This document shows positions 1 through 56,117 of a stretch of DNA of 56,117 nt, piece after piece. The notes under the pieces are model-generated. The model was not told the DNA's origin. It saw nothing but the letters and a program-made list of their open reading frames with translations, and did no database searches. Positions within the stretch are counted from its first letter, which is position 1; each line of letters starts with the position of its first letter. Both the position numbers and the translations under genes were made by a program. The stretch comes from an uncultured Pseudomonadota bacterium (GTDB lineage: Bacteria; Pseudomonadota; Gammaproteobacteria; CAJXQU01). The DNA is taken from NCBI GenBank assembly GCA_913058255.1, contig CAJXQU010000014.1, positions 1-56,117 on the forward strand, written 5' to 3'.

Positions 1-330
<330 letters not shown>

Positions 331-451
331 ATAACACTCAAGTTATTTGATATAAGTTGACACACGTTAGCTACACGATACCAATATACTCTTTGATTAC
401 TTCCTAAATGACTGTTTATTGCTTGAATATTAAGCAGTAAACGCACAAGTT
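331..451 (+). other. 23S-5S spacer, no tRNA seen
   Basis: This 121-base AT-rich spacer separates 23S and 5S rRNA. I see no tRNA cloverleaf or T-loop signature (GGTTCGAAT-like) in it. It is presumably removed during rRNA processing. Confidence 0.7.
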
Positions 452-570
452 TGCTTGGCGGCAATAGCGAGTAGGAACCACCCGATCCCATCCCGAACTC
501 GGAAGTGAAACTGCTTAGCGCCGATGATAGTGTGGGGGATCCCATGTGAAAGTAGGTCACTGCCAAGCTT
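452..570 (+). rRNA. rrf: 5S ribosomal RNA
   Basis: This is a complete 5S rRNA of about 119 nt. The terminal stem pairs GCTTGGC near 453-459 with GCCAAGC near 562-568. The conserved internal blocks CCCGAACTCGGAAGTGAAAC and GCGCCGATG are present in the expected order, and the length matches the usual 120 nt. It lies downstream of 23S in the normal rrn order. Confidence 0.97.
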
Positions 571-580
571 TAATACCGAG

Positions 581-613
581 ACCCTGTTACTTTATTGTTG
601 CAGGGTTTTTTTA
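581..613 (+). terminator. rrn operon Rho-independent terminator
   Basis: ACCCTG (581-586) pairs with CAGGGT (601-606), followed by a run of T. It sits 11 bases after 5S rRNA and is the natural end of the rRNA transcript. The open frame of the next gene reads back through it, which argues against a start for that gene inside this element. Confidence 0.85.
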
Positions 614-635
614 TGCCCGTTTGTTGGACTTTTGC

Positions 636-644
636 TGGTATAGT
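636..644 (+). promoter_or_regulatory. Extended -10 promoter candidate for zapE
   Basis: TGGTATAGT fits the extended -10 pattern TGnTATAAT. No good -35 is visible at 17 bp, as is allowed for extended -10 promoters. Transcription would begin near 651, which favours a zapE start downstream, at 664 or 676. Confidence 0.45.
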
Positions 645-675
645 CTTAGGCTTATCAATATATGTGTACTGTGCT

Positions 676-1800
676 TTGGATTTTAATCGTTTATCGCCTA
701 TCCAGTGTTATGAGGTGGATTTAAAGAAGGAGGGGTTTCAAGAAGATGAGGCTCAACGTAATGCAGTTGAACATATGCAGAGGTTGTTTGATGACTTATG
801 TAGGCCAATTATTAAGAAAACTCACAAAAAGAGTATCTTTAATATGTTGGTTAGTTCTAATGCGGAGCCTGCAAAGCTTCGTTTTAAAGGGGTTTATTTC
901 TGGGGTGGTGTTGGGCGAGGTAAGACGTACATAGTTGATACCTTTTTTAATTGTTTGCCTTTCACTGAAAAAACTCGAATCCACTTTCATAGTTTTATGC
1001 GTGGTGTTCATCAAGAGTTGAAGACACTTAACAACGTACAGGATCCTCTTAAAGTAGTCGCAGATCGGTATGCTGAAAAGTTTCGGGTGATCTGTTTTGA
1101 TGAGTTTCATGTCTCAGATATCACTGATGCAATGCTACTAGGGAATCTTTTTAAAGAGTTATTCTCACGTGGTGTCACTCTTGTTGCAACGTCGAATGAA
1201 CATCCTGACGAGCTATATACAGGAGGTCTGCAACGGGATAGGTTTCTTCCTGCAATAGCGTTAATCAAGCAGCATACTGATATTGTGAATGTCGATAGTG
1301 ACGTTGATTATCGTTACCGATTGCTTGAGAAAGCGGAGATCTATCACTGGCCCCTAGGTTATAAGGCAGATGAGAGCCTTTCAGATAGCTTTTATAGCCT
1401 TATATCAGAGGAGTCGGAGCCAAATAATACTATTTCTATAGAAGGACGTAGCATAGAGACGATCAAACATTCTATTGGGATCGTGTGGTTTGAATTTTCG
1501 GCTATTTGTGATGGTCCACGTGGTGCTTCTGACTATATTGAAATTGCACGTACTTTCCAAACAGTACTGATCTCAAATGTTCCGATTATGAATAATTCTA
1601 GAGATGACAACACTAAGCGTTTTATGACGATGATAGATGAGTTTTATGACCGTAATGTAAAGATAATTTTATCTGCTGAAACATTACCTGAGAATCTTTA
1701 CACAGGTGTGCGATTATCTAAGGGGTTTAAAAGAACAGTTAGTCGTTTACAAGAAATGGGATCTAAAGACTATTTAACTCGAAAGCATATTTATAAATAA
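676..1800 (+). CDS. zapE: Cell division protein ZapE (AFG1-family ATPase)
   Basis: ZapE is an AFG1-type P-loop ATPase that associates with the FtsZ ring in Escherichia coli. From the start used here the protein has 374 residues, close to the 375 of the E. coli protein. Walker A GGVGRGKT is at residues 77-84, and Walker B VICFDEF (D142, E143) is followed by VSDITDAMLLG; both stretches are family-typical. The C-terminal SRLQEMGSKDYL is also characteristic. The open frame extends upstream through ATG 613 and TTG 595, but that would add a hydrophobic stretch and run into the rRNA terminator. The family normally begins shortly before the SPIQCYEVDL-like segment, so I chose TTG at 676; GTG at 664 is the alternative. 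No clear ribosome binding site is visible for either. Function is confident and the start is not. Confidence 0.9.
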   Translation: MDFNRLSPIQCYEVDLKKEGFQEDEAQRNAVEHMQRLFDDLCRPIIKKTHKKSIFNMLVSSNAEPAKLRFKGVYFWGGVGRGKTYIVDTFFNCLPFTEKTRIHFHSFMRGVHQELKTLNNVQDPLKVVADRYAEKFRVICFDEFHVSDITDAMLLGNLFKELFSRGVTLVATSNEHPDELYTGGLQRDRFLPAIALIKQHTDIVNVDSDVDYRYRLLEKAEIYHWPLGYKADESLSDSFYSLISEESEPNNTISIEGRSIETIKHSIGIVWFEFSAICDGPRGASDYIEIARTFQTVLISNVPIMNNSRDDNTKRFMTMIDEFYDRNVKIILSAETLPENLYTGVRLSKGFKRTVSRLQEMGSKDYLTRKHIYK

Positions 1801-1829
1801 CTGTTAAAACATAGGTTTGCCAAGACTAC

Positions 1830-1858
1830 TTGACAGTTAACATTAATGTTTCTATTGT
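1830..1858 (+). promoter_or_regulatory. Sigma-70 promoter for the 71-aa orphan gene
   Basis: TTGACA (1830-1835), a 17-bp spacer and TATTGT (1853-1858) form one of the best matches to consensus in the window. It lies just upstream of the small gene at 1883, so that gene has its own promoter. Confidence 0.75.
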
Positions 1859-1882
1859 ATATGTATACAGGAGAGGCAGTAT

Positions 1883-2098
1883 ATGAATAACGCACCTATA
1901 TTTACACAAGAAAATCCTACAGATGCACAGTTGATATCAATTCTTGACCATGATTATGGGGATGGTGTTGTTTATATACCGGAGAATACACCTTGGAGTT
2001 TATATACTTTTGCAAGAAAGTTAGGTTATATCAATGAAGAAGGTTTTGTGACGCCAAAAGGAAAAATCCTTGTAACAAACTACCAGAAGGTGTCTTAA
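1883..2098 (+). CDS. Small conserved-looking protein of unknown function (71 aa)
   Basis: I do not recognise this protein. It has 71 residues, is acidic in its first half, and has no signal peptide or membrane segment. The C-terminal half (WSLYTFARKLGYINEEGFVT, then PKG) resembles the helix-plus-wing layout of small winged-helix proteins, but this is only an impression. Reality as a gene is supported by a good ribosome binding site (GGAGAGG, about 1871-1877) before ATG 1883 and by a near-consensus promoter upstream. It is convergent with trkH, with 26 bases between stop codons. No operon partner lies on its strand. Confidence 0.6.
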   Translation: MNNAPIFTQENPTDAQLISILDHDYGDGVVYIPENTPWSLYTFARKLGYINEEGFVTPKGKILVTNYQKVS

Positions 2099-2124
2099 GA
2101 TCGATATAGTTTTTCTACGAGAAC

Positions 2125-3576
2125 TTAACTGCGCCAGAACACTGGTGAGAGTAGTACAAGTAAGGTAAATATCTCTAATCGCCCCAGTAGCATTGCTATA
2201 CTTAGTACCCACTTTGCAGTATCGCTAATATCACCGTAATGGGCACTAACATCACCTAAACCTGGACCGAGGTTATTAATACAGGCTGCAACAGCTGAAA
2301 AGGCTGTTACTTGATCCATTCCTGTAGCCATTAGGATCAATAACATTATCGTAAATACCGCAATATAAGCGGCGAAAAACCCCCAAACAGAATCTATAAC
2401 CTGATCTGAAATTGCTTTGTTACCTAACTTTATGGGAAAAATCGCATTTGGATGAATGAGTCTTTTGATTTCTCGCATGCCTTGTTTAAACAACAACAAA
2501 ATACGTATAACCTTAACTCCACCTCCTGTGGAGCCCGCACAGCCTCCGGAGAAGCTTAAAAGTAATAGCAACAATGGAAGAAAGCTTGGCCAAGCTTGAA
2601 AATTGGTCGTTACAAATCCTGTCGTTGTACCGATTGAAACAACATGGAAAATTCCTTCTCGTACCGCTTGATCAGCATTTTCATAAATATGGTGAAAGAC
2701 TAAATAGCTGACAATGATCAATGCTGTAACGACCATGAAGGAGATGTAGGCAATAAACTCGCTATCGAAAATATATGGCTTAATACTTTTCCATCGCCAT
2801 GCTAGAAAGTGTATTGAATAATTTATGCCAGAGATAAGCATAAAAAAGATAGCGATTATTTCAATGTTTAAATTATCAAAATAACCAATGCTTGCATCAT
2901 GAGTGGAAAAACCGCCTATTGCGACGGTGGCAAAGCTGTGACATATCGCATCAAAGAAAGTCATTCCATTGAGCCAGAAAGCTAGACAGCAGCTTATGGT
3001 TAAGCCTAGATAGATAAACCAAAGGGTTTTAGCTGTTTCCGTTATTCTTGGTGTGAGTTTATTATCTTTCATCGGGCCGGGTGTTTCAGCACGATATAGT
3101 TGCATTCCTCCAATCCCAAGCATTGGCAGAATAGCGACTGCCAATACAATGATCCCCATTCCACCAAGCCACTGTAATTGCTGTCGATAATAAAGAATAG
3201 ATGTTGGGAGATTATCTATTCCCACGATGACTGTTGCACCAGTAGTTGTTAAGCCGGAAAGTGATTCAAAGAAGGCGTCAGTGAAGGACATGTTTGGGTG
3301 TTCAGCTAGTGTGAACGGGATGGCACCAGAGAGTCCGAGCACCGTCCAGAATAGAACAACAACGAGGAATCCATCGCGTAGCCGTAACTCTTGTTTTTTG
3401 TTTCTGACAGGAAGCCATAGCACCAAACCTAATGAAAGGGTAATGCCAAGCGCAATGGTGAAAGCCTGCAGAGCACCATCATTTGTAAAGAATGAAATTA
3501 AAACTGGGGGTGCCAGGGTTAGGCTGAAAAGAGCAAGTAGTAAGCCTAGAATTTTTTGTATTATAATGAGACGCAC
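2125..3576 (-). CDS. trkH: Trk potassium uptake protein TrkH (membrane subunit)
   Basis: TrkH is the potassium-translocating membrane subunit of the Trk system and works with the cytoplasmic NAD-binding TrkA. The protein has 483 residues, the usual length, with about ten hydrophobic segments. The filter-type loops are visible: SGLTTTGATV near residue 110, ATVAIGGFSTHD near 215, SIGTTTGFVTTN near 315 and AACINNLGPGLGDV near 430. TrkA is directly upstream and the junction is TAGTG: the GTG start of trkH shares one base with the trkA stop, so the two are translationally coupled. Weaker alternative starts are possible, but this coupling and the hydrophobic N-terminus support GTG. Confidence 0.95.
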   Translation of the reverse strand: MRLIIIQKILGLLLALFSLTLAPPVLISFFTNDGALQAFTIALGITLSLGLVLWLPVRNKKQELRLRDGFLVVVLFWTVLGLSGAIPFTLAEHPNMSFTDAFFESLSGLTTTGATVIVGIDNLPTSILYYRQQLQWLGGMGIIVLAVAILPMLGIGGMQLYRAETPGPMKDNKLTPRITETAKTLWFIYLGLTISCCLAFWLNGMTFFDAICHSFATVAIGGFSTHDASIGYFDNLNIEIIAIFFMLISGINYSIHFLAWRWKSIKPYIFDSEFIAYISFMVVTALIIVSYLVFHHIYENADQAVREGIFHVVSIGTTTGFVTTNFQAWPSFLPLLLLLLSFSGGCAGSTGGGVKVIRILLLFKQGMREIKRLIHPNAIFPIKLGNKAISDQVIDSVWGFFAAYIAVFTIMLLILMATGMDQVTAFSAVAACINNLGPGLGDVSAHYGDISDTAKWVLSIAMLLGRLEIFTLLVLLSPVFWRS

Positions 3577-4949
3577 TAAAGGAAAGTCACCCCAACCTGA
3601 AATAGTTTTTCAACTTCAGGAACATGACGTTTATCGGTCACCATGATAACGACATGATCTTCAGCTTCGATAACAGTATCATGATGCACTGGAACGACAG
3701 TTTCACCACGCACAATTGCGCAAATAGTGGTTCCCGGTGGAGATTTAATATTTTCGATAGATTTACCGACAACTTTTGAAGAGTTGGCATCCCCATGTGC
3801 GATTGCTTCAATAGCTTCAGCTGCTCCTCTTCTTAATGAGTGGACCACAGCAACATCGCCACGTCTAATATGGGCAAGGAGACTTCCTATCGTTGCCTGT
3901 TGTGGTGATATGGCAATATCTATAATGTCTTGTTGAACGAGATCAACATAGGCTGCTCGGTTAATTAGTGCCATGACTTTTTTGGCCCCGAGTCGTTTTG
4001 CCAGCATCGATGAAATGATGTTCACTTCATCATCATTGGTTAATGCACAAAAGATATCGGTCTCTTCTATATTTTCTTCCAGTAATAGATCTTCATCGGC
4101 AGCATCACCATTGAGTACAATTGTGTGTTGGAGCTCGCCTGCTATTTGTTTTGCTCTATTCGGATCGAACTCGATTAGTTTGACTCGATATTTTTTCTCT
4201 AATGATTTTGCTAGCCTTGTCCCAATATTTCCACCACCTGCGAGTAGGATCCGCTTCACTCGCTTTTCAACGCGACTCATTTCTCGCATTACAGCTTTGA
4301 TATGTTTAGGTGCAGCGATGAAAAATACATCATCATTCGGTTCAATGATCGTATCGCCTCTCGGAATGATAGAACGTCCTTTACGGAAAACGGCTGCCAC
4401 ACGAGTTTCAATGCCGCGCATGTGTTCTTTGAGCGCGCGTAATTCATGACCGCAAATCGGGCTACTATAATGAGCTTTTACTGCTACAAGTTGAACTTTA
4501 CCCTCTGCAAAATTGAGTACTTGAAGAGCCCCAGGATAACTGATTAGTCGTTCGATATATTTAGTGACTTTTTGTTCAGGACTGATCAATACATCAACAG
4601 GCAAGGCTTCTTGATTGAAAAGTTCCGTATACTTCAAATATTCAGCATCACGGACACGAGCAATTTTCAGCGGTGTATGAAAGAGTGTGTAAGCAACTTG
4701 GCATGCAATCATGTTGACTTCATCACTGCTTGTTACAGCAATGATCATGTCTGCTTCTTGTGCGCCTGCTCTCGCTAGGGTGCCTGGATGAGAGCCTGAA
4801 CCGACGATGGTTCGTAGATCAAAGCGATCCTGTAAGGACTGCAGGCAGACCGGATTGTTATCAATTACGGTAATATCATTTGCTTCACTGCAAAGGCTGC
4901 CGGCTACGGAAGCACCGACCTGACCGGCTCCAAGAATAATAATTTTCAT
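3576..4949 (-). CDS. trkA: Trk system potassium uptake regulatory protein TrkA
   Basis: TrkA is the peripheral cytoplasmic subunit that gates TrkH in response to nucleotides. It has 457 residues, typical of the gammaproteobacterial two-module protein. The first Rossmann RCK_N begins at residue 1 ([15 protein letters not shown], with the GxGxxG nucleotide loop), followed by an RCK_C. A second pair begins near residue 233 ([19 protein letters not shown]). It lies between ntrX and trkH on the same strand, 19 bases after ntrX, so potassium uptake is probably co-transcribed with the NtrYX-like system. Confidence 0.96.
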
Positions 4950-4968
4950 GGTTAATTCAAACTGTCTC

Positions 4969-6351
4969 TTAATTTTTCTTGAGCTGTTTCGCTATTCTTT
5001 TAGGATCAATATCAAGAGCACGAAGCTTTCGATACAAGTGAGTTCGCTCGATACCTGCATGTGATGCTACGTTAGTAACATTACCTGTATTTAATTTTAA
5101 TTGATACTCAAAATAACTTCTTTCAAATTGTTCTCGAGCTTCTCTTAAGGGTAAAGTAAAGCAAGGAATAATATCAGCGGTAGGTGCGTTTGATGTTATG
5201 CCTAATGCGGACTCAACTTCGTTGATGTCGATGTTATCATTGCCGCCTAATATTAATAATCGTTGCACTAAATTTGTTAGCTCTCGAGTATTGCCTGGCC
5301 ATTCATAACTACGCAGACTATTCTTGGATGCAGAAGTGAATCTTCTGGAAGGTAGGCCTTCTTGCTCTACAAAATATTGTACGTAAAAGTCTAATAGGTC
5401 AGGAATATCTTCTGCGTGCTTTTTTAATGATGGAACATGTAGAGGAATTACATTTAAGGCATAGAAGAGATCTTCTCGAAACAGGCCTTCATGGGCTTTC
5501 TGTTGCAGATCATGTCGTGTTGATGCTATTACACGAACATCAATTTTTACGGGCTCATGGCCGCCGACTCGAAGGATTGTTTGACTTTCTAAAGCACTTG
5601 TCAAACGTGCTTGAGTGCTGAGATCCATGTCTAAAATATCCTGCATAAACAAGGTACCACCACTCGCTTGTTCAAGGTAACCAAAGTGAACCTCGCCGTT
5701 CGATTCATTACCGAACAATTCTACTCCAGGGTTCTCTACCGCTAAGCCACCGACATTTACTGAGATAAATGCATTCGAAGAACGTGGACTGCAATCATGC
5801 AGGTATTGTGCAAATTTTTCTTTTCCGCTACCGGTTGGGCCAGAGATCAAAGCCGATGTGTCATGATTGGCGACTCGTTCGATTTGGGATTTAAGATTGA
5901 TTAATAGTGGATTCTTTCCGAAACTTTGGTCGAGAGGAATTTCTTTCTTTTTCCGCAGATCAATATTTTCACGCTTTAAGGACGAAGTTTCTAAAGCACG
6001 CGCAACAGTGATCAGTAGTTTCGCTATGGAGAGTGGTTTTTCGATAAAGTCATATGCGCCGATACGAATTGCATCAACAGCTGTTTCGACGGTTCCGTGG
6101 CCAGAGATCATGATTACTGGACAGTCGAAGCTTCCGTTTTCTTTCCACTCTTTCAGTAGTGTGACACCATCGATATCAGGCATCCAAATATCGAGAAGGA
6201 TTAGATCTGGGCGACGTGAACGAAGAGCTTCTTTAGCTGCTTGGCCATTTTCTGCAACGGAAACATCGAACCCTTCATCTTCAAGAATCTCTTTTAAGAG
6301 ACTTCTGATATCTGGCTCGTCATCAACTACAAGTATATGGGCTGAACTCAT
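4969..6351 (-). CDS. ntrX: NtrX-like response regulator lacking the sigma-54 contact motif
   Basis: This is a 460-residue response regulator of NtrC/NtrX architecture: receiver domain at residues 4-120 (acidic DD at 10-11, phospho-acceptor D54, K105), AAA+ domain at about 145-375, and a Fis-type helix-turn-helix at the C-terminus ([20 protein letters not shown]). Walker A GPTGSGKE at 171-178 is intact. Two key features are changed. The GAFTGA loop that contacts sigma-54 is absent: after ELFG (211-214) the sequence is [14 protein letters not shown]. The Walker B DE pair is replaced by QD (237-238). It is therefore unlikely to activate sigma-54 RNA polymerase, and may act as a DNA-binding regulator of sigma-70 promoters. 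Its start overlaps the ntrY stop by four bases (ATGA), so it is coupled to its kinase. Confidence 0.9.
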
Positions 6352-8609
6352 ATGATATTTTTCCTTGCTTCATTTATCGGGTGAACGTTATGGTTTTCCA
6401 TCACAATGGGCAATCTAATAATAACGCTCCCGCCTTGATCGTTATTATTTTCAACGCGGACAATACCGCCATGTTCTTCTACGATTTTTTTAACAATGGC
6501 CAAACCAAGTCCTGTGCCACTCGACTTCGTTGTTACATAGGGTTCAAATATTTCATCCATTAGATCATCTGGAAACCCAGAACCGTTATCAATCACACGT
6601 ATTTCTATTAGATCACGACCTGAAGACTGCATGGTTTTTGATAGGACGTTAACTCTGGGCTGATGAACATCCTCAGTGGCTTCAATCGCATTTTTAAGCA
6701 GGTTGTTGAGTATTTGTCGGAGCCGATTGTGATCTGCTTCAATGATAGGCAGAGCCTTATCAAGCTCGAGCTCAATGTTTACTTTTTTACTCATCTGTTG
6801 ATAGAGTGTCGCAACTTCTTCGATCATTGGATTCACATTTAACGGTTCAGGTTTTATCTGAGATGGACGAGCGTAATCAGAAAATGTGTTAACCATATCC
6901 TTCATGGTGCCGACTTGTTGGATAATTGTATTGGTTAAGCGATCTAGCGTGTCAGCATCTGAACCTTCCATCTTTGATAGGTATTTATGCCGCAATCGTT
7001 CTGCTGAAAGCTGGATGGGGGTTAGTGGGTTTTTAATTTCGTGAGCAAGCCTGCGAGCTACTTCGCTCCATGCTGCATCTTTCTGGCCTTGGATGAGTGC
7101 TGTGACATCATCGAAGACGATCACATGTCCTTGTTCAACAGAGCTATCTAAAGCGGTTCCACGACACATCAGTACTTGTCTCCCTGAAGCTCCGAAAAGC
7201 ACGACTTGTTTTTGCCAGTCACCAGAATGGTGAGAAAGTTGCGGTTCAATAGACTCATAAAATGCAATCAGCTGAGTTTCTTCTTCAGGAAGCTTAGTTA
7301 GGCGTCCCCCTTGGAATGGAGCCAGGTCGGTGTCCAGAATTTGATTCGCACTTACGTTAGCAGTCTTTAATTTAAGTTGTGAATCAAAAGTTAAGACTCC
7401 CGAAGATAGTTTGCCCAACACAGCCTGGAGGTAGGAGCGTTGAGAATCCACTTCATGTTGTGCAGTAGCAATTTTTAATGACATTTCGTTGAATGATTGG
7501 ACCAAAAAGCCAAGATCATCAGAACTCGAGACGATGAGTTGTTTTCCATAGTCTCCCGCTGCGATGCGACGTGTGCCTTCAGCGAGATCTTGAATTGGTG
7601 CAATCAACTTTCTTGCTGAATGAAAGGCTGCTAAAACGGCGCTGAAAATACTAAACAGTAGAACCAATGTTAGAGTCATGGTGAAGCTGAGTTGTAATGG
7701 TTTTCTCAAGTAAGCCAATTCTTGGTAATCGGCATAGGCACCCTGAACGTTTTCTGCAAGTTCGTTGATATGTGTGGCGATTGGGTAGAGAGCCTGTAGC
7801 ATTCGGGTTTTATTATTGAGATTATTCGGGATTGTAACTAGGGCGCGTATGAACAAGCCGGAATCTCTAATGGGCTCAAGCCCAATATAGTTCCGACCTT
7901 GTCTAAGTTGTAGAAGGATAGACTCGCCAGGGATGTTCGGTACGATATCAATTTGTGTGCTACTTGTTGCTATAACTCGACCTTTTTTGTTGAGAATAGC
8001 CAATTCCTCAGCACCATTCCGTATGCGCATACTGTCTAGCTTTGAAGGATCAAAATCAAAGTTATTTATAACGGTAGTTGGTATGACGCCTCGTAAATTA
8101 CTCAGATCTAGAGCGTTCATGTTGATATTGGATTGTGTTGACTCTGTAATATCTTCGGCTATTTTCTCAGTGGTTTTTAGCAGCTCACGCATGCGTAGAC
8201 CGATGGCTTCTTTGCTCAAATCCAAAGAGTCAGTCAAGGCTTTTTCGATACGAACATCAAACCAATTATCGATACCTCGGCGGATAAAGTCAGTTGAAAA
8301 CCAGTAGACGATAATAAGTGGAATGATCGCCAATAAAATAAATGTTGTGACCATTCTAAGTGTTAGGCGAGCGCCAGGCCTTCTTTCTCTGAGCTGAGAT
8401 AAAAGGTGCTTGATATTGCGGCCTATCAGATAAACTAAGCCGAGTAATCCTAAAGAGTTAGTGATTAATAAATAAGAAAATAATTTACCAAAATCTTTAG
8501 AGTCGTTGATAGCATTACTCATGGAGATCAAGGTTGCTAACATAGATATAAATACTAGACAGGTGATCAGTAATGAGCGGCGAGACCCGATCATGGCTGT
8601 ATTTCCCAT
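6348..8609 (-). CDS. ntrY: NtrY-like sensor histidine kinase
   Basis: This membrane sensor kinase pairs with the NtrX-like regulator encoded just downstream. It has 753 residues: hydrophobic segments at about 10-30, 45-65 and 85-110, a long periplasmic stretch, another membrane segment near 305-330, a HAMP linker (about 330-385), a PAS region, and a HisKA/HATPase core. The phospho-acceptor is H523 in RRLAHEIKNPLTP. The N box (LNNLLKNAIEAT), the G1 box (DNGSGFP) and G2 (GTGLGLAIVKKIVEEHGG) are intact. The start is uncertain: 8609 gives a 19-base overlap with the DUF4390 gene, while ATG 8594 gives an ATGA overlap and a protein five residues shorter. The signal is unknown; relatives have been linked to nitrogen, redox or envelope cues. 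Confidence 0.92.
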   Translation of the reverse strand: MGNTAMIGSRRSLLITCLVFISMLATLISMSNAINDSKDFGKLFSYLLITNSLGLLGLVYLIGRNIKHLLSQLRERRPGARLTLRMVTTFILLAIIPLIIVYWFSTDFIRRGIDNWFDVRIEKALTDSLDLSKEAIGLRMRELLKTTEKIAEDITESTQSNINMNALDLSNLRGVIPTTVINNFDFDPSKLDSMRIRNGAEELAILNKKGRVIATSSTQIDIVPNIPGESILLQLRQGRNYIGLEPIRDSGLFIRALVTIPNNLNNKTRMLQALYPIATHINELAENVQGAYADYQELAYLRKPLQLSFTMTLTLVLLFSIFSAVLAAFHSARKLIAPIQDLAEGTRRIAAGDYGKQLIVSSSDDLGFLVQSFNEMSLKIATAQHEVDSQRSYLQAVLGKLSSGVLTFDSQLKLKTANVSANQILDTDLAPFQGGRLTKLPEEETQLIAFYESIEPQLSHHSGDWQKQVVLFGASGRQVLMCRGTALDSSVEQGHVIVFDDVTALIQGQKDAAWSEVARRLAHEIKNPLTPIQLSAERLRHKYLSKMEGSDADTLDRLTNTIIQQVGTMKDMVNTFSDYARPSQIKPEPLNVNPMIEEVATLYQQMSKKVNIELELDKALPIIEADHNRLRQILNNLLKNAIEATEDVHQPRVNVLSKTMQSSGRDLIEIRVIDNGSGFPDDLMDEIFEPYVTTKSSGTGLGLAIVKKIVEEHGGIVRVENNNDQGGSVIIRLPIVMENHNVHPINEARKNII

Positions 8610-9166
8610 TCATGCCAGCCGCTTGATGCACGCCATTGAGAGGATAACCAGGCTTGGATCCGCATTGGGGCCGGAAGGGATTCGATAACCAGTCCTGATC
8701 TGATCTTTCCGATAAGAGGCTTGTCGGATGGGATACGTTTTTTTTCTGTAATAGCCAATTTCGAAATTCGACCCAGCTTTAAGAGTGCATCTTCGAGAGA
8801 TTTAAAACTAAATTGATCCTTAGTGGCTAAGTTTGTTAATACATATTGCTCACTCAGGGGAAGGTGCTCGAGCTGCATATTATGGTTGTGTCGAATCACT
8901 TCCTTGGCCCACATAAATGATCTTGGTTGCTCAAACTCCACTTCAATGTAGAAAGTGAGCGGAATACCATTTTCGAGTGCTTCTAGCGGTTTTTTACCAA
9001 GGTTAAACTTGAAAATTGCATTGACGACATATATTTCATTAACGATTTTGGATGACGCTTTATTAACAGTTATTTCTGTGGCGTAAAGTGAAGTCACAAA
9101 GAAGCCTATTAATAAGCTCAATAGAATGCGTGTACGCGGTGATTTAAGCTTTAAGTAGACAGGCAT
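8591..9166 (-). CDS. DUF4390 family protein, exported
   Basis: This 191-residue protein starts with a basic, then hydrophobic, segment (about residues 11-28, ending SLYATE) that looks like a signal peptide or N-terminal anchor. The body (ITVNKASSKIVNEIYVVNA, later FYIEVEFEQPRSFMW) resembles the DUF4390 family that is often encoded beside ntrY-type kinases. Function is unknown. I set the start at ATG 9166 because the longer open frame (from 9262) would place about 32 polar residues ahead of the signal peptide and overlap rsmB by more than 100 bases. The chosen start still overlaps the rsmB end by 23 bases. Genomic position suggests a periplasmic accessory to the NtrY sensor, which is inference. 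Confidence 0.8.
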   Translation of the reverse strand: MPVYLKLKSPRTRILLSLLIGFFVTSLYATEITVNKASSKIVNEIYVVNAIFKFNLGKKPLEALENGIPLTFYIEVEFEQPRSFMWAKEVIRHNHNMQLEHLPLSEQYVLTNLATKDQFSFKSLEDALLKLGRISKLAITEKKRIPSDKPLIGKIRSGLVIESLPAPMRIQAWLSSQWRASSGWHEWEIQP

Positions 9167-10457
9167 AATAGAATCCGTCCATTCCTTCGTTTCCGGGTAA
9201 TATTTGTTTTCCATGAGGAAGATCACGTCCCCATGGAGCTGAAATCTTGCTTTCCGAAGCATTTTCTTGTTCGGATAAAAACCAAGTTATCTGATCTTGG
9301 TTCTCTTGTTTTAAGGTTGAACAGGTAACATATACAAGCTGACCGCCGCTGGCAAGTAAGGGCCATAAAGCAGTGAGGATCTTTCGCTGTGTTTCGACGA
9401 GGGCTTTTATATCATCTGGCTGTCGATGATACTTGATATCAGGGTGCCTTCGGATAACGCCTGTTGCAGAGCAGGGTGCATCGAGTAGGATGCGATCAAA
9501 TAATTGACCATCCCACCATTGTTCTGTTTCTGAGACATCGTGATCAATTACGTTGACTTTCTCAGACAATAATTCAAGACGAGTGAGCGTGTCATTAAGT
9601 AACGCGACTCGCTTCTCAGTGATATCCAAAGCGGTTAAAGCTTTGAGCTTAGGTTCTTTCTCTAGGATGTGTGCTGTTTTCCCACCAGGGGCGGCACAGG
9701 CATCGAGGACATTTTGATTTGGTTTGAGGTCGAGTAATCCTGCCGCTTGTTGAGCGGCTTGATCCTGCACTGAGACATGCCCTTCCATAAACCCGGGAAG
9801 TGTTGTTGGATTGATGGATTGTAGTAGCTTTATACCGTCAGTGCTGACCTCGGATCGAGCACATTCGATACCGAGCTCATTCAGTGTCGCGAGATAATCA
9901 TCACGACTTTCTTTTAAAGCATTAACGCGCAGAGACATGCCGGCTTGTTGATTATTTTGGTTTAGTATTTCTTGCCAGTCATCAGGCCAATTCTTTTTGA
10001 TTTTTCCGACTAACCATTGAGGGTGACTATACTCCGCTTCTAATGATTCCTTAGCGGTAGATAAGAGCTGTTCATGTTGACGAAGCAGGTTACGTAGCAC
10101 GCCATTGAGTAAAGCGGTGGCCCAAGGTCGGCCTGTCTGTCTCGCGCCCTCGACAGTGCTAGACACTGCGGCGTGTTCAGGTGTTCGCATATGACTAATC
10201 TGATAGGCTCCGATCAGTAAGAGAGCTTTTAGAATACTATCTTTAGATTTAAACGGTTTGCGTAATAACGGGCTAAGAACGGCATTAAGTTGATAATACC
10301 AGCGCAAAACGCCATAGCTTAATTCATTAGCAAATGCTCGATCTCGTGGGTCTTCTAGTTGATCAAGCAGAGGGGGGGCACAATCGGAAAGCGAACGATG
10401 TTTGGTTAACACGGAATCGATGATCTCAGCTGCAGTTAGTCGGGCATTTTTTTTCAT
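9144..10457 (-). CDS. rsmB: 16S rRNA (cytosine-967-C5)-methyltransferase RsmB
   Basis: RsmB methylates C967 of 16S rRNA using S-adenosylmethionine. The 437-residue protein has an N-terminal NusB-like RNA-binding domain (about 1-140) and a C-terminal Rossmann methyltransferase. Motif I is LDACAAPGGKTAHIL. The two catalytic cysteines lie in LLDAPCSATGVIRRHPDIK and YVTCSTLKQEN, the motif IV and VI signatures of m5C enzymes. It sits ten bases after fmt, in the common def-fmt-rsmB order, and overlaps the DUF4390 gene at its 3' end. Confidence 0.97.
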   Translation of the reverse strand: MKKNARLTAAEIIDSVLTKHRSLSDCAPPLLDQLEDPRDRAFANELSYGVLRWYYQLNAVLSPLLRKPFKSKDSILKALLLIGAYQISHMRTPEHAAVSSTVEGARQTGRPWATALLNGVLRNLLRQHEQLLSTAKESLEAEYSHPQWLVGKIKKNWPDDWQEILNQNNQQAGMSLRVNALKESRDDYLATLNELGIECARSEVSTDGIKLLQSINPTTLPGFMEGHVSVQDQAAQQAAGLLDLKPNQNVLDACAAPGGKTAHILEKEPKLKALTALDITEKRVALLNDTLTRLELLSEKVNVIDHDVSETEQWWDGQLFDRILLDAPCSATGVIRRHPDIKYHRQPDDIKALVETQRKILTALWPLLASGGQLVYVTCSTLKQENQDQITWFLSEQENASESKISAPWGRDLPHGKQILPGNEGMDGFYYACLLKA

Positions 10458-10466
10458 TATCTAATT

Positions 10467-11420
10467 TTAGCCGATGCTGCGAACAAGGTCGGGATTGCCG
10501 TTAACAAAGTCGGCTACGGACATTTGCCGTTTTCCGGGCATTTGTAGTTGTGTAATCCGCAATAAACCTTTACCTGTGACGACGTCAATTCCATCACGAG
10601 AGATGGCTGCGATTTCACCGGGTTGCTTCTCGGTTGGAGATGTTTCTGGGGCTGTAACAGTCGCATCCCAAACCCGTATGTTTTTTTCAAATAACTCAGC
10701 ATGTGCGACTGGCATAGGGTTAAAAGCACGCACTTTGCGTTGAATAGCCATGGCGGAGTCTTGCCAGTCTATAGCGGCTTCTGTTTTTGTGATTTTTTCG
10801 GCGTAAGTGACTAACTCTTCATCTTGTTCCTCTGCGGTAGCGGTGCCATCCGCTAATGCGGAGACGGTTTCAAATAGGCTTTTTGCCCCAAGTTTTGCGA
10901 GCTTGTCATGCAATATTTGAGCGGTGTCAGAGGCCTCTATAGAACAAGATGATTTTAAGTACATTGGGCCACTATCGAGAGTTCGGGCCATTTGCATGAT
11001 GGTAACACCTGACTCGGTATCGCCGATTTCAATTGCTCTTTGAATAGGGGCCGCGCCACGCCAGCGAGGTAATAGTGATCCATGTACATTGATGCAACCT
11101 AAACGAGGCGTGTCTAAAATACTTTGTGGAAGAATTTGACCATATGCGACGACTATCAACAGATCAAGATTGAGTGACTGTAATTCTTCTAATGCTTCAG
11201 GGGCTTTAAAAGAAAGGGGTTGTAATACCGTGAGGTTGTGGGCTTCAGCCAGTTCTTTTACTGCACTTTTTTGGATCTTTCGTCCACGACCTGCTGGCCT
11301 GTCTGGTTGGGTGTAAATGGCGATCAAGTCGTGTTGATCGGCCTTTATTAATGCTGCAAGAGAGACAGCTGCAAAATCTGGGGTGCCGGCAAAGGCAATG
11401 CGTAAACGTGATGCGGTCAT
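10467..11420 (-). CDS. fmt: Methionyl-tRNA formyltransferase
   Basis: Fmt formylates the amino group of methionyl-initiator tRNA with 10-formyl-tetrahydrofolate. The protein has 317 residues, the usual size. FAGTPDFAAVSLAAL at the N-terminus, the catalytic segment CINVHGSLLPRWRGAAPIQ (Asn, His) and GDTESGVTIMQM with the following D are all intact. A C-terminal OB-like domain follows residue 205. It lies between def and rsmB; def removes the formyl group that Fmt adds, so the two enzymes form a functional pair. Confidence 0.97.
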   Translation of the reverse strand: MTASRLRIAFAGTPDFAAVSLAALIKADQHDLIAIYTQPDRPAGRGRKIQKSAVKELAEAHNLTVLQPLSFKAPEALEELQSLNLDLLIVVAYGQILPQSILDTPRLGCINVHGSLLPRWRGAAPIQRAIEIGDTESGVTIMQMARTLDSGPMYLKSSCSIEASDTAQILHDKLAKLGAKSLFETVSALADGTATAEEQDEELVTYAEKITKTEAAIDWQDSAMAIQRKVRAFNPMPVAHAELFEKNIRVWDATVTAPETSPTEKQPGEIAAISRDGIDVVTGKGLLRITQLQMPGKRQMSVADFVNGNPDLVRSIG

Positions 11421-11465
11421 TTATGAAGCCTTGGTGTATAAATGTAATTGAATGAGTAAAAACGA

Positions 11466-11969
11466 TTAGCCGGTTTGGCGTAACTGTTTTTCGAGCTTCT
11501 TTCTGATCCTGTTGCGTTTGAGTGTTGAAAGATAATCGACGAATAGCTTGCCATCCAGGTGATCGATTTCGTGCTGAATACAGACAGCCAACAAACCATT
11601 TGCTTCCATTTCGATGGATTCACCGTCGCGGTTTAATGCACGCAGCGTAATCTCTTCCGCGCGTTGCACAAGTTCATGTGTCTCAGGCACCGATAGGCAA
11701 CCTTCTTCCATCTCCCCTATGCCATCAAGAGTCAAGAGCTCAGGGTTGATCAGGAAGAGTGGAGAATCCTGTTCAGGGCTAAGGTCGATAACAACGAGTC
11801 TTTGCTGAACATTGACTTGTGTCGCTGCCAGACCGATACCTGGAGCGCCATACATTGTCTCAAGCATATCGTCTAATAGCCGATGTATAAAGCTATCAAC
11901 TGTCTGAACAGGTTTAGCAACTAGCCGTAACCTTGGATCGGGATAATGAAGTATGTCGAGTATGGGCAT
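11466..11969 (-). CDS. def: Peptide deformylase
   Basis: Def is a metalloenzyme that removes the N-terminal formyl group from nascent proteins. All three family motifs are present in 167 residues: [17 protein letters not shown] (metal-binding Cys) and QHEIDHLDG (the HEXXH zinc or iron site). Length matches E. coli Def (169). It is the first gene of the long minus-strand run leading through fmt and rsmB toward trkH, with a divergent promoter region shared with the LysM gene upstream. Confidence 0.98.
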
Positions 11970-11997
11970 AGGACTTTATAGTGTTAAACGTATCAGC

Positions 11998-12006
11998 AGT
12001 ATAGCA
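11998..12006 (-). promoter_or_regulatory. Extended -10 promoter candidate for def
   Basis: On the minus strand the sequence reads TGCTATACT, an extended -10 element about 30 bases upstream of the def start. A TTGACA occurs further upstream but at 24 bp, which is too far to be its -35. Confidence 0.5.
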
Positions 12007-12165
12007 AAAAATAATGGCTAAAGTTATTGTCAAAACGCTTGTGCATGTTTCTTGCTTAACATTAGGTATTAGACTTTGAGATAAGCTTATCGTCAATTTT
12101 ATTAGTTTTTAGCTCGTCGTTATATCGATAAGCTACATTAAATAGATTTCAAATAGGGTTCTGAA

Positions 12166-13299
12166 ATGTATAGAAAATTTTTATGTTTTGTAATGATGTG
12201 TTGTGTTTCTTTCACAGTTTTTTCAGCTGATCTGGAGCTTCGCGCAGATCATCCAGAAAAATATGTCGTGAAAAAAGGCGATACTTTGTGGGATATTTCA
12301 GCGGTATTTTTAAAGAGCCCTTGGTTGTGGCCAGAGATCTGGCAAGTAAACCCACAGGTACGTAATCCTCATCTTATCTACCCTGGAGATGTTTTAGAAC
12401 TCGCTTTTTGTGATGGTAAGCCATGTTTGAGGTTTGGATCGGCAGGACGAAACGTAAAGCTTTCTCCTGGAGTTCGTTCTTCAATGAACGATCATGCTAT
12501 TCCACCGATACCTTTAGAGGTCATTCGTCCGTTTCTATCGCGCCCTCGTGTGGTGGAAGCCAATACTTTAGATTTGGCTCCTTACGTATTAGCTAGCCAA
12601 GATGAACATTTGATTGCTGGTGCTGAGAACAAGGTTTATGTTCGCGGTATTAAGCCGTTGGAAGAAAGGAATCGTTATATGATTTTCCGTAGCGGTGACA
12701 TTTATCGCGATGTTCCTGCTGAAGGGGCAAAGGAAGGTGAAATTCTTGGCTACGAAGCTTTGTATGTTGCTGGTGCTCAGATGCAACGCTTTGGAGATCC
12801 TGCGACGGCTTTGATTACTCATTCAGAACGCGAAGTTCTGATCGGTGATCGACTGCTGCCGGAAGAAGACCCAATTAGTGAACAGTTTATTCCTCATGCG
12901 CCAGATCATGAAGTGGATGGTCGAATTATTTCGGTTGTGGATGGCGTTTCACAAATTGGTCAATATCAAATTGTTGTTTTGAACCAAGGCGCTAAGCATG
13001 GTTTGGAAGCTGGGCATGTATTGTCCATTCATGAGAGTGGTCGATTTGTACGTGACACGATTGCACAGGATCAAAAGCTGAGAACGGGGCGTGATCAAGT
13101 CGTGATTGATCCAAAAGATGCCTCTGGAGCCAAACAAGTAACAAAGGTTGATACTAAAAAATTGACTGAGATTGTGGAGCTTCCTGAAGAGCTGATCGGT
13201 TATCTGATGATTTTTCGTACCTTCGACAAGGTCAGTTATGCATTAGTGATGGATCTTGAACGTCCAGCACATATTTATGATGCTGTTCATCTTCCATAA
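12166..13299 (+). CDS. Exported LysM-domain protein
   Basis: This 377-residue protein starts with a clear signal peptide (residues 1-21, ending VFSA). A single LysM domain follows at about 32-80 (YVVKKGDTLWDIS, then NPHLIYPGDVLEL), which normally binds peptidoglycan glycan. The remaining 290 residues have no motif I can name. The family is commonly found directly upstream of dprA in gammaproteobacteria, as here. The likely location is the periplasm, bound to cell wall, with a role in envelope maintenance that is not defined. Divergent from def; 78 bases separate it from dprA. Confidence 0.88.
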   Translation: MYRKFLCFVMMCCVSFTVFSADLELRADHPEKYVVKKGDTLWDISAVFLKSPWLWPEIWQVNPQVRNPHLIYPGDVLELAFCDGKPCLRFGSAGRNVKLSPGVRSSMNDHAIPPIPLEVIRPFLSRPRVVEANTLDLAPYVLASQDEHLIAGAENKVYVRGIKPLEERNRYMIFRSGDIYRDVPAEGAKEGEILGYEALYVAGAQMQRFGDPATALITHSEREVLIGDRLLPEEDPISEQFIPHAPDHEVDGRIISVVDGVSQIGQYQIVVLNQGAKHGLEAGHVLSIHESGRFVRDTIAQDQKLRTGRDQVVIDPKDASGAKQVTKVDTKKLTEIVELPEELIGYLMIFRTFDKVSYALVMDLERPAHIYDAVHLP

Positions 13300-13377
13300 G
13301 CCCTTCAAAAGCAATATAGACGAAAGTCTTTAACCTTTATCACAGTTGAGACCTGTCTGAATGACAGGTTCTCAGCT

Positions 13378-14550
13378 ATGATTCGTCGCAATATGGATAA
13401 CGCAACGAACGCTACCTCTACAAAAGATCAAACTTCAGACGAACAAAAGGAAGGTCTTACCAGCTGGCTAGTTCTAAACCGCATTAAGGGGTTCGGGCCA
13501 AAGACGATCAATGGTCTACTCGAGAAGTTTGAAAGTCCTCAACATATTTTTGATTCTTCAGTTGCAGAGCTAAAACACACGGGCTTATCATCTTCAGCTA
13601 TCGAAAAGATTAAAGGTGCTGTACCTGAAGTAGATGAGGACCTGGCTTGGTTAGAAGCTCATCCTCGGCACCACATCATCACAATGCAAGATCCTCGCTA
13701 CCCTTCTCTATTAAAAGAAATAACAGACCCGCCTGTACTCTTGTATGTGAATGGCGACCCGTATTTACTTTCAATGCCGCAACTGGCGATGGTCGGGAGC
13801 CGGTCAGCAACAGCGGGCGGCTTGGAAATAGCGCGAGAATTTTCTCGAATCTTGGTTGATATGGGCTTGGTTGTAACCAGCGGCCTAGCGTTAGGTGTGG
13901 ATGCTGCCGCGCATGAGGGAGCTTTAGCTTCAACCGGAAGGACCGTCGCTGTACTGGGGACCGGGCCAGATAGAATCTATCCTGCAAGCCATTTAAAGCT
14001 CGCTGGGCAGATTGTGGAAACGGGGGCCATTGTCACGGAGTTTATCCCAGGGGCAGCTCCACGGAAAGATCATTTTCCACGACGGAATAGAGTGATTAGT
14101 GGGCTAGCGCTAGGAACTCTAGTGGTAGAGGCGGCCAAACAAAGTGGTTCATTGATTACCGCTAGGTTTGCAATGGAGCAGGGTAAAGAAGTGTTTGCGG
14201 TACCAGGCTCAATTCGAAATCCGCAAGCTAAAGGTTGCCACGCACTTATTCGTGAAGGTGCAAAGCTAGTGGAGTCAGTTGAGGATATTATTGAAGAACT
14301 TGGGCCAGTTTTTGCCACACTTTACCCTGAGAAAGACCGAAACAGTGCTGAAGGTGAAATGGATACTCATAGTTTCTGTAATGAACAAAAGTTAATTATG
14401 GATAGTTTGGGCTTTGATCCTGTCTCAGTAAATGAGATTGTTGAACGATCGGGATTGACGGCTAGCGATGTTTCCTCCATTCTGTTGGCATTAGAACTTG
14501 AAGGGCATGTTTGTTCTCAAGTTGGCGGAATGTACTTAAGAAAGAAATAA
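13378..14550 (+). CDS. dprA: DNA processing protein DprA
   Basis: DprA binds single-stranded DNA and loads RecA during natural transformation. The 390-residue protein has an N-terminal helix-hairpin-helix/SAM-like region (about 25-85), the Rossmann-like DNA_processg_A core (AMVGSRSATAGGLEIAREFS, VVTSGLALGVDAAAHEGAL, GRTVAVLGTG) and a C-terminal winged helix (about 335-388, LIMDSLGFDPVSVNEIVERS). It is followed after six bases by smg, a standard gammaproteobacterial pairing. ATG 13378 and ATG 13393 (MDNATN) are both possible starts; the choice is not decided by the sequence. Confidence 0.96.
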   Translation: MIRRNMDNATNATSTKDQTSDEQKEGLTSWLVLNRIKGFGPKTINGLLEKFESPQHIFDSSVAELKHTGLSSSAIEKIKGAVPEVDEDLAWLEAHPRHHIITMQDPRYPSLLKEITDPPVLLYVNGDPYLLSMPQLAMVGSRSATAGGLEIAREFSRILVDMGLVVTSGLALGVDAAAHEGALASTGRTVAVLGTGPDRIYPASHLKLAGQIVETGAIVTEFIPGAAPRKDHFPRRNRVISGLALGTLVVEAAKQSGSLITARFAMEQGKEVFAVPGSIRNPQAKGCHALIREGAKLVESVEDIIEELGPVFATLYPEKDRNSAEGEMDTHSFCNEQKLIMDSLGFDPVSVNEIVERSGLTASDVSSILLALELEGHVCSQVGGMYLRKK

Positions 14551-14556
14551 AAATAG

Positions 14557-15036
14557 ATGAAGCAAACAGTCTTAGATGTCTTAATTTTCCTTTTTGAACA
14601 CTATATGGATGACGATAATGATATTTCTATTGAGGAAGATTCGTTACGTTTAGAGCTAAAGGAATCAGGTTTTGACGATCAACAAATCGGCAAGGCCTTT
14701 GAGTGGTTGCAAGGCTTGGCAGCACAACAAGACAGCATTCCACTCAATGAAAAAGTTGAAAGTAATTCGATTCGAGTCTATACCAGCCAAGAGCAGCGTA
14801 AGCTTGATGTGGACAGTCGAGGATTTTTAATGTTCCTTGAACAGATTGGTGTGTTGGGGCACCATAGCCGTGAATTGGTACTAGACCGAGTGATGGCTCT
14901 GGAATCAAGCATGATAGATATGGAACAACTTAAATGGGTTGTCTTGATGGTTTTATTTAACCAGCCAGGACAAGAAGAAGCCTTTGGTTGGATGGAAGAT
15001 CTAGTCATGGAAGAGCATAACGGCATAATACATTAA
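14557..15036 (+). CDS. smg: Smg family protein (DUF494)
   Basis: This 159-residue cytoplasmic protein matches the Smg/DUF494 family in length (E. coli Smg is 157), in its N-terminus (TVLDVLIFLFEHYMDD) and in the C-terminal LKWVVLMVLFNQPGQEEAF block. The biochemical role is not established. It is between dprA and topA, its usual place, and probably belongs to the same transcript as dprA (six-base gap). Confidence 0.95.
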   Translation: MKQTVLDVLIFLFEHYMDDDNDISIEEDSLRLELKESGFDDQQIGKAFEWLQGLAAQQDSIPLNEKVESNSIRVYTSQEQRKLDVDSRGFLMFLEQIGVLGHHSRELVLDRVMALESSMIDMEQLKWVVLMVLFNQPGQEEAFGWMEDLVMEEHNGIIH

Positions 15037-15070
15037 TCACCTGAACTATAAATTCTGAAAGAAATTTCGT

Positions 15071-17515
15071 ATGACAAGTAATCTAGTCGTGGTCGAGTCA
15101 CCGGCCAAAGCAAATACAATTAAACGTTATTTAGGCGAAGGCTTTGAAGTCCTTGCCTCTTATGGACACATTCGTGATCTGCTTCCGAAAAAGGGGGCGG
15201 TTGATACGGAAAATGGTTTCGAGATGCACTACGAAACAGTCGATAAGAATAACAAGCATGTCGCTGCCATTGTCAAGGCGATGAAAAAAGCAGACGCTTT
15301 ATATCTCGCGACCGATTTGGACCGCGAAGGGGAAGCCATTTCATGGCACCTAGCGGAGATCCTGAAAGAAAAGAATTTATTAAAAAATAAAGATGTTTAT
15401 CGCGTTGTTTTCAGCGAAATCACCAAAGGCGCAATCCAAGAAGCAATCAAGTCTCCTCGTGAATTGTCGATGGATATGGTTAACGCACAACAAGCCAGAC
15501 GAGCGCTGGATTACCTCGTAGGATTCAACCTTTCACCTTTATTATGGAAAAAAATTGCTCGAGGGCTTTCCGCTGGTCGAGTACAAAGCCCAGCATTACG
15601 ATTGATAGTTGAACGTGAAGAAGCAATAGAACGTTTCGATCCTCAAGAATATTGGACTATCGAAGCACTGAATACGCATGGTGGTGTAAGTTTTGGTGCA
15701 AAGCTGAATCTTTATAAAAACGAAAAAGTTAAGCAGTTTACTGTCACAGAGGCTGAGAATGCTCATGAGATCAGAGACGAATTAATTAAACAGTCAGGCG
15801 GTAAGTTAGTCGTCAGTGCTGTTGAAAAGAAACAAAGAAAGCGAAACCCTTCACCCCCCTTTATTACATCGACCTTACAACAAGAAGGTGTGCGGAAACT
15901 GGGCTTCACAGCGCAACGGGTTATGCGAACAGCGCAACAGCTTTATGAAGGAATCGAGATCGATAGTGGTTCTGTTGGTTTGATCACTTATATGAGAACG
16001 GATTCGATCAATCTGGCACAAGAAGCGATTGGTGAGATCCGTGACTTTGTTTCAGAACGCTACGGAAAAACAGAAATCCCAGCAGAACCACGTGTCTTTA
16101 AGAGCAAATCTAAAAATGCTCAAGAGGCTCATGAGGCAGTGCGCCCAACATCAGCACGGCGTACGCCACAAGATATGAAGCAATATCTTAGTGCGGATCA
16201 GTTCAAGCTTTACGATTTGATCTGGAAACGGACTGTGGCCAGTCAGATGAAGCATGCGACGATTGATCAGGTTGGTGTAAATCTCGCTTGTGGGGAAGGT
16301 AATAACTTCCGCGCGAGTGGCTCTACTGTTGCCGATGCGGGTTTTATGGCGGTTTATCTTGAAGGTAAAGATGACGGCAATGAGGGCGATAGTGATGAGA
16401 AAAAACTGCCGGTTTTAAAAGAAGGCGAAATCATCTCCGTAAACGAAATTTTGGCCGATCAACATTTCACTGAACCTCCTCCGCGTTTTACTGAGGCGAG
16501 TTTGGTTAAAACGTTGGAGGAGTATGATATTGGCCGGCCTTCGACTTATGCTTCTATCATTTCGACATTACTTCATCGAGAATATGTCGAGTTTGAGAAA
16601 AAACGTTTTACACCAACAGATATGGGCAGGCTCGTTAATAAATTTTTGACCGATCACTTCTCCAAATATGTTGATTATGAATTTACTGCAAAACTGGAAG
16701 ATACCTTGGATGCGGTGTCTCGAGGCGAAAAACAATGGATTCCTGTTCTTGAAGAGTTTTGGGGACCTTTTGAAAAACAACTGCAAGACAAAGAAGAAAA
16801 TGTTTCTCGCAAAGAGGCCAATCAGGCGCGTGAATTAGGGCTTGATCCTAAAACGGGCGAACCTGTTACGGTTCGTATGGGACGTTTCGGTGCCTATGTC
16901 CAGATCGGTGACGCAGAAGCTGATGAAAAGCCGCGATTTTATGGGTTACAAGCGGGTCAAAAGCTCGATACCATCACTCTCGAAGAAGCTATGGGTCTAA
17001 CCCGGTTACCTCGTGATCTGGGTGAAGATGCAGAAGGAAATGCTATTTCAACCAATGTTGGACGGTTTGGGCCATATGTTCGGTATGGCAATAAGTATGT
17101 TTCTATTCGCGATGGTGATGATCCTTACACGATTACGATTGAGCGAGCATTCGAATTGATTGAGCTGAAGAAAAAGGAAGATGCCGAAAAGAATATCAAG
17201 GAGTTCGAAGGAACTGAAATTAAGGTTCTGAAAGGACGATATGGTCCTTATGTAACGGATGGCAAAAAGAATGCGAAGATCCCTAAAGACAAAGAACCTG
17301 AGTCGATCACTTTAGAAGAAGCTATAAAAATGATCGAAGAAGCGCCAGAAAAAGGGCGTGGAAAACGCAAAGCTAAGGCCAAGGCTAAAACAAAGAGCAA
17401 AGCTAAGACGAAGTCAAAAGCGAAGGCCAAGAGTAAGGCTAAAACGAAAGCTAAGGTCAAGGCGAAAACTAAAGCGAAAACTAAAGCGAAATCTAAGGCC
17501 AAAGCCAAGGAATAA
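15071..17515 (+). CDS. topA: DNA topoisomerase I, with Lys/Ala-rich tail
   Basis: TopA relaxes negatively supercoiled DNA. The 814-residue protein has an N-terminal Toprim domain (VVESPAKANTIKRYLG; acidic DLDREGE), and the catalytic tyrosine is Y307 in GLITYMRTDSINL. The C-terminal part does not have the Cys4 zinc ribbons of E. coli TopA. It instead contains repeats of the type GRFGAYVQIG, GRFGPYVRYG and GRYGPYVTDG (about residues 598-750), as in zinc-free TopA proteins of several other phyla. The last ~50 residues are almost only Lys and Ala, with some Ser and Thr. The basic tail probably adds non-specific DNA binding. 34 bases separate it from smg. Confidence 0.97.
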   Translation: MTSNLVVVESPAKANTIKRYLGEGFEVLASYGHIRDLLPKKGAVDTENGFEMHYETVDKNNKHVAAIVKAMKKADALYLATDLDREGEAISWHLAEILKEKNLLKNKDVYRVVFSEITKGAIQEAIKSPRELSMDMVNAQQARRALDYLVGFNLSPLLWKKIARGLSAGRVQSPALRLIVEREEAIERFDPQEYWTIEALNTHGGVSFGAKLNLYKNEKVKQFTVTEAENAHEIRDELIKQSGGKLVVSAVEKKQRKRNPSPPFITSTLQQEGVRKLGFTAQRVMRTAQQLYEGIEIDSGSVGLITYMRTDSINLAQEAIGEIRDFVSERYGKTEIPAEPRVFKSKSKNAQEAHEAVRPTSARRTPQDMKQYLSADQFKLYDLIWKRTVASQMKHATIDQVGVNLACGEGNNFRASGSTVADAGFMAVYLEGKDDGNEGDSDEKKLPVLKEGEIISVNEILADQHFTEPPPRFTEASLVKTLEEYDIGRPSTYASIISTLLHREYVEFEKKRFTPTDMGRLVNKFLTDHFSKYVDYEFTAKLEDTLDAVSRGEKQWIPVLEEFWGPFEKQLQDKEENVSRKEANQARELGLDPKTGEPVTVRMGRFGAYVQIGDAEADEKPRFYGLQAGQKLDTITLEEAMGLTRLPRDLGEDAEGNAISTNVGRFGPYVRYGNKYVSIRDGDDPYTITIERAFELIELKKKEDAEKNIKEFEGTEIKVLKGRYGPYVTDGKKNAKIPKDKEPESITLEEAIKMIEEAPEKGRGKRKAKAKAKTKSKAKTKSKAKAKSKAKTKAKVKAKTKAKTKAKSKAKAKE
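17368..17512 (+). repeat. Lys/Ala-coding degenerate repeat at the 3' end of topA
   Basis: About 145 bases consist of degenerate hexamers of the form AARGCN (AAG/AAA then GCT/GCC/GCG or ACT/AGC), encoding a (Lys-Ala/Ser/Thr)n tail. Codon choice varies between units, so selection for the peptide, and not simple slippage alone, seems to maintain it. Length is likely to vary between strains. Confidence 0.8.
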
Positions 17516-17538
17516 TTACTAAAAGTCTAAGATTAAGT

Positions 17539-18099
17539 TTGCGTAAAAAAAAATCTAGCTGGCATTTAAAAAAAGCTTCTGAGATCATAAGAAGTGGTGG
17601 TGTCATTGCCTATCCAACCGAGGCCGTCTATGGTCTCGGTTCCGATCCTTGGGATCGTAAAGCGGTTTTAAAAATTCTCAGTATAAAAAAGCGCTCGATC
17701 AATAAGGGGCTGATTGTTATCGCGTCGGATCTACGCCAGCTTGAATCATTGATATGCATTCCTGATCAGTTTATTAAAACGAAAATTTTAAAAACATGGC
17801 CAGGCCCCTCAACTTGGGTTTTGCCTGCTTCGGCTCAATGTCCTTACTGGTTGCGAGGTGAGCATAGTGGTCTCGCAGTACGTATTTCTGCGCATCCTCT
17901 ATGTAAAGCGTTATGTGATTTAGCCGGGCCTATCGTTTCGACCAGCGCAAATCTTGCCAGCCAACCATCCTTGAAAACGGCATGGAAAGTTCAAATGCAG
18001 TTTAACGATCAACTAGACTATCTTTTAAGAGGCTCCTTATCTGGAAATGCTGAGCCTTCAAGTATTATAGATGCTATTTCGGATAAAATTATTCGTTAA
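17539..18099 (+). CDS. tsaC: Threonylcarbamoyl-AMP synthase TsaC (YrdC/Sua5 family)
   Basis: TsaC makes threonylcarbamoyl-AMP from threonine, bicarbonate and ATP for the t6A modification of ANN-decoding tRNAs. The protein has 186 residues, close to E. coli TsaC (190). Family motifs are GGVIAYPTEAVYGLG, KKRSINKGLIVIA, a TWVLPAS segment and GPIVSTSANLA. The start is TTG (17539); the preceding sequence is weak as a ribosome binding site. It follows topA by 23 bases, the same order seen in other gammaproteobacteria. Confidence 0.95.
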   Translation: MRKKKSSWHLKKASEIIRSGGVIAYPTEAVYGLGSDPWDRKAVLKILSIKKRSINKGLIVIASDLRQLESLICIPDQFIKTKILKTWPGPSTWVLPASAQCPYWLRGEHSGLAVRISAHPLCKALCDLAGPIVSTSANLASQPSLKTAWKVQMQFNDQLDYLLRGSLSGNAEPSSIIDAISDKIIR

Positions 18100-18270
18100 A
18101 TAGTGGTAGAAGAAACAGTTGTTATCAGCTGTGGCGAAAAGTGAAATGATAAAATATAAATAAAATCAATTGGTTGGTGCAGCATTGGTGTAATGCGAGC
18201 TATTTGACTGGACGGTCGTTTTGAATAGAGAATAAAAGCTCGAACGATACTGAAGCCCAAGGAAGGGATT

Positions 18271-19302
18271 ATGCAGATAAAGATTTTGAGCACAGCTTTT
18301 CTATCACTTTTAATGATGGTTAGCACTTCATCAGCCCATGCGGCGATTCTTTTTTCGACAGACTTTCAAACTTGGCAAACGGATATGACGACAACTTTTT
18401 CTCGTCAGCTTGAACACGAGGTCTTTGTCACGGATTACACCAATATAGCGGCTATTGTTCCTCATATCTTTCCAGCACTCGAACGCTCTGATCCAGATTA
18501 TCAGTCAAAGCGGATGGATTGGGGGAATAGTGGGAATAACGTTGATCTAGGCAGAACAGCCGTTTTTAATAGCTCGGAAACTCATTTCAAGTGGAGTTTT
18601 GAAGTGAGTGCACTTGAATCAGATACCGTTACGTCTTCTTCCCGTCACTATCATGGCAGTGAATATACTATTGGTGACGAAGTTGAGGCGCATGTCGTTT
18701 ACAACGATAGAATCAACCGGAATGATTTTGATCAGGTGGATGCTTTCACGGATGTATTGTCTATTGGTAAGTTCAGAGGTTTTGATACCGGTGAGGCTGT
18801 GACTGGAGATCCGTATCATTGGGATAACGATGATTTCAGTATAGAGATAACTAGTGGGCCTGCGCTTTATGCCTTTGCTTTTGAGATCGTAAATAACAGA
18901 AAGTATATCGATACAACATTTAATGGTGGTTCTTCAGACGGAGGACTGTATAGCTATGGTCGTGAGTCGATAAGCATCACTGACAGCGATGGCGAAATCT
19001 TTAGCATTCAGGAGAGTACAGGCGAGCTGCCTATTATCCCAGGCTATTTCAATGACCCAAGCACCTCAATAGATGAAGGAAAGTACGTCGATAATTTTGA
19101 CGATGTACAATTCATCGGTATTGTCTCTGATACTCCTTTCTCTTTTTTGGAGTTTAATGAAGATTCGCGCCCGGATGATATTGGAATTAAAAACTTGATG
19201 TTTGCAGGCGCAGCTTCTCCCGTTCCTGTTCCTCCTGCGGTATGGTTATTTGTTTCTGGAATTGTTGCTTTGTTAGGGCTGGGACAAAAACGGAAAATAT
19301 AA
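18271..19302 (+). CDS. Secreted protein with PEP-CTERM-like VPxPPAxWLF anchor
   Basis: The 343-residue product has an N-terminal signal peptide (residues 1-25, ending AHAA) and a C-terminal sorting-type tail: VPVPPAVWLF at 318-327, a hydrophobic stretch to about 337, and a basic end (QKRKI). This layout is that of the VPLPAxxWL subclass of PEP-CTERM proteins, which are processed by exosortases and associated with extracellular polysaccharide. The body is rich in Asp, Ser and Gly, suggesting a beta-sandwich, with no domain I can name. A strong ribosome binding site (AAGGAAGGG) precedes ATG 18271. No exosortase lies in the window. The gene stands alone, with 171 bases before it and 285 after it. 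Confidence 0.75.
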   Translation: MQIKILSTAFLSLLMMVSTSSAHAAILFSTDFQTWQTDMTTTFSRQLEHEVFVTDYTNIAAIVPHIFPALERSDPDYQSKRMDWGNSGNNVDLGRTAVFNSSETHFKWSFEVSALESDTVTSSSRHYHGSEYTIGDEVEAHVVYNDRINRNDFDQVDAFTDVLSIGKFRGFDTGEAVTGDPYHWDNDDFSIEITSGPALYAFAFEIVNNRKYIDTTFNGGSSDGGLYSYGRESISITDSDGEIFSIQESTGELPIIPGYFNDPSTSIDEGKYVDNFDDVQFIGIVSDTPFSFLEFNEDSRPDDIGIKNLMFAGAASPVPVPPAVWLFVSGIVALLGLGQKRKI

Positions 19303-19587
19303 TTATTAACCAGTAAGGCTTTGATTTTTATATTAAAGATATTTTCAAGAGTAGTTTATCTTGTAGTATTGTGTTTCAAGTTGCCATCTTTTACAGAATT
19401 ATTGGTGATTGGAAGGTAAACTCTACACATTTTCCAATGCCTGTTATCATAGCTTTTGCACATATTTTACAGCGAATGTATGCATCCAGGAATATTGTTA
19501 GAATAGGCTTCTTGAGAGATTTTTAAGAAAAACGATAATAAAATGCAGAGTAATTTTTGTCAGGTAAGCCAAAAATGAGAGAATCCC

Positions 19588-19794
19588 TTGGAAAAGAAAA
19601 AGCTATCGGTAGTTAAAAATACACTGATAGAACTAGAGTATGAGCATCGAGATTTAGATGATGCCATTGTTAAGTTCTTACAGGACTCTGAGCCTGATCA
19701 GTTGCAAATTACGCGGATGAAAAAACGGAAGTTAAAGATTAAAGATCAAATCATCAAATTAAAAAGTGATTTGATCCCAGACATGGATGCCTGA
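19588..19794 (+). CDS. DUF465 (YdcH-like) small coiled-coil protein
   Basis: This 68-residue, highly charged, helical protein fits the DUF465/YdcH pattern: a Leu-x3-His-x-x-Leu-Asp N-terminal helix (LEYEHRDLDDAI) and a C-terminal MKKRKLKIKDQIIKL helix equivalent to the conserved LKKxKLxLKDxI. Function of the family is unknown. The start is TTG 19588; an ATG at 19575 is out of frame and closes quickly. It is 16 bases ahead of the cNMP/rhodanese gene and probably co-transcribed with it. Confidence 0.7.
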   Translation: MEKKKLSVVKNTLIELEYEHRDLDDAIVKFLQDSEPDQLQITRMKKRKLKIKDQIIKLKSDLIPDMDA

Positions 19795-19810
19795 CACGTA
19801 TTGAATAACT

Positions 19811-22084
19811 ATGAATGATAAAGCGGAACTGAAGTATCAAAGTGAGATTCTCCAACTGACACCCATTAGCAGTTTATCTGCGGTGATTCAGAAACAGCTG
19901 ATACGTCTATCTGAAACTATCATGATCCCCGGTGGAAATAGTTTATTCGAACAAGGTGAGTACAGTGAAAGATTGTTTTTCATGCTATCAGGCGAGGTTG
20001 ATCTTTATCAACAGAATCAATTTGTAAAAAAAGTATCGGTAGGGACGGATGATGCTAAAGCAGCATTGAATATGACACGTTCATTCTCTGCTGTAGCAAA
20101 CACTAGAGTCGTTTTATTTATGGTTGAACGTGCTTTATTGGAACGATTAGTCATACTTGATTGTTGCGAAAATAGAGCGGATGTTTCAGAGCGTGCTGAA
20201 TGGACTGATCAGTTACTTAGTTCTGAACTAATGGCGCGAGTACCTTCAGAGAATATTCATCATTTATTTGATTATTTTGATGAAATTTTTGTCAAGAAAA
20301 ATGATCAAATTATTACGCAGAATATGCCCGGCAAGTACTTTTATCTTATTCGAGAGGGGCAGTGTGTTGTTTCAAAAAACAACGATGATTCTGGTGACAG
20401 AATAACCTTGGCCGAGCTTGAAATGGGTGGTTATTTCGGTGAGGAGGCATTACTCACAGGGAAGAAGCGTACGACTTCTGTCACGATAACTTCAGAAGAA
20501 GGTCGCCTGATGCGATTAGCTCGAAGTGACTATGAGAAGCTGCTTAATTTACCGACACAAAATGGCATTGATTATACTGCTGCTGCTGCAAAAATTCGTG
20601 ATGGAGCTGTTTGGTTAGATATTCGTTTTGTGAATGAATTTTCACGTTCCCATATTACGGGTAGTACAAATTTGCCACTGGAGCAGGAGCAACTCAAGGA
20701 AAGTGAAGGTAAGCTTTTTAAAGAACAGACCTATGTTCTTTATTGCGATATAGGCGTAAGAAGTCCTTTCGCAGCAAAACTTTTAAGTGCTAACGGCATA
20801 GAGGTTTCTTATTTGAAAGGAGGAATACAGCAGTATTCTAGAGGAATTAATATGAGTGAAGCTTGGAATGGTAACCTTGCAGAATCTTTAAGAGATGATC
20901 ATGGTGAAGAGGTGACTCTCGTATCGGAAGGGCTTCAGAATGAAGAGTCAGTTATTGGCATTTCTATGGGCGAGCAGATTTCAGCGGTGGATCAACGAAT
21001 TCGTGACTTGAAGTCTATGTTTGCAACGGAGAATCAACATGCTCAAGAATGGTTAGGAAATGAAACTCCTACTGCAGATCTTGGGATTTTGATTGAAGCT
21101 CGCAAGAAAATGGATCATATAGATAGCATTCCCACAGCGAACCCACATGAGATAGCTAAAAGCGAGGGGGACAGTGAGCTGGGCTTGCTCAGAAAGCAGC
21201 TCGAAAGCGCACAAAGTCATATTCAGAAAGAAAGAGCGCGCGTTGGTTCTGACAATGAAAATTATGAGCAAAAAGAGCTGACGCTAAAACGCGTTTCTGA
21301 TGAGCTAGAAACGATTAAAAATCGTCTTAAAGAGCAGGAGTCTTATGAGCTAGCACGTCGTGAAAAATTTGAGCAGCAATTAGCGACAGAGCGCACAAAG
21401 ATGCGTGAGCAGTTGACGGAATTTTCTACCGGCTTGGAGCGTCAGAAAACTAGGAGTGTGGAGATTGAAGAGGTTCGTCAGGCTGCTGCTCTAGAAACAA
21501 AGCAGATCGTTGAAACATTTAAAGTGGCACATGCACAGTACAGAGAACGTCAGCAAAAAACGATTCAAATGGTACGTTTGCAATTAAAAAAACAGGCGAT
21601 GAATGTGATCGAAAAAGCACGAAAAGCTCAGGCAGAAAAGGCTCAGGCCTTAGCTTCTTTACGTCAGGTTCAAAAACAACTAAATGATTTGCGTGCGCAA
21701 AAAGCAACGGTACAGCTTGATAATGGTCAGCCTTCGGAGGTCCCTCTTTTAGTTAATGTAGAGTCGATGAGTAATGAGAGCGATAAGGCAAAAGGTAAAC
21801 TTCATGCTGAAGAAGAGTTGTCTCTCGCAAAACTAGAAAGTCAAGAGAGTCAGGAAGCTCTTGGGAAAGCCTGTAATAATGAAAACAGTGTACGGAATGA
21901 TTTTCTTGACTGGTTTACGTCAAATGAACAGTTTAATCTCGATCGAGAAAATTTAACGACGGAACAAAAGCTTAAATTAGAACGAGTGAAAAAGATTGCA
22001 CACGAGGCTCTTGAACAAGCTTTTAATGGGACTCGTCCACGTCCAGATAGTTCGGATGATCAATTTTTTAAAAACTATAAGTAA
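19811..22084 (+). CDS. Tandem cNMP-binding, rhodanese and coiled-coil protein
   Basis: The 757-residue protein combines two cyclic-nucleotide-binding (CAP_ED-type) folds at about 15-125 and 145-250, a rhodanese domain at about 255-355, and a long Glu/Gln/Lys-rich coiled coil from roughly 390 to 640. In the second cNMP fold GGYFGEEALLTGKKRTTSV matches the phosphate-binding cassette (GE...A..R..S), so nucleotide binding is plausible; the first fold lacks that cassette and may be degenerate. The rhodanese loop YCDIGVRS holds the candidate catalytic cysteine C312. There is no DNA-binding domain, signal peptide or membrane segment. It probably senses a nucleotide and signals through sulfur transfer or protein contacts; the target is unknown. 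Confidence 0.85.
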   Translation: MNDKAELKYQSEILQLTPISSLSAVIQKQLIRLSETIMIPGGNSLFEQGEYSERLFFMLSGEVDLYQQNQFVKKVSVGTDDAKAALNMTRSFSAVANTRVVLFMVERALLERLVILDCCENRADVSERAEWTDQLLSSELMARVPSENIHHLFDYFDEIFVKKNDQIITQNMPGKYFYLIREGQCVVSKNNDDSGDRITLAELEMGGYFGEEALLTGKKRTTSVTITSEEGRLMRLARSDYEKLLNLPTQNGIDYTAAAAKIRDGAVWLDIRFVNEFSRSHITGSTNLPLEQEQLKESEGKLFKEQTYVLYCDIGVRSPFAAKLLSANGIEVSYLKGGIQQYSRGINMSEAWNGNLAESLRDDHGEEVTLVSEGLQNEESVIGISMGEQISAVDQRIRDLKSMFATENQHAQEWLGNETPTADLGILIEARKKMDHIDSIPTANPHEIAKSEGDSELGLLRKQLESAQSHIQKERARVGSDNENYEQKELTLKRVSDELETIKNRLKEQESYELARREKFEQQLATERTKMREQLTEFSTGLERQKTRSVEIEEVRQAAALETKQIVETFKVAHAQYRERQQKTIQMVRLQLKKQAMNVIEKARKAQAEKAQALASLRQVQKQLNDLRAQKATVQLDNGQPSEVPLLVNVESMSNESDKAKGKLHAEEELSLAKLESQESQEALGKACNNENSVRNDFLDWFTSNEQFNLDRENLTTEQKLKLERVKKIAHEALEQAFNGTRPRPDSSDDQFFKNYK

Positions 22085-22234
22085 CTAAAAACGTGACATT
22101 AGGAACTTGAGGGTTGTTTCCTCTGTATCCTTGCAGTCATTTTTCATGTATTTTGTGCCGTTATTATCTCCGTCATCTTCTTGAATTAAGGTCTAGTAGG
22201 ATGAACATTATGACAATTTGCGCAGGATCTTTCT

Positions 22235-23800
22235 TTGTATAGAAAACTAGAAGAGCGTTTGCAAACGCTGTCCAAAAATAAGGTTGAAAACTTACTCCAA
22301 GGTGGGTTAAAAGGGATAGAGAAAGAAAGTCTTAGGGTTACCTCTAAAGGGCATATCTCTCAGACCGCTCATCCCGAATCCTTGGGTTCAACCTTAACTC
22401 ACCCTCATATCACAACGGACTATTCAGAGGCTTTACTAGAGCTGATAACTCCACCATTTTCTGATATTAAAGATACACTTAGCTTTTTGACTGATTTACA
22501 CCATTTCATTTATACGAATATTGACGAAGAGTTGCTGTGGGCGACGAGCATGCCTTGCCTGCTAACGAGTGATGAAAGTATTCCAATTGCGGAATATGGA
22601 AGCTCCAATGTCGGTCGAATGAAGCATATCTATCGACATGGTTTGTCTCATCGTTATGGTCGAGCCATGCAAGCTATCGCGGGGGTGCACTACAATTATT
22701 CTATTCCTGAGCATTTCTGGCCTGTATTCCAACAACTTGAGAAAGATGAAAGTAAATTAGAAGACTTTATCTCAGCGTCTTATATGGGAATGATCCGAAA
22801 TTTCCAGCGAGTAGGTTGGATTGTTTCTTATCTTTTTGGCGCTTCTCCTTCAGTTTGTAGTTCTTTCATTAAGTTGCGACTCAAAGAGTTTGAAGCATTT
22901 GATTGTTCTTCGTGCAGCGAACTTTATGCGACATCTTTGCGTATGAGTGATATCGGTTATAAGAACAGCAACCAAGATGGAATTGTTGTGAGTTATAACT
23001 CTTTGGATGAGTATGTTGCTAGTTTGAGAGAAGCGATCAAGACACCTAATGTGGATTATGAAAAAATGGGTGTCGTTGTTGATGGTGAATATAGACAGCT
23101 GAATACCAATATTTTGCAGATAGAGAATGAATATTATAGTTTCGTTAGACCGAAGCAAATTGCCGAGTCAGGAGAGACGCCATCGCATGCTCTGGATTCA
23201 CGCGGCATAAAATATGTTGAGATACGTGCGATTGATGTGAGCCCTTTTGACCCCATCGGAGTGAATGAGCAGCAACTTAATTTCATGGAAGCATTACTTA
23301 TCTTCTGTTTATTACAAGAAAGCCCAGCAATGGAAGCCAATGAACGAGAAGAGTTTGAACGTAACCAATCAATTACAGCTTGCTCTGGACGTAATGCTGA
23401 ACTCAAGCTATCGAGAGATGGTGAAAACGTTCTTTTGCATGATTGGGTTAAAGAGATCCTGAATAATATGCACGATGTTTGCGCGATGCTCGATGGTGAA
23501 GTTGGTCACGATTATACATCTGCGTTACAAGCCCAGCTTGCGAAAGTTAGTAATAATGACTTGTTGCCATCGGCACAAGTGAGCACGGACATGGACACAT
23601 CGGGGAAGTCATTTTTTGATTTTGCGATGGAAAAATCGAGAGAGCATAAACAATATTTCTCTGACTTGGCTGCACCACAAATTCGCTTTGAGCAGCTTGA
23701 TGAAATGGCAAAACAGTCAATCAACGAGCAGCACTCACTAGAAGCCATCGAGCAGCTTCCTTTCGACCAGTACCTTACTGATTATTTAAAATTAAAATAA
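22235..23800 (+). CDS. gshA: Glutamate-cysteine ligase, proteobacterial type
   Basis: GshA joins glutamate and cysteine using ATP, the first step of glutathione synthesis. The 521-residue product matches E. coli GshA (518) along its length: GLKGIEKESLRV, LTHPHITTDYSEALLELITP, SMPC, GVHYNYSIP, YLFGASPSVC and KYVEIRAIDVSPFDPIGV. The start is TTG 22235, with AGGA about eight bases upstream. Glutathione also takes part in formaldehyde oxidation in some methylotrophs, though nothing in this window shows that here. gshB is not adjacent. Confidence 0.97.
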   Translation: MYRKLEERLQTLSKNKVENLLQGGLKGIEKESLRVTSKGHISQTAHPESLGSTLTHPHITTDYSEALLELITPPFSDIKDTLSFLTDLHHFIYTNIDEELLWATSMPCLLTSDESIPIAEYGSSNVGRMKHIYRHGLSHRYGRAMQAIAGVHYNYSIPEHFWPVFQQLEKDESKLEDFISASYMGMIRNFQRVGWIVSYLFGASPSVCSSFIKLRLKEFEAFDCSSCSELYATSLRMSDIGYKNSNQDGIVVSYNSLDEYVASLREAIKTPNVDYEKMGVVVDGEYRQLNTNILQIENEYYSFVRPKQIAESGETPSHALDSRGIKYVEIRAIDVSPFDPIGVNEQQLNFMEALLIFCLLQESPAMEANEREEFERNQSITACSGRNAELKLSRDGENVLLHDWVKEILNNMHDVCAMLDGEVGHDYTSALQAQLAKVSNNDLLPSAQVSTDMDTSGKSFFDFAMEKSREHKQYFSDLAAPQIRFEQLDEMAKQSINEQHSLEAIEQLPFDQYLTDYLKLK

Positions 23801-24028
23801 CCAACTTGATCTTGAGTTTTGGATGAGTATAACGGTATATTCTAGCTTAGAATAAACGCTATAGAGGGTAAGTTAATAGCCTCTTTCGCTCACAAGGTGT
23901 TTTCTGATTGACCGAGATGATAAACCAGCAGTGACTAGAGTAGTCTCCAAGACTAAGAGTCGTTAAAAACAAGTACTTTGTAATATCGCTTTTAACTACG
24001 AATGTAGTAAATTAGCTAGCTGAACCAG

Positions 24029-24047
24029 CTTCCTGAAAATCAGGAAG
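24029..24047. other. Small palindrome over the ispB stop codon
   Basis: CTTCCTG (24029-24035) pairs with CAGGAAG (24041-24047) over a five-base loop. It overlaps the ispB stop and lies between convergent gshA and ispB. No T-run follows on either strand, so a terminator role is only possible. The remaining 230 bases between the two genes show nothing I can name. Confidence 0.35.
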
Positions 24048-25044
24048 TTCTACTAACTGCAAAGTGTGCAAGTGTTGTTAAGGCTTGTTTGTAAGGCGAA
24101 GGCGGTAAATCTTTTAAGTTGTCTAATGCTTTTTCAGACTCAAGCTTTGCACATTCCGTTGTATAGGCTAGCGCCCCGGTTTCTTCAATGGCAACCATAA
24201 CTTCGGTGAGTTGATCTTTTCCGCCGGTCTCTATTGCTTTCTTGATCAACAGGCTTTGAGCTTCTGTCCCATTCCACATTGCGTAAAGTAGTGGCAAGGT
24301 TGGCTTTCCTTCTGCGAGGTCGTCACCTATATTTTTACCAAGTTCTCCCACATCAGAGCTGTAATCAAGAACATCATCAATCAACTGAAAGGCCGTGCCC
24401 AAATGCCTTCCATAACTTGCTGCAGCTTCTTCTCTTGCAGAGTTTGAGTTGCTGATAACAGCGCCTAGTCTTGTCGAAGCTTCAAATAGTTTTGCAGTTT
24501 TATGCCTAATGGTTTCTAAATAACGTTGTTCCGTAGTCTCGGGATCGTTGCAATTGATCAATTGCATAACCTCACCCTCAGCGATCGTATTGGTTGTACT
24601 CGCTAGAACAGACATCACTTTCATATCCTCTAGGCTTACCATCATTTGGAATGAACGTGAGTAAAGAAAGTCCCCAACTAATACGCTTGCTTCATTGCCC
24701 CAAATCTCATTGGCTGTTTCTCTTCCTCTACGCATAGATGACTCGTCGACAACATCATCGTGCAAGAGGGTCGCGGTGTGAATAAACTCGATAATTGCCG
24801 CTATATTTATGTGGTCAGTGCCATGGTAGCCGTGTACTCGTGCACTGAGCAAGGCCAGCAAGGGGCGCAGACGCTTACCTCCGCTATTGACAATGTAATG
24901 CCCCAATTGGTTTATTAAAGCGACCTCAGAGTAAAGACTTTCGTGAATTAAGCGATTAACACACGTCATATCATCCGCTATTAGATCCCGTATATCATCG
25001 ATAGTGTTAATTTCTGCTTGTTTGCGTAAGGGTATTAGGCTCAT
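24040..25044 (-). CDS. ispB: Octaprenyl (polyprenyl) diphosphate synthase
   Basis: IspB elongates farnesyl diphosphate with isopentenyl diphosphate to make the ubiquinone side chain. The protein has 334 residues (E. coli IspB 323). Both Asp-rich motifs are present: LLHDDVVDESSMRRG (first, DDxxD) and FQLIDDVLDYSSD (second), with GGKRLRPLLALL near the N-terminus. It is divergent from rplU, the classical arrangement in gammaproteobacteria. Confidence 0.96.
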   Translation of the reverse strand: MSLIPLRKQAEINTIDDIRDLIADDMTCVNRLIHESLYSEVALINQLGHYIVNSGGKRLRPLLALLSARVHGYHGTDHINIAAIIEFIHTATLLHDDVVDESSMRRGRETANEIWGNEASVLVGDFLYSRSFQMMVSLEDMKVMSVLASTTNTIAEGEVMQLINCNDPETTEQRYLETIRHKTAKLFEASTRLGAVISNSNSAREEAAASYGRHLGTAFQLIDDVLDYSSDVGELGKNIGDDLAEGKPTLPLLYAMWNGTEAQSLLIKKAIETGGKDQLTEVMVAIEETGALAYTTECAKLESEKALDNLKDLPPSPYKQALTTLAHFAVSRTS

Positions 25045-25132
25045 ATCTGTTACTATTCTGCCAACATGTTCACTCAGTTACCATTATTTTTTGCTAATAT
25101 TAAGAAAATTGAGTAAGAATTACATACTTTCC

Positions 25133-25161
25133 TTGTCAGCCACGAGTTTTTTCCGTAAAAT
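25133..25161 (+). promoter_or_regulatory. Sigma-70 promoter for rplU-rpmA
   Basis: TTGTCA (25133-25138), a 17-bp spacer and TAAAAT (25156-25161) give a strong sigma-70 promoter about 50 bases before the rplU start, as expected for a highly expressed ribosomal protein operon. Confidence 0.75.
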
Positions 25162-25211
25162 CAGTCGGCTTTGATTCATACATTACAATTCAGTTTTGGA
25201 GTTAGGTTCAC

Positions 25212-25874
25212 ATGTACGCGGTAATAAAAACAGGTGGTAAGCAATATAAGGTCAGCGAAGGGGACATTCTCCGCGTTGAAAAACTGGATGCGGAAGAAGG
25301 TACAACTGTAGAGTTGGATGACGTTCTGATGCTAGGTAATGGTGAAGACATCACTGTTGGCGCTCCAATAATCGAAGGCGCTCACGTTTCTGCGACAGTT
25401 AAGCAGCAAGGTCGTGGCAAGAAAATCACAATTATCAAATTCAAGCGACGTAAGCATCATCGTAAGCAAGCTGGTCATCGTCAATCGTTCACTGAGCTAG
25501 AAATCACAGGTATTTCAGCAACAGGTGGCGCGAAGAAAGCAGCTCCAGCTAAAGTTAAATCGGCAGCAAAACCAGCGGCGAAGAAGGCCGCACCTGCTGC
25601 AAAAGCAGATACAGCAGCGGTTCGTTTTTTAAGCGCTCCAGAAGGCAAAGCAGATGATTTGAAAAAAATCTCTGGTGTTGGCCCAAAACTGGAAGAAAAA
25701 TTAAACAACTTGGGCATCTACCACTTTAGCCAGATCGAAAAGTTCACCGCTGAAGATATAGAAAAAGTAGATGGCGAGCTGAGCTTCAAAGGACGTATCG
25801 ATCGCGAAGACTGGTTAGGACAAGCAAAAATCTTAGCCGCTGGTGGTGAAACTGAGTTCAGCAAAAAGAAATAA
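25212..25874 (+). CDS. rplU: Ribosomal protein L21 with C-terminal helix-hairpin-helix extension
   Basis: Residues 1-103 are a complete bacterial L21 ([37 protein letters not shown]). Most gammaproteobacterial L21 proteins end there at about 103 residues. This one is 220 residues long: an Ala/Lys/Pro linker (about 107-132) leads to a domain at 145-208 with [20 protein letters not shown], a helix-hairpin-helix signature, then [15 protein letters not shown]. Extensions of this type are usual in alphaproteobacterial L21. The reading frame is continuous and rpmA follows after 23 bases, so this is not an assembly fusion across genes. The extra domain could bind rRNA or DNA. Confidence 0.95.
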
Positions 25875-25897
25875 GGTAGATTTAAGAGGATATATAG

Positions 25898-26161
25898 ATG
25901 GCTCATAAGAAAGCAGGTGGTAGTACTCGTAACGGTCGCGATTCGGAATCGAAACGACTTGGTGTAAAACGCTTCGGTGGCGAGTTAGTAAACGCTGGAA
26001 ACATTCTGGTAAGACAACGTGGAACGCATTTCCATGCTGGTGAGAATGTTGGTATTGGTCGTGACCACACACTTTTTGCAAAAGAAGAAGGGCATGTAAA
26101 ATTTGTAGTAAAAGGTCTTAAAAACCGTACTTTCGTGACAATAGTTCCTGCTTCTGCATAA
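25898..26161 (+). CDS. rpmA: Ribosomal protein L27
   Basis: L27 reaches the peptidyl transferase centre of the 50S subunit. The 87-residue protein carries the family N-terminus [19 protein letters not shown], then [10 protein letters not shown] and [21 protein letters not shown]. It starts directly at AHKKAG, so it lacks the cleavable N-terminal peptide seen in Firmicutes. It follows rplU with a GAGGA ribosome binding site and is closed by a terminator. Confidence 0.98.
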
Positions 26162-26184
26162 GCTATACTCACTTTAGTTGCATA

Positions 26185-26214
26185 AAAAAACCCCGTTTTA
26201 TACGGGGTTTTTTT
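26185..26214 (+). terminator. Rho-independent terminator after rpmA
   Basis: AAAACCCCGT and ACGGGGTTTT pair over a short loop and are followed by a T-run. It separates rplU-rpmA from obgE, and read-through would give lower obgE expression. The A-run on the left makes it potentially bidirectional. Confidence 0.92.
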
Positions 26215-26293
26215 ATGGGTGAGATTTTTAAATATTGATCAGGGAAGATAAACTCTGTAACCGTTAAATTAGGCATGTTAGGGTATTAATCAA

Positions 26294-27331
26294 ATGAAAT
26301 TTGTAGATGAAGCAACAATTCGGGTAGAAGCAGGAAAGGGTGGTGATGGTTGCTTGAGCTTCCGTCGCGAAAAAAATATTCCATTTGGTGGTCCCGACGG
26401 TGGTGATGGTGGTGATGGTGGCAGTGTTTATCTACACGTTGAAGAAGGTTTAAATACACTGGTTGATTTTCGACATGCACGTCTTTATCGAGCAGGTAAG
26501 GGGCAAACGGGCATGGGGCAACAGTGCTATGGGAGGAAGGGTGAAGACAAGGTTGTCATTGTTCCTCTTGGTACGCTTGTCTATGATGAAGACACTGGTG
26601 AATTGATCGGTGACTTAACTGAGCCAGGACAAAAGCTGCTCGTAGCCCAAGGTGGGGTGCATGGCTTAGGCAATATTCATTTTAAGAGTAGTACGAACCG
26701 CGCACCTCGACAGATCACCAAAGGAACTGAAGGTGAAGAACGTGATCTACGTTTAGAGATGCAGGTTCTGGCAGACGTTGGTTTGGCGGGACTTCCTAAT
26801 GCGGGTAAATCGACTCTAATTTCTGCGGTTTCTGCCGCAAGACCAAAAGTGGCAAATTATCCTTTTACAACACTGCACCCTAATTTAGGGGTTGTCTCAT
26901 TAGGTGTCGCAGAGAGTTTTGTTATTGCTGATATTCCTGGTTTAATTGAAGGTGCTGCAGAAGGAGCAGGTCTTGGTATTCAATTTTTAAAACATCTGAG
27001 TCGTACTCGTTTATTACTACACATTGTTGATATCGCTTCGGAAGAAGTCGGTAATGATCCTGTCGAAGATATTCGTGTTATCGAAAAAGAGTTAGAGAAA
27101 TATGGCCCCGAGTTGCTTGATAAAGAAAGGTGGCTGGTTTTAAACAAGACTGATCTGATGTTAGAAGACGATCGTAAGATTTTGACGGATAAAATTGTTG
27201 AGCAATTAGGCTGGACGGGTGAAGTTTATAATGTCTCAGCGGTTTCTGGTGAGGGTTGTAAAGAGCTTATGTACAAGATAAAAATTCGTCTGGATGAAAT
27301 TGACCAAAAAAAGAAAGAAACAGAAGAGTAG
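26294..27331 (+). CDS. obgE: GTPase ObgE/CgtA
   Basis: Obg is an essential GTPase acting in 50S ribosome assembly and stress signalling. The 345-residue protein has the glycine-rich OBG fold (residues 1-158; [20 protein letters not shown]), then the G domain: G1 GLPNAGKS, G2 [14 protein letters not shown]3 [10 protein letters not shown]4 NKTD, G5 VSAVSGEG. The C-terminal acidic tail of E. coli Obg is nearly absent, leaving only a short charged end. It is followed after 11 bases by proB. The GGTGATGGTGGT-like repeats near 26397 simply code for the conserved Gly/Asp loops. Confidence 0.97.
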
Positions 27332-27342
27332 CGAAAGTAAAA

Positions 27343-28470
27343 ATGGCCGTAAATTCTAGACAAGATCTTAAAAGTACACGTCGTTGGGTCATTAAGATAG
27401 GTAGTGCCCTAGCAACCAATGAAGGCCGTGGTTTGCGCCTTGAGTCTATCGACAAATGGGTTTTTCAAGCAGCAAAACAAATTGAGGCTGGTATCGAGGT
27501 CGTCTTTGTCACATCAGGCTCTGTAGCAGAAGGGATCTCACGCCTCGGTCTAGCGGGTAGGCCTTCTACTCTACATGAAATACAAGCAGCAGCGGCTGTG
27601 GGGCAAATGGGGCTCGTTCAAGCCTACGAAACCTGCTTTCAAAACTATGGCGTTCAAACGGCTCAAATTTTATTAACTCACCTCGATCTTGCGCACCGCA
27701 AACGTTACCTCAATGCGCGAAGTACATTGACAACACTCATTGATCTAGGAGTTGTCCCCGTTGTTAATGAAAACGATACGGTCGCAACGGATGAGATCCG
27801 CTTTGGTGATAACGATACCTTAGCGGCGTTGGTTGCTAATCTAATCGATGCTGATCTACTTGTGATACTGACGGATCAGCAAGGGCTTTATAGCGCAGAT
27901 CCTCGTAGCAATGCTGATGCACACCTTATCCATGAAGGCAAAGCTGGCGATCCAGCTCTTGATGCTATGGCTGGTGAAGGTGGTATTTTGGGTAGGGGAG
28001 GCATGCGAACAAAACTGACAGCCGCAAGACATGCTGCTAACTCAGGTACGGCAACGATCATTGCTTCTGGAAATGAAGAAAATCTGCTTGAAAGAGTCGC
28101 AGCAGGCGAGCAGTTGGGAACATTATTAATACCAGATCAAGCGCCTATTATTGCACGAAAACGATGGTTAGCTGGAGGGCTTCAATCTAAAGGCAAGCTG
28201 GTGCTCGATGATGGGGCGGTTAAGGTTCTAAAAGATAAAGGTAAAAGTTTACTCGCGGTTGGTGTGAAAGAGGTTTTAGGGAAATTCGATCGTGGTGAAT
28301 TAGTTACCTGTGTTACATCTGAAGGGCATGAAGTCGCACGAGGTCTTACTAACTACTCCACTTTGGATGCAGAAAAAGTAATTGGGAAATCCAGTGAAAG
28401 CTTTGAAGAAATTCTTGGTTACTGTGGTGATCCAGAATTGATCCACCGAGATAATATGGTGGTTCTATAA
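27343..28470 (+). CDS. proB: Glutamate 5-kinase with PUA domain
   Basis: ProB phosphorylates glutamate, the first step in proline synthesis. The protein has 375 residues (E. coli 367): an amino-acid kinase domain ([72 protein letters not shown]) and a C-terminal PUA domain from about residue 278. It follows obgE by 11 bases, a common gammaproteobacterial pairing, and is convergent with rpsT across a palindromic hairpin. Confidence 0.97.
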
Positions 28471-28500
28471 TCTTCCTAGATCAGAACGATCTAGGAAGAT
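28470..28500. terminator. 13-bp perfect palindromic hairpin between proB and rpsT
   Basis: ATCTTCCTAGATC (28470-28482) and GATCTAGGAAGAT (28488-28500) are perfect reverse complements over a five-base loop. The element starts on the last base of the proB stop and ends ten bases before the rpsT stop, so it could end transcription from both sides. There is no T-run on either strand, so it may instead protect 3' ends or be a protein site. Confidence 0.6.
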
Positions 28501-28509
28501 AAAGAATTC

Positions 28510-28770
28510 TTATAACGCTTTTACTTTAGTGTTAAGACGGCTCTTATGACGAGCTGCTTTGTTCTTGTGGATCAGGCCTTTGTTAGCCATGCGATCAATC
28601 ACAGGAACAGCTTCTTTGTATGCCGCTTCTGCCGCTGCCTTGTCATTGCCTTCTACCGCGTAGAGAACTTTCTTAAGAACAGTACGAAATCTAGAACGTT
28701 GTGCAGAGTTACGAACGTAGTGTGTATCAGCTTGTCTGGCGCGTTTTCTCGCTTGTGCTGTATTTGCCAA
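28510..28770 (-). CDS. rpsT: Ribosomal protein S20
   Basis: S20 binds the 5' and 3' minor domains of 16S rRNA. The 86-residue protein matches the family ([38 protein letters not shown]. coli 87). The start codon is TTG, preceded by CAGGAGA. E. coli rpsT also starts with UUG, and in E. coli this weak start is linked to autogenous control of S20 translation, so the same control may operate here. It is monocistronic and has its own strong promoter. Confidence 0.97.
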
Positions 28771-28828
28771 TTTTTCTGTCTCCTGAGACGAGAGGCCATT
28801 TTAATTCTGGCCGATATGAAAACGCGTA

Positions 28829-28857
28829 ACTATGCTGATTTTGACTACCTTTGTCAA
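28829..28857 (-). promoter_or_regulatory. Sigma-70 promoter for rpsT
   Basis: On the minus strand TTGACA (28857-28852), a 17-bp spacer and CATAGT (28834-28829) lie about 60 bases upstream of the TTG start of rpsT. The -35 is a perfect consensus. Confidence 0.75.
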
Positions 28858-29090
28858 CGCCTATGTGTCGGTAATGGGTAATACTTTTGTGGAAAATAGT
28901 TTGTTTTGTATAGTTCCTATCAATTGTTCGATAAAATATTGCATTAAAACCGTTATTACAATAACTTAGCCGCGAACTCTCGGAGTATTTTTTACTCCCA
29001 ATATATTAAGAAAATAATGATAGGGAAACAGCTTTCTTGCCACTTTTAAGCCACTTTGACCCTATATACTCTCGCAATGAGCTTTAAAAA

Positions 29091-30623
29091 ATGAGCAAGA
29101 AGTTACTACATTCTACCGCCATAGTTGGTGTTATGACGATGATCTCGCGCATTTTAGGGCTGGTGCGTGATCGGGTCATCGCCGAGTACTTTGGTGCCGG
29201 TGTGGGGGCAGATGCTTTTTTTGTTGCTTTTAAGATTCCAAACTTCCTTCGCCGTTTATTTGCTGAGGGTGCTTTTTCTCAAGCGTTTGTACCGATACTT
29301 TCAGAATACCGGACGAAACGCTCACATGATGAAACACATCAGCTGATCAACAGTGTTGCGGGTACCTTAGGCTTAGTTGTTACGATTATAACCGTACTTG
29401 GAGTGTTGGCAGCTCCTTTGTTGATCTCAATTTTTGCTCCCGGGTTTATTGAGGATGAAGCAAAGTTTGATCTGACCGTTTCATTATTACGAATCACTTT
29501 TCCCTACATACTGTTTATTTCTTTGACGGCACTAGCAGGTGGTGTGCTGAATACCTATAGACACTTTGCTGGGCCGGCTTTCACCCCAGTGTTTCTCAAT
29601 ATTTGTATTATCAGTGCATCGATATGGTTAGCTCCACAGTTGGAGGAGCCGATTAAAGCGTTAGCTTGGGGGGTTTTCTTCGGCGGCATAGTACAGCTTT
29701 TATTTCAATTTCCCTTCTTGATGAAGCTTAAACTTTTTCCTCGCCCCAGTTTAAAAAAGACTGATGAGGGCGTGCGACGGATTCTTAAATTGATGGGCCC
29801 CGCCATTTTTGGTGTTTCCGTGTCACAAATTAATTTATTGTTCGACACCCTGATTGCCTCGTTCTTGATCACGGGTAGCGTGTCTTGGCTTTACTATGCT
29901 GATCGAATGCTGGAGTTTCCGCTCGGTGTCTTTGGGATTGCGCTTGGTGTGGTTATATTGCCCAGTCTGTCAGAGAAGCATGCGGAAGGTTCAAAAGAAC
30001 ATTTTTCGAAAATGCTCGACTGGGCGCTACGCTGGGTGTTCGTCATAGGGACGCCAGCAGCATTAGGATTGGCATTTTTAGCTGAGCCAATGCTTAGCAC
30101 CTTATTTCAGTACGGTGAATTTTCTGCGCAGGATGTTGAGTTTTCAAGTAAAGCCTTAGTTGCTTATTCATTCGGCCTGTTGGGCTTCACTCTGATCAAG
30201 GTTCTGGCTCCCGGCTACTATTCTCGGCAAGATATAAAAACGCCTGTTCGAATTGGCATCATTGCGATGATTGCGAATATGATCTTTAACGTCATATTAG
30301 TGTTTCCTTTTGCTCATGCAGGCTTAGCGCTCGCAACCTCCTTATCTGCTTTTCTCAACGCTGGGCTGTTGTATCGCGGTCTGCGGCAGCAAGATGTTTA
30401 TCACCCAGAAGCTGGTTGGATTAAGCTATTGTTCAAGATAGGCATGGCAGGATTAGCGATGGCTTTAATACTGTGGTTTAACGTGCCTGAGCTGGGACAG
30501 TGGGAAGGATGGTCTGGTTTGGAGCGCACCGCACAACTGGCTAAATGGATCGCAATAGGTGGAGGTGTCTATGTGGGGCTCCTATTTATTCTCGGAGTAA
30601 GATGGCGGGATATGAACTTGTGA
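29091..30623 (+). CDS. murJ: Lipid II flippase MurJ
   Basis: MurJ flips the peptidoglycan precursor lipid II across the inner membrane. The 510-residue protein has about 14 hydrophobic segments, the N-terminal SRILGLVRDRVIAEYFGAG, and NFLRRLFAEGAFSQAFVPIL, both signatures of the family with the essential arginines. It is divergent from rpsT, its usual neighbour, and precedes a thioredoxin-like gene by 40 bases. In many gammaproteobacteria ribF follows murJ directly; here the thioredoxin gene and a 450-bp gap intervene. Confidence 0.96.
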   Translation: MSKKLLHSTAIVGVMTMISRILGLVRDRVIAEYFGAGVGADAFFVAFKIPNFLRRLFAEGAFSQAFVPILSEYRTKRSHDETHQLINSVAGTLGLVVTIITVLGVLAAPLLISIFAPGFIEDEAKFDLTVSLLRITFPYILFISLTALAGGVLNTYRHFAGPAFTPVFLNICIISASIWLAPQLEEPIKALAWGVFFGGIVQLLFQFPFLMKLKLFPRPSLKKTDEGVRRILKLMGPAIFGVSVSQINLLFDTLIASFLITGSVSWLYYADRMLEFPLGVFGIALGVVILPSLSEKHAEGSKEHFSKMLDWALRWVFVIGTPAALGLAFLAEPMLSTLFQYGEFSAQDVEFSSKALVAYSFGLLGFTLIKVLAPGYYSRQDIKTPVRIGIIAMIANMIFNVILVFPFAHAGLALATSLSAFLNAGLLYRGLRQQDVYHPEAGWIKLLFKIGMAGLAMALILWFNVPELGQWEGWSGLERTAQLAKWIAIGGGVYVGLLFILGVRWRDMNL

Positions 30624-30663
30624 GCGGAAACATGCTCTAAACCGTTAAAACGGAAGGTAAAAA

Positions 30664-31167
30664 ATGTCTATTAAACGAATCATATTAACTTTATTTTTAT
30701 TGTTGTCTTCTTCAGTGATGGCGGGCGAGTTCGATACCAGCATGAAGCTGAAGAAGCTTGATGGGAGCTTAGGTAGTCTTCAAGAACATGTTGGTAAGGG
30801 CAAGTGGACACTCGTCATGTTTTGGGAAACAACGTGTAGCATTTGTAAGCAGCAAGAACCAGAGTATGCAAAGTTTCATATGGAGCACAAAGACAAGGAT
30901 GCTGAAGTGGTCGCTATCTCTATCGATGGTATGGAGAACGTAGATTTAATCAAATCTTATAAGAAAGAATACTCGTTGCCATACCATGTGATGGTGACGG
31001 ATAAACAAGAAGTTCGTGATAAATACTTTGCGGCGACTGACGAACAATTCCGCGGAACCCCTACTTATCTATTATTTTCACCAGAAGGTGAGTTGAAAGC
31101 CGCGCAGCCAGGAATGTTGCCAGCATCTTCGGTTGAAAACTATATTTCTAAATCGGCTGAGAAATAA
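30664..31167 (+). CDS. Exported TlpA-like thioredoxin-fold protein
   Basis: The 167-residue protein has a signal peptide (about 1-20, ending VMAGEF) and a thioredoxin fold with the active-site motif CSIC in FWETTCSICKQQEPEY. The cis-proline region is FRGTPTYLLF. This composition fits periplasmic TlpA/ResA-like reductants that serve cytochrome c maturation or envelope thiol repair. The role is inferred from fold only; no cytochrome maturation gene is adjacent. It may share the murJ transcript. Confidence 0.85.
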   Translation: MSIKRIILTLFLLLSSSVMAGEFDTSMKLKKLDGSLGSLQEHVGKGKWTLVMFWETTCSICKQQEPEYAKFHMEHKDKDAEVVAISIDGMENVDLIKSYKKEYSLPYHVMVTDKQEVRDKYFAATDEQFRGTPTYLLFSPEGELKAAQPGMLPASSVENYISKSAEK

Positions 31168-31620
31168 AAAAGCTGGAATCTAAATAAGGGGTAACGTACC
31201 GTCGAGAAAGAATGTGTTGCAAGAGAATGTCGATACAGAGATAAATAGGGATTATTCCCAAGGTTGTGAAAATCACTTTATTAGGAGAGTCGATACCGTA
31301 CTTTTTGAATAGCTTCCAATCTCTTTGATGAGGGAAGTTTGCCAACTATAGAGTTGTGATGAAAGTATCGATCTATTATTTTCTTTTTTAGACCATGCTA
31401 AGAATAAGTCTTCGCAGGAAAAAAGTGACGAACGAATGATATATCGATTGTTATCAACGTGATGATTGAGGTTAGATTAACATCCATTGATGCCTTATGT
31501 TTTTATGATGACCATTCTTTGTGAATATTTAAATTAATCGACATTAACTTGTAAAATTAATTTTTCTGCAACAATCGCTAAGTCTCCGCTATAATCCATT
31601 CTTTTTGACTTGGCCAAAAG
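31168..31620. other. 453-bp gap between the thioredoxin gene and ribF
   Basis: Apart from the ribF promoter near its right end I can name nothing here. A minus-strand open frame (31345-31148, 65 codons, one hydrophobic stretch) lacks supporting signals and I do not call it. The region is AT-rich and may hold remains of lost sequence. Confidence 0.5.
31566..31595 (+). promoter_or_regulatory. Promoter for ribF-ileS-lspA
   Basis: A perfect TATAAT lies at 31590-31595, about 25 bases before the ribF ATG. A weak -35 (CTGCAA, 31566-31571) is 18 bp upstream. It would drive the whole ribF-ileS-lspA operon. Confidence 0.6.
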
Positions 31621-32550
31621 ATGGAACTTGTTCGAAACCTCAACGATCTGCAGTCTCGCTTCAAGGAGTGCGTCGCGACGATCGGTAATTTTGATGGTTT
31701 TCATCTGGGGCATCAGGCCGTTTTACAACAATTACGCCGTCGTGCGGATGCGCTAAGCTTACCTGTCACTGTGGTGGTTTTTGAGCCGCAGCCGATGGAG
31801 TTTTTTGATCCTGACAATGCTCCTGCACGTTTGACCCGTTGGCGTGAAAAGTATCAGTTATTGCGTGAGCACGGTGTTGATCGGATGATCTGCATACGTT
31901 TTGATGCTGAGCTGGCGAGCGTGTCGGCGAACGATTTTGTTGTTGACCTTTTGCTAGGCAAGGTTGGAGTAAAGCATCTGTTGATTGGTGATGACTTTCG
32001 GTTTGGTCAACGTCGGAAAGGGAATTATGCTTTACTCTGCGAGTTAGGTGCTCAATATGATTTTACTGTCGAACAATCGGCGACTTTCTTGCTTGAGAAT
32101 GCTCGAGTCAGTAGCAGCCGAATACGAGCATTAATAGCGTCTGGAGATCTTGATGCTGCTGCGAGACTGTTAGGTCGCAATTACAGTATAAGTGGTCGTG
32201 TTACGCATGGAAAAAAAGAAGGGCGAGTTTTAGGCTTTCCAACGGCAAATATTGAGTTGCAACGCATGAAGACGGCATTGCAAGGCATTTTTGTGGCGAA
32301 GGTTGTTATTGAAGGGCTGCCCGATCAACCTTCGGTAGCCTATATTGGAAGTAAACCGACACTCGGTGGAACTCGAAGTTTGCTTGAAGCACACCTACTA
32401 GATTTTTCCGGTAATTTATACGGTCGGTCTATAAAGGTGGAGTTCTTGCAGAAGTTGCGGGATGATAAGAAGTTTGATTCTTTTGAAAGCCTTAAAGAAC
32501 AAATTACGATAGATGCCAACAAGGCGAAAGAATATTTTTTAGAACCATAA
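31621..32550 (+). CDS. ribF: Bifunctional riboflavin kinase/FAD synthetase
   Basis: RibF phosphorylates riboflavin to FMN and adenylylates FMN to FAD. The 309-residue protein has the nucleotidyltransferase domain first (ATIGNFDGFHLGHQAVL, with the HxGH-type motif; later ARVSSSRIRALIASGDL) and the riboflavin kinase domain from about residue 185 (GRVTHGKKEGRVLGFPTANIEL). Length matches the family (E. coli 313). It starts the ribF-ileS-lspA operon, 41 bases before ileS. Confidence 0.97.
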   Translation: MELVRNLNDLQSRFKECVATIGNFDGFHLGHQAVLQQLRRRADALSLPVTVVVFEPQPMEFFDPDNAPARLTRWREKYQLLREHGVDRMICIRFDAELASVSANDFVVDLLLGKVGVKHLLIGDDFRFGQRRKGNYALLCELGAQYDFTVEQSATFLLENARVSSSRIRALIASGDLDAAARLLGRNYSISGRVTHGKKEGRVLGFPTANIELQRMKTALQGIFVAKVVIEGLPDQPSVAYIGSKPTLGGTRSLLEAHLLDFSGNLYGRSIKVEFLQKLRDDKKFDSFESLKEQITIDANKAKEYFLEP

Positions 32551-32591
32551 GTTACTATACCCATTAGTTAATAAGCGAAAATAAATTAATA

Positions 32592-35423
32592 ATGAGCTCA
32601 GATTACAAACCAACTCTAAATCTTCCTAAAACAGATTTTCCTATGCGCGGCAATTTACCTAACCGTGAACCTGCGATGCTCAAACAATGGGAGTCTGAAG
32701 GCCTTTACCAGAAGATCCGTGAAGCACGGGCGGGTAAGGAAAAGTATATTCTGCACGATGGCCCTCCCTACGCGAATGGAGACATTCATATTGGGCACGC
32801 CGTCAATAAGGTTCTGAAAGATATTATTATTAAGTCGCGATCATTGAATGATTTAGATACGCCATACATACCGGGTTGGGATTGTCACGGTTTGCCTATC
32901 GAACTGATGGTTGAGAAAAAGGTTGGAAAGGCTGGCCATAAGGTCGATGCAAAGACATTTCGTAAAGCTTGTCGTGAATATGCACAAAAGCAGGTCGATA
33001 AGCAGCGTACAGATTTTAAACGGTTAGGAGTGTTCGCTGATTGGGATAATCCTTATTTGACGATGAACTTTAAGTTCGAGGCGAATATCATTCGTGGTTT
33101 GGGTAAGATCATCGAAGCAGGGCATATGCACAAAGGCGTGAAGCCGGTGCACTGGTGTACGGATTGCGGATCAGCATTAGCCGAAGCTGAAGTTGAATAT
33201 GAAAATAAGACTTCTCCAGCAATCGATGTTCGTTTTGATGTGTTGGATGAAGAAGCCTTGTTGAGTCGTTGCGAACACGTCGATGGCCGTAATGGTGAAG
33301 GACGTATGTCGGTGGCGATATGGACAACAACGCCTTGGACTTTGCCCGCAAATCAGGCTGTAGCGATCAATCCTGAGATTGAGTATTCCGTGGTGCAATG
33401 TGATGGTGATCATGGTGCTGAAAGGATCCTGATCGCGGAAGGTTTGATCAAGGATGTGATGATCCGATATGGCTACGAAGACCATCGAGTCATTGCATAT
33501 TGTAAAGGTTCTGAGCTAGAAGGTTTGAAACTCAAACATCCATTTTATGATCGTGAAGTGCCGATTATTCTGGGTGACCATGTCACTTTGGATGCGGGCA
33601 CTGGTGCAGTTCATACTGCGCCAGGACATGGTCAGGATGATTATACTGTGGGTTTGAAATATGGTTTGACGGTTGATAATCCCGTTGGCGACAATGGTTG
33701 CTTCTTACCGAATACTGAACGGTTTGCGGGTAAGCATGTCTTTGCTGCAAATGAGCAGGTTATCGAAGTTCTGAAAGCGAATACGGCATTGCTGCATCAT
33801 GAAAACTTGAACCATAGTTACCCACACTGCTGGCGGCATAAAACACCAATAATTTTCCGTGCAACGCCACAATGGTTTGTTAGCATGGATGGCAATAATT
33901 TACGTAAAACAGCACTTGAAGAAGTCGGTAATGTGAACTGGATGCCAGACTGGGGTGAAGAACGTATTAAGGGCATGATCGAAAACCGCCCAGACTGGTG
34001 TATTTCGCGTCAACGTACTTGGGGCGTGCCTATCGCAGTTTTTATTCATAGAGAGACGCAAGAGCTGCACCCTGATACATCAACACTCATTGCTGAAGTG
34101 GCAGAACGAGTTGAACAAGAAGGCATTGATGCTTGGTTTGATCTGGATGCAAAAGAATTACTTGGTGATGAAGCTGAGCAATATGCCAAGGTGACGGACA
34201 CTTTAGATGTTTGGTTTGATTCCGGTGTCACGCATGAATGTGTATTGCAGCAGAATGATGCTTTGAATTTTCCTGCGGACTTGTACCTTGAAGGCTCTGA
34301 TCAACATCGTGGCTGGTTCCAGTCTTCTTTATTAACTTCGGTTGCTATGAATGATAGTGCTCCTTATAAAAATGTGTTGACGCATGGCTTTGTAGTGGAT
34401 GCGAAGGGCATGAAAATGTCAAAATCCAAGGGCAATGTTGTTGAGCCTCAAAAGGTTATTAATCGCTTAGGTGCTGATATTTTACGCTTATGGATTGCTT
34501 CGTCTGATTACAGCGCAGAGATGAGCGTTTCAGATGAAATTTTGAACCGTACCGCGGATGCTTATCGACGGATCAGAAATACTGCTCGTTTCTTGCTATC
34601 AAACTTAGATGGATTTGAGCCAGAAACAAATAGTGTTCCATTCGACGAAATGGTCAAGCTTGATCGTTGGGCTATTCAACATGCTGCTCAGGTTCAAAAA
34701 GAGATTATTGAAGCCTACGAAAACTTTCAGTTTCATGTAATTTATCAAAAACTACATCATTTTTGTGCCGTTGAAATGGGTGGCTTCTACCTAGATATCA
34801 TTAAAGATAGACAGTACACCACACAAGGCGATAGCCATGCGAGACGATCAGCTCAAACGGCACTTTATCATATCATCGAAGCGATGACGCGCTGGGTTGC
34901 TCCAATCCTGAGCTTTACAGCAGAAGAGTTGTGGATGCATATCCCGGGGAAACACGACGATTCTGTTTTCTTACAAACATGGTATGAGCCGCTGAATGAG
35001 CTGGCTGAAACAATGGAGTTTGATCAAGCTTATTGGCATCAGGTGATCAGCGTTCGTGAAGCGATAAGCAAGGAGATGGAAAGCTTGCGTGTTGAGGGTG
35101 CAATTGGCTCTACATTGGATGCTGAAATCGATGTTTATTGCGATGATGCACTTTATGCGGATCTGACGAAGCTTGAAGATGAACTGCGGTTTGTGTTTAT
35201 CACTTCGTATGCCCGTGTGCATCCGTTGTCAGAAGCACCTGAAAGTGCTGTAACGACAGAGTTAGAGACGTTGAAGCTGGTCGCTGTGGCATCTGAACAT
35301 GACAAATGTGTGCGCTGTTGGCATCATCGTGAAGATGTTGGTCAAAACTCAGAACATTCTGAACTCTGCGGGCGTTGTGTTGAAAATGTCACTGGTGATG
35401 GCGAACTTCGTTCGTTCGCTTAA
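32592..35423 (+). CDS. ileS: Isoleucyl-tRNA synthetase
   Basis: IleRS charges tRNA-Ile and edits valine. The 943-residue protein is of the bacterial type (E. coli 938): class I HIGH motif in [22 protein letters not shown] in [10 protein letters not shown], the CP1 editing domain with [13 protein letters not shown] and the [17 protein letters not shown] stretch, and a C-terminal zinc ribbon ([12 protein letters not shown] ... CGRCVENV). It lies 11 bases before lspA. Confidence 0.98.
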
Positions 35424-35434
35424 GTGGAGATATT

Positions 35435-35899
35435 ATGATGCGCTGGTTCTGGCTTTCGGCTGTGGTTGTTATCATTGATCAGTTGAGTAAGTTTTATGTG
35501 TCGGAGAGCTTAGCGTCTCAGCCTCCTATGGAGCTTACCTCGTGGTTAAATTTAATTCTAGCTCATAACACTGGCGCTGCGTTTAGCTTTCTGGGTGATG
35601 CAGGCGGTTGGCAACGTTGGTTTTTTGTAATTTTGTCGAGTGTTGTATCGATTGTTATTGCCGTTTGGTTGATGCGATTGCCTAAGACTAATATTTGTTT
35701 AGCGAGTGCGCTGTCATTAATCTTGGGTGGAGCTGTTGGTAATTTAATCGATAGAGCATGGTTTGGGTATGTTGTCGACTTTATCGATTTCCATATTGAT
35801 ACATGGCATTACGCAACTTTTAATATTGCTGATAGTGCAATCTTCATTGGTGCAATCTTGATGTTGATCGATGCTTTTTTGCTTTCAACAGATGAGTAA
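35435..35899 (+). CDS. lspA: Lipoprotein signal peptidase (signal peptidase II)
   Basis: LspA cleaves the signal peptides of diacylated prolipoproteins in the inner membrane. The 154-residue protein has four hydrophobic segments and the catalytic aspartates D115 (YVVDFIDFH) and D133 (FNIADSAI). The NTGAAFSFL segment is also conserved. It ends the ribF-ileS-lspA operon. The fkpB and ispH genes that often follow are absent; the next genes are on the other strand. Confidence 0.97.
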   Translation: MMRWFWLSAVVVIIDQLSKFYVSESLASQPPMELTSWLNLILAHNTGAAFSFLGDAGGWQRWFFVILSSVVSIVIAVWLMRLPKTNICLASALSLILGGAVGNLIDRAWFGYVVDFIDFHIDTWHYATFNIADSAIFIGAILMLIDAFLLSTDE

Positions 35900-36002
35900 G
35901 GTATTTCCTAAAACTTAAGACCAAGTTTAGAGAATTGAAGTTTCAAGTTTCTAGGACTTAATATAATGAATGAGGTTTTTCTTGGTTTATTAACCCTGAA
36001 TC

Positions 36003-36722
36003 CTAATCTGCTTCATATAGATAGCTTTCCAACATATCTCGTTCCGAGGCTGCTAAATCGGTGAACTCAAGTCGTTTTTGAATGAGCTCTTTCGGAATTA
36101 AACCTTTGGAGATAAGCCGTCTCTTTTCTTCAGGAAGGATCGAATTTCGAATAAAAACTTCCATTGCAGATAGTGCCTTAGAATCGACAATTAGGCTGAC
36201 TTCATCTAGTAACGCGCGGAAACCGCTATCGGGGTTTTGCAAACGTAAGTCAATGAAATCCATCGGAATGGTTCCCGTCTTGTAGATAGTTTTCATCTCG
36301 GCTCGGTAGTTTTCTATCAACTTAGGTTTCACCGATTTTTCTATTTTATGTTCAAGGATCTCCATTCTTTTTGCGAAGAGTTTACTGATGAAACTACCTG
36401 ATTGTTCTGGGGTATTTAGAACTAAATCGTAAATAGATAAAACCTGCTTGAGTGATAGTTGATGGTAGGTATCGGCTATAAAAATTCGGTTCCGTTTATT
36501 TAGAAAACTATCAATGGACTCATTCCCTAGAGTGAAAATGATATCCATTAACTCTCTGACTTTTTTATTAAACCCAAGAGCACAAATAAGTTGGCTTGGG
36601 TTTAATTTAAAAAGTTCCGCGGCTTCTTCTTCGCTGGTTGAAGCCATATCAACCCCAGATGAGTAGAACAGATCAACGATCTTTTCTGGTGTTGAGGTTA
36701 ATAACTCGTTGAATGCAGGCAT
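36003..36722 (-). CDS. Protein of unknown function (239 aa)
   Basis: I do not recognise this protein. It has 239 residues, is mostly helical by composition, and has no signal peptide, membrane segment or cysteine-rich motif. The C-terminal part (LPEEKRRLISKGLIPKELIQ) is basic and charged. It follows the SEL1/SPOR gene by nine bases, so the two are almost certainly one transcript and may act together at the envelope, although this protein looks cytoplasmic. The start is the first ATG, near AAGGTGA upstream. Confidence 0.7.
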   Translation of the reverse strand: MPAFNELLTSTPEKIVDLFYSSGVDMASTSEEEAAELFKLNPSQLICALGFNKKVRELMDIIFTLGNESIDSFLNKRNRIFIADTYHQLSLKQVLSIYDLVLNTPEQSGSFISKLFAKRMEILEHKIEKSVKPKLIENYRAEMKTIYKTGTIPMDFIDLRLQNPDSGFRALLDEVSLIVDSKALSAMEVFIRNSILPEEKRRLISKGLIPKELIQKRLEFTDLAASERDMLESYLYEAD

Positions 36723-36731
36723 CAGTTCACC

Positions 36732-38117
36732 TTATTCCTTGATGTCATTTTGAATAAATTCAAAACTCCTTGGAAAAGGTTTGGCATCTCTGTATTTTTT
36801 CGGAAGTTCTCGGCGGCCTTTCAAAGATGCTTTATGATCATCATATCTTCCATAAATGACTTTATATATTGTTTTACCATGCATGGATGATTTATAAAGG
36901 GCTCTGACACCGTCTAAATCAAGGTTCTTCATATAGCGTCTTGCATTTTCTTCTCTGCTAAACGCTATCATTTGTAAAGCATAGTTCTTAGGGGGCTGTG
37001 ACATGATCCACTTCTCATCGAGACCTTCAGGGGTATTGTGGAGTCTTGGACTTGATTTCGACTTGATCTTATTAGCAAGAATACTCTCCGGTGTAGAGGC
37101 TGGCTTTTCGGCAACTACTTTTTTCTTTTCTGAAGCCACGGGCTTTTCAATAACGGCACCTGAAATAACCTGATGATTTTTGGGAAGTGTTTTTACTGTA
37201 ATTTTTTGAGTGGATGCTTCTTTTTGTGAATTTTTAGTTTTAGGAATCTCTAGGGCTTCTATTGTAGCTGGTTCTGGCATCGGGATGGATGTTGTTACAA
37301 GCTTGGACTCTTCTACTGCAGCGGGTGGTTTTGTCGCCGGAAGTATTTCTTTTTTAACGGCTGCTGCCGGTGTAGGTTGAGCTTTAGGTTTGTTAAAAGC
37401 AGCTAGTCTTTCCGTTGCTTGCTCAATACCACCTTCGGAAGCTCTTTGGTACCATCTTTTTGCACTGGGTAGATCGACTTCAGTACCCCGTCCATTTTCG
37501 AGCAACACGGCTAGATTGTATTGAGCTTGGGGGAGGTTTTGCTCGGCAGCATCTTGAAAGAATGAAAGACCTTTGGAATAGTCCTGTGGTACACCCTGCC
37601 CAAAAGAATACATCACCCCAAGGCTATATTGTGCATTTGCATGGCCTTGCGAAGCGGCTTTTGAATACCAATTTACAGCCATGCCACTGTCCTCTTCAAA
37701 ACCGAGGCCTCTTGCGTACATTAGGCCTAAATTGTATTGGGATTCAGCAACACCATTGTCTGCTGCCATACGCCACCAAGCAGCTGCTCGGTCGTAATCT
37801 TGTGTGATGCCTATGCCTTTGAAGTACTTTACTCCGAGGTCATGTTGCACAAAAGAATTGCCCTGTGCTGCGGCCTTTTCAAACCATTCAATGGCTTTTG
37901 CGGTATCTTTTTTAACGCCGAGACCAAAGTCATACATGGTCCCAAGCGTTTCCTGAGCTTTTGCATGTCCCTGATTGGCTTTAGGTTTTAATATTGAAAG
38001 TGCTTTTTCGTAGTCTTTAGCAAGATATGCCTCTCTACCTTCTTCGAAAGAAGCGGCCAAGCTTAGGATGGGTAAAGTGAATGAGATGATGAGTATGAGT
38101 AGGTTTTTTGTATTCAT
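36732..38117 (-). CDS. Exported SEL1-repeat protein with C-terminal SPOR domain
   Basis: The 461-residue protein begins with a signal peptide (1-22, ending LAA). From about 40 to 245 it contains about six SEL1-type TPR repeats of 36 residues (for example AKAQETLGTMYDFGLGV, AESQYNLGLMYARGLGF, ANAQYSLGVMYSFGQGV). A Pro/Ala/Lys/Thr linker (about 245-370) leads to a C-terminal SPOR domain (NYALQMIAFSREENARRYM, then GKTIYKVIYGRYDD), which binds denuded peptidoglycan at division sites. The architecture suggests a periplasmic adaptor that recruits partners to the septum. Partner and function are inference. Confidence 0.87.
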   Translation of the reverse strand: MNTKNLLILIISFTLPILSLAASFEEGREAYLAKDYEKALSILKPKANQGHAKAQETLGTMYDFGLGVKKDTAKAIEWFEKAAAQGNSFVQHDLGVKYFKGIGITQDYDRAAAWWRMAADNGVAESQYNLGLMYARGLGFEEDSGMAVNWYSKAASQGHANAQYSLGVMYSFGQGVPQDYSKGLSFFQDAAEQNLPQAQYNLAVLLENGRGTEVDLPSAKRWYQRASEGGIEQATERLAAFNKPKAQPTPAAAVKKEILPATKPPAAVEESKLVTTSIPMPEPATIEALEIPKTKNSQKEASTQKITVKTLPKNHQVISGAVIEKPVASEKKKVVAEKPASTPESILANKIKSKSSPRLHNTPEGLDEKWIMSQPPKNYALQMIAFSREENARRYMKNLDLDGVRALYKSSMHGKTIYKVIYGRYDDHKASLKGRRELPKKYRDAKPFPRSFEFIQNDIKE

Positions 38118-38141
38118 GCCGAGTATTCTCGCATGACAAAC

Positions 38142-38184
38142 AAAAAAAGAAAAACCCCCTGACTGATGTATGACACCAGAGGGA
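38142..38184 (-). terminator. Rho-independent terminator after mtdA
   Basis: Read on the minus strand, an imperfect stem (CCCT, CTGGTGT ... ACATCAG, AGGG) ends in a TTTTTCTTTTTTT tract. It lies 22 bases after the mtdA stop and separates mtdA from the SEL1/SPOR gene. Confidence 0.8.
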
Positions 38185-38205
38185 GTTTGATCGTTGAGCG
38201 AGGGG

Positions 38206-39087
38206 TTACCAGCCGCCTTTTTCTACAATAATTTTTTTGCAAAGACTATATATTTCAGGCGCATCGAACACTTGGTCATTCGCTTCGAAGAGTTGCTGAA
38301 TGCAACGTTTGTGTAATGCGAGTTTTAATGTGCCGACACCAATAGCACCAAATACGAGTTTGTCATGATAAAGCTTACCTTTGTCCATCATGTTGATCCC
38401 ACCAAAACCAAGGGGAGGTGTTGCATTGGCATCAGACATCATTTGAATGGTTGGGTTTTCACTCCACATTTCTTCGGATAAGAGCTCGATACCCGCAGCG
38501 CCACACGCTAAAACAATTTGAGCTCCTTCAAGGGTTGATGCCAATGTTTCATTGTTAGAGGCCTCAGCACCTGTCATATCAACACCAAAACTGGCATTCA
38601 TATCCGCACAGGCTTGATCAGCTCTTTCTTTGCTACGCGATGTTAAGATGACATCAGCACCTTCTTGAGCGAGCATAACCCCAGCTCTTTGGCCAATAGG
38701 TCCGGTTCCGGCTAAAACGACTGCACGTTTGCCTTTTAAATTTTCAGACGCATGTTCTAAAAGAGCGACCATCGCCGCTGCTGTGGTATTTGAGCCATTA
38801 CTATCGAGCATGATAGACACACGGAAGTTACCAAAGAATTTTTCCTGAGCAGATTTGAACAGCTCTTCACCAGCAACCATATTGCTGCCACTAACGAATA
38901 TGGCAGTGTGTTTTTTTTCTTTAGGTGGTCGGGTGAATATGGTGCCTTCGATCAATGGTGTTACGTTATCAGGCGTGATGTCACCATAGCCCTGAACATG
39001 ATCAGCTCCACCGTCATATGCAACGACGGTATCAAAAACGCTGGGCATTGGATCGGTATCTAGGTGGAATAGTAGATTTTTAGACAT
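38206..39087 (-). CDS. mtdA: NADP-dependent methylene-tetrahydrofolate/H4MPT dehydrogenase MtdA
   Basis: MtdA oxidises methylene-H4F (and methylene-H4MPT) with NADP+, linking formaldehyde or formate assimilation to NADPH. The 293-residue sequence resembles Methylorubrum extorquens MtdA, as I recall it, from the N-terminus (LLFHLDTDPMPSVFD) through YDGGADHVQGYG, TPDNVTPLIEGTIFTR, MLDSNGSNTTAAA and the nucleotide-binding VVLAGTGPIGQRAGVMLA. It is divergent from fchA, which encodes the next enzyme. The H4MPT-specific MtdB is a relative, but the N-terminus favours MtdA. This gene is the best evidence that the organism is a methylotroph. Confidence 0.92.
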   Translation of the reverse strand: MSKNLLFHLDTDPMPSVFDTVVAYDGGADHVQGYGDITPDNVTPLIEGTIFTRPPKEKKHTAIFVSGSNMVAGEELFKSAQEKFFGNFRVSIMLDSNGSNTTAAAMVALLEHASENLKGKRAVVLAGTGPIGQRAGVMLAQEGADVILTSRSKERADQACADMNASFGVDMTGAEASNNETLASTLEGAQIVLACGAAGIELLSEEMWSENPTIQMMSDANATPPLGFGGINMMDKGKLYHDKLVFGAIGVGTLKLALHKRCIQQLFEANDQVFDAPEIYSLCKKIIVEKGGW

Positions 39088-39298
39088 TTAAGGTTGTCCT
39101 CATTTTTATAGTTGTTTATAGATCTGGGTAATTAAGCTGACTTCATCGCACTTTTAACCAGACATTAGAAAGTTTGGAACACTAAACTTAACCCAACATT
39201 ACCTTTGTAACAAGCTCTCACATAGACCCTACTGAGTGACTGATTTATACTCGGAAATTCAATAAAACTTTAAAACGGGCGCGGAGGAATGTCGGCCA

Positions 39299-39922
39299 AT
39301 GGTAAAAAATCAATCAATACAAGAATTTCTAGATCAATTAGCAAGTAGCGCTCCTACTCCTGGCGGCGGCGGTGCAGCTGCTCTGTTAGGTGCTATAGGA
39401 GCGGCGCTGACAAGCATGGTATGTAACTTGACTGTTGATAAAGAGAAATATCAAGACGTTGAAGAGGAGATGAAATCAACTCTAAGAACAGCTGAAGATT
39501 TGCGAGCAAGCCTCACAGATATGATTGCTGCAGACGTTGAAGTATTCGACAGGCTAATGGGTTCGTACGGTCTTCCAAAAGGAACGGATGAAGAAAAAAC
39601 GGTAAGAAGTGAAGCGATTCAGGTTGCTTTGCGTGAAGCTACAGATGTACCTCTAAACTGCGCGCGAGCGTGTGCGGAAGTGATCTCTGTTAGCCGATCA
39701 GCAGCTGAGAAAGGTAATGTTAATGTGATTAGTGATGCGGGTGTTTCTGTTATGGCTGCTTATGGAGGTCTGAAAAGTGCGGCATTAAATGTTTATATTA
39801 ACGCCGGTAGTATCAAAGATAAGGCGTTTTCTGAAGAAAGGTTAGCCGAACTAGAAAAAATCATGGCGACGGCTGATAAAGATACGAATGATATTTACGA
39901 GATAGTTAAGAGTAAACTATAA
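39299..39922 (+). CDS. fchA: Methenyl-tetrahydrofolate cyclohydrolase FchA
   Basis: FchA interconverts methenyl-H4F and 10-formyl-H4F. The 207-residue all-helical protein belongs to the formiminotransferase-cyclodeaminase family: SIQEFLDQLASSAPTPGGGGAAALLGA at the N-terminus (the PTPGGG loop is diagnostic), MIAADVEVFDRLM, and SDAGVSVMAAYGGLKSAALNVYIN. A GGAGGA ribosome binding site precedes the ATG. It is transcribed away from mtdA across a 211-bp intergenic region, so the two C1 genes can be co-regulated. It is closed by a terminator. Confidence 0.93.
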   Translation: MVKNQSIQEFLDQLASSAPTPGGGGAAALLGAIGAALTSMVCNLTVDKEKYQDVEEEMKSTLRTAEDLRASLTDMIAADVEVFDRLMGSYGLPKGTDEEKTVRSEAIQVALREATDVPLNCARACAEVISVSRSAAEKGNVNVISDAGVSVMAAYGGLKSAALNVYINAGSIKDKAFSEERLAELEKIMATADKDTNDIYEIVKSKL

Positions 39923-39942
39923 GTTTTTATTAATTAATAATG

Positions 39943-39980
39943 ATCAGCCCTTTAGTCAGAAATAAGGGCTGATTTATTTT
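39943..39980 (+). terminator. Rho-independent terminator after fchA
   Basis: ATCAGCCCTT (39943-39952) pairs with AAGGGCTGAT (39964-39973) and is followed by TTATTTT. It lies 20 bases after the fchA stop. Confidence 0.85.
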
Positions 39981-40125
39981 GAATATCAGGCGGTTTCGAG
40001 TACATAAGTACATAAAGTCAAGCAACGAGTCAATCTTCCCGAAGTCCTCTAATCATCAAATTTGAAATGGCTAAACAAGTACTCGAATAAAAGATTGCTG
40101 AAGGTGATCGATCCTAAAGCGATGA

Positions 40126-40371
40126 GCTACTTTGTGGCGATTTATCCGGTCGAAAGAGATTTTCGAGACAGGTGAAAAGTTATATCAACAAGCAACAAAA
40201 ATGAATGATACTTTTGTGTAATATTACAACTTGAGCGTGTCATTATATGACGGCCCTCAGCTCGAAAAGGATATTCAATAGGTATGTGCTTGGTTTTTTT
40301 AGCATCAGAGCAAGGCTATGAAAAGACTAAAGGGTAGTAGCCCGTAAGAATGGCTAATGAGCAGTAGCTGA
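40126..40371 (+). pseudogene. Stop-riddled relic of an unidentified gene
   Basis: In one frame, 40126-40371 reads protein-like sequence broken by stops at 40219, 40279, 40300, 40345 and 40369. Segments such as EIFETGEKLYQQATKMNDTF, YYNLSVSLYDGPQLEKDIQ and HQSKAMKRLKGSSP look like a soluble helical protein. Most of the stops are one base from Glu, Gln or Lys codons. A neighbouring frame just upstream (about 40050-40174) also reads NKRLLKVIDPKAMSYFVAIY, which suggests frameshifts as well. I cannot name the parent family. It lies in a 530-bp stretch between fchA and nadC that is otherwise empty. Confidence 0.4.
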
Positions 40372-40388
40372 CACCAGATTATAGTAAA

Positions 40389-40418
40389 CTCTCAAATGGG
40401 CTTTTAAGCCTTTGAGAG
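40389..40418 (-). terminator. Hairpin downstream of nadC
   Basis: CTCTCAAA (40389-40396) pairs with TTTGAGAG (40411-40418), with an inner GGCTT/AAGCC stem. It lies 36 bases after the nadC stop. On the minus strand only TTTA follows the stem, so termination would be moderate. Confidence 0.5.
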
Positions 40419-40453
40419 CTGCGATACTTGCCCTCATCACGATAGATCTTTCT

Positions 40454-41284
40454 TTAATCAATAAATCGCATTGAAAGATCGACGGCTTGAACATGTTTTG
40501 TCAGTGCACCGACAGAAATAAAATCTACTCCTGTCTCAGCTGCTGCGCGTAAACTTTCATTATCATAACCACCCGATGCTTCGAGTTTTGAGCGGCCTGC
40601 GGTCAGTGTCACGGCAACTTTCATTTGTTCATTGCTGAAGTTATCGAGCATAATGATATCTGCTCCGGCTTCAATGGCTTGCTGCAACTCCTCCATACCT
40701 TCCACTTCGACTTCAACAGGGATTTCTGGGTATCTTTTTTTGGCCTCGATAACGGCATTTGTGATCGAGCCGGCAGCGGCAATATGATTTTCTTTTAATA
40801 AAATGCCATCAAATAAACCGATACGATGGTTGTGTCCACCACCCATTTTGATAGCATATTTTTGTGCTTCTCTAAGACCTGGAATTGTCTTGCGGGTATC
40901 GAGCAACTTTGTCGAAGTACCTTCCAGAATTTGAGAATAACGGTATGCCGAAGTTGCTGTCGCTGATAAGGTTTGCAGAAAGTTCAATGCCGCGCGTTCG
41001 CCCGTTAGAATAGGCCTCGTTAGCCCTTCAAGTCGGCAGAGCTCCTGCTCCGCTTGCACGAGGTCGCCATCTTTCACGAGCCATTCAACTTTGACATTTT
41101 TATCTAATTGTTGAAAGACGCTGTCAAACCAAGCAGTACCACAAACAATAGCTTCTTCACGAGTGATTACTCGTGTTTTTGAATGGGAGTCTGCAGACAA
41201 AAGACTCGCGGTTAGATCGCCAGCACCGATGTCTTCTTCTAACGCAAATTTGACGACCTTATCGACGGATTTTAAAAGCTGCAT
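40454..41284 (-). CDS. nadC: Nicotinate-nucleotide pyrophosphorylase (carboxylating)
   Basis: NadC converts quinolinate and PRPP to nicotinate mononucleotide in de novo NAD synthesis. The 276-residue protein has the N-terminal EDIGAGDLTASLL, GERAALNFLQTLSATAT, TRKTIPGLREAQKYAIKMGGGHNHRIGLFDGILLKENH (substrate-binding Arg, Lys and His) and a closing VDFISVGALTKHV. It follows the mscS gene by 13 bases on the same strand. nadA and nadB are not in the window. Confidence 0.97.
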   Translation of the reverse strand: MQLLKSVDKVVKFALEEDIGAGDLTASLLSADSHSKTRVITREEAIVCGTAWFDSVFQQLDKNVKVEWLVKDGDLVQAEQELCRLEGLTRPILTGERAALNFLQTLSATATSAYRYSQILEGTSTKLLDTRKTIPGLREAQKYAIKMGGGHNHRIGLFDGILLKENHIAAAGSITNAVIEAKKRYPEIPVEVEVEGMEELQQAIEAGADIIMLDNFSNEQMKVAVTLTAGRSKLEASGGYDNESLRAAAETGVDFISVGALTKHVQAVDLSMRFID

Positions 41285-41297
41285 TTATAGTTTCTCT

Positions 41298-42389
41298 CTA
41301 GCTGGGGATTTGTTGGTTGTTTTGAATATGCAATGTTGATGTTGGGAAAGCACACTCTGCTTCATGTTTATCGATGATAGCTAAGACTTTTAGAAGCACG
41401 TCTTGTTTTATTTCGTGATAACGGATCCAATTAGTTGTTTTCGTAAAGGTGTAAATAAAAAAATCCAATGATGAAGGTGAAAATTTATTTAAATTCACGA
41501 TGAGGGTTTGACGTGTATCGATATCATCATGTTCACGTAACATCGTTTTTACATCACTAATAATAGCATCCATTTTATTGGCGTCTTCATAACGCACACC
41601 GATATTTTCTTTGATACGACGATTCGTCATACGTGATGGGTTTTCAACAGAGATATTCGCGAAAATCGCATTTGGTATATATAGCGGACGTTTGTCGAAA
41701 GTTCGGATTCGAGTTAGTCGCCAGCCAATTTCTTCTACAGTTCCCTCAATATCTCTATCGGGTGAACGAATCCAGTCGCCGACATTAAATGGCCGATCCA
41801 GATAGATCATTAATCCACCGAAAAAATTGGATAGTAAATCTTTGGCTGCAAAACCAATCGCGATGCCTCCTATACCACCAAAGGCCAATACGCCGGAGAT
41901 GCTAAAGCCAAGAGTTTGGACGATGACTAGCGCACTGATGATAAATACCATGAGACGTAATAGCTTGGTCACTGCATTGATCGTGGTTCGATCGAAGGCT
42001 ATACCTTTACTTTGACGTTTATCAATAATATTACTTTCACTGATCCGAATAAACCGGATAAGAAACCAGCTGATTAAGACGATGACCAGCATGTTTTTTA
42101 CCGGCTTTATTGAGTCGGTAAGTGCGAAACCTGTTTGGATTTTTACAATCTTTAGCATGACTGTAATACCAAGAACCCAAAAGAAAAATACGAGAGGCTT
42201 TCTTAACGCTTCAACAAAAGCATGATCCCAATGTGTACCGGTAGTTTTTAATTTTCGCTGAACACGATCGAGAAATTTGTGTTCGATGAAAGTTGCCAAT
42301 AAAACAAGAAAAATAACAATGCAAAGCTGAACAACCCAAGGACCATGGTTATAAAAATCTGTTGTTTGATGAACTAAGTTTTCGAACAT
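41298..42389 (-). CDS. MscS-family mechanosensitive ion channel
   Basis: The 363-residue protein has about four to five hydrophobic N-terminal segments and a pore-lining helix with the glycine-rich pattern AFGGIGGIAIGFAAKDLLSNFFGG (about residues 172-195), followed by MIYLDRPFNVGDWI, the MscS beta-domain entry. Channels of this family open under membrane tension to release solutes on osmotic downshock. A C-terminal mixed domain follows to the end. It is longer than E. coli MscS (286), closer to the YbdG/YnaI size. It is between the TraB/GumN gene and nadC. Confidence 0.93.
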   Translation of the reverse strand: MFENLVHQTTDFYNHGPWVVQLCIVIFLVLLATFIEHKFLDRVQRKLKTTGTHWDHAFVEALRKPLVFFFWVLGITVMLKIVKIQTGFALTDSIKPVKNMLVIVLISWFLIRFIRISESNIIDKRQSKGIAFDRTTINAVTKLLRLMVFIISALVIVQTLGFSISGVLAFGGIGGIAIGFAAKDLLSNFFGGLMIYLDRPFNVGDWIRSPDRDIEGTVEEIGWRLTRIRTFDKRPLYIPNAIFANISVENPSRMTNRRIKENIGVRYEDANKMDAIISDVKTMLREHDDIDTRQTLIVNLNKFSPSSLDFFIYTFTKTTNWIRYHEIKQDVLLKVLAIIDKHEAECAFPTSTLHIQNNQQIPS

Positions 42390-42423
42390 GAAACAGTATT
42401 CCTTCTTTTAATGGTTTTATGAC

Positions 42424-43350
42424 TTAGTAAATAGATTCGACAAGGAAGCCATCTTTTTCTAGCAAGCCAAGAATACCTTCGTCACCGGGTAAGTGTAATG
42501 CCCCGACAGCAATAAAAGCGTTGCCTTCGATTAGTCTATCTTGCATTCGTTTAACCATTCTATGGTTACGTTTTGTTATAAGGTTCTCCATGAGATCTTT
42601 GTAACGATCCTTCGCATCAGGCTCATATTTATCCACCATAGATGCAAGCCCTGCTAGGTCATGTTTTATATAGAGCTCTTTCATCTCTTTAACGTCATTT
42701 TGGAATCGTTCGTAATTACAAACCGTGTCTTTTAATAACTGAGCTTGATCATCTTCTGACATATTATCGAAGATCCCTAGCTGTTCTTCGAGGGTTTCTA
42801 AGCCATAAATTTTCGCACCAAATTTTTTCCCTCGGTTGAGGATGACCATATCTAAAGGCAAGCCGCCATTTGAGGGAGGCATGCTTAGAGAAAGATAAGC
42901 GGCCCAAGGCTTTAATGTGCTTACCATATTTTCGTTGAAACCATAGATTTTTAGTAGGGGTAGAGCATTGTTGTAGAGCTCGTCGCCGATATGACTCTTG
43001 AGCGTCGAACCATCGGAATAGTTCATCGCCTTTGACATCTCATAAAAGGTATTAACATCAAACTTTACTTCAAGTGTCACACTCAATGCATTGTCTAACG
43101 CTTCGAGAACAGGCCGAGCGAGTGTGGTGATTTCTTTATCGGGCAAGTGCATGGTGCCATAGAGGTAACTCGGTTGTAGGCCGATTCTTGTGATTTTCCA
43201 GAGCAAGCCTTGGGCATGCCTTAGGGGAACTTTTTGTTCAGGCTCGGCTAAGGCCAAAGGCTCACAAACCATTTCGGCATGAGCCGTTTGAATAGCAAAA
43301 ATGCTAATAGAGATTAAAAAGTAGTAAAGAGGAGAGACGAGTTTTTTCAT
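42424..43350 (-). CDS. TraB/GumN family protein, exported
   Basis: The 308-residue protein has a signal peptide (about 1-25, ending AHAE). The TraB/GumN fold is shown by SYLYGTMHLPDKEI near residue 60 and NAFIAVGALHLPGDEGIL near the end, with the two conserved GxxH motifs thought to form a metal-dependent active site related to Tiki proteases. Bacterial members have no settled function. The gene is 12 bases after nagZ, so it probably shares its transcript. Confidence 0.9.
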   Translation of the reverse strand: MKKLVSPLYYFLISISIFAIQTAHAEMVCEPLALAEPEQKVPLRHAQGLLWKITRIGLQPSYLYGTMHLPDKEITTLARPVLEALDNALSVTLEVKFDVNTFYEMSKAMNYSDGSTLKSHIGDELYNNALPLLKIYGFNENMVSTLKPWAAYLSLSMPPSNGGLPLDMVILNRGKKFGAKIYGLETLEEQLGIFDNMSEDDQAQLLKDTVCNYERFQNDVKEMKELYIKHDLAGLASMVDKYEPDAKDRYKDLMENLITKRNHRMVKRMQDRLIEGNAFIAVGALHLPGDEGILGLLEKDGFLVESIY

Positions 43351-43362
43351 AAATTTTTGTGC

Positions 43363-44418
43363 TTATAATAGTTGGTCATCACCGAGATCTAATTCTCGAT
43401 CGGAGCTTAGTGAATTAAGTTTTGTGACGCGTTGTTGCCACATTTTATCGTGTTCTAATTGTTCCCTAGTTATGTTATTTCGTCCATGCATTCTGATCAA
43501 CCTAACTTGTGAGACGAGTTCGTTATAATCACCTAAATGATCGAGTACCTGGATAGCACCTGCTTGATCATTGCAGATCAGAACCATATCACACCCAGCT
43601 CCTAGAGCTGTTCTTGTCCTTTCTACAAAGTCACCTCCAACAGCTGCACCTGCCATGCTCATGTCATCTGAAAAAATTGTTCCTTGAAACTTTAACTGTT
43701 TCCGCAGAATCTCTTGTAACCAAAATGCAGAAAATCCGGCGGGTAGCTCATCTACTTGAGGATAGATAACATGGGCAGGCATAATAGCTTCCAAACCATT
43801 CTCGATCATTCTTTTAAATGGAATGAGATCATGTTCTTCAATTTGATCAAATGATCGTTCATCGACCGGAATTTCATGGTGAGAATCGGCTTCAATTGAA
43901 CCGTGGCCGGGGAAGTGTTTGCCTACAGCGGACATGCCAGCATCATGCATGCCGTGTCGATATGCGAAGGCTAGTCGAGCGATGGTCTCTGGCTTTTTAT
44001 GAAAGGCGCGATCATTGATCACTCGACTTAAACCGCCGAGGTCAAGGATTGGGGCGAAGCTCAGATCGACGCCAACCGTTCTTAATTCGGCTGCCATCAC
44101 CCAGCCCATGTCATAGCTAAGTTCTAATGCCCTATTGGCATCTTGATCAAAGACTTTGCCCAATTCAGCACAGGCCGGCAGTCGAGTGAACTCTTTGCGA
44201 AAACGCTGTACTGCCCCCCCTTCGTGATCGACGGCAACAATTAAACGGGTGTGGCGATCTTTTTGGATTTCTTTTATCAAGGCCGAGATCTGCTCTACTG
44301 ATTCATAATTTCGACTAAAAAGAATGATACCGCCGACCAGAGGGTGGTGGATCATTTCTTTTTCTTCGGCGGACATTTCTGTGCCGAGAAGATCGAGCAT
44401 CAAGGGGCCAAGCGTCAT
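43363..44418 (-). CDS. nagZ: Beta-N-acetylhexosaminidase NagZ (GH3)
   Basis: NagZ releases N-acetylglucosamine from 1,6-anhydro-muropeptides in the cytoplasm during peptidoglycan recycling. The 351-residue protein (E. coli 341) lacks a signal peptide, as expected. GH3 signatures: VDHEGGAVQRFR, KHFPGHGSIEADSHHEIPVD (catalytic His/Asp loop) and FSDDMSMAGA (nucleophile Asp). It is 22 bases after two dipeptide-type ABC permease genes, which suggests a link between muropeptide or peptide uptake and wall recycling. Confidence 0.96.
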   Translation of the reverse strand: MTLGPLMLDLLGTEMSAEEKEMIHHPLVGGIILFSRNYESVEQISALIKEIQKDRHTRLIVAVDHEGGAVQRFRKEFTRLPACAELGKVFDQDANRALELSYDMGWVMAAELRTVGVDLSFAPILDLGGLSRVINDRAFHKKPETIARLAFAYRHGMHDAGMSAVGKHFPGHGSIEADSHHEIPVDERSFDQIEEHDLIPFKRMIENGLEAIMPAHVIYPQVDELPAGFSAFWLQEILRKQLKFQGTIFSDDMSMAGAAVGGDFVERTRTALGAGCDMVLICNDQAGAIQVLDHLGDYNELVSQVRLIRMHGRNNITREQLEHDKMWQQRVTKLNSLSSDRELDLGDDQLL

Positions 44419-44440
44419 AAGGTTCGACCTAAGATTATGT

Positions 44441-45244
44441 TCATTCGTTAATGTCCATCCAATCGCGTAATTTGTCGCCCAGCATATTGACTGACAAAAC
44501 GACGAGACACAAGGCTAACCCCGGCGCGAAAACCATGTGTGGTGCAACTAACATGTATCGAGTGCCGTCCTTGATCATCGTTCCCCAGGATGCCGTTGGT
44601 GGTTGTATGCCTAGCCCGAGGAAGGATAAACCTGCTTCAGCGATGATGACGCCTGCGATGCCGAAGGTGGCCTCAATGATCAACGGAGCCATGATTAAAG
44701 GGATGACATGGCGCCGGAGAGTTTTGTGAGTTGGCGTACCAAGAGCGATTGCGGCTTGTATGTGTTCACGTTTTTTTATGCTTAAGGTCTGTGCCCGCGC
44801 AAGTCTCGCGAAGCCAACCCAGCCGACGACGGTAAGGGCGATTATAATATTATTGATCCCGGGGCCTAATATTCCTGCCAGTGCAATCGCGAGAAGAATA
44901 CCGGGGAAAGCCAGAAAAATATCAATGATACGGACGATGGCTAGATCGAACCATCCGCCACGCCATGCTGCGATTGTTCCGACGAGGGTTCCAAAAACAG
45001 CCGATAAGCTGACAACCCAGAGACTAACAAAAAATGAAGTTCTAGCGCCAATAATGAGACGATCAAAAATCGATCGACCTAGGTCATCGTAAGCAAAACA
45101 GTTCTGTAATGTTGGCGGTGTCAGGATCCTTTCTAAATTGACGGAGTTTGGGGCTAGATCTAAATGGCGTCCAAATAAGGCAGCAAGGCACCACAAAAGA
45201 AGGATGCTTGATGCGAGCCAAAAGCTTGTTGACTGGGATCTCAT
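44441..45244 (-). CDS. Dipeptide-type ABC transporter permease (DppC/OppC-like)
   Basis: The 267-residue inner-membrane permease has the family pattern of an N-terminal helix, a short periplasmic part and a five-helix core. The EAA loop region is RRHVIPLIMAPLIIEATFG, and the C-terminal SFLGLGIQPPTASWGTMI is diagnostic for the DppC/OppC group. Its ATG start shares one base with the stop of the DppB-like gene (TAATG), so the two are translationally coupled and should form one heterodimeric channel. No ATPase or substrate-binding gene is next to them. The substrate is unknown. Confidence 0.93.
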   Translation of the reverse strand: MRSQSTSFWLASSILLLWCLAALFGRHLDLAPNSVNLERILTPPTLQNCFAYDDLGRSIFDRLIIGARTSFFVSLWVVSLSAVFGTLVGTIAAWRGGWFDLAIVRIIDIFLAFPGILLAIALAGILGPGINNIIIALTVVGWVGFARLARAQTLSIKKREHIQAAIALGTPTHKTLRRHVIPLIMAPLIIEATFGIAGVIIAEAGLSFLGLGIQPPTASWGTMIKDGTRYMLVAPHMVFAPGLALCLVVLSVNMLGDKLRDWMDINE

Positions 45245-46164
45245 TAAACTTGCCTAATTCGTGGGTCGAGCCAACCATAGGCAAGATCCGTTAGAGTATT
45301 TACTAGGACATAAATTAAACTGATGACGAGGACACAAGCTTGGACGACAGGGTAATCTCTTTGCTGGATCGCCTCTATGGTGAGTTGGCCAATTCCAGGC
45401 CATGAAAATATGGTCTCCGTGATCACTGCACCACCAAGTAAAGCGCCAAGTTGTAATCCTAAAACGGTGATGATCGGCAAAGTAGCATTCCCTAAAGCGT
45501 GTACCATAATTACACGCCATTCAGACATACCTTTTGCTCTGGCTGTGCGGATAAAGTCTTGGTTGAGAATGTCTAAAATCGCTGATCGCACCATACGCGA
45601 CAAGATAGCGGCGAGTGCGGTGCCTAGGGTTAAAGCGGGTAAGATGATAGAACTAAGATGGTCACTGCCACTGACGGGAAACCAACCTAACCATAAAGAA
45701 AAAATTAGGATAAGGATTGGTCCCATCCAAAAGTTGGGTATCGATGTGCCGAGCATCGCAAAGCCCATCGCTCCACGGTCGATCAAGGTGTCTTTTTTGA
45801 CAGCAGACAACATTCCCAGAGGAAGAGCAATTAGAACCGCGATTAAAAGAGCTGCGAGGGCAAGAGCAAAAGTTGCCGGTAATTTTTCGGCTAAAATTTC
45901 TGAAATACTTCTTTTAGAATGTAGTGATGTTCCCAAATCAAACTGACTGAGCGCTGATATGTAAGTGTAAAACTGGCTTAAGATTGGCTGATCTAAACCG
46001 AGTTCGTGCCGCAAAGCTTCTCTATCGGCCGGTTGGGCAGATTCACCGAGCATAACCTCAACAGGATCTCCAGGGACCATATGTAGCAAAAAGAATACAA
46101 TACAGACAACGCCGGCCATCACCAGTAGCGCACTACCAATACGAGTGAGTAGGAATCGCAGCAT
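45244..46164 (-). CDS. Dipeptide-type ABC transporter permease (DppB/OppB-like)
   Basis: The protein has 306 residues from ATG 46164 and begins MLRFLLTRIGSALLVMAGV, the normal N-terminus of this family. HMVPGDPVEVMLGESA, the long periplasmic segment, and the EAA region VHALGNATLPIITVLG followed by ETIFSWPGIGQL identify the DppB/OppB group. The open frame extends to GTG 46209, but that would add a charged 15-residue leader without a ribosome binding site. The partner permease follows by one-base overlap. ATPases and a binding protein must be encoded elsewhere or upstream genes have been lost. Confidence 0.93.
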   Translation of the reverse strand: MLRFLLTRIGSALLVMAGVVCIVFFLLHMVPGDPVEVMLGESAQPADREALRHELGLDQPILSQFYTYISALSQFDLGTSLHSKRSISEILAEKLPATFALALAALLIAVLIALPLGMLSAVKKDTLIDRGAMGFAMLGTSIPNFWMGPILILIFSLWLGWFPVSGSDHLSSIILPALTLGTALAAILSRMVRSAILDILNQDFIRTARAKGMSEWRVIMVHALGNATLPIITVLGLQLGALLGGAVITETIFSWPGIGQLTIEAIQQRDYPVVQACVLVISLIYVLVNTLTDLAYGWLDPRIRQV

Positions 46165-46283
46165 TATTTTGGGAGAAGGTATTCTTCTATCATGCTGCCT
46201 GAAAACCACGGTTTTTGGTTAGTATTGTCATTTCAATGTATTATACGACCCAAAAATTGTCTCCGAAACTGAAAAGGGAACAT

Positions 46284-46826
46284 ATGACTCAATTCAAATT
46301 TAAATCTGATGACAGAGATGAAATCAGATCGGAAAGAAAAAATACTATGAACCAAGAAACTACATCTTCAGCAGCAACAGATTTTATGTCATTTTTCGTA
46401 CGATTGATGGGCGTGTTCATGCTGATTGCGGGGTTATGGTTAGGCGTAAAGTTAATTGTTGAAGTTTGGGCTTTGTACAAAGCACCACAGAGTATTGAAC
46501 GACTTGCAGATTCTATTGAAAAAGGTTCACATTTAGATAAGGCTTTAGGTTCGTTTTCCTCGAAGCGGCCGCGACAAGCGAAGGAGAAAGAAGGGCTGAT
46601 CGATGAGCCAATAGTAGCTGCAGGAAGCAAAGTTAATGATGAGTCGCTACGAATAACGTATTTCATTGCCTGGATAATTGCTATCTTTTTGCTGATGTTA
46701 ATCGGCCGTTTAGCAATGCTTGCGATAAAAACTGGGGGCGAACTTGCGCTTTATGATTTGCAGGTCAAACGTTTTGCTCGGTTGTTGATGGAAGAAGTTA
46801 GAGATCCTGACAAAAAGCATAAGTGA
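46284..46826 (+). CDS. Membrane protein of unknown function (180 aa)
   Basis: I do not recognise this protein. From ATG 46284 (ribosome binding site AAGGGAA) it has 180 residues: a polar N-terminus, a hydrophobic segment near 36-62 (FVRLMGVFMLIAGLWLGVKL), a charged middle (SSKRPRQAKEKEG), and a second hydrophobic segment near 125-150 (ITYFIAWIIAIFLLMLIG). ATG 46347 (MNQETTSSAA) is another possible start. It is divergent from the DppB-like gene, with overlapping upstream regions, and probably sits in the inner membrane. Confidence 0.7.
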   Translation: MTQFKFKSDDRDEIRSERKNTMNQETTSSAATDFMSFFVRLMGVFMLIAGLWLGVKLIVEVWALYKAPQSIERLADSIEKGSHLDKALGSFSSKRPRQAKEKEGLIDEPIVAAGSKVNDESLRITYFIAWIIAIFLLMLIGRLAMLAIKTGGELALYDLQVKRFARLLMEEVRDPDKKHK

Positions 46827-46851
46827 AAATGTAAATGGAAATCTCAAAATT

Positions 46852-46911
46852 AGAACCTCTGAAGAGCTCTTTCTTGAACTAGCCAGAGGTTCTAAATCTC
46901 ATTGTTTTTTT
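46852..46911 (+). terminator. Possible terminator after the 180-aa membrane protein gene
   Basis: AGAACCTCTG (46852-46861) pairs perfectly with CAGAGGTTCT (46884-46893) over a 22-base loop. A T-run (TTTTTTT) comes about ten bases later, further than usual, so termination strength is uncertain. Confidence 0.5.
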
Positions 46912-47409
46912 GATTTCCTGTAAAAATTTTTAACAAAAAAACAACCACATAAAGTCATAAAGGCAATCTTTAAACTCTTCAAAATCAGGCTCGCTGTGGT
47001 CTAAATAATAAATGATGGGTCTTTTTGTTTTATCCCCTTCATGCTCGGTTTCGTGATTACCAATGCATTGTTAATAGATGTTCTGATTTTTTTAAAATAA
47101 TGGCTATTAAATGAGTATTATTTTGTTCAGCAAGACTTATTGAGGAGCAAGTCTGTGCTTACCTCTAATGATCATGCGGATATGTTCTGGAAGGTTTCAG
47201 CAGTGAGGTAACCGAACGGATCTTCTGCATCAATTCAGACGACGAAGGCAAAATAATCCAGAAAGAAAATCAGAAAGATTTCGTCAGAACCTGAAAGTGA
47301 AACTATCATAGCTGTTCTTAAACAAAGGTATTAAATATATTTAATTTTTAGCGATGATCTCTCTGGTTTATTTAGAGAGATACACAGAACATAAATAACT
47401 ATTAACGAG
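46912..47409. other. Gene-free stretch between convergent genes
   Basis: About 500 bases with no supported gene. On the plus strand 47177-47299 reads a 40-codon open stretch (SSEVTERIFCINSDDEGKII) without a start signal, which may be a fragment of lost coding sequence. ATCTCTCT/AGAGAGAT (47357-47381) forms a small hairpin 29 bases beyond the end of the tyrosine-kinase gene, without a T-run. Confidence 0.45.
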
Positions 47410-49887
47410 TTAACTTTCTATATAGTACTGCTTAAGTTTGCCCATATAGACACCTGAATCGGCAAAAGAATATTGAGCATGTTTCTTAGCATCAACCATG
47501 CTCAATACGGTGCTGGTTTTTGTTGAACCAGAGTCAGCAAGCTGTTTTAAGGCATATTGGACGACAGACTTTCGAGTGTCTGCCCACTTCACGATAAAGG
47601 CCGTAAGATCAACTTTTGTTGAGAGAATGCGAGCATCAGGGACAGCTAAAACAGGAGGTGAGTCTATAATAATTAAATCAAAGACTTCACTTAGATCGGA
47701 AAGTAAATCATCCATTTTCTGTGATGGTAATAAGTCAGTCGGACTTTTCTTTGCGATACCTGCTGTGATGAGATAAACCCCTGTTTCTTTATGCTGTGTA
47801 ATCACTTGATGAACTGCTGCAGTTCCGGATAAGTACTCTGCTAGACCAGGTTGAGCTCTTACTTTGAAAGATGAATGTATAGAAGGACTACGCATGTCTG
47901 CATCAATCAAAATAGTTTTCAATCCTGCTTGGCGTTTAAGTATGGCTAAGCTTTGAGCTATGGTCGACTTACCTTCGCCGGGATAAGCCGAAGTAAACTG
48001 GATGATTTTATTTGTGTGACTACTATTCTTACCGAAAACCATGTTCGTATAGATTGAACGGATAGATTCACTTAAAGGTGATGCTGGAAATTTTTGCACA
48101 TAATCAATAGGTGTTGAGAGTTTTGATCGGAAAACGCTTAACTTAGGGATTAGACCCAACGAAGGTAAGCCAGTATCTTTTTCAACCTGAATTCCACTAC
48201 GATAGCCACTATCAAACAGTTCTCGAATAAAGACACTGAGTAGTCCGAGTAAGATTGAGCCAAACAATGCTAGAGAAAGAATGGGTAGCGTTTTTGGAAA
48301 GGAAGGTTTCCTTGCGGGTGTTGCGTAAGAAATAACCTTTGCATCCGCTCGTTGTATATCTAGATTAGTTTGTTCGGTGGTTTCTTTGTAGCGAGTTAAA
48401 AAAGTATCTAAGAGTTTCCGTGTTGCCCCTGCTTCACGTTCTAGTGCTCTTAGTTGAACTTCTTGAGTATTGGATCCCGCTAATTTATGTTCTAAAGCAG
48501 CGAGTTGGTTTTTTAATTGCTGCTCGCGAATTTGCGAAATTTTTGTTTCATTTTTAAGACCGAGAATGACCTTCTTCATTTCTGTCGAGATTTTTTTCTG
48601 CAGGTTCTTTTTCTCAGCCTGGATGTTCAAAACCTTAGGGTGTTTTCCACCATATGAAGTTGATAGTTCGGCAAGCTGACTTTGAAGTGCTATCTCTTGT
48701 TCTCTTAGTTTTCGGATCAATTCTGAATTAAGAACTTCAGCTGCGGAACCAAGGTTTTTCTTGGTCAGATCTTTAACTTGGTTCAAACGAGCCTCTTTTT
48801 CAGCACGATTGGTGCTGGCAAGGACAAGTTGAGTGTTAAGTTCTGATAGTTGCTGATTGTTAAGTGTGATTCCTTTTGTGGTTAATAATAGTCCTTTTGA
48901 CTTACGATATTCTTCGACATCAGTTTCAGCATCTTTAACTTTTTGTCTGAGAGAGTCCACACGTTGGTTTAGCCAAGTATTTGTTTTGTTAGTGACTGAG
49001 AATTTTCTTTCGATTTGATCATTTAGATAAATATCTAATATTGCATTTGCAATTTTTGCCGATAAGTTTGGATTTTCTGATGTGAATTTTAGTTCAATCA
49101 GACGAGACTCTCCAATCAATGCCAACTTCTGTTTTTTCAAAAATATTTCTATTACGGGAACATTATGGTGCGGTATAGAACTATCTATTTCTCGTTGTAC
49201 TGCTTTTTGAGTTTTAGATTTCAACTTTTCTAAAAAATTAGAAATTTTCCCTTTTTCTTTTAGCGCAGGATTAAACTCAGAAAGTTGATCAAGATCGAGC
49301 TTTTTAATTACTCTTTCAGCAATGCTGTATGAACGAAGTATTTCTAACTCATTCTGCATTGTACCGGTATCAACCTGTATGGAAGGCGTTAGCTTATTTA
49401 CCGTTAATTGTGCATCATGATTGCCGATCATGATTAATGCTTTGGAAGTGTAGCTTGGTGTCACACTCTTAATGAATACAAACACGAGGAGCATAGACAT
49501 TAGCATCGTGATGACCATTAACCACTTCCGGCGCCATAGTTTTGCTAATATTTCTCGAGGATCGATAGTTGATTCAGATGAATGGTGGTGATTACCATTT
49601 GTTGATTGAGGGCTTATCGATGACAAGGCAAGAGGTGTGCTTCCTGAAGTCTGATGGATTGTTTGTTCAAAGGCTAGCTGATGAGAAAATTCCTTCCACC
49701 ATTTTGAAAGCTGAGCAGAATGAAGTTTCTCTTGTTGAAGCAATGCATTGAACTCATTTATGTTCTTGCAACGAGCGCCCATCTCAAGAATTTTTAATTT
49801 ATATGCTTGAGTGTAATCCCTGTTCACTTTTCGAATTGAACGGGGAATTATTTTACCTTTGTCGTATGAGTTCATATTTTTTATCAT
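47410..49887 (-). CDS. Polysaccharide chain-length regulator/tyrosine kinase with N-terminal transposase-like HTH
   Basis: This 825-residue protein is a Wzc/ExoP-type co-polymerase with BY-kinase. Residues 108-142 hold the Wzz entry and first membrane helix (LWRRKWLMVITMLMSMLLVF); coiled coils fill about 310-520; a second helix is near 560. The kinase has Walker A YPGEGKST (K640), Walker A' ILIDADMRSP and Walker B LIIIDSPPVLAVPDA, and a C-terminal tyrosine cluster (Y806, Y814, Y821, Y822). Unusually, residues 25-67 (YTQAYKLKILEMGARCKNIN ... ALLQQEKLHSAQLSKWWKEF) resemble the helix-turn-helix of IS3-type transposase OrfA proteins. A low-complexity linker (78-107) joins it to Wzz. It controls polymer length and export of the polysaccharide made by the cluster. 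ATG 49875 is another possible start. Confidence 0.92.
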   Translation of the reverse strand: MIKNMNSYDKGKIIPRSIRKVNRDYTQAYKLKILEMGARCKNINEFNALLQQEKLHSAQLSKWWKEFSHQLAFEQTIHQTSGSTPLALSSISPQSTNGNHHHSSESTIDPREILAKLWRRKWLMVITMLMSMLLVFVFIKSVTPSYTSKALIMIGNHDAQLTVNKLTPSIQVDTGTMQNELEILRSYSIAERVIKKLDLDQLSEFNPALKEKGKISNFLEKLKSKTQKAVQREIDSSIPHHNVPVIEIFLKKQKLALIGESRLIELKFTSENPNLSAKIANAILDIYLNDQIERKFSVTNKTNTWLNQRVDSLRQKVKDAETDVEEYRKSKGLLLTTKGITLNNQQLSELNTQLVLASTNRAEKEARLNQVKDLTKKNLGSAAEVLNSELIRKLREQEIALQSQLAELSTSYGGKHPKVLNIQAEKKNLQKKISTEMKKVILGLKNETKISQIREQQLKNQLAALEHKLAGSNTQEVQLRALEREAGATRKLLDTFLTRYKETTEQTNLDIQRADAKVISYATPARKPSFPKTLPILSLALFGSILLGLLSVFIRELFDSGYRSGIQVEKDTGLPSLGLIPKLSVFRSKLSTPIDYVQKFPASPLSESIRSIYTNMVFGKNSSHTNKIIQFTSAYPGEGKSTIAQSLAILKRQAGLKTILIDADMRSPSIHSSFKVRAQPGLAEYLSGTAAVHQVITQHKETGVYLITAGIAKKSPTDLLPSQKMDDLLSDLSEVFDLIIIDSPPVLAVPDARILSTKVDLTAFIVKWADTRKSVVQYALKQLADSGSTKTSTVLSMVDAKKHAQYSFADSGVYMGKLKQYYIES

Positions 49888-49901
49888 TCTGGAAAGTTAG
49901 A

Positions 49902-50459
49902 TCAAAATAACCAATATTTTTCAGGTATTTCGATTACGTCACCAGGCAGAATTTCGGTGTCCTGTTGAGCAATTTGTTTGTCTTCTCGCAAATGTTGGGC
50001 GTGAGTAATTAACGCTTTACTATTTTTTGCTCGATAGGTATATCCGCCAGCGAGAGCAACAGCCGTAAGGACTGTCATGCCGCTAACATAAGAGTACTGA
50101 CCGGGGTTTTTTACTTCGCCGATGATGTAGAACGGGCGATAATTGAGAACCTCGATACTGACTTTAGGATCGATGAGATAGTCAGGCGATAGCCTTGACG
50201 TGATCGCCGCTGCTAGATCGGCCACGGTCAATTCAGACGCTTGAATTTCTTTTATCAAGGGCAGAGAAATTCGCCCGCTACCATCAAGTTGGAATTCTCC
50301 AGACAGATCACTATGACCAAAGACTATAACCTTGATCTTATCGCCAGCACCTAATTGATACTGAGCGGCTTTACTTGTGGATTCTGTTGCTGTGACATGT
50401 AGCGAAGAGACACTAATGACTAACAATAAAACAAGACGATGAAACATCCTTTTTTTCAC
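49902..50459 (-). CDS. Polysaccharide export protein, Wza/GumB type
   Basis: The 185-residue protein has a signal peptide (1-25, ending VTAT) and then a Poly_export domain (YQLGAGDKIKVIVFGHSDLSG, residues 34-110) followed by one SLBB domain (RPFYIIGEVKNPGQYSYVSG, about 113-170). It is short compared with E. coli Wza (379) and is close to GumB-type proteins. No lipobox cysteine follows the signal peptide, so membrane attachment is not by a lipid. It is 14 bases before the tyrosine-kinase gene and is likely to form the periplasmic/outer-membrane conduit with it and the beta-barrel protein. Confidence 0.92.
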   Translation of the reverse strand: MKKRMFHRLVLLLVISVSSLHVTATESTSKAAQYQLGAGDKIKVIVFGHSDLSGEFQLDGSGRISLPLIKEIQASELTVADLAAAITSRLSPDYLIDPKVSIEVLNYRPFYIIGEVKNPGQYSYVSGMTVLTAVALAGGYTYRAKNSKALITHAQHLREDKQIAQQDTEILPGDVIEIPEKYWLF

Positions 50460-50495
50460 TTTATATACTCCGGTTGTCCGTAACCTAGAGCCGAA

Positions 50496-51743
50496 CTATA
50501 ACTGAATACGACCGCCTAGTGAAAAGATATCTTCGGAGAAATCATTAATAATTGTTACAGAATCTGAGTTCCTTTGCTGATGGTCATAATCTAATAGTAG
50601 GTAGAAATGACGGTTGATCATATATGTGGCACCAACTCCAGTGCTGAAATACTCGTCGCTACGACTGAGTCCTTCAAAATTATCATCTGCAACAGTGAGC
50701 CTTACTTGTAACAATAAGTTACGAAGTAATTCGTGATCAACGATGAGGTTAGCTTCCGTTGAGAAAATACCTGAAGCTGAATCCAGTGTCGTTTCTTTTA
50801 TGGCGCGCGAGATGGAGCCTGTCACGGTTGTCATTTGTGAAGGTAACCAAGTCAGCGATGCTCCGCCTGTTAAGCCATCAACATCATTGAGTGCTGCATC
50901 ATCATAATTTTGAGCTTCATATCCGACAAATACGTTGCCATATAATACGCCAGATAAATCGAGGTCCGTTCCTACGGAAAAACTATAGCCATCTGAGTCA
51001 CGATTAAAACCATTGCCATCTAGGGTGTCATCATAATCAACGTGATTGATCGTGGTTCGAAGATAGGTGGTGTATTCCGGCAGGTAATCATAACCTAGCT
51101 TTAATGAGGCTTCTCGTCGGTCTCGATCGCGGTCATCGTTATCGATGATAGTCCCTGTAGTCGAGCGTGCATCATCAAAATCCAATGCTTGATACTCACC
51201 ACCAACGACGACAGAAATACGGTTGAACTGATGTTCATAGTTTGCGTATAGTGAATTTACATCTAGCTCTGTCGGGGCAGCACCTAAGACATCATCTGGT
51301 GAAAACCGTTGTTCATGTTCGTGCGAGTATTGATAACCACCAGAGAGGTTTTGAGCATGGCTCATTTCGATATTGCCATCAAAGCCAACAGAATAATCTT
51401 CATAGTCTTCACTTTCATTATCGGTATATCGACCGATCGTTGCATCGGAATGAAAGGATAAAAAATGACGACCCCAGAGAGATTCAATATTTAATGATGG
51501 TTTAACTACTGTTATAAAATCAGACTCTTCATTGGTATTGGTGGCGAAAATATTATCGCTATGCTTTTCAGATAAGGTTAGGCTAGGGTATAGACGAAAC
51601 GCTCCTGCTCGTGCTCCTAATGGTGCTACTTCTTCACGAAATCGTGATGTGACTGTTTCGGGTTTATAATTAACATCTTCGGCAATGACTGACGTTGCTG
51701 TTAATGTTAGAAGTGCCAAAGTGAATGTTTTTCGTTTATTCAT
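50496..51743 (-). CDS. Outer-membrane beta-barrel protein (BBP2-like) of EPS cluster
   Basis: The 415-residue protein has a signal peptide (1-21, ending VIAE) and a body of alternating aromatic and polar strands (for example FRLYPSLTLSEKHSDNIFAT, YSVGFDGNIEMSHAQNLSGG), with a C-terminal strand ending in GGRIQL. The NIFAT motif near the N-terminus and the repeated Y/F-x-Y patterns match the putative beta-barrel porin-2 group often encoded beside GumB/Wza and Wzz genes. It is probably the outer-membrane pore or secretin-like partner for the polysaccharide. 36 bases separate it from the export protein gene. Confidence 0.82.
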   Translation of the reverse strand: MNKRKTFTLALLTLTATSVIAEDVNYKPETVTSRFREEVAPLGARAGAFRLYPSLTLSEKHSDNIFATNTNEESDFITVVKPSLNIESLWGRHFLSFHSDATIGRYTDNESEDYEDYSVGFDGNIEMSHAQNLSGGYQYSHEHEQRFSPDDVLGAAPTELDVNSLYANYEHQFNRISVVVGGEYQALDFDDARSTTGTIIDNDDRDRDRREASLKLGYDYLPEYTTYLRTTINHVDYDDTLDGNGFNRDSDGYSFSVGTDLDLSGVLYGNVFVGYEAQNYDDAALNDVDGLTGGASLTWLPSQMTTVTGSISRAIKETTLDSASGIFSTEANLIVDHELLRNLLLQVRLTVADDNFEGLSRSDEYFSTGVGATYMINRHFYLLLDYDHQQRNSDSVTIINDFSEDIFSLGGRIQL

Positions 51744-51813
51744 GTGTCGATAACCTTAATGAAAGTCTTACTTAATTTTATTTACCTTTATAGCGTCCAC
51801 AAGCTGGTTTTCT

Positions 51814-53019
51814 TTACCTCTGAAAAGAAGTTTTTGTTTTGTCATAACCCAACATTACGCCCCACATCATTGCGTAGAGAATATATAAATGCCGCCAATG
51901 TGTGCTGTCGATGAAGAAGCTTTGTAGTTGAGTGCTGACAATGGTTGAAAAGACGACTAAAGCGGTCAGTTGAACTTCTGTTCGACGCATGCAGAAATGA
52001 AAGCCTTTCCAAATAGTAAAAAAAACAAATGCAAGATAAGCTGTACCAGATCCCCAACCGCACTCAGAGAATATGTAAAGGTAAACATTGTGTGGCACGA
52101 TTCCAAATTGGATGTCAGCTAAGCCAGGACCAATACCAAAAGGGTTTTCTAAGATAGCGTTGACGGCTTTCAATTGGGTAGCAAATCGCTCGTTGACATC
52201 ATAGCCTTGCACTACTTGGGCACGTTCTTGAAAGAGCTCGCTGATTGCACTAGTAGAGATTAACCAACCGATCAGAAATGAGCCTACGACAAGCGCCAGT
52301 GCTCCCATTAGGATCAACCGAGAAAGCTCTTTACTTTCTTTCAAGGTCAAAAACCGGATAGAAAGATAAATCATCATGGCGAGGCCAAGATTCAGCCACG
52401 ATCCACGTGAAAAACCTAATAATAAGCCAACCGATAGTGTTCCAAGCATGAATACATTCATCAAAAAGTGGCTATCTTTTCCGCTTTCTAACCTCGACAA
52501 GTAGAGCATGAAAACGGGTACTAAATATGGCCCATAAACATTGGGATCTTTAAAGGTACTTTTGACGCGATCAAATAATAGAAAGTGCTCTGCATAGGGT
52601 ATGAGTCGAGCGTAGGCCAGTGCCCCTATTAGAACTACTATAAAAGTACCGAAAGCGTAACCGCTCCATACTATCGGTAGAAATCGTTGAGGGTTTTCAT
52701 AGATCAGGCAGGTTAGAAACAGCCAGAAAAAGACTAGAAAAAAACGTATGCTGATGGGTTTTATCGAGGCCACAGGATCAACAGACTGTATACCAGCAAT
52801 AATATTAAATACTAAAAAAATCCCCCAAAAGGCAAGTGCGAGTCCGATGCCTTTTGGGATCTTCATCCCTGTCCCAAAAGAGATAAAGATGAGAGCCGCG
52901 CCCAAAAGCTCAAAGGGGGATGGCTCGAACATGACAAAGCCACTAAGGGCGATCAAAAGCCAAACAAACTTAAGGCTTGTCGTGCGATGTGGTAAAATTT
53001 CGTTATCTAATGGGGACAT
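51814..53019 (-). CDS. O-antigen ligase/Wzy-type polymerase family protein
   Basis: The 401-residue inner-membrane protein has about ten to twelve hydrophobic segments and a large periplasmic loop (about 235-310) with NAILENPFGIGPGLADIQFG then VPHNVYLYIFSECGWG. The G-x-G-x-G and PHNxYL elements are typical of the Wzy_C/O-antigen ligase (RfaL/WaaL) superfamily. In this context it is more likely the polymerase of the exopolysaccharide than an LPS ligase, but sequence alone does not separate them. ATG 53019 is preferred to TTG 53028. It is divergent from the glycosidase gene with only 57 bases between. Confidence 0.88.
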   Translation of the reverse strand: MSPLDNEILPHRTTSLKFVWLLIALSGFVMFEPSPFELLGAALIFISFGTGMKIPKGIGLALAFWGIFLVFNIIAGIQSVDPVASIKPISIRFFLVFFWLFLTCLIYENPQRFLPIVWSGYAFGTFIVVLIGALAYARLIPYAEHFLLFDRVKSTFKDPNVYGPYLVPVFMLYLSRLESGKDSHFLMNVFMLGTLSVGLLLGFSRGSWLNLGLAMMIYLSIRFLTLKESKELSRLILMGALALVVGSFLIGWLISTSAISELFQERAQVVQGYDVNERFATQLKAVNAILENPFGIGPGLADIQFGIVPHNVYLYIFSECGWGSGTAYLAFVFFTIWKGFHFCMRRTEVQLTALVVFSTIVSTQLQSFFIDSTHWRHLYILYAMMWGVMLGYDKTKTSFQR

Positions 53020-53076
53020 ACTGCGCAATAAAGTGTTCTAATCTGTTATGTATCGACTGAAAGTAGGGATAGTGAA

Positions 53077-54636
53077 GTGAAGTGTGCGATCAAAAAAATC
53101 ATGCTGGCCGTTTTATGGTCAGTTTCTTTAAATATTTCTGCCAGTGAGAAAGTCGTGATAACCGTGGCAGATCCGGTTCCATTCCATATACATCCTCAAG
53201 GAAAGGCTTTTACCATCGAGCTTTCGGCACGATCTACTCGTGAAGGTTTGTCTGTGGCTTATTATTGGCGTGACTTCTCTGGCAAAGCCTTGTCGCCACT
53301 ACGAAAGCTGACTATCAATTCAAATCAACCTCTAAGGTTGCAATCGCCTTCATCAGTGAGTGGTTACTATGGTCTAGTTTTCAAACCAGGAAAATATAAA
53401 ATCCAGTTGAATGATCGTTGGCCAGGTGAAGAGCTCGTGTATGGTTTCGGTATTGGAGAACAAAACCCAGTTCCTCAGCGTAGTGACGATTTAAACGGCA
53501 GGTTTGGAACCGTACATACGAACCGACAAGATCCATATATGCCGAGTTGGATAAAAACAATGACTTGGAAAACCGCTCAAGCATCAGAATGGAATAAAGA
53601 GAATAGTTCTATCGAACAAGCCTACTTTCACGAACTACCGCTGATTATTGAAGATGAGTGGGATAGCGATGATAGGTCTCCAGTTTCGTTGGCTCAGTTG
53701 GAACAACTAACAAGAAAAGTCACTGAGTATTTTGAGGCCGATCAGCGAATTAAAGTTTGGGAGCTGGGCATAGAGGAAAACCTACGGGATAACTTTAAAC
53801 AAGCTTATTATTGGGATAACTTGTCGGCAAAGTCATTTGCAGTTCGACAAGCGGCTGACTTTGTAAATCCAGAAATTAAATTGATTTATCAAATTGCAGA
53901 GCTAGAGATGGAACCTGTTCGACTCTTTCTTAACAGTCAGGCTGCTCAAAATTTTGATATTTTATCGTTACATCCTTATCAATGGCCAGAGTTTGCAGCG
54001 GCTGAAAGTTGGCTAAAAAGTTATTTGCAAGCAGTCAGAGAAGAGATGCAACTAGCTCAACAGAATATGCCGATCTGGTTTACTGAAGTCGGAGCTCCGC
54101 ATCACGGAAATCATCCAAAACACTTTTTTGGTTACCCTATTAACAATCAAGAAAAAGGTGTTTCAGTTCAAGGTCTCACTAGGCAACGTGCCGCCGCGTT
54201 TATGATCAAGGTACATGTGGTAGCGCTGCAGGAAGGTGTCGAAAAGATCTTTTGGTATAACTATATTGATCGAGAATCTGATCGAAAATATGCCGAGAAC
54301 CATTTCGGAATGATCGATTTTTGGGGTTATCCGAAGCCGGTTTATCTTGCCTATATAGCAATGTACAGTCAGCTAAAAAATAAAAAACCTGAGGGACTTA
54401 TTCCTAGAGAAGACGATCTGCTAATTTATGTTTTTGACGACTTGCTTGAAACTACTTATGTCGTTTGGAAAAAGAAAAACCTAAAAGATAAAAGCTCTCT
54501 GCAAGTATCATTAAGTGAATATAATATTGATCTAGAAACCGCTATTATCACTGATGCGGTAGGAACACCGTACTCGTTAGTTGAAGGTTTGTTAGATATT
54601 GGAGAAACGCCCTTGTTTATCACACGACAAAAATAG
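53077..54636 (+). CDS. Periplasmic clan-A glycoside hydrolase of the EPS cluster
   Basis: The 519-residue protein has a signal peptide (1-23, ending ISAS), an N-terminal beta-sandwich-like region (about 25-135) and a TIM-barrel-like domain (about 150-430). Two glutamates fit clan GH-A active sites: E233 in KVWELGIEEN (the acid/base; the usual preceding Asn is Ile here) and E337 in PIWFTEVGAPHHG (the nucleophile). DILSLHPYQWPEF and KIFWYNYID support this. The layout recalls PslG-like (GH39) hydrolases encoded within EPS operons, which trim the polymer in the periplasm. The start is GTG 53077. Substrate unknown. It is the only plus-strand gene of the cluster and convergent with the flippase gene. 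Confidence 0.8.
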   Translation: MKCAIKKIMLAVLWSVSLNISASEKVVITVADPVPFHIHPQGKAFTIELSARSTREGLSVAYYWRDFSGKALSPLRKLTINSNQPLRLQSPSSVSGYYGLVFKPGKYKIQLNDRWPGEELVYGFGIGEQNPVPQRSDDLNGRFGTVHTNRQDPYMPSWIKTMTWKTAQASEWNKENSSIEQAYFHELPLIIEDEWDSDDRSPVSLAQLEQLTRKVTEYFEADQRIKVWELGIEENLRDNFKQAYYWDNLSAKSFAVRQAADFVNPEIKLIYQIAELEMEPVRLFLNSQAAQNFDILSLHPYQWPEFAAAESWLKSYLQAVREEMQLAQQNMPIWFTEVGAPHHGNHPKHFFGYPINNQEKGVSVQGLTRQRAAAFMIKVHVVALQEGVEKIFWYNYIDRESDRKYAENHFGMIDFWGYPKPVYLAYIAMYSQLKNKKPEGLIPREDDLLIYVFDDLLETTYVVWKKKNLKDKSSLQVSLSEYNIDLETAIITDAVGTPYSLVEGLLDIGETPLFITRQK

Positions 54637-54662
54637 TATCTCCTTAATTTGAGCTAAGAGCT

Positions 54663-56006
54663 TTACTTATATTCGCGGGCAAAAGAAAGAACTGTTGGAT
54701 GAATTTTAAGGTGTTTTTTGACTAGAGTAAGCATCCACAAATTCCAGAAAATAGTGACTAAAATCACCGCCATAGCCGCACCAATCATCCCAAATAAAGG
54801 GATAAATATAGCGTTTAAAATTAACAAGATAACTAAGGCCGAGCCAAACACCATCAAGCTATAGTCTTGATGACCTGTGACGTTTAAAAGGCTGGCAACA
54901 GGGCCAATCGAAATAGTGACCAGCTGGCTCAAAGCGAGTAGGGCAAAGACTTCATAGCCGGCAACAAACTCTTCTCCGAAAACACCTAGAATAAATTTCC
55001 CGAAAATTATAAAAACAATGATGCAGATAAGCCCTGGCCAGAACATTAGTTGGGTACTATGAGCGGTTAGTTTCTGTAGTGCAGGCATATCTTGCTCGGC
55101 AAAAGACAGAGCTGCTTTTGGGCGAAAAATACTATCGACAGCGTAAATCATAAAGCTGATCAGCATGGCTATTCTGAAAGCTATACTAAAAATTGCGACC
55201 TGATCAGCGGGTAGAAAAAAACCGACCATGACGACATTGATTTCTGCAAGGAAGCCGATAAATAAAACAGGGATCAATTGAGGCACTCCAATCCTGATCC
55301 ATGAACGTGTTTGAAATGTTGGCTTAGAATTACCCAATGTCCTTTTTAAATGGGTTTTGAAAAAAAGGAAGTGACCCGCAACGACGATAATCATCGCGAG
55401 TAATTGATATGCCATGACGGTTTCTGCATCGAGACTATTGGTTGAGAACCAAATTACCGCGACAAATCCTAATAAAATTAAAGGGCGTATCACCGTATTG
55501 GGTAAGATCATCAAGGCAAACCATGAAAATGCATGGGAGACAGATTCATGAAAAACGGCGATCAAATAAACCGGAATAGTGAAGATGGCTATCAATAGGG
55601 TATTTTTATAGTCAATATCAACTACTCCATCAAAAGAATAGATGACACCACCAAGTATGATGACGGCCAGTATGCCGATTCCAATAAGAATTTGACGACC
55701 ACGTAAAATAAAACCATCGATTAAATCAAAACGTTTGTCGCTGATTGCTTGGCCTATGACTCGGAACGAAGCGGACTCGTAACCAATGCCTATCACTGTC
55801 GAGAGAATGATCATCCACGAAAAGGCGTAAACATATATACCCAGCTGATATGCTCCCATCCATCTTGCTAGTAGCAATTGTGTGAGGAAGGCTAGCGCGG
55901 CCCCTAATAGTCGGCAACCGAACATTAGTGTTGATGCGCCAAGCAGGGAGGAGAGGCTATTATGAGTCTTTTTTTCCGCTGAACGGTTTTTACTTGATAC
56001 TGACAT
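54663..56006 (-). CDS. Wzx-type polysaccharide flippase
   Basis: The protein has 447 residues with about 12-14 hydrophobic segments and belongs to the polysaccharide transporter/MATE-MurJ superfamily: LLGASTLMFGCRLLGAALAF at the N-terminus, LLARWMGAYQLGIYVYAFSW, and LNVTGHQDYSLMVF late in the chain. It should flip undecaprenyl-linked repeat units to the periplasm for the Wzy-type protein. The true start is ATG 56006 (MSVSSKNRSAEKK). The open frame runs on to 56084, but those first residues, MYKRQ, come from the sequencing adapter at the contig end. Genes upstream of it are lost at the contig edge. Confidence 0.9.
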   Translation of the reverse strand: MSVSSKNRSAEKKTHNSLSSLLGASTLMFGCRLLGAALAFLTQLLLARWMGAYQLGIYVYAFSWMIILSTVIGIGYESASFRVIGQAISDKRFDLIDGFILRGRQILIGIGILAVIILGGVIYSFDGVVDIDYKNTLLIAIFTIPVYLIAVFHESVSHAFSWFALMILPNTVIRPLILLGFVAVIWFSTNSLDAETVMAYQLLAMIIVVAGHFLFFKTHLKRTLGNSKPTFQTRSWIRIGVPQLIPVLFIGFLAEINVVMVGFFLPADQVAIFSIAFRIAMLISFMIYAVDSIFRPKAALSFAEQDMPALQKLTAHSTQLMFWPGLICIIVFIIFGKFILGVFGEEFVAGYEVFALLALSQLVTISIGPVASLLNVTGHQDYSLMVFGSALVILLILNAIFIPLFGMIGAAMAVILVTIFWNLWMLTLVKKHLKIHPTVLSFAREYK

Positions 56007-56069
56007 ATTTAATGTGTGTGAAAATGTTGAAGCACTATACAACTGATCGGTAAACAATATATATAAGGA

Positions 56070-56117
56070 CTGTCTCTTATACACATCTGACGCTGCCGAC
56101 GATCTACTCTGTGTAGA
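56070..56117. other. Nextera sequencing adapter, not genomic
   Basis: The last 48 bases begin with the 19-base transposon mosaic end used in Nextera libraries (CTGTCTCTTATACACATCT), followed by GACGCTGCCGACGA, the Read 1 adapter in reverse complement. The next eight bases, TCTACTCT, are the reverse complement of the i5 index AGAGTAGA (known as N504/S504), and GTGTAGA begins the P5 side. The genome ends at or before 56069. Confidence 0.98.

Follow-up and report, generated by a model that had tools for sequence, protein, structure and literature searches.

Wzc kinases are master regulators of Wzx/Wzy polysaccharide export. In Escherichia coli Wzc, the cytoplasmic N-terminus is short, with the membrane helix at residues 31–50, and the unphosphorylated octamer falls apart once the protein is phosphorylated (PMC8285477). 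Other BY-kinases have been connected with the chromosome or with DNA-binding proteins: the capsule kinase CpsD of Streptococcus pneumoniae influences chromosome segregation through ParB (PMC4574921), and PtkA phosphorylates a tyrosine within the helix-turn-helix (HTH) of FatR, which results in weaker DNA binding (PMC3814354). With regard to transposases, the binding domain of the IS2 transposase is a bundle composed of a helix plus an HTH (H+HTH; PMC3219604).

The window analyzed here, i.e., the whole stretch of 56,117 nucleotides, encodes a polysaccharide co-polymerase of the Wzc/ExoP type, a predicted tyrosine autokinase, whose N-terminus carries an OrfA-like domain. Like E. coli Wzc and Rhizobium ExoP, this protein comprises a Wzz domain, a coiled periplasmic region, a kinase with Walker A, A' and B motifs and C-terminal tyrosines, and its gene adjoins that of a Wza protein within a Wzx/Wzy-type locus. 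In contrast to those systems, its first membrane helix is preceded by some 105 additional residues, the OrfA HTH included. We estimate at about 0.95 the probability that the window protein is a Wzc kinase bearing an OrfA HTH derived from an IS3-family insertion sequence. Literature searches retrieved no earlier description of a Wzc with an OrfA HTH.

Results

Domain Layout and Genomic Context

The gene occupies positions 47410..49887 of the minus strand, with its ATG at 49887 and the stop codon at 47410–47412, and the uninterrupted frame described in the first-pass annotation was confirmed (825 aa; the features below lie on the same strand). Following a variable stretch (residues 1–14), an IS3 OrfA-type three-helix HTH domain extends over residues 15–70 (49678..49845), as supported by an OrfA profile, hhalign, the predicted helices and purifying selection. 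Its last part is the putative DNA-recognition helix SAQLSKWWKEFSHQ (residues 57–70; 49678..49719), assigned on the basis of the predicted helix, conservation and the motif S.QL..W. The Ser/Thr/His-rich linker that had been proposed to join the HTH to the Wzz membrane helix was located at residues 71–105 (49573..49677) from ortholog identity and low pLDDT, and this fast-evolving segment occupies the place of the OrfA leucine zipper. Next come the Wzz domain, including the first membrane helix (residues 107–197; 49297..49569; PF02706, E = 1.7e-12, 47.9 bits vs. a cut-off of 25.5), a coiled periplasmic region, and the GNVR region leading to the second membrane helix (residues 474–556; 48220..48468), where the match to PF13807 was weak (E = 4.9e-5, 23.6 bits vs. 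a curated cut-off of 27.7) and positioned as expected.

The BY-kinase domain (residues 607–805; 47473..48069) scored 140.8 bits with TIGR01007, with a cut-off of 108.05, in agreement with the earlier claim that the whole kinase is intact downstream. Walker A (GEGKST), Walker A' (ILIDADMRSP) and Walker B (LIIIDSPP) motifs were read from the translation, an AAA_31 match was also present, and PDB matches of the domain comprised CapA/CapB, Wzc and VpsO. The C-terminal tail (residues 806–825; 47413..47472), likewise read from the sequence, contains tyrosines 806, 814, 821 and 822 as a putative autophosphorylation cluster. Judged by almost all of the features examined, with GNVR scoring below its cut-off, the window protein is a Wzc kinase.

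The Wzc gene is the last of a minus-strand series that starts with a Wzx-type flippase (54663..56084; PF01943, E = 2e-11), followed by a Wzy/O-antigen-ligase-like polymerase (51814..53028; PF04932, E = 5.3e-9), an outer-membrane beta-barrel (BBP2_2/EpsL-like; 50496..51743; PF10082, E = 1.5e-102) and, directly upstream of the Wzc gene, a Wza-type polysaccharide export protein (49902..50459; PF02563, E = 2.7e-22). On the basis of this gene set, the region was assigned as a Wzx/Wzy-type export locus. It also includes, on the plus strand at 53077–54636, a gene for a 519-aa protein with zero Pfam or NCBIfam matches at E 0.01.

Relationship of the N-Terminal Domain to IS3 OrfA Proteins

When relatives were searched with the whole protein, the hits comprised Wzc-type proteins, ParA/MinD-type ATPases and a 164-aa frame that matched window residues 16–68 with 41% identity over 53 aa (E = 3.2e-4 per genome). 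This frame is the stand-alone OrfA of an IS3-type element, which includes an OrfB partner with an rve integrase core (PF00665, E = 3.6e-20) and is bounded by 24-bp inverted repeats with TG..CA termini. Across 369 gammaproteobacterial genomes, nine short, non-Wzc ORFs from eight genomes matched the segment; all nine read as OrfA, and eight were directly followed by an rve-type OrfB frame, truncated in one of these cases.

A profile built from these OrfAs, whose score for the window protein is biased because the window sequence was used to gather it, gave 43.0 bits for this protein, 48.7 bits for its residues 1–109 alone, 42.7 bits for the same-genus ortholog and 36.5 bits for the Wzc of USCgamma-Taylor, compared to a maximum of 10.4 bits in 1000 shuffles; none of the remaining Wzc proteins exceeded 3 bits. 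The score of the USCgamma-Taylor protein is unbiased, since that protein was found via its kinase part, and its two HTH copies reached 31.3 and 18.2 bits vs. shuffle maxima of 8.0 and 5.8. Matches persisted when any single OrfA group was dropped from the profile, and hhalign aligned the fused domain with OrfA at Prob 97.7 (E 2.2e-12). Residues C40, E53 and W63 were invariant or nearly so across fused and free OrfA forms, and S.QL..W was common to the putative recognition helix and the OrfAs. The OrfA likeness originally noted for residues 25–67 was hence confirmed, with 41% identity and profile scores of 43–49 bits.

With respect to the HMM search proposed in that annotation, the OrfA-subgroup profile was positive, whereas Pfam HTH_Tnp_1 gave no significant match to the window protein, matched the ortholog at only E = 0.85, and residues 1–109 alone matched no Pfam family up to E = 10. 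The OrfA link of the fused domain emerges with OrfAs of the right subgroup. Searching PDB sequences with the fused domain yielded chance-level matches only; with a related OrfA as the query, the Brinker DNA-binding domain was retrieved (E = 0.76).

Structure prediction was in line with an HTH-type bundle. AlphaFold modeled residues 1–110 with three confident helices (27–38, 43–53 and 57–70; block pLDDT 81–91), disordered HTH flanks and a linker of low pLDDT, and the helices of the model are arranged like the H+HTH bundle of the IS2 transposase (PMC3219604). Its structural neighbours are HTH and homeodomain proteins; the Brinker DNA-binding domain ranked first (Z 4.4), ahead of TnpE of Shigella (Z 3.8), and such modest scores do not prove function. 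Foldseek with the fused domain gave no match at E below 0.001, and the model of the USCgamma-Taylor extension was of low confidence (mean pLDDT 53), giving a helix pattern only.

The window domain thus resembles IS3 OrfA (PF01527, HTH_Tnp_1) in its three-helix H+HTH, register and key residues, but differs in lacking the zipper, OrfB frameshift, DDE domain and terminal repeats, and in being joined to a membrane kinase. In particular, the OrfA profile match stops at position 92, with the zipper part aligning nowhere after the HTH; the frame runs on into Wzz and kinase, with no OrfB/rve DDE domain downstream and no transposase adjoining. For the single repeat type sought, the terminal repeat of a related insertion sequence (in L031), the window contained no match with three or fewer mismatches. 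The absence of leucine zipper, OrfB and terminal repeats indicates a domesticated domain, not a transposase. No further copy of the N-terminal extension was found in the window genome. This genome (G000; contigs C2, C7, C8, C9 and C11) has seven other OrfA-like places above the Pfam cut-off; six of them were aligned, the hhalign match to the fused domain spanning just 19 columns, and none was close.

Conservation and Distribution of the Domain

Compared with the same-genus ortholog, residues 15–70 showed 66% identity, with a pS of 0.84 (saturated) and a pN of 0.22; the corresponding values were 69% and a pN of 0.19 for the Wzz part, and 32% and a pN of 0.45 for the linker. Because the HTH is as conserved as Wzz, with synonymous sites saturated and the linker diverged, the domain is kept by purifying selection. 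Residues 53–64, which run up to the putative recognition helix and take in a large part of it, do not differ from the ortholog, and residues 1–70 are net basic (14 K+R vs. 6 D+E). Conservation of the recognition helix could also be due to folding or to a protein partner.

Of the 139 distinct Wzc/Wzz frames examined, the OrfA-type domain was present in four proteins from three lineages: the window genus (two species), USCgamma-Taylor and Chromatiales bacterium Ww634. The remaining frames, including those of Crenothrix and Methylobacter, were devoid of it; in these two the Wzc starts right before the membrane helix. Since ordinary Wzc/Wzz proteins lack the domain, it is not the usual Wzz N-terminus, an explanation that was examined across the family and did not apply. 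A survey of methylotrophs for the same N-terminus was positive in USCgamma-Taylor but negative in Crenothrix and Methylobacter. In a phylum-wide scan of 398 genomes, the HTH part was matched only in the window's own Wzc, among the matches listed, and none of the 402 plasmid records with Wzc-like matches covered 80% of the query. Overall, profile, register, predicted fold, conservation and rarity gave good support to the initial proposal of a captured OrfA-type HTH at the cytoplasmic end.

The Wzc of the methane oxidiser USCgamma-Taylor (L082:781-1419) has a long extension with two HTH-like repeats about 80 residues apart, which to judge from their sequence represent a duplicated OrfA domain. 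In Ww634 (L122:4068-7301), the HTH is followed by a proline/alanine-rich linker of about 270 residues with internal repeats. The Ww634 domain gave no score with the first OrfA profile and shared 49–67% identity with another OrfA group, one member of which precedes an IS3-type OrfB. As the OrfA subgroups differ, two captures are favoured over one ancient gain with losses or swaps, and the Ww634 domain probably represents a second, independent capture from a different IS3 subgroup. In a tree of 38 Wzc proteins, those of the window, its ortholog and USCgamma-Taylor grouped together, and the placement of Ww634 and Crenothrix was poorly supported, with labels on the rerooted tree being approximate.

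Discussion

As the most likely mode of action, we propose that the OrfA HTH of this Wzc still binds DNA on the cytoplasmic side of the membrane, close to the kinase. An unphosphorylated octamer would present up to eight HTHs and could bind DNA tightly through avidity, autophosphorylation would scatter the octamer into monomers and release the DNA, and the DNA might in this manner report the state of the export machine, through local gene control or nucleoid attachment. This model builds on the solved Wzc, whose unphosphorylated form is octameric and whose phosphorylated form is monomeric (PMC8285477); given the loss of the OrfA dimerisation zipper, DNA binding would rest on Wzc oligomerisation. 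No DNA binding was seen for CpsD itself (PMC4574921), which counts against the model, as do the weak fold matches and the lack of a terminal-repeat-like site in the window for the repeat type sought, and we propose DNA binding by the fused HTH tentatively, with the odds leaning somewhat against it. A DNA tether, a partner of the kinase domain and a regulator, the roles suggested in the first-pass annotation, are tentative as well. The whole statement, i.e., a domesticated OrfA HTH on Wzc together with a DNA-binding octamer/monomer switch, comes close to an even chance without reaching it.

The main rival to DNA binding is a protein-docking role, in which the HTH would dock on the kinase domain, Wzy or a cytoplasmic partner and tune octamer assembly. 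HTH folds have frequently been co-opted for protein contacts, which speaks for this possibility, as do the location of the HTH on the same membrane side as the kinase, the loss of the OrfA zipper and a conservation that is compatible with any function. The putative recognition helix is, however, the best conserved part and the domain is still basic; moreover, the doubling in USCgamma-Taylor and the different OrfA subgroup in Ww634 point to a property shared by OrfA HTHs, most obviously DNA binding, and docking is in our opinion less likely than not. We give only a small chance to a switch in which the kinase phosphorylates Y25 and Y29 of its own HTH and directly switches off DNA binding, over and above what disassembly achieves: both tyrosines are kept in the same-genus ortholog and PtkA offers a precedent in the HTH tyrosine of FatR (PMC3814354), but Y29 is common in ordinary OrfAs, so that it may have a structural role, and the USCgamma-Taylor copies do not retain it.

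The selection data disfavour two further readings. That the domain is a functionless passenger, an in-frame fusion tolerated after an old IS insertion, would fit its rare and patchy occurrence in three lineages, with loss or lack of gain in the close relatives Crenothrix and Methylobacter; nevertheless, the HTH evolves as slowly as Wzz while the linker diverges freely, and the domain is shared with USCgamma-Taylor and duplicated there, which makes this reading quite improbable. A misannotated start, with translation beginning after the HTH and the upstream frame being chance or a decayed OrfA, has very little probability. The ribosome-binding site before the ATG is weak on inspection, but residues 15–70 are conserved at the protein level with synonymous sites saturated, there is no ATG from residue 36 to the first membrane helix, and open extensions occur in three lineages. 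In view of that protein-level conservation, the start codon before the HTH is in all likelihood genuine.

Returning to DNA binding, the window kinase would be tied to the chromosome in a similar way to the capsule-type kinase CpsD, which works via a separate ParB (PMC4574921), although here the DNA-binding-type domain is built in. This makes a coupling of coat synthesis with the cell cycle or with genes directly testable and, if DNA binding holds true, the export machine could be physically linked to DNA. A broader statement, with at least two OrfA captures from different IS3 subgroups in one Wzc clade and phosphorylation-switched DNA binding that couples export to the chromosome, seems rather improbable as a whole. 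SETMAR (PMC9062482) and F-box genes (PMC12062965) likewise combine a transposon DNA-binding domain with a host protein and have kept it, but those captures are eukaryotic, mariner-type and soluble, unlike a bacterial IS3 OrfA on a membrane export kinase. Capture of a bacterial transposase domain by a membrane enzyme, apparently recurrent, adds to these mostly eukaryotic examples.

As regards gene neighbourhoods, inspection of ORF starts indicated that the Wzc of Ww634 is accompanied by products resembling a two-component regulator pair and a beta-helix protein, not Wza. In a same-genus genome (G001, contig C77; L034:5504-6264), the start of the flippase almost abuts the sequence for the C-terminal kinase of Wzc; what would lie between them, from the ligase, barrel and Wza genes to the N-terminal part of Wzc, is missing. 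The export locus has either undergone a large deletion here or been misassembled.
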